Assembly (NCBI GenBank): GCA_023419995.1
Contig: JAEZXF010000260.1
Location: forward strand, 1-10,823
Direction: 5' to 3'
DNA length: 10,823 nucleotides
DNA from: Pseudomonadota bacterium
GTDB taxonomy: Bacteria > Pseudomonadota > Alphaproteobacteria > Rhizobiales > Rhizobiaceae
Shown: piece after piece, positions 1 through 10,823 of the stretch
How the letters are laid out: the number at the start of each line of letters is the position of its first letter
Position numbering within the stretch: the stretch's first letter is position 1
Notes under the pieces: generated by a model
The model's database searches: none
The model's input: only the letters and a program-made list of their open reading frames with translations
What the model was told of the DNA's origin: nothing
Position numbers and translations under genes: made by a program

Positions 1-54
1 TCAGGCGCAGCCGGGCCTTGTGCCCTGCGCAGGCGGCGCATCGCCAGCGGCGGT

Positions 55-73
55 GCCGAGGCCTCGCCTCGGC
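55..73 (+). other. Hairpin in the 5' flank of the first gene
   Basis: GCCGAGG (55-61) and CCTCGGC (67-73) form a perfect 7-bp stem with a 5-nt loop. No T-run follows, so this is not a standard intrinsic terminator. The rest of 1-82 shows no gene I can support. All three plus frames happen to be open, but none has start evidence. Confidence 0.35.
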
Positions 74-82
74 TCTGGAAAG

Positions 83-166
83 GGAGAGTTGGGCCGGGAT
101 CGGGGCGAGCCTGGCGGAAGGAGAGGAGAGCGCCGCCGGGCCATATCATCCCGCTCTCCTGGAGGA
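83..166 (+). promoter_or_regulatory. Leader A: predicted H-type pseudoknot before the 174 gene
   Basis: A purine tract GGAGAG (83-88) and a GGGCCGG box (91-97) precede a two-stem fold. Stem 1 pairs 109-117 (GCCTGGCGG) with 133-141 (CCGCCGGGC), 9 bp with one G-U. The loop of stem 1 carries GGAGAGCG (125-132), which pairs perfectly with CGCTCTCC (152-159), making stem 2 of an H-type pseudoknot. The loops are 7, 0 and 10 nt, which is sterically good and allows coaxial stacking. Stem 2 ends one base before the ribosome binding site GGAGG (161-165). The same layout precedes 4087 and 4668. Folding is my reading by eye and was not computed. Confidence 0.6.
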
Positions 167-173
167 TCATCCA

Positions 174-662
174 ATGACCGATACCGACAAACCAGCCACG
201 CCGGAATTCGACATGGCCGCCAGCGTCGCGCGCTTCTTCGCCGAGCGCGATGAGCGCAACCGTCGCGCTGAAGCGGTCCGTCCCGACAACAAGACGGCGC
301 TGTTCGATGCGCTGGCCGCCGCAGGCATCACTCTCGTGACCGTCACCTTCGACGGTTCTGGCGACAGCGGCCAGATCGAGGACATCACCGCGCAATCGGA
401 CGACCGGACCGTGGACCTGCCGCAGGGCGAGATCACCATTGCCACGGTGGCATGGGGAACCGACAAGGTGACCGCAATCTCAATGGGCGTTGAGGCGGCC
501 ATCGAACAGCTCGCCTATGACTTCCTCTCGGAAACCCATGGCGGCTGGGAGAACAATGATGGCGCCTATGGCGAGTTCAGCTTCGATGTGGCGGCGCGCA
601 CCATCACGCTCGACTACAACGAGCGCTACACCGCCACCGAATTCTACAGTCACGAGTTCTGA
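174..662 (+). CDS. DUF6878-family protein (function unknown)
   Basis: A 162-aa soluble, acidic protein without signal peptide or membrane segment. I recognise it as DUF6878-like mainly from its C-terminal half, where GGWENNDGAYGEF leads into ITLDYNERYT, the signature I associate with this family. The N-terminal 40 residues are charged and probably helical (RFFAERDERNRRAEA). No catalytic motif is evident and no function is known to me. The ATG at 174 is chosen because GGAGG (161-165) sits 8 nt upstream. The frame is open further upstream, but an upstream start would run through the structured leader. The next gene starts 10 nt after the stop, so the two are probably co-transcribed. Family members occur on alphaproteobacterial plasmids and ICEs near the same neighbours. 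Confidence 0.8.
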   Translation: MTDTDKPATPEFDMAASVARFFAERDERNRRAEAVRPDNKTALFDALAAAGITLVTVTFDGSGDSGQIEDITAQSDDRTVDLPQGEITIATVAWGTDKVTAISMGVEAAIEQLAYDFLSETHGGWENNDGAYGEFSFDVAARTITLDYNERYTATEFYSHEF

Positions 663-672
663 GGGGGCGGAA

Positions 673-1053
673 ATGGCACATCCCTATCATCATGCGCTCT
701 CGTCGGTGAAGAAATGGGGCGGCACGGTCGAGGATTACTTGCCCATCCATAGCTGGTTCGATGCCAGCAAGGAGATCCTGGCCGATTTTCGTGATCGCGC
801 GCTTCGCCACCATGCCGAGGGCATCTTCATGGCCGAGACCATTTTCGGGGCGACGATCACCCTGTCCACCGGCAGGGTGATCCCGGCCCGATGGGTCGGG
901 GAGCAGCATGTCCGCGAGGATCTGGGCCGTATCCCGTCCTTCGCCGATTGGGCGCGGGCAATCCACCCGGCGCCTTGGATGGGGCGGACGCAGCGGATCG
1001 AGGCGGAGGTCGATCCGCATTGCGTCAATGGCCGACTTCAGGAAGAAGTCTGA
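673..1053 (+). CDS. DUF6915-family protein (function unknown)
   Basis: A 126-aa cytosolic protein beginning MAHPYHHALSSVKKWGG. The histidine-rich start, the stretch HSWFDASKEILADFRDRALRHHAEGI and the later RWVGEQHVREDLGRIPS are features I associate with DUF6915. The conserved histidines (HH at about 44-45, and QHVRED) could bind metal, but that is inference. No function is known to me. The start at 673 follows GAGGGGG (661-667) and lies 10 nt after the previous stop, so the gene is probably the second member of an operon with 174-662. The frame is open further upstream, but that part overlaps the previous gene and has no ribosome binding site. Confidence 0.8.
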   Translation: MAHPYHHALSSVKKWGGTVEDYLPIHSWFDASKEILADFRDRALRHHAEGIFMAETIFGATITLSTGRVIPARWVGEQHVREDLGRIPSFADWARAIHPAPWMGRTQRIEAEVDPHCVNGRLQEEV

Positions 1054-1092
1054 GCAGTCGCGTCAGCCTCCCCCTTATGAAAGCCTCTTGCC

Positions 1093-1461
1093 ATGCTCAG
1101 CCATATCGTCATCTCCGTCCTGCTCTGCACGGCTTCCTGCGAACCGGCGGAAATCCGCGTCTGGGACGGTGACTCGATCCGGCTGGGTATGGGACAGCAG
1201 TCCGAAGCTGTTCGGATATTCAACATCGACGCTCCCGAAATGGAGGGCCGCTGCATCCATGAAACCGACCTTGCCCGGCAAGCGAAGATCAGGCTGGCGG
1301 AAATCCTGCAAGGTCGGCGGGTCGAAATCCTGCGTCAGGGGACCGACCGCTATGGCCGGACCCTGGCGGCGATACGCGTCGAAGGCCGCGATGTCGGCGA
1401 TATTCTCGGCGATGAAGGGCGGGCGAGAACCTGGGCCGGGCGGCGTGAGCCCTGGTGCTGA
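1093..1461 (+). CDS. Small thermonuclease (staphylococcal nuclease-like, SNase fold)
   Basis: A 122-aa SNase-domain protein. Mapped onto staphylococcal nuclease, the key residues are all present: Asp27 in WDGDS (metal site), Arg41 in VRIFNIDAPE (catalytic Arg35), Asp46 (Asp40), Glu49 (general base Glu43) and Arg89 in TDRYGR (Arg87). An active Ca-dependent phosphodiesterase is therefore expected. Residues 5-15 are a short hydrophobic stretch (IVISVLLCTAS) that may be a signal peptide, although it lacks a basic n-region, so export is uncertain. An in-frame stop at 1078-1080 makes this ATG the first available. The ribosome binding site is poor, so translation may be coupled to the gene ending at 1053, 39 nt upstream. 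Such small nucleases are common cargo on alphaproteobacterial plasmids, where their role is unsettled. Confidence 0.88.
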   Translation: MLSHIVISVLLCTASCEPAEIRVWDGDSIRLGMGQQSEAVRIFNIDAPEMEGRCIHETDLARQAKIRLAEILQGRRVEILRQGTDRYGRTLAAIRVEGRDVGDILGDEGRARTWAGRREPWC

Positions 1462-1466
1462 TCGCC

Positions 1467-1496
1467 GGATCGTCCCGCCGAGGTGCGGGACGATCC
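1467..1496 (+). terminator. Perfect 12-bp inverted repeat after the nuclease gene
   Basis: GGATCGTCCCGC (1467-1478) and GCGGGACGATCC (1485-1496) are exact reverse complements around a 6-nt loop, CGAGGT. The stem starts 5 nt after the nuclease stop codon, as expected for a transcription end or an mRNA-stabilising 3' stem. There is no T-run after it, so a pure intrinsic terminator is doubtful. A protein-binding palindrome is the alternative. Confidence 0.5.
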
Positions 1497-1507
1497 ACCG
1501 TCGGGAC

Positions 1508-1584
1508 GGGAGAGTAAGAGTGCGGGCCGGTTGGCCGTGACGGATTGTGAGGCGGGAGAGGGGCTTCCGCCGTCCGTCGCGGAG
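1508..1584 (+). promoter_or_regulatory. Leader B: divergent version of the GGGCCGG/GAGAG leader
   Basis: GGGAGAG (1508-1514) and GGGCCGG (1524-1530) occur in the same order as in the leaders at 83, 3996 and 4572. A 10-bp stem with one G-U pairs 1535-1544 (CCGTGACGGA) with 1573-1582 (TCCGTCGCGG). Its 28-nt loop holds GGGAGAGGGG (1554-1563). The second helix is weak here: GGGAG (1554-1558) with TTCCC (1587-1591), or GGGG (1560-1563) with CCCC (1589-1592), both touching the start codon. Part of the ribosome binding site GGAG (1581-1584) lies in the 3' arm of the first stem, so folding would hide it. Confidence 0.4.
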
Positions 1585-1592
1585 CATTCCCC

Positions 1593-2150
1593 ATGAGCCT
1601 TTCCCACCACACCACTTTCGCCTCGATCGGCGAAATTGTCGCGCGACAGATCCTGCCCCGGCTGCGTCATGCCCAGAAGCTGCCGCTGCGCATCTCCTGC
1701 ATCGGTATCGCCAGCGATGACGAAAGCGATGACGTCGGCGGCTTCGACCGCACGCTCGTCATCGGCCAGTGCCAATCCCCCGAAGAGGCGCTGATCATCG
1801 CCAGCCAGCGCGTTGCGCGCGGTGATTTCCGCGTTGGACAGGGCGATGCGCTGCGCTTTCGCCCCCGCGTCATGGTCATTCAGGACAACGAACTGGGCCT
1901 TGTCCTTGCCGGTGAGGTCCGGGCCGGGATCGTGCTCTGGCAGCATCCGGTCGCCTCCGACGCCGAGGCTCGCCGCACCGTCACGGAGGCCAGCCGTCTG
2001 CGGGGCATGGCCTTCACGGCATCCGGGCGCGGCGATGCGGTATCGGCTCGTGATCTCCGCCACCGCGCCAGCCTGCTCGAGGCGCGGCTGGTCGATCCCT
2101 TCTGGCGCGAGACGACTGCCGATCTGCTGCGGCTGCCACAAGCTGCCTGA
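1593..2150 (+). CDS. Uncharacterised 185-aa protein
   Basis: I do not recognise this protein. It is soluble and has no signal peptide. Residues 1-35 look helical (EIVARQILPRLRHAQKLPL). A beta-rich part follows (LRISCIGI, RTLVIGQ, RVMVIQDNELGLVLAGEV) interrupted by an acidic segment, DDESDD. The C-terminal third is charged and helical (DAEARRTVTEASRLRG ... ARDLRHRASLLEARLV). No catalytic motif is visible. The start at 1593 is supported by GGAG (1581-1584), 8 nt upstream. Codon use matches the neighbours. It is a single-gene unit between the inverted repeat at 1467-1496 and the terminator at 2175-2204, with its own structured leader, so it may be expressed independently. Confidence 0.75.
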   Translation: MSLSHHTTFASIGEIVARQILPRLRHAQKLPLRISCIGIASDDESDDVGGFDRTLVIGQCQSPEEALIIASQRVARGDFRVGQGDALRFRPRVMVIQDNELGLVLAGEVRAGIVLWQHPVASDAEARRTVTEASRLRGMAFTASGRGDAVSARDLRHRASLLEARLVDPFWRETTADLLRLPQAA

Positions 2151-2174
2151 CCTGTCGCCCCTTTCCATCCACTA

Positions 2175-2204
2175 GGCCCGGCCCCGCGCCGGGCCTTCTC
2201 GTTT
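2175..2204 (+). terminator. Intrinsic terminator after the 1593-2150 gene
   Basis: GGCCCGGC (2175-2182) and GCCGGGCC (2188-2195) form a perfect 8-bp GC stem with a 5-nt loop, followed by the T-rich TTCTCGTTT. It lies 25 nt after the stop and ends 1 nt before the AGGAG of the next gene, so read-through transcripts would carry the hairpin in their leader. Confidence 0.7.
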
Positions 2205-2216
2205 CAGGAGCCTGAC

Positions 2217-2633
2217 ATGGCCGACTACTTCACCCATTTCTCCTGCCTGCTCGACGTGGGCAGCCCCGAGAACGCCGCCCGCGCGCTTGATCTCTACAAC
2301 GCGCTGGCGCGCGAAAACGCCGCCGAAGATCCGCCCTCGGACGGCTTCATGCTTTCGATCCAGCCCGAACATGGCGGCACCCAGCTCTGGATGCGCGATG
2401 ACGGCACCGGCGATCCCGAGCATGTCATCCAGTTCGTCAAACGCTGTGCCGCCGCGTTCGGCCTGACCGGGCTATGGGGGATGCAATACGCCAATACCTG
2501 CTCACGTCCGAGAATCGACGGGTTCGGGGGCGGCGCGCATGTCCTCGACCTCGCCACCGGCGAGACGGTGGACTGGATCTACACCGACGGTTGGCTTTCC
2601 ACCGTTCTGGACGGGGGCGACCCCAATGCCTGA
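2217..2633 (+). CDS. Uncharacterised 138-aa protein
   Basis: I cannot assign this acidic, soluble 138-aa protein to a named family. It begins MADYFTHFSCLLDVG and has an N-terminal helix (PENAARALDLYNALARENAA), a central beta/aromatic part (GFMLSIQPEHGGTQLWMRDDG), a second helix (EHVIQFVKRCAAAFGL) and a glycine-rich end with WIYTDGWLSTVL. The compact alpha/beta pattern and lack of catalytic motifs suggest a binding or accessory protein, but that is inference. AGGAG (2206-2210) lies 6 nt before the ATG. The stop overlaps the start of the next gene by 8 nt, so the pair is probably translationally coupled. Confidence 0.75.
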   Translation: MADYFTHFSCLLDVGSPENAARALDLYNALARENAAEDPPSDGFMLSIQPEHGGTQLWMRDDGTGDPEHVIQFVKRCAAAFGLTGLWGMQYANTCSRPRIDGFGGGAHVLDLATGETVDWIYTDGWLSTVLDGGDPNA

Positions 2634-3270
2634 CGTCATCGAAACCACGGTCTATCGGCTCGACGAGCTTTCCGAAGCCGCGAAAGACAATGCCCGCGCC
2701 TGGTATCGCGAGGGCGGCTTCGACTACGATTGGTACGATGCCGTCTATGAGGATTTCCGGCGGATCGCGGACATCCTCGGCATCCGCATCAAGAGCCGCA
2801 CCGTCCGCCTCATGGGCGGCGGCGTGCGACAAGAGCCTTGCATCTGGTTTACGGGCTTCTGGTCGCAGGGCGATGGCGCCGCGTTCGAAGGCCACTATTC
2901 CTATCGCAAAGGCACGGCGGCGGAAATCCGTACCTATGCGCCGAAGGATGTGGAGCTGCACCGCATCGCGGATGCCCTGCACCAGGCGCAACGCCGCAAC
3001 TTCTACCAGTTGACCGCCGAGGCGACCCATCGGGGGCGATACTATCACGAATACTGCATGGCGATCTCGGTCACCCGCGACAGCCCGACCTGGCAGGACA
3101 TGACCGCCGATGCCGAGGAGACCGTCATGGAGGCATTGCGCGATCTCGCCCGTTGGCTTTATCGCCAGCTTGAGCGCGAATACGACTACCTGACTTCGGA
3201 TGAGGCGGTCGATGAGGCCATCCTTGCCAACGAATACAGCTTCACAGTTGATGGAAAGCGCTTCGGCTGA
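2626..3270 (+). CDS. Phage/plasmid protein of the family labelled 'antitoxin of toxin-antitoxin stability system'
   Basis: A 214-aa protein starting IETTVYRLDELSEAAKDNARAW after the first four residues. This opening, the later FSGFWSQGDG-like block (here TGFWSQGDGAAFEG) and the C-terminal RQLEREYDYLTSDEAVDE are shared with proteins found in many phages and plasmids. Databases often call them 'antitoxin of toxin-antitoxin stability system' or hypothetical, and I know of no experimental basis for the antitoxin label. No toxin-like partner is obvious in the overlapping upstream gene, although that 138-aa protein is the only candidate. The ATG at 2626 overlaps the previous gene by 8 nt. The stop is 17 nt from the stop of the convergent vapC-type gene. 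Confidence 0.78.
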   Translation: MPDVIETTVYRLDELSEAAKDNARAWYREGGFDYDWYDAVYEDFRRIADILGIRIKSRTVRLMGGGVRQEPCIWFTGFWSQGDGAAFEGHYSYRKGTAAEIRTYAPKDVELHRIADALHQAQRRNFYQLTAEATHRGRYYHEYCMAISVTRDSPTWQDMTADAEETVMEALRDLARWLYRQLEREYDYLTSDEAVDEAILANEYSFTVDGKRFG

Positions 3271-3287
3271 AACCCTTCTGCGCTGCC

Positions 3288-3671
3288 TCACAGAACCGAC
3301 AGCAGGTCCGTCCGTGAGAAGTCGTCGCCGACGAAGAGCAACGGGCAGCCGCGTTCGCTGGCGACCTCATAGGCGAAGCAATCCCCGTAGTTGAGTCCGG
3401 CGGGATGAACGCCCTTGCCCCAGCGGGCATAGGCTTCGGCGATCCTGCGTGCCGAGGCTTCAGTGACGGAGACCACCTCGAACCCAAGGCCCTCGACCAG
3501 GGCGGCGATCTCTTCACCGACATTGCGCCGCCCGGCGACGATCAGCGCCTCGGCCACTGTTCCGGCCGAGATCAGCAGGCCGTCTGCCGCCTCGATCGCC
3601 ACCATGCAGGTCTCGGCCTGCGGCTCGTCCAGCACGATGGCCATCAGCGCCGAGGTATCGACGGCGATCAT
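3288..3671 (-). CDS. vapC: VapC-type PIN-domain ribonuclease toxin
   Basis: A 127-aa single PIN-domain protein of normal VapC length. The four acidic residues of the Mg-dependent active site are present: Asp5 (AVDTSAL), Glu41 (TVAEAL), Asp97 (NYGDCFAYE) and Asp116/Asp117 (VGDDF). An intact endoribonuclease toxin is therefore expected. VapC toxins typically cut tRNA or rRNA, but the target cannot be read from this sequence. The start codon overlaps the stop of the upstream antitoxin gene by 4 nt (3668-3671), the usual coupled order of antitoxin then toxin. It runs against the flanking plus-strand genes, consistent with an independently acquired module that stabilises the element. Confidence 0.93.
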   Translation of the reverse strand: MIAVDTSALMAIVLDEPQAETCMVAIEAADGLLISAGTVAEALIVAGRRNVGEEIAALVEGLGFEVVSVTEASARRIAEAYARWGKGVHPAGLNYGDCFAYEVASERGCPLLFVGDDFSRTDLLSVL

Positions 3672-3925
3672 GCCGGCATCCCGTCATCCCCGTAGAGGAA
3701 ATCCTGGCTGCGCGCGGCAGCCGCGCCGGGCAATGCCTTGCCCCGCGCCGTGGCCCGGACCCGCTCCATCAGCGCGCGCCGGCCTTTCGGGGTCGCCACC
3801 ACGGCAACCGGCACGAGGCGGGCGACCTCGTGGCCCCGCCGCGTCAGGATCACCTCGTCGCCGGCTTCGGCCCGCTTCACCAGTTCGGTGAGCTGCCCCT
3901 TCGCCTCGGTGACAGAAACCCTCAT
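3668..3925 (-). CDS. vapB: Phd/YefM-type (VapB) antitoxin
   Basis: An 85-aa antitoxin. The N-terminal part, MRVSVTEAKGQLTELVKRAE followed by GDEVILTRRGHEVARLVPV, is the classical Phd/YefM DNA-binding and dimerisation fold. The C-terminal half (about 45-85) is basic, then loosely structured (ARSQDFLYGDDGMPA), as expected for the toxin-wrapping tail. It should neutralise the VapC encoded directly downstream and repress its own operon together with the toxin. On the minus strand GGAG lies 9 nt before the ATG. The intergenic region upstream, shared with the divergent antirestriction gene, contains a direct repeat that is a plausible operator. Confidence 0.9.
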   Translation of the reverse strand: MRVSVTEAKGQLTELVKRAEAGDEVILTRRGHEVARLVPVAVVATPKGRRALMERVRATARGKALPGAAAARSQDFLYGDDGMPA

Positions 3926-3964
3926 CGCATATCACTCCAGATGTTCTCCGCTATTCTGCACAAG

Positions 3965-3984
3965 ATGGTCCAGATAATGGTCCA
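3965..3984. promoter_or_regulatory. Candidate VapBC operator: direct repeat ATGGTCCA
   Basis: ATGGTCCA occurs at 3965-3972 and 3977-3984, 12 nt apart start to start, slightly more than one helical turn. Each copy contains the odd palindrome TGGTCCA. A GATAAT at 3973-3978, between and partly over the copies, could be a -10 element for rightward transcription, but I see no matching -35. The position, 40-60 nt upstream of vapB and 102 nt upstream of the antirestriction gene, suits an autoregulatory site. Confidence 0.45.
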
Positions 3985-3995
3985 CTTCAAGCCCC

Positions 3996-4080
3996 CAGAG
4001 CGAAAGGAGGGCCGGGAACAGGTGCCCCCGGACGGGTTGAGAGAGGGTCGTCCGGCAGGTGCCCCTTTCCCTCTCGGAGA
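3996..4080 (+). promoter_or_regulatory. Leader C: predicted H-type pseudoknot before the ardB-like gene
   Basis: A purine tract (CGAAAGGA, 4001-4008) and GGGCCGG (4009-4015) are followed by stem 1, CCGGACG (4028-4034) with CGTCCGG (4049-4055), 7 bp. Its loop contains GAGAGGG (4041-4047), which pairs perfectly with CCCTCTC (4069-4075) as stem 2. The loops are 6, 1 and 13 nt. The ribosome binding site GGAG (4076-4079) starts right after stem 2. The stem sequences differ from leaders A and D, yet pairing is kept. A 10-nt direct repeat CAGGTGCCCC (4019-4028 and 4056-4065) brackets stem 1. Confidence 0.6.
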
Positions 4081-4086
4081 CCGATC

Positions 4087-4509
4087 ATGGCTTTGCCCGA
4101 ACTTGCTTCCCAATCCGCAATCCGCGTCCCCGACGAGCGCCGCATGGACTTCCTGCCGCGCCTTTTTGGCCGGCGCCTGCTCATCATCGGCGAGCATACC
4201 GTCTTTCGCTTCATGGAGATACTCAGCCCCGGCGATTACGGCGGCGGGCTCTGGGATTTCTACGAACGCGCCGGCCAGCCGCTCTATCTCGCGCCGACCT
4301 CAAAGCCCCGTTGCCGCCTGTTCTGCGAAGGCAACGGCTTCGAGGGCGAGGTCTCAAGCGATGCCGCCGGGATCATCGCCACGCTCTTCGCCTTCTCGCA
4401 TCTTTCCTTCCGCTACGATGACGACGAACTCGCCGAGGGCTATGGTCGCCTCTACGAGCATGCCGCCGATCACGCGGAGGCGGCGGCGATTTTCCAGGCC
4501 ATCGACTGA
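4087..4509 (+). CDS. ardB: ArdB/KlcA-family antirestriction protein
   Basis: A 140-aa protein of the expected ArdB/KlcA length. Family features seen here are the opening VPDERRMDFLPRLFG, then EHTVFRFMEIL and GDYGGGLWDFYE, the stretch GQPLYLAPTS, the GNGFEGEVSSDAAGIIATLFAFSHL block, and the tail YEHAADHAEAAAIFQAID. ArdB proteins inhibit type I restriction enzymes in vivo and help incoming plasmids or ICEs survive on entry. Unlike ArdA they are not simple DNA mimics. GGAG (4076-4079) supports the start. The gene is flanked by its own pseudoknot leader and terminator, so it looks like a single-gene unit. Its leader matches that of the methyltransferase-helicase gene downstream, a second antirestriction candidate. 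Confidence 0.9.
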   Translation: MALPELASQSAIRVPDERRMDFLPRLFGRRLLIIGEHTVFRFMEILSPGDYGGGLWDFYERAGQPLYLAPTSKPRCRLFCEGNGFEGEVSSDAAGIIATLFAFSHLSFRYDDDELAEGYGRLYEHAADHAEAAAIFQAID

Positions 4510-4515
4510 AACCCA

Positions 4516-4548
4516 CAGGCGCCCAGCCTGACGGTCGGGCGCTTGTTT
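4516..4548 (+). terminator. Terminator hairpin after the ardB-like gene
   Basis: CAGGCGCCC (4516-4524) pairs with GGGCGCTTG (4537-4545), 9 bp with one G-U, around a 12-nt loop and followed by TTTC. It starts 6 nt after the stop codon. The T-run is short, so efficiency is uncertain. Confidence 0.6.
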
Positions 4549-4571
4549 CATGCCTGCTTTCGCCACGGCTT

Positions 4572-4660
4572 CAGAGCGAGAGATGGGCCGGAAGGGGTTT
4601 GAGCCGGTGCGGTCGAGAGAGAGCGCTGCCCGGCTTGATCCTGACTTGCTCTCCCGAGGA
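4572..4660 (+). promoter_or_regulatory. Leader D: predicted H-type pseudoknot before the methyltransferase-helicase gene
   Basis: CAGAGCGAGAGA (4572-4583) and GGGCCGG (4585-4591) closely match leader C at 3996-4015. Stem 1 is AGCCGG (4602-4607) with CCGGCT (4630-4635), extendable to 9 bp with two G-U pairs. Its loop carries GAGAGC (4619-4624), which pairs with GCTCTC (4648-4653). The ribosome binding site GAGGA (4656-4660) follows 2 nt later, and the ATG is at 4668. Confidence 0.6.
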
Positions 4661-4667
4661 ATCCCCG

Positions 4668-7600
4668 ATGAACATGATTTCCGCATCCGCGGCGGCATCC
4701 GCCACCGCGCCGCTTCCGTTCGACCATGACGCTGAGACCGCGGCCTGCGTTTTCACCGCTGCCGGTCTGCTGCTGCCGCATCTGGAACGCGGTCAGCGTG
4801 TCGACGCCGCCACGCTGCGCGGCGCCATGGAGGCCGCCTTCGGCACGTCCGATGCCACCGGCGCTTGGGACTGGAAGGCCGCCTATGATGCCTGCGAGGC
4901 GGCGACCGTCCTCTTCCTGCGCAAATACGGCAATGCACTTTTCCGCAAAGCCGGGTCTCCGTCGGCAATCCTGCCGCAGCTTACGAAAATTGCCGGGCTC
5001 CTGCCGACCCACACCCGGCGTTCCGAGGAAGCGCAGACCTTCCAGCAGTTCTCCACCCCGATCCCTCTCGGCTTCGCTGCGGTGACGGCGGCGGCGATCA
5101 CGCACGCCGACCGCGTGCTGGAGCCCTCGGCCGGCACCGGGCTCCTCGCCATCCTGGCCGAGATCGCCGGCGGTGCGCTGCTCGTCAACGAACTGGCCGA
5201 GGTCCGCGCCGGCCTGCTTTCCTCCCTCTTTCCGGCCCTGTCCGTCACCCGCTTCGACGCCGCCCAGATCGACGATCATCTCGATCCCGGCCTGATCCCG
5301 ACAGTGGTGCTGATGAACCCGCCGTTCTCGGTCATGGCCCATGTCGAGGGCCGCGTGGCTGATGCCGCCTTCCGCCATGTCGCCTCGACGCTGGCGCGCC
5401 TTGCGCCCGGCGGGCGGCTCGTCACCATCACCGGCGCGAGCTTCGCCCCCGACAATCCGGCCTGGACGGCTAACTGGAAACGGCTGCAGGAGCGCGGCCG
5501 CGTGGTCTTCTCGGCCGTCATCGATGGATCGGTCTATGCCAAGCACGGCACCACCATCGACACGCGGCTGACCGTCATCGACAAGCTGCCCGCCGAAGAC
5601 CCGGCGGTGTTCCCGGCAGCGCCCGGTGTGGCGTCGGATGTTGCCACCCTGATGGGCTGGCTGGCGGAGCAGCTTCCGGCCAGGCTTCCCGTCGATCCCG
5701 GCCTGGCCGTGCCGGTGGCACGACCGACCGCGCCGCGCACCGTGCGCGGCTATGTCAACCGCGCCGCGCGATCCGCGCCCGACGCGCCCCTTGCGGAACC
5801 GGAGGCCGTGCCGGTCGCCTACGAGATCGTGGATTGGGAACCGGCCGAGGGCGGCCGCCTCTCCGACGCGATCTACGAGGAATACGGTCTTCAGACCATC
5901 CGCATCGCCGGGGCGCAGGCGCATCCGACCCAGCTCGTGCAGTCGGCCTCGATGGCGAGCATCGCGCCGCCGAAGCCGAGCTATCGTCCGGTGCTGCCCA
6001 AAGACATTCTCGGCAGGCTGTCCGAGGCGCAGTTGGAGACGGTGATCTATGCCGGCGAGGCCCATATGGGATTCCTCGCCGGGGCTTGGACGGTGGACGA
6101 CACGCTCGACAATCTTGCTGCCACGCCGGAGGACGCCAAGGGCGCCGTCCGCTTCCGCCAAGGGTTCATGGTCGGCGATGGCACCGGCGTCGGCAAGGGC
6201 CGGGAATCCGCAGCGATCATCCTCGACAACTGGATGCAGGGGCGGCGCAAGGCGGTCTGGATCTCGAAGTCCGACAAGCTGCTGGAGGATGCGCAGCGCG
6301 ACTGGTCGGCGCTTGGCATGGAGCGGCTGCTGGTCACGCCGCTGTCGCGATTCCCGCAAGGCGCAAAGATCACCCTGAACGAAGGCATCCTATTTCTAAC
6401 CTATGCCACGCTGCGCTCCGACGACCGCGGAGAAAGGATTTCCAGGGTCAGGCAGATCGTCGAATGGTTGGGTTCCGACTTCGATGGAGTGGTGATTTTC
6501 GACGAGGCGCACGCAATGGCCAATGCCGCAGGAGGCAAGGGAGAACGCGGCGATGTCGCCGCCAGCCAGCAGGGCCGTGCCGGGCTGCGCCTCCAGCACG
6601 CCCTGCCGCAGGCCCGCGTGGTCTATGTCTCGGCCACCGGCGCCACCACCGTCCACAATCTCGCCTATGCGCAGCGGCTCGGTCTCTGGGGCGGCGAGGA
6701 TTTCCCATTCTCGACCAGGGCGGAGTTCGTCGAGGCGATCGAGGCCGGCGGCGTCGCGGCGATGGAGGTGCTGGCGCGCGACCTGCGGGCGCTTGGCCTC
6801 TACACCGCCCGCTCGCTGTCCTTCAAAGGCGTGGAATACGAGTTGCTCGACCACGAACTGACCCCTGAACAGGTCCGCATCTACGACAGCTATGCCGATG
6901 CCTTCGCCATCATCCATAACAATCTCGATGCGGCGATGCAGGCCGCCAACATCACCGGCGGCGAGGGCGGGTCCGGCACGCTGAACCGGCAGGCCAAGTC
7001 CGCCGCCCGCTCGGCCTTTGAGAGCGCCAAGCAGAGGTTCTTCGGGCACCTGTTGACGTCGATGAAAACCCCGACGCTGATCCGGTCCATCACGGCCGAT
7101 CTGGAAGCGGGACATTCTTCCGTCATCCAGATCGTCTCGACCGGCGAGGCGCTGATGGAACGGCGGCTGGCAGAGATCCCCACCGAGGAATGGGGCGATC
7201 TGAAAATGGACCTGTCGCCGCGCGAGTATGTCCTAGACTACCTCGCTCATTCCTTCCCGGTGCAGCTTTATGAGCCGTTCACGGATTCGGAGGGCAACCT
7301 GTCGTCGCGCCCGGTCTATCGTGATGGCCAGCTGGTCGAGAGCCGCGAGGCCGCGGCCCGGCGCGACGAGATGATCGCCAACCTCGCCAGCTTGCCGCCG
7401 GTTCCCGGCGCGCTCGACCAGATCATCCAGCATTTCGGCACCGACACGGTGGCGGAGGTCACGGGCCGCTCGCGTCGTATCGTCCGCAAGCGCGGCGGCG
7501 GCGTTACCATCGACCGGCTCGTCGTGGAAAGTCGCGCCGGTTCGGCCAACCTGGCCGAGACGCAAGCCTTCATGGACGATCAGAAGCGGGTGCTGGTGTT

Positions 7601-9023
7601 CTCCGATGCCGGCGGCACCGGGCGCAGCTATCACGCCGAACTGTCAGCGAAGAACACCCGGCTGCGCGTCCATTACCTGCTCGAAGCCGGCTGGAAGGCG
7701 GACGCCGCCATCCAGGGCCTTGGCCGGACGCATCGCACCAATCAGGCGCAGCCGCCGCTGTTCCGGCCGATCTCGACCAATGTGAAAGCCGAGAAGCGCT
7801 TCCTCAGCACGATTGCCCGGCGCCTCGACACTTTGGGCGCGATCACGCGCGGCCAGCGCCAGACCGGCGGCCAGGGCCTGTTCCGGCCCGAGGACAATCT
7901 GGAAAGTCCCTACGCCCGCGACGCGCTGCGCCAGCTCTATCTCCTGCTGGTGCGCGGCAAGGTCGAGGGATGTTCGCTCGAACGCTTCGAATCCGCCACC
8001 GGGTTGAAACTGATGGACGCGAACGGCATCAAGGACGAGCTGCCCGCCATCACGACTTTCTTGAACCGGCTGCTGGCGCTGACCGTCGAGCTTCAGGGCG
8101 TTCTCTTCAGCGCTTTCGAGCAGCTTCTGACCGCGCGGATCGAGGGCGCCATCGCGTCCGGCATCTATGACGCTGGGCTGGAGACGCTGCGCGCCGAGAG
8201 CTTCACCGTCACCGACCGTCAGGTGATCTACACCCATCCCCGCACCGGGGCCGAGACCAGCCTGCTGACGATCACCGAACGCAAGCGCAACCGGCCCGTC
8301 ATGCTCGATGCCGCCCTAGCGGAACTCGACGATCCGCGCGCGAAGCTCCTGATCAACGGGCGCTCAGGCCGCGCGGCGGTGCAAATCCCCACCACCAGCG
8401 TCATGCTGGACGATGGCGAGATCGAGCGCCGCGTCAGGCTGATCCGGCCGATGGAAGCACACAATATCCCCATCAGGATGATGGGCGAGACCCATTGGGT
8501 CGAGGCCGACCGGGACGCATTCGCTGCGGCCTGGAATGCGGAACTTGCGGAGGTGTCGGAGTTCGCAGACAGCACCCTGCATATGGTGACGGGCTTGCTG
8601 CTGCCGATCTGGAAACGGCTGCCGAACGAGTCCACCCGCGTCTATCGCCTCCAGTCTGACGCGGGCGAGCGCATCATCGGCCGCAAGGTCTCCCCGGCCT
8701 GGGCCGCGAACGCGACCACGACCGGCATCGCGAAGGTCACGCCGAAGGATGCTTTCGCGGCGCTGATGGAAGGCCGGACGATCCTCGATCTCTCCGAGGG
8801 CCTCCAGCTTCGCCGGGTCCGCGTCATGGGGGTGAACCGCATCGAGCTTTCCGGCTTCACCGACACCATGCGCCAGCGTCTCACGGCATACGGCCTCTTC
8901 CACGAGATCATCTCCTGGAAGCTGCGCATGTTCGTGCCAGTCGATGCCAGCGGACCCGCCGTGCTGGCCAAGCTCTTCGACCGCTGGCCGGTCGAGCGCA
9001 TCGGTGAACGGGAGGCAGCCTGA
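4668..9023 (+). CDS. Methyltransferase plus strawberry-notch-like SF2 helicase fusion (DarB-like architecture)
   Basis: A 1451-aa fusion. Residues about 125-330 are a class I SAM-dependent N6-adenine-type methyltransferase: FSTP (128-131), SAM loop EPSAGTG (152-158), catalytic NPPF (217-220). From about 445 comes the strawberry-notch-type SF2 ATPase: GDGTGVGKG (503-511, Lys510), DEAH (612-615), FSDAGGTGRSYHAE (978-991) and motif VI QGLGRTHR (1016-1023). Residues about 1150-1451 form an unassigned C-terminal region. Both enzyme halves look intact. Phage P1 DarB has a comparable methyltransferase-helicase make-up and protects P1 DNA against type I restriction, and the ardB-like neighbour fits that role, but function here is inference. 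GAGGA (4656-4660) fixes the start at 4668. The stop overlaps the next start (TGATG), implying coupling. The leader resembles that of the ardB-like gene. Confidence 0.9.
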   Translation: MNMISASAAASATAPLPFDHDAETAACVFTAAGLLLPHLERGQRVDAATLRGAMEAAFGTSDATGAWDWKAAYDACEAATVLFLRKYGNALFRKAGSPSAILPQLTKIAGLLPTHTRRSEEAQTFQQFSTPIPLGFAAVTAAAITHADRVLEPSAGTGLLAILAEIAGGALLVNELAEVRAGLLSSLFPALSVTRFDAAQIDDHLDPGLIPTVVLMNPPFSVMAHVEGRVADAAFRHVASTLARLAPGGRLVTITGASFAPDNPAWTANWKRLQERGRVVFSAVIDGSVYAKHGTTIDTRLTVIDKLPAEDPAVFPAAPGVASDVATLMGWLAEQLPARLPVDPGLAVPVARPTAPRTVRGYVNRAARSAPDAPLAEPEAVPVAYEIVDWEPAEGGRLSDAIYEEYGLQTIRIAGAQAHPTQLVQSASMASIAPPKPSYRPVLPKDILGRLSEAQLETVIYAGEAHMGFLAGAWTVDDTLDNLAATPEDAKGAVRFRQGFMVGDGTGVGKGRESAAIILDNWMQGRRKAVWISKSDKLLEDAQRDWSALGMERLLVTPLSRFPQGAKITLNEGILFLTYATLRSDDRGERISRVRQIVEWLGSDFDGVVIFDEAHAMANAAGGKGERGDVAASQQGRAGLRLQHALPQARVVYVSATGATTVHNLAYAQRLGLWGGEDFPFSTRAEFVEAIEAGGVAAMEVLARDLRALGLYTARSLSFKGVEYELLDHELTPEQVRIYDSYADAFAIIHNNLDAAMQAANITGGEGGSGTLNRQAKSAARSAFESAKQRFFGHLLTSMKTPTLIRSITADLEAGHSSVIQIVSTGEALMERRLAEIPTEEWGDLKMDLSPREYVLDYLAHSFPVQLYEPFTDSEGNLSSRPVYRDGQLVESREAAARRDEMIANLASLPPVPGALDQIIQHFGTDTVAEVTGRSRRIVRKRGGGVTIDRLVVESRAGSANLAETQAFMDDQKRVLVFSDAGGTGRSYHAELSAKNTRLRVHYLLEAGWKADAAIQGLGRTHRTNQAQPPLFRPISTNVKAEKRFLSTIARRLDTLGAITRGQRQTGGQGLFRPEDNLESPYARDALRQLYLLLVRGKVEGCSLERFESATGLKLMDANGIKDELPAITTFLNRLLALTVELQGVLFSAFEQLLTARIEGAIASGIYDAGLETLRAESFTVTDRQVIYTHPRTGAETSLLTITERKRNRPVMLDAALAELDDPRAKLLINGRSGRAAVQIPTTSVMLDDGEIERRVRLIRPMEAHNIPIRMMGETHWVEADRDAFAAAWNAELAEVSEFADSTLHMVTGLLLPIWKRLPNESTRVYRLQSDAGERIIGRKVSPAWAANATTTGIAKVTPKDAFAALMEGRTILDLSEGLQLRRVRVMGVNRIELSGFTDTMRQRLTAYGLFHEIISWKLRMFVPVDASGPAVLAKLFDRWPVERIGEREAA

Positions 9024-10066
9024 TGCCGCGTCACGACGCCTCCGAACTGGCGACCCGTCTCGGCCGAGAGGCCGAGGCGGTCTGCCGCCACTATCTCTCG
9101 TCCGGCCACCGCGCCGGGCGATATTGGCTGGTCGGCGATGTGCAGAACACTCCTGGCCGCTCGATGTTCGTGCGCCTGACCGGCCCGGGTTCCGGCAAGG
9201 GCGCGGCGGGGAAATGGACCGACATGGCCACCGGGGAGCATGGCGATCTGCTCGACGTCATCCGCGAGGCGCTTGGCCTTGTCGACTTCAAGGACGTGGC
9301 CGAGGAAGCGCGCCGTTTCCTTGCCCTCCCGCATCCTGAACCGGAGAAGACGAGGACGCAGACCGGCAGCACATCCAGCAGCGTGCCCGGTTCGCCTGAA
9401 GCGTCGCGCCGCCTCTTCGCCATGGCGCAGCCGATCCACGGCACCCTTGCGGCGATCTACCTCAACGGGCGGGCGATCACCTCCCTCTCGGACACCACCG
9501 CGCTGCGCTACCATCCGAGGTGCTACTATAGACCCGACGAGTCTTCACCCACCGAGATCCGGCCGGCACTCGTTGCCGCCGTCACCGATCTTGCGGGCCA
9601 GCAGACCGGCGCGCATCGCACCTGGCTCGCCCCGGACGGTTCCGGCAAGGCGGCTGTCGAAACACCGCGGCGGGCGATGGGCGTCCTTCTCGGGCACGCT
9701 GTCCGCTTCGGAACCGCCGCTGAGGTTCTCGCCGCCGGCGAGGGCATCGAGACCGTGCTGTCGCCCCGTCAGGTTCTGCCCCGCATGCCGATGCTGGCGG
9801 CGCTTTCGGCCGCTCACCTCGCTGCCATCCTGTTCCCGCCGTCGCTGCGCCGGCTCTATGTCGTCAGGGATCGCGACCCGGCCGGGGACGGTGCAAGAGA
9901 CGGCCTGGCCGCCAGAGCAGAGAGCCTCGGGATCGAGGCGATGTCGCTCACGCCGCTCAACGGCGATTTCAACGATGATCTGCGACGCCACGGCGCCGAT
10001 GCCCTCCGGGCGCGTCTGAAGGATCAGCTTCATCCTGAAGACGTCCGCCGGTTCATGGAGAGGTGA
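9023..10066 (+). CDS. Toprim-domain protein (DUF7146/Toprim_3 type)
   Basis: A 347-aa protein with two parts. The N-terminal region (about 1-105) is primase-accessory-like, with GRYWLVGDVQN and KWTDMATGEHGDLLDVIREALG, but lacks the cysteines of a CHC2 zinc finger. A serine/threonine-rich linker (about 107-125) follows. The C-terminal half is a Toprim fold with the catalytic glutamate Glu240 in AAGEGIETVLS and the metal-binding Asp283 and Asp285 in VVRDRDPAGDGA. Toprim proteins of this kind on plasmids and phages are related to primase/helicase modules. Nucleotidyl transfer or DNA cleavage is possible but unproven here. GGAGG (9011-9015) sits 7 nt before the ATG. The 1-nt overlap with the methyltransferase-helicase suggests the two proteins act together on DNA. 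Confidence 0.88.
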   Translation: MPRHDASELATRLGREAEAVCRHYLSSGHRAGRYWLVGDVQNTPGRSMFVRLTGPGSGKGAAGKWTDMATGEHGDLLDVIREALGLVDFKDVAEEARRFLALPHPEPEKTRTQTGSTSSSVPGSPEASRRLFAMAQPIHGTLAAIYLNGRAITSLSDTTALRYHPRCYYRPDESSPTEIRPALVAAVTDLAGQQTGAHRTWLAPDGSGKAAVETPRRAMGVLLGHAVRFGTAAEVLAAGEGIETVLSPRQVLPRMPMLAALSAAHLAAILFPPSLRRLYVVRDRDPAGDGARDGLAARAESLGIEAMSLTPLNGDFNDDLRRHGADALRARLKDQLHPEDVRRFMER

Positions 10067-10213
10067 GGTCGTGATCGGTCCCGGAGGCGCGGCCCAGCGT
10101 CATCCTCTGCCGGTTTCAGTCTTTCGCCATCGGCAGGTGCATCCATCGTCGGAGAGTCCCGCGCCCACGGCCTTCGGAGAGGGCGATCGGCGCACAAACG
10201 GGCCGGGCAGGCA

Positions 10214-10298
10214 ATGGCCGGGTTTGGACTATTTTCCGCCGGCGGGGACGAACCCCGCCTTTGCATCGCGAAAGTCAAAATAGCCCACCCCCGGCCAT
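10214..10298 (+). ncRNA. Candidate structured RNA element in the 338-nt non-coding region
   Basis: The region 10067-10404 has no supported gene. Its core is a long nested fold. ATGGCCGGG (10214-10222) pairs with CCCGGCCAT (10290-10298). After a 2x2 internal loop TGG (10225-10227) pairs with CCA (10285-10287). After a 1x1 mismatch CTATTTT (10229-10235) pairs with AAAATAG (10277-10283). Inside is a hairpin GGCGGGG (10241-10247) with CCCCGCC (10253-10259), loop ACGAA, and possibly a small stem at 10260-10273. A GGGCCGGG box precedes it (10200-10207), and a separate CTGCCG/CGGCAG hairpin lies at 10107-10136. It could be a cis-regulatory leader, a terminator-like element or a DNA cruciform. I do not recognise it as a named family. 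Confidence 0.5.
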
Positions 10299-10302
10299 CA
10301 AG

Positions 10303-10402
10303 GCCCTCGCGGAGCGGGCGAGGGCTGCCAACCCGTCCCGCCCGTGCGCTTCGACGCCTGCGAAGGCCGCGATGGGCGCGGTCTCCAGACGAAGGACGCT
10401 CC
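10303..10402 (+). promoter_or_regulatory. Leader E: hairpin with possible long-range pseudoknot before the DUF2493-type gene
   Basis: GCCCTCGC (10303-10310) and GCGAGGGC (10318-10325) form a perfect 8-bp stem. Its loop GGAGCGG contains GGAGCG (10311-10316), the exact complement of CGCTCC (10397-10402), which lies between the ribosome binding site AAGGA (10392-10396) and the ATG. This resembles leaders A, C and D. However, the connecting loop is 71 nt and there is no free nucleotide between the two 5' strands, so part of stem 1 would have to open. Confidence 0.4.
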
Positions 10403-10404
10403 CG

Positions 10405-10823
10405 ATGACGAACGAAACCTATTCCGCAGGCGACGAGCCGGTCCACACCTCCTCCCAGACCGATCACACCCTCACCGAACTCCAGCTCTACGGCTGGCGC
10501 CCGTTCCAGGACGAACCCGATCCGAGGCCGCTGCCCGAGGGCAACACCGTCGCCGCCGCCGTCACCGACATCTTCGACGCCCTCGTCGCGACGCTCGGTG
10601 ACACCCGCTTAGAGCCCGACCTCGAAGAGCTGCTCTGGGGGACCGTCAATCTCTTCCACCGCGCCACCGGCCGGGTGGAGCGCGATCTCGACGACAACGA
10701 GCAGGCGCAGCGCCGGCTTCAGCGGGAACAGGACGGCAGCGAGGTCAAGTCGGTCGAACTCGAACGCCTCACGGCCGAGGGGCAGACCCTGATCGAACGG
10801 CGCGCCAGCATGGAACTCTTCCG
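10405..10823 (+). CDS. DUF2493-type protein, N-terminal part (cut by the window end)
   Basis: The first 139 codons of a gene that runs off the window with no stop. I recognise the N-terminal region of plasmid-borne DUF2493 proteins: LQLYGWRPFQDEPDPRPLPE, then VTDIFDALVATLGDTRLEPDLEELLW, followed by a charged helical part rich in Gln, Arg and Glu (about 93-135) that probably forms a coiled coil. The DUF2493 nucleotide-binding (SLOG/Rossmann-like) domain would lie beyond the window, so the name rests on the N-terminus only. AAGGA (10392-10396) lies 8 nt before the ATG. The gene is separated from the Toprim gene by 338 nt and likely has its own control region. Confidence 0.82.
   Translation, partial: MTNETYSAGDEPVHTSSQTDHTLTELQLYGWRPFQDEPDPRPLPEGNTVAAAVTDIFDALVATLGDTRLEPDLEELLWGTVNLFHRATGRVERDLDDNEQAQRRLQREQDGSEVKSVELERLTAEGQTLIERRASMELF

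What the first reader, a model, noticed from the sequence alone, without database searches (positions are those of the whole stretch)
83..4660. Same pseudoknot leader in front of several unrelated cargo genes
Leaders at 83-166, 3996-4080 and 4572-4660 share one order: purine tract, GGGCCGG, 7-12 nt, stem 1, a GAGAG strand in the stem 1 loop, stem 1 closing strand, a spacer, then a CTCTC strand ending 0-2 nt before the ribosome binding site. Pairing is exact in each, yet the strands differ: GGAGAGCG/CGCTCTCC, GAGAGGG/CCCTCTC, GAGAGC/GCTCTC. Stem 1 differs fully too (GCCTGGCGG/CCGCCGGGC, CCGGACG/CGTCCGG, AGCCGG/CCGGCT). That is compensatory variation. A regulatory RNA family controlling DUF6878, ArdB-like and methyltransferase-helicase genes together is the simplest reading. 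Small H-type pseudoknots next to ribosome binding sites are known in riboswitches such as SAM-II and preQ1, but these genes share no pathway, so a protein, sRNA or ribosome-based signal is as likely as a metabolite.
Basis: partly seen in the sequence, partly recalled or inferred. Interest (0 to 1): 0.82.

Follow-up and report, generated by a model that had tools for sequence, protein, structure and literature searches.

The report
Structured RNA leaders on DNA-invasion genes
A family of short folded RNA leaders sits just before the ribosome-binding site of many genes that help mobile DNA settle in a new alphaproteobacterial host, and probably controls their translation together.

Summary
The three leaders are real, homologous and more than chance. 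All belong to one RNA family, not found in Rfam 15, with two forms. Type I (DUF6878, ArdB, MTase-helicase) has a covarying stem 1; its GAGAG/CUCUC pseudoknot strands are nearly invariant, so the pseudoknot pairs well but has only modest covariation support. Type II (1510-1592; elsewhere before ParB-like, ArdC, RadC and other genes) is a nested hairpin with strong covariation (122 doubly changed cells against 33 in shuffles). In both forms the last strand ends mostly 13-15 nt before the start codon, and G-U pairs on the mRNA strand far exceed A-C mismatches, so it acts as RNA. All 80 helicase loci read carry type I; all 17 sampled genomes with credible type I hits also carry type II. The genes share a theme: establishment and anti-defence on conjugative elements. 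Most likely mechanism (inferred): joint translational control through a factor that reads the purine tract and loop. Main rivals: transcriptional antitermination or readthrough control, and a constitutive ribosome-binding aid. A second, larger covarying structure lies at 10148-10400.

The parts
78..168 (+). Leader A (type I) before DUF6878: purine tract and GGGCCGG at the 5' end; stem 1 109-117 with 133-141; stem 2 125-132 with 152-159; GGAGG 161-165; ATG 174
   Evidence: R1 hit, 58 bits, E 2e-12; pseudoknot 0/200 in shuffles; PF21798 downstream; strand positions read
1510..1592 (+).
   Evidence: R2 hit, 92 bits, E 2e-20 (this leader is one of the 33 that the model was built from); covariation of the form
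3996..4085 (+). Leader B (type I) before ArdB: stem 1 4028-4034 with 4049-4055; stem 2 4041-4047 with 4069-4075; GGAG 4076-4079; ATG 4087
   Evidence: R1 hit, 51 bits, E 2e-10; pseudoknot 2/200; PF03230 downstream
4572..4663 (+). Leader C (type I) before the helicase: stem 1 4602-4607 with 4630-4635; stem 2 4619-4624 with 4648-4653; GAGG 4656-4659; ATG 4668
   Evidence: R1 hit, 95 bits, E 6e-22; same place in 80 of 80 helicase loci; pseudoknot 1/200
174..662 (+). DUF6878 gene
   Evidence: PF21798, E 7e-58
1593..2150 (+). 185-aa gene without Pfam or NCBIfam match, preceded by leader D
   Evidence: relatives behind 27 of 129 type II leaders
4087..4509 (+). ArdB-like antirestriction gene
   Evidence: PF03230, E 3e-38
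4668..9023 (+). Strawberry-notch-type helicase; relatives are annotated as methyltransferase/helicase
   Evidence: PF13872, PF13871; PLSDB names

Best explanation
The leaders are one family of 80-95-nt structured mRNA leaders placed before the first gene of several operons in the establishment (entry) region of alphaproteobacterial conjugative elements. SHOWN: a conserved 5' purine tract (AGAG-NN-AGAG), a covarying hairpin with a purine-rich loop, and a last helix strand that ends mostly 13-15 nt before the start codon, against the ribosome-binding site; the structure is in the sense-strand RNA. Two forms: type II closes with its own outer stem; in type I a CUCUC strand beside the ribosome-binding site can pair with the GAGAG loop (pseudoknot), possibly in competition with a longer outer hairpin. 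INFERRED: the leaders set translation of these genes together, because one factor recognises the purine tract and loop and stabilises or opens the helix beside the ribosome-binding site; likeliest a protein that a fresh recipient lacks, giving a burst on entry that is later damped. Confidence by step: RNA family 0.95; acts on translation initiation 0.6; common trans-acting factor 0.4; entry-burst logic 0.3.
For: Type II covariation: A3 27 doubly changed cells against 10.0+-2.4 in shuffles, 1-5 when slid; A5 122 against 33+-6, slid 10-28. Type I stem 1: swap test -17.1 against -13.5 kcal/mol, 0/2000; 10 doubly changed cells against 4.7+-1.7. Homology of the forms: all 63 weak R2 hits lie on type I leaders (one search read). 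Placement: 88 of 106 type I and 87 of 117 type II end 13-15 nt before the start. G-U against A-C: 96:25, 69:9, 172:19. Orientation: 194 of 202 R1 hits. Gene set: with Pfam checks on examples. No U-run closes the hairpins in the leaders listed, so they do not look like intrinsic terminators.
Against: No expression data; no factor identified; direction of control unknown. Terminator-like hairpins end 5-37 nt before 28 of 91 type I leaders, which leaves little room for a promoter and fits a transcription-level role. Single-sequence folds leave the ribosome-binding site of the window leaders 32-53% unpaired on average, no clear open or closed state. In one search slid structures reach up to 13 doubly changed cells, more than the real 10, although only 34-51% of their cells pair (real 89.5%).
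Confidence: 0.55

Rival explanations
1. Transcription-level element: the nascent leader acts on RNA polymerase, either as antiterminator (put/canT-like) or as a block to readthrough (as reported for pLS20 EGeRS1), so that operons separated by terminators are read in a controlled way.
For: Terminator-like hairpins end 5-37 nt before 28 of 91 type I leaders (reverse-strand control 5 of 91); ICE and plasmid precedents (PMC11658703, PMC8708921).
Against: Type II shows almost no such terminators (8 of 116, control 5). Fixed distance to the start codon in both forms is not needed for an antiterminator. The upstream sequences counted include close relatives.
Confidence: 0.2
2. Constitutive translation aid: the purine tract and purine loop are ribosome standby sites and the helix only keeps the ribosome-binding site clear; no regulation.
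For: Purine-rich unpaired elements in both forms (alignments); constant placement. The pairing idea with the 16S tail is recalled, not tested.
Against: Helices are kept by covariation and P1 by sequence too, more than a spacer needs; presence only on some genes of the element.
Confidence: 0.13
3. Single-stranded DNA promoter (Frpo-like) used on entry.
For: Gene set matches leading-region genes for which such promoters are described (PMC11541004, passages).
Against: G-U excess on the mRNA strand is not expected of a hairpin in the template strand; placement against the ribosome-binding site. The promoter scan found no + strand site in the window, but shuffles give 1.0 on average, so that is uninformative.
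Confidence: 0.05
4. Metabolite riboswitch (SAM-II or preQ1-like).
For: Small, and a pseudoknot beside the ribosome-binding site is possible in type I.
Against: No Rfam match in the sequences scanned; type II lacks the pseudoknot; no common metabolite among the genes.
Confidence: 0.04
5. DNA operator of a transcription factor with inverted half-sites.
For: Inverted GAGAG/CTCTC pairs.
Against: G-U excess on one strand and wholesale replacement of stem sequences with pairing kept.
Confidence: 0.03

Closest known systems
EGeRS1 regions of pLS20-family plasmids (PMC8708921: abstract, passages, sections 13 and 20 read)
   Same: Conserved, structured regions directly upstream of the ribosome-binding sites of several establishment operons including ardC; mechanism reported as unknown
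   Different: 400-600 bp, Bacillus, EGeRS1-B blocks readthrough; ours 80-95 nt, Alphaproteobacteria, with covariation evidence for an RNA. Sequences were not compared
Frpo/ssi single-stranded promoters (PMC11541004, passages read)
   Same: Hairpin elements upstream of several leading-region anti-defence genes
   Different: Act as DNA with -35/-10 elements; ours show RNA-type G-U pairing and sit against the ribosome-binding site
canT of Tn916 and put-type antiterminators (PMC11658703, passages read; put recalled)
   Same: Cis-acting RNA of a mobile element
   Different: canT acts on terminators, 452 bp in one place; ours are repeated before many genes at a fixed distance from the start codon
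SAM-II and preQ1 riboswitches (recalled)
   Same: Small H-type pseudoknot beside a ribosome-binding site, in type I only
   Different: No Rfam match; most type II members have no pseudoknot; no shared pathway

Membership tests
Any Rfam 15 family | Match to the family's covariance model | tested here: not met
   Window to E 10; L026, L069, L063 to E 5; six loci at gathering score; L171 to E 1: no match on a leader. 11 loci and the window of those fetched
SAM-II / preQ1 riboswitch | H-type pseudoknot conserved in members | tested here: not met
   Possible in type I, absent in leader D and replaced by a nested hairpin in type II
SAM-II / preQ1 riboswitch | Ligand binding | not testable with these tools
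   Needs probing
Frpo-type ssDNA promoter | -35/-10 elements formed in a DNA hairpin | tested here: inconclusive
   No + strand promoter-like site in the window, but 1.0 expected in shuffles
Frpo-type ssDNA promoter | Structure in the transferred template DNA strand | tested here: not met
   G-U to A-C 96:25, 69:9, 172:19 on the mRNA strand; transferred strand itself not determined
[quoted passage not shown]
EGeRS1 | 400-600 bp with EGeRS1 sequence | tested here: not met
   Model lengths 92 and 83 positions; sequence similarity not tested
put/canT antiterminators | Raises readthrough of downstream terminators | not testable with these tools
   Needs reporters; terminator positions

The most novel reading that the evidence does not exclude
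An RNA-level establishment regulon: one element-encoded factor reads the same purine-tract-plus-loop code on the entry genes and silences their translation in the donor; a fresh recipient lacks it, so the entry genes are translated in a burst and then damped. It would be the RNA counterpart of repressor-based zygotic induction, with a type I sub-form that switches between a long hairpin and a pseudoknot.
Probability: 0.28. Interest if true: 0.88.

Novelty: new variant of a known kind. Interest (0 to 1): 0.74.

Why it matters
How conjugative elements switch on anti-defence genes at entry is open for many of them (the EGeRS1 paper, PMC8708921, says so for its own). Here a compact covarying RNA marks entry genes across many Alphaproteobacteria. 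That makes the question testable with simple reporters, gives a handle to find further entry and anti-defence genes by their leader, and points to a shared regulator worth isolating.

Tried and rejected
Pairing of the 5' purine tract with the CUCUC strand: not supported (cognate no better than swapped: 506, 352, 439, 148 of 2000). A small hairpin P0 upstream of P1 in type II: 38/2000 with 82 leaders but 240/2000 and 960/2000 once close relatives are removed, not kept. Outer helix of type I: 8 to 65 of 2000 by swapping but not by columns (142/500), kept only as a possibility. A conserved mini-ORF in type II (GTG ACG GGT TGA): dropped, the stop is not conserved. A name I had used from memory for the ~400-aa gene (DUF932) was dropped: Pfam does not match it.

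Rows dropped or chosen: 2 of 29 type II and 1 of 18 type I genome hits in the class survey do not look like leaders by inspection (L118, L119, L137), leaving 27 and 17 of 385. L035:3041 was left out of the type I swap test. 129 of 139 strong type II hits were taken on (near-identical neighbours left out), and 11 of these could not be parsed. In one search L139 was put in the DUF6878 group unchecked; no number cited rests on it. In one search one control ran the other way: purine tract with the P2 3' half pairs worse in cognate than in swapped leaders (2000/2000 with 82 leaders, not with 27 or 15); unexplained.

Papers: listings only; none of the titles and abstract starts shown describes such a leader family. 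The library holds only CC-licensed PMC papers, so this is weak evidence of absence.
Full report
WHAT IS IN THE WINDOW. The window matches a Paracoccus versutus megaplasmid (NZ_CP035287, 99.8%) and lies on contig C22 of the own genome. Genes: DUF6878, DUF6915, an SNase-like gene, three genes without Pfam match, a PIN/Phd-YefM pair on the other strand, ArdB-like (PF03230), a strawberry-notch-type helicase whose relatives are annotated as methyltransferase-helicases, and a toprim protein. Downstream in the same orientation lie YspA-like, SSB, RepA, ParA, a DNA methylase, an S26 peptidase, an SLT transglycosylase, a relaxase-type gene (DUF3363) and a T4SS coupling protein. Upstream lie a ParB-like gene, DUF2958, mercury genes, two ArdC genes and an integrase. 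This looks like a conjugative element.

THE OBSERVATION. The three leaders are as described. Pseudoknots scoring as high as the real ones occur in 0, 2 and 1 of 200 dinucleotide shuffles of leaders A, B and C. Rfam 15 has no match on them.

HOMOLOGUES. A search with the helicase gave 80 loci (the best 80 of 201, so biased to close relatives, several near-identical). A model from 27 mixed leaders (R1) read over the window and these loci gave a strong hit just upstream of the helicase in 80 of 80, and more before ArdB and DUF6878 genes. Of 202 hits to E 1, 194 have the helicase's orientation; the 8 others have E 0.43 or more. Many of the weak hits are a second form, type II. One is window 1510-1592.

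TYPE II. A MAFFT alignment of 33 such leaders (A3) supports two nested helices: P1 (CGUGACGGG with CCCGUCGCG), which touches the GGAG, and P2 with a purine loop. 27 cells change on both sides with the pair kept, against 10.0+-2.4 in shuffles and 1-5 when partners are slid. These sequences had been found with a model holding only type I stem 1 pairs, so P1 was not selected for. Swapping strands between leaders weakens P1 (0/2000, 0/2000, 2/2000 with 82, 27, 15 leaders) and P2 (0/2000 in each).

TYPE I. Stem 1 is well supported: cognate strands -17.1, swapped -13.5 kcal/mol, 0/2000; in the MAFFT alignment A2 10 doubly changed cells against 4.7+-1.7, all in stem 1, with 89.5% of cells paired (slid versions pair 34-51% but reach up to 13 such cells). 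Stem 2 pairs in 94.8% of cells but is nearly invariant: 2 doubly changed cells, reached by 98/500 shuffles. The swap test favours it: 0/2000 with 69 leaders, 8 with 44, 31 with 23, 29 with 17 (its 3' region also includes the outer strand, and the test does not correct for relatedness). Single leaders show matched changes (GAGAGGG/CCCUCUC in B; GAGAGCA/UGCUCUC in L045), while L140, L142 and L143 lack the CUCUC strand by inspection. A longer outer hairpin that would compete with stem 2 appears in RNAalifold and in single folds; it passes the swap test (8 to 65 of 2000) but not the column test.

ONE FAMILY. Besides 139 strong hits the type II model gives 63 weak ones (E 0.015-0.89); all 63 lie on type I leaders (one search read). 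Both forms begin with AGAG-NN-AGAG and put their last strand mostly 13-15 nt before the start codon: 88 of 106 type I, 87 of 117 type II (part of the rest is my start-codon picking). G-U pairs on the mRNA strand exceed A-C mismatches 96:25 (type I stem 1), 69:9 (A3) and 172:19 (A5). The structure is therefore in the RNA.

REGULON AND SPREAD. Of 129 type II leaders, 50 precede a ParB-like gene, 33 ArdC, 27 the 185-aa gene, 9 a ~400-aa gene without Pfam match, 2 RadC, 2 a ~129-aa gene, 5 single short frames, 1 none. Groups were made by BLASTP; one example of each of the larger groups was checked with Pfam, and the ParB match is below the curated cut-offs. In a class sample type II occurs in 29 of 385 genomes (27 credible) and type I in 18 of 385 (17 credible); all 17 also have type II. 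In a phylum sample 34 of 398 have type II, all within the same class (the number of genomes outside the class is not given). One locus carries the label of a Thauera MAG (L054). One ArdC leader has relatives in 144 of 72,556 plasmid records and in none of 50,697 phage records; a strict pattern hits 2 IMG/VR contigs.

MECHANISM. Constant placement against the ribosome-binding site in both forms argues for translation initiation. The conserved purine tract and loop, kept while helices covary, argue for recognition by a common factor. Neither the factor nor the direction of control is known. Against this stand the terminator-like hairpins 5-37 nt before 28 of 91 type I leaders (reverse-strand control 5 of 91; type II 8 of 116, control 5), so antitermination or readthrough control remains the main rival. 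Precedents seen: EGeRS1 (PMC8708921), canT (PMC11658703), Frpo (PMC11541004).

VERDICT.

Noticed in passing
window 10148-10400: A second, larger conserved noncoding structure before the YspA-like gene: blastn matches in 73 of 80 loci; RNAalifold on 23 sequences gives 52 pairs, 45 doubly changed cells against 12.1+-2.6 in shuffles and at most 7 when slid; no Rfam match. By hand count G-U and A-C cells are about equal (15 each), unlike the leaders, so it may act as DNA (for instance a single-strand origin or promoter; an SSB gene lies downstream).
   Followed up: partly
28 type I leaders, e.g. window 4526-4548 before leader C: Terminator-like hairpins end 5-37 nt upstream of the leader, leaving little room for a promoter (28 of 91, reverse control 5 of 91).
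   Followed up: partly
upstream of ArdC leaders, e.g. L044 before 4628, L075 before 3695: A hairpin-rich block (GGGGAAGGCCTTCCCC ... GCAACGCCCC) recurs before many ArdC leaders; possibly an origin of transfer or a further regulatory site.
   Followed up: no
L089 5121-18339 (own genome, C22): Mercury-resistance genes lie between the ParB-like gene and an ArdC gene, and an integrase between two ArdC genes; the upstream ArdC (247 aa, with a leader) is shortened, the other (308 aa) has no leader hit.
   Followed up: no
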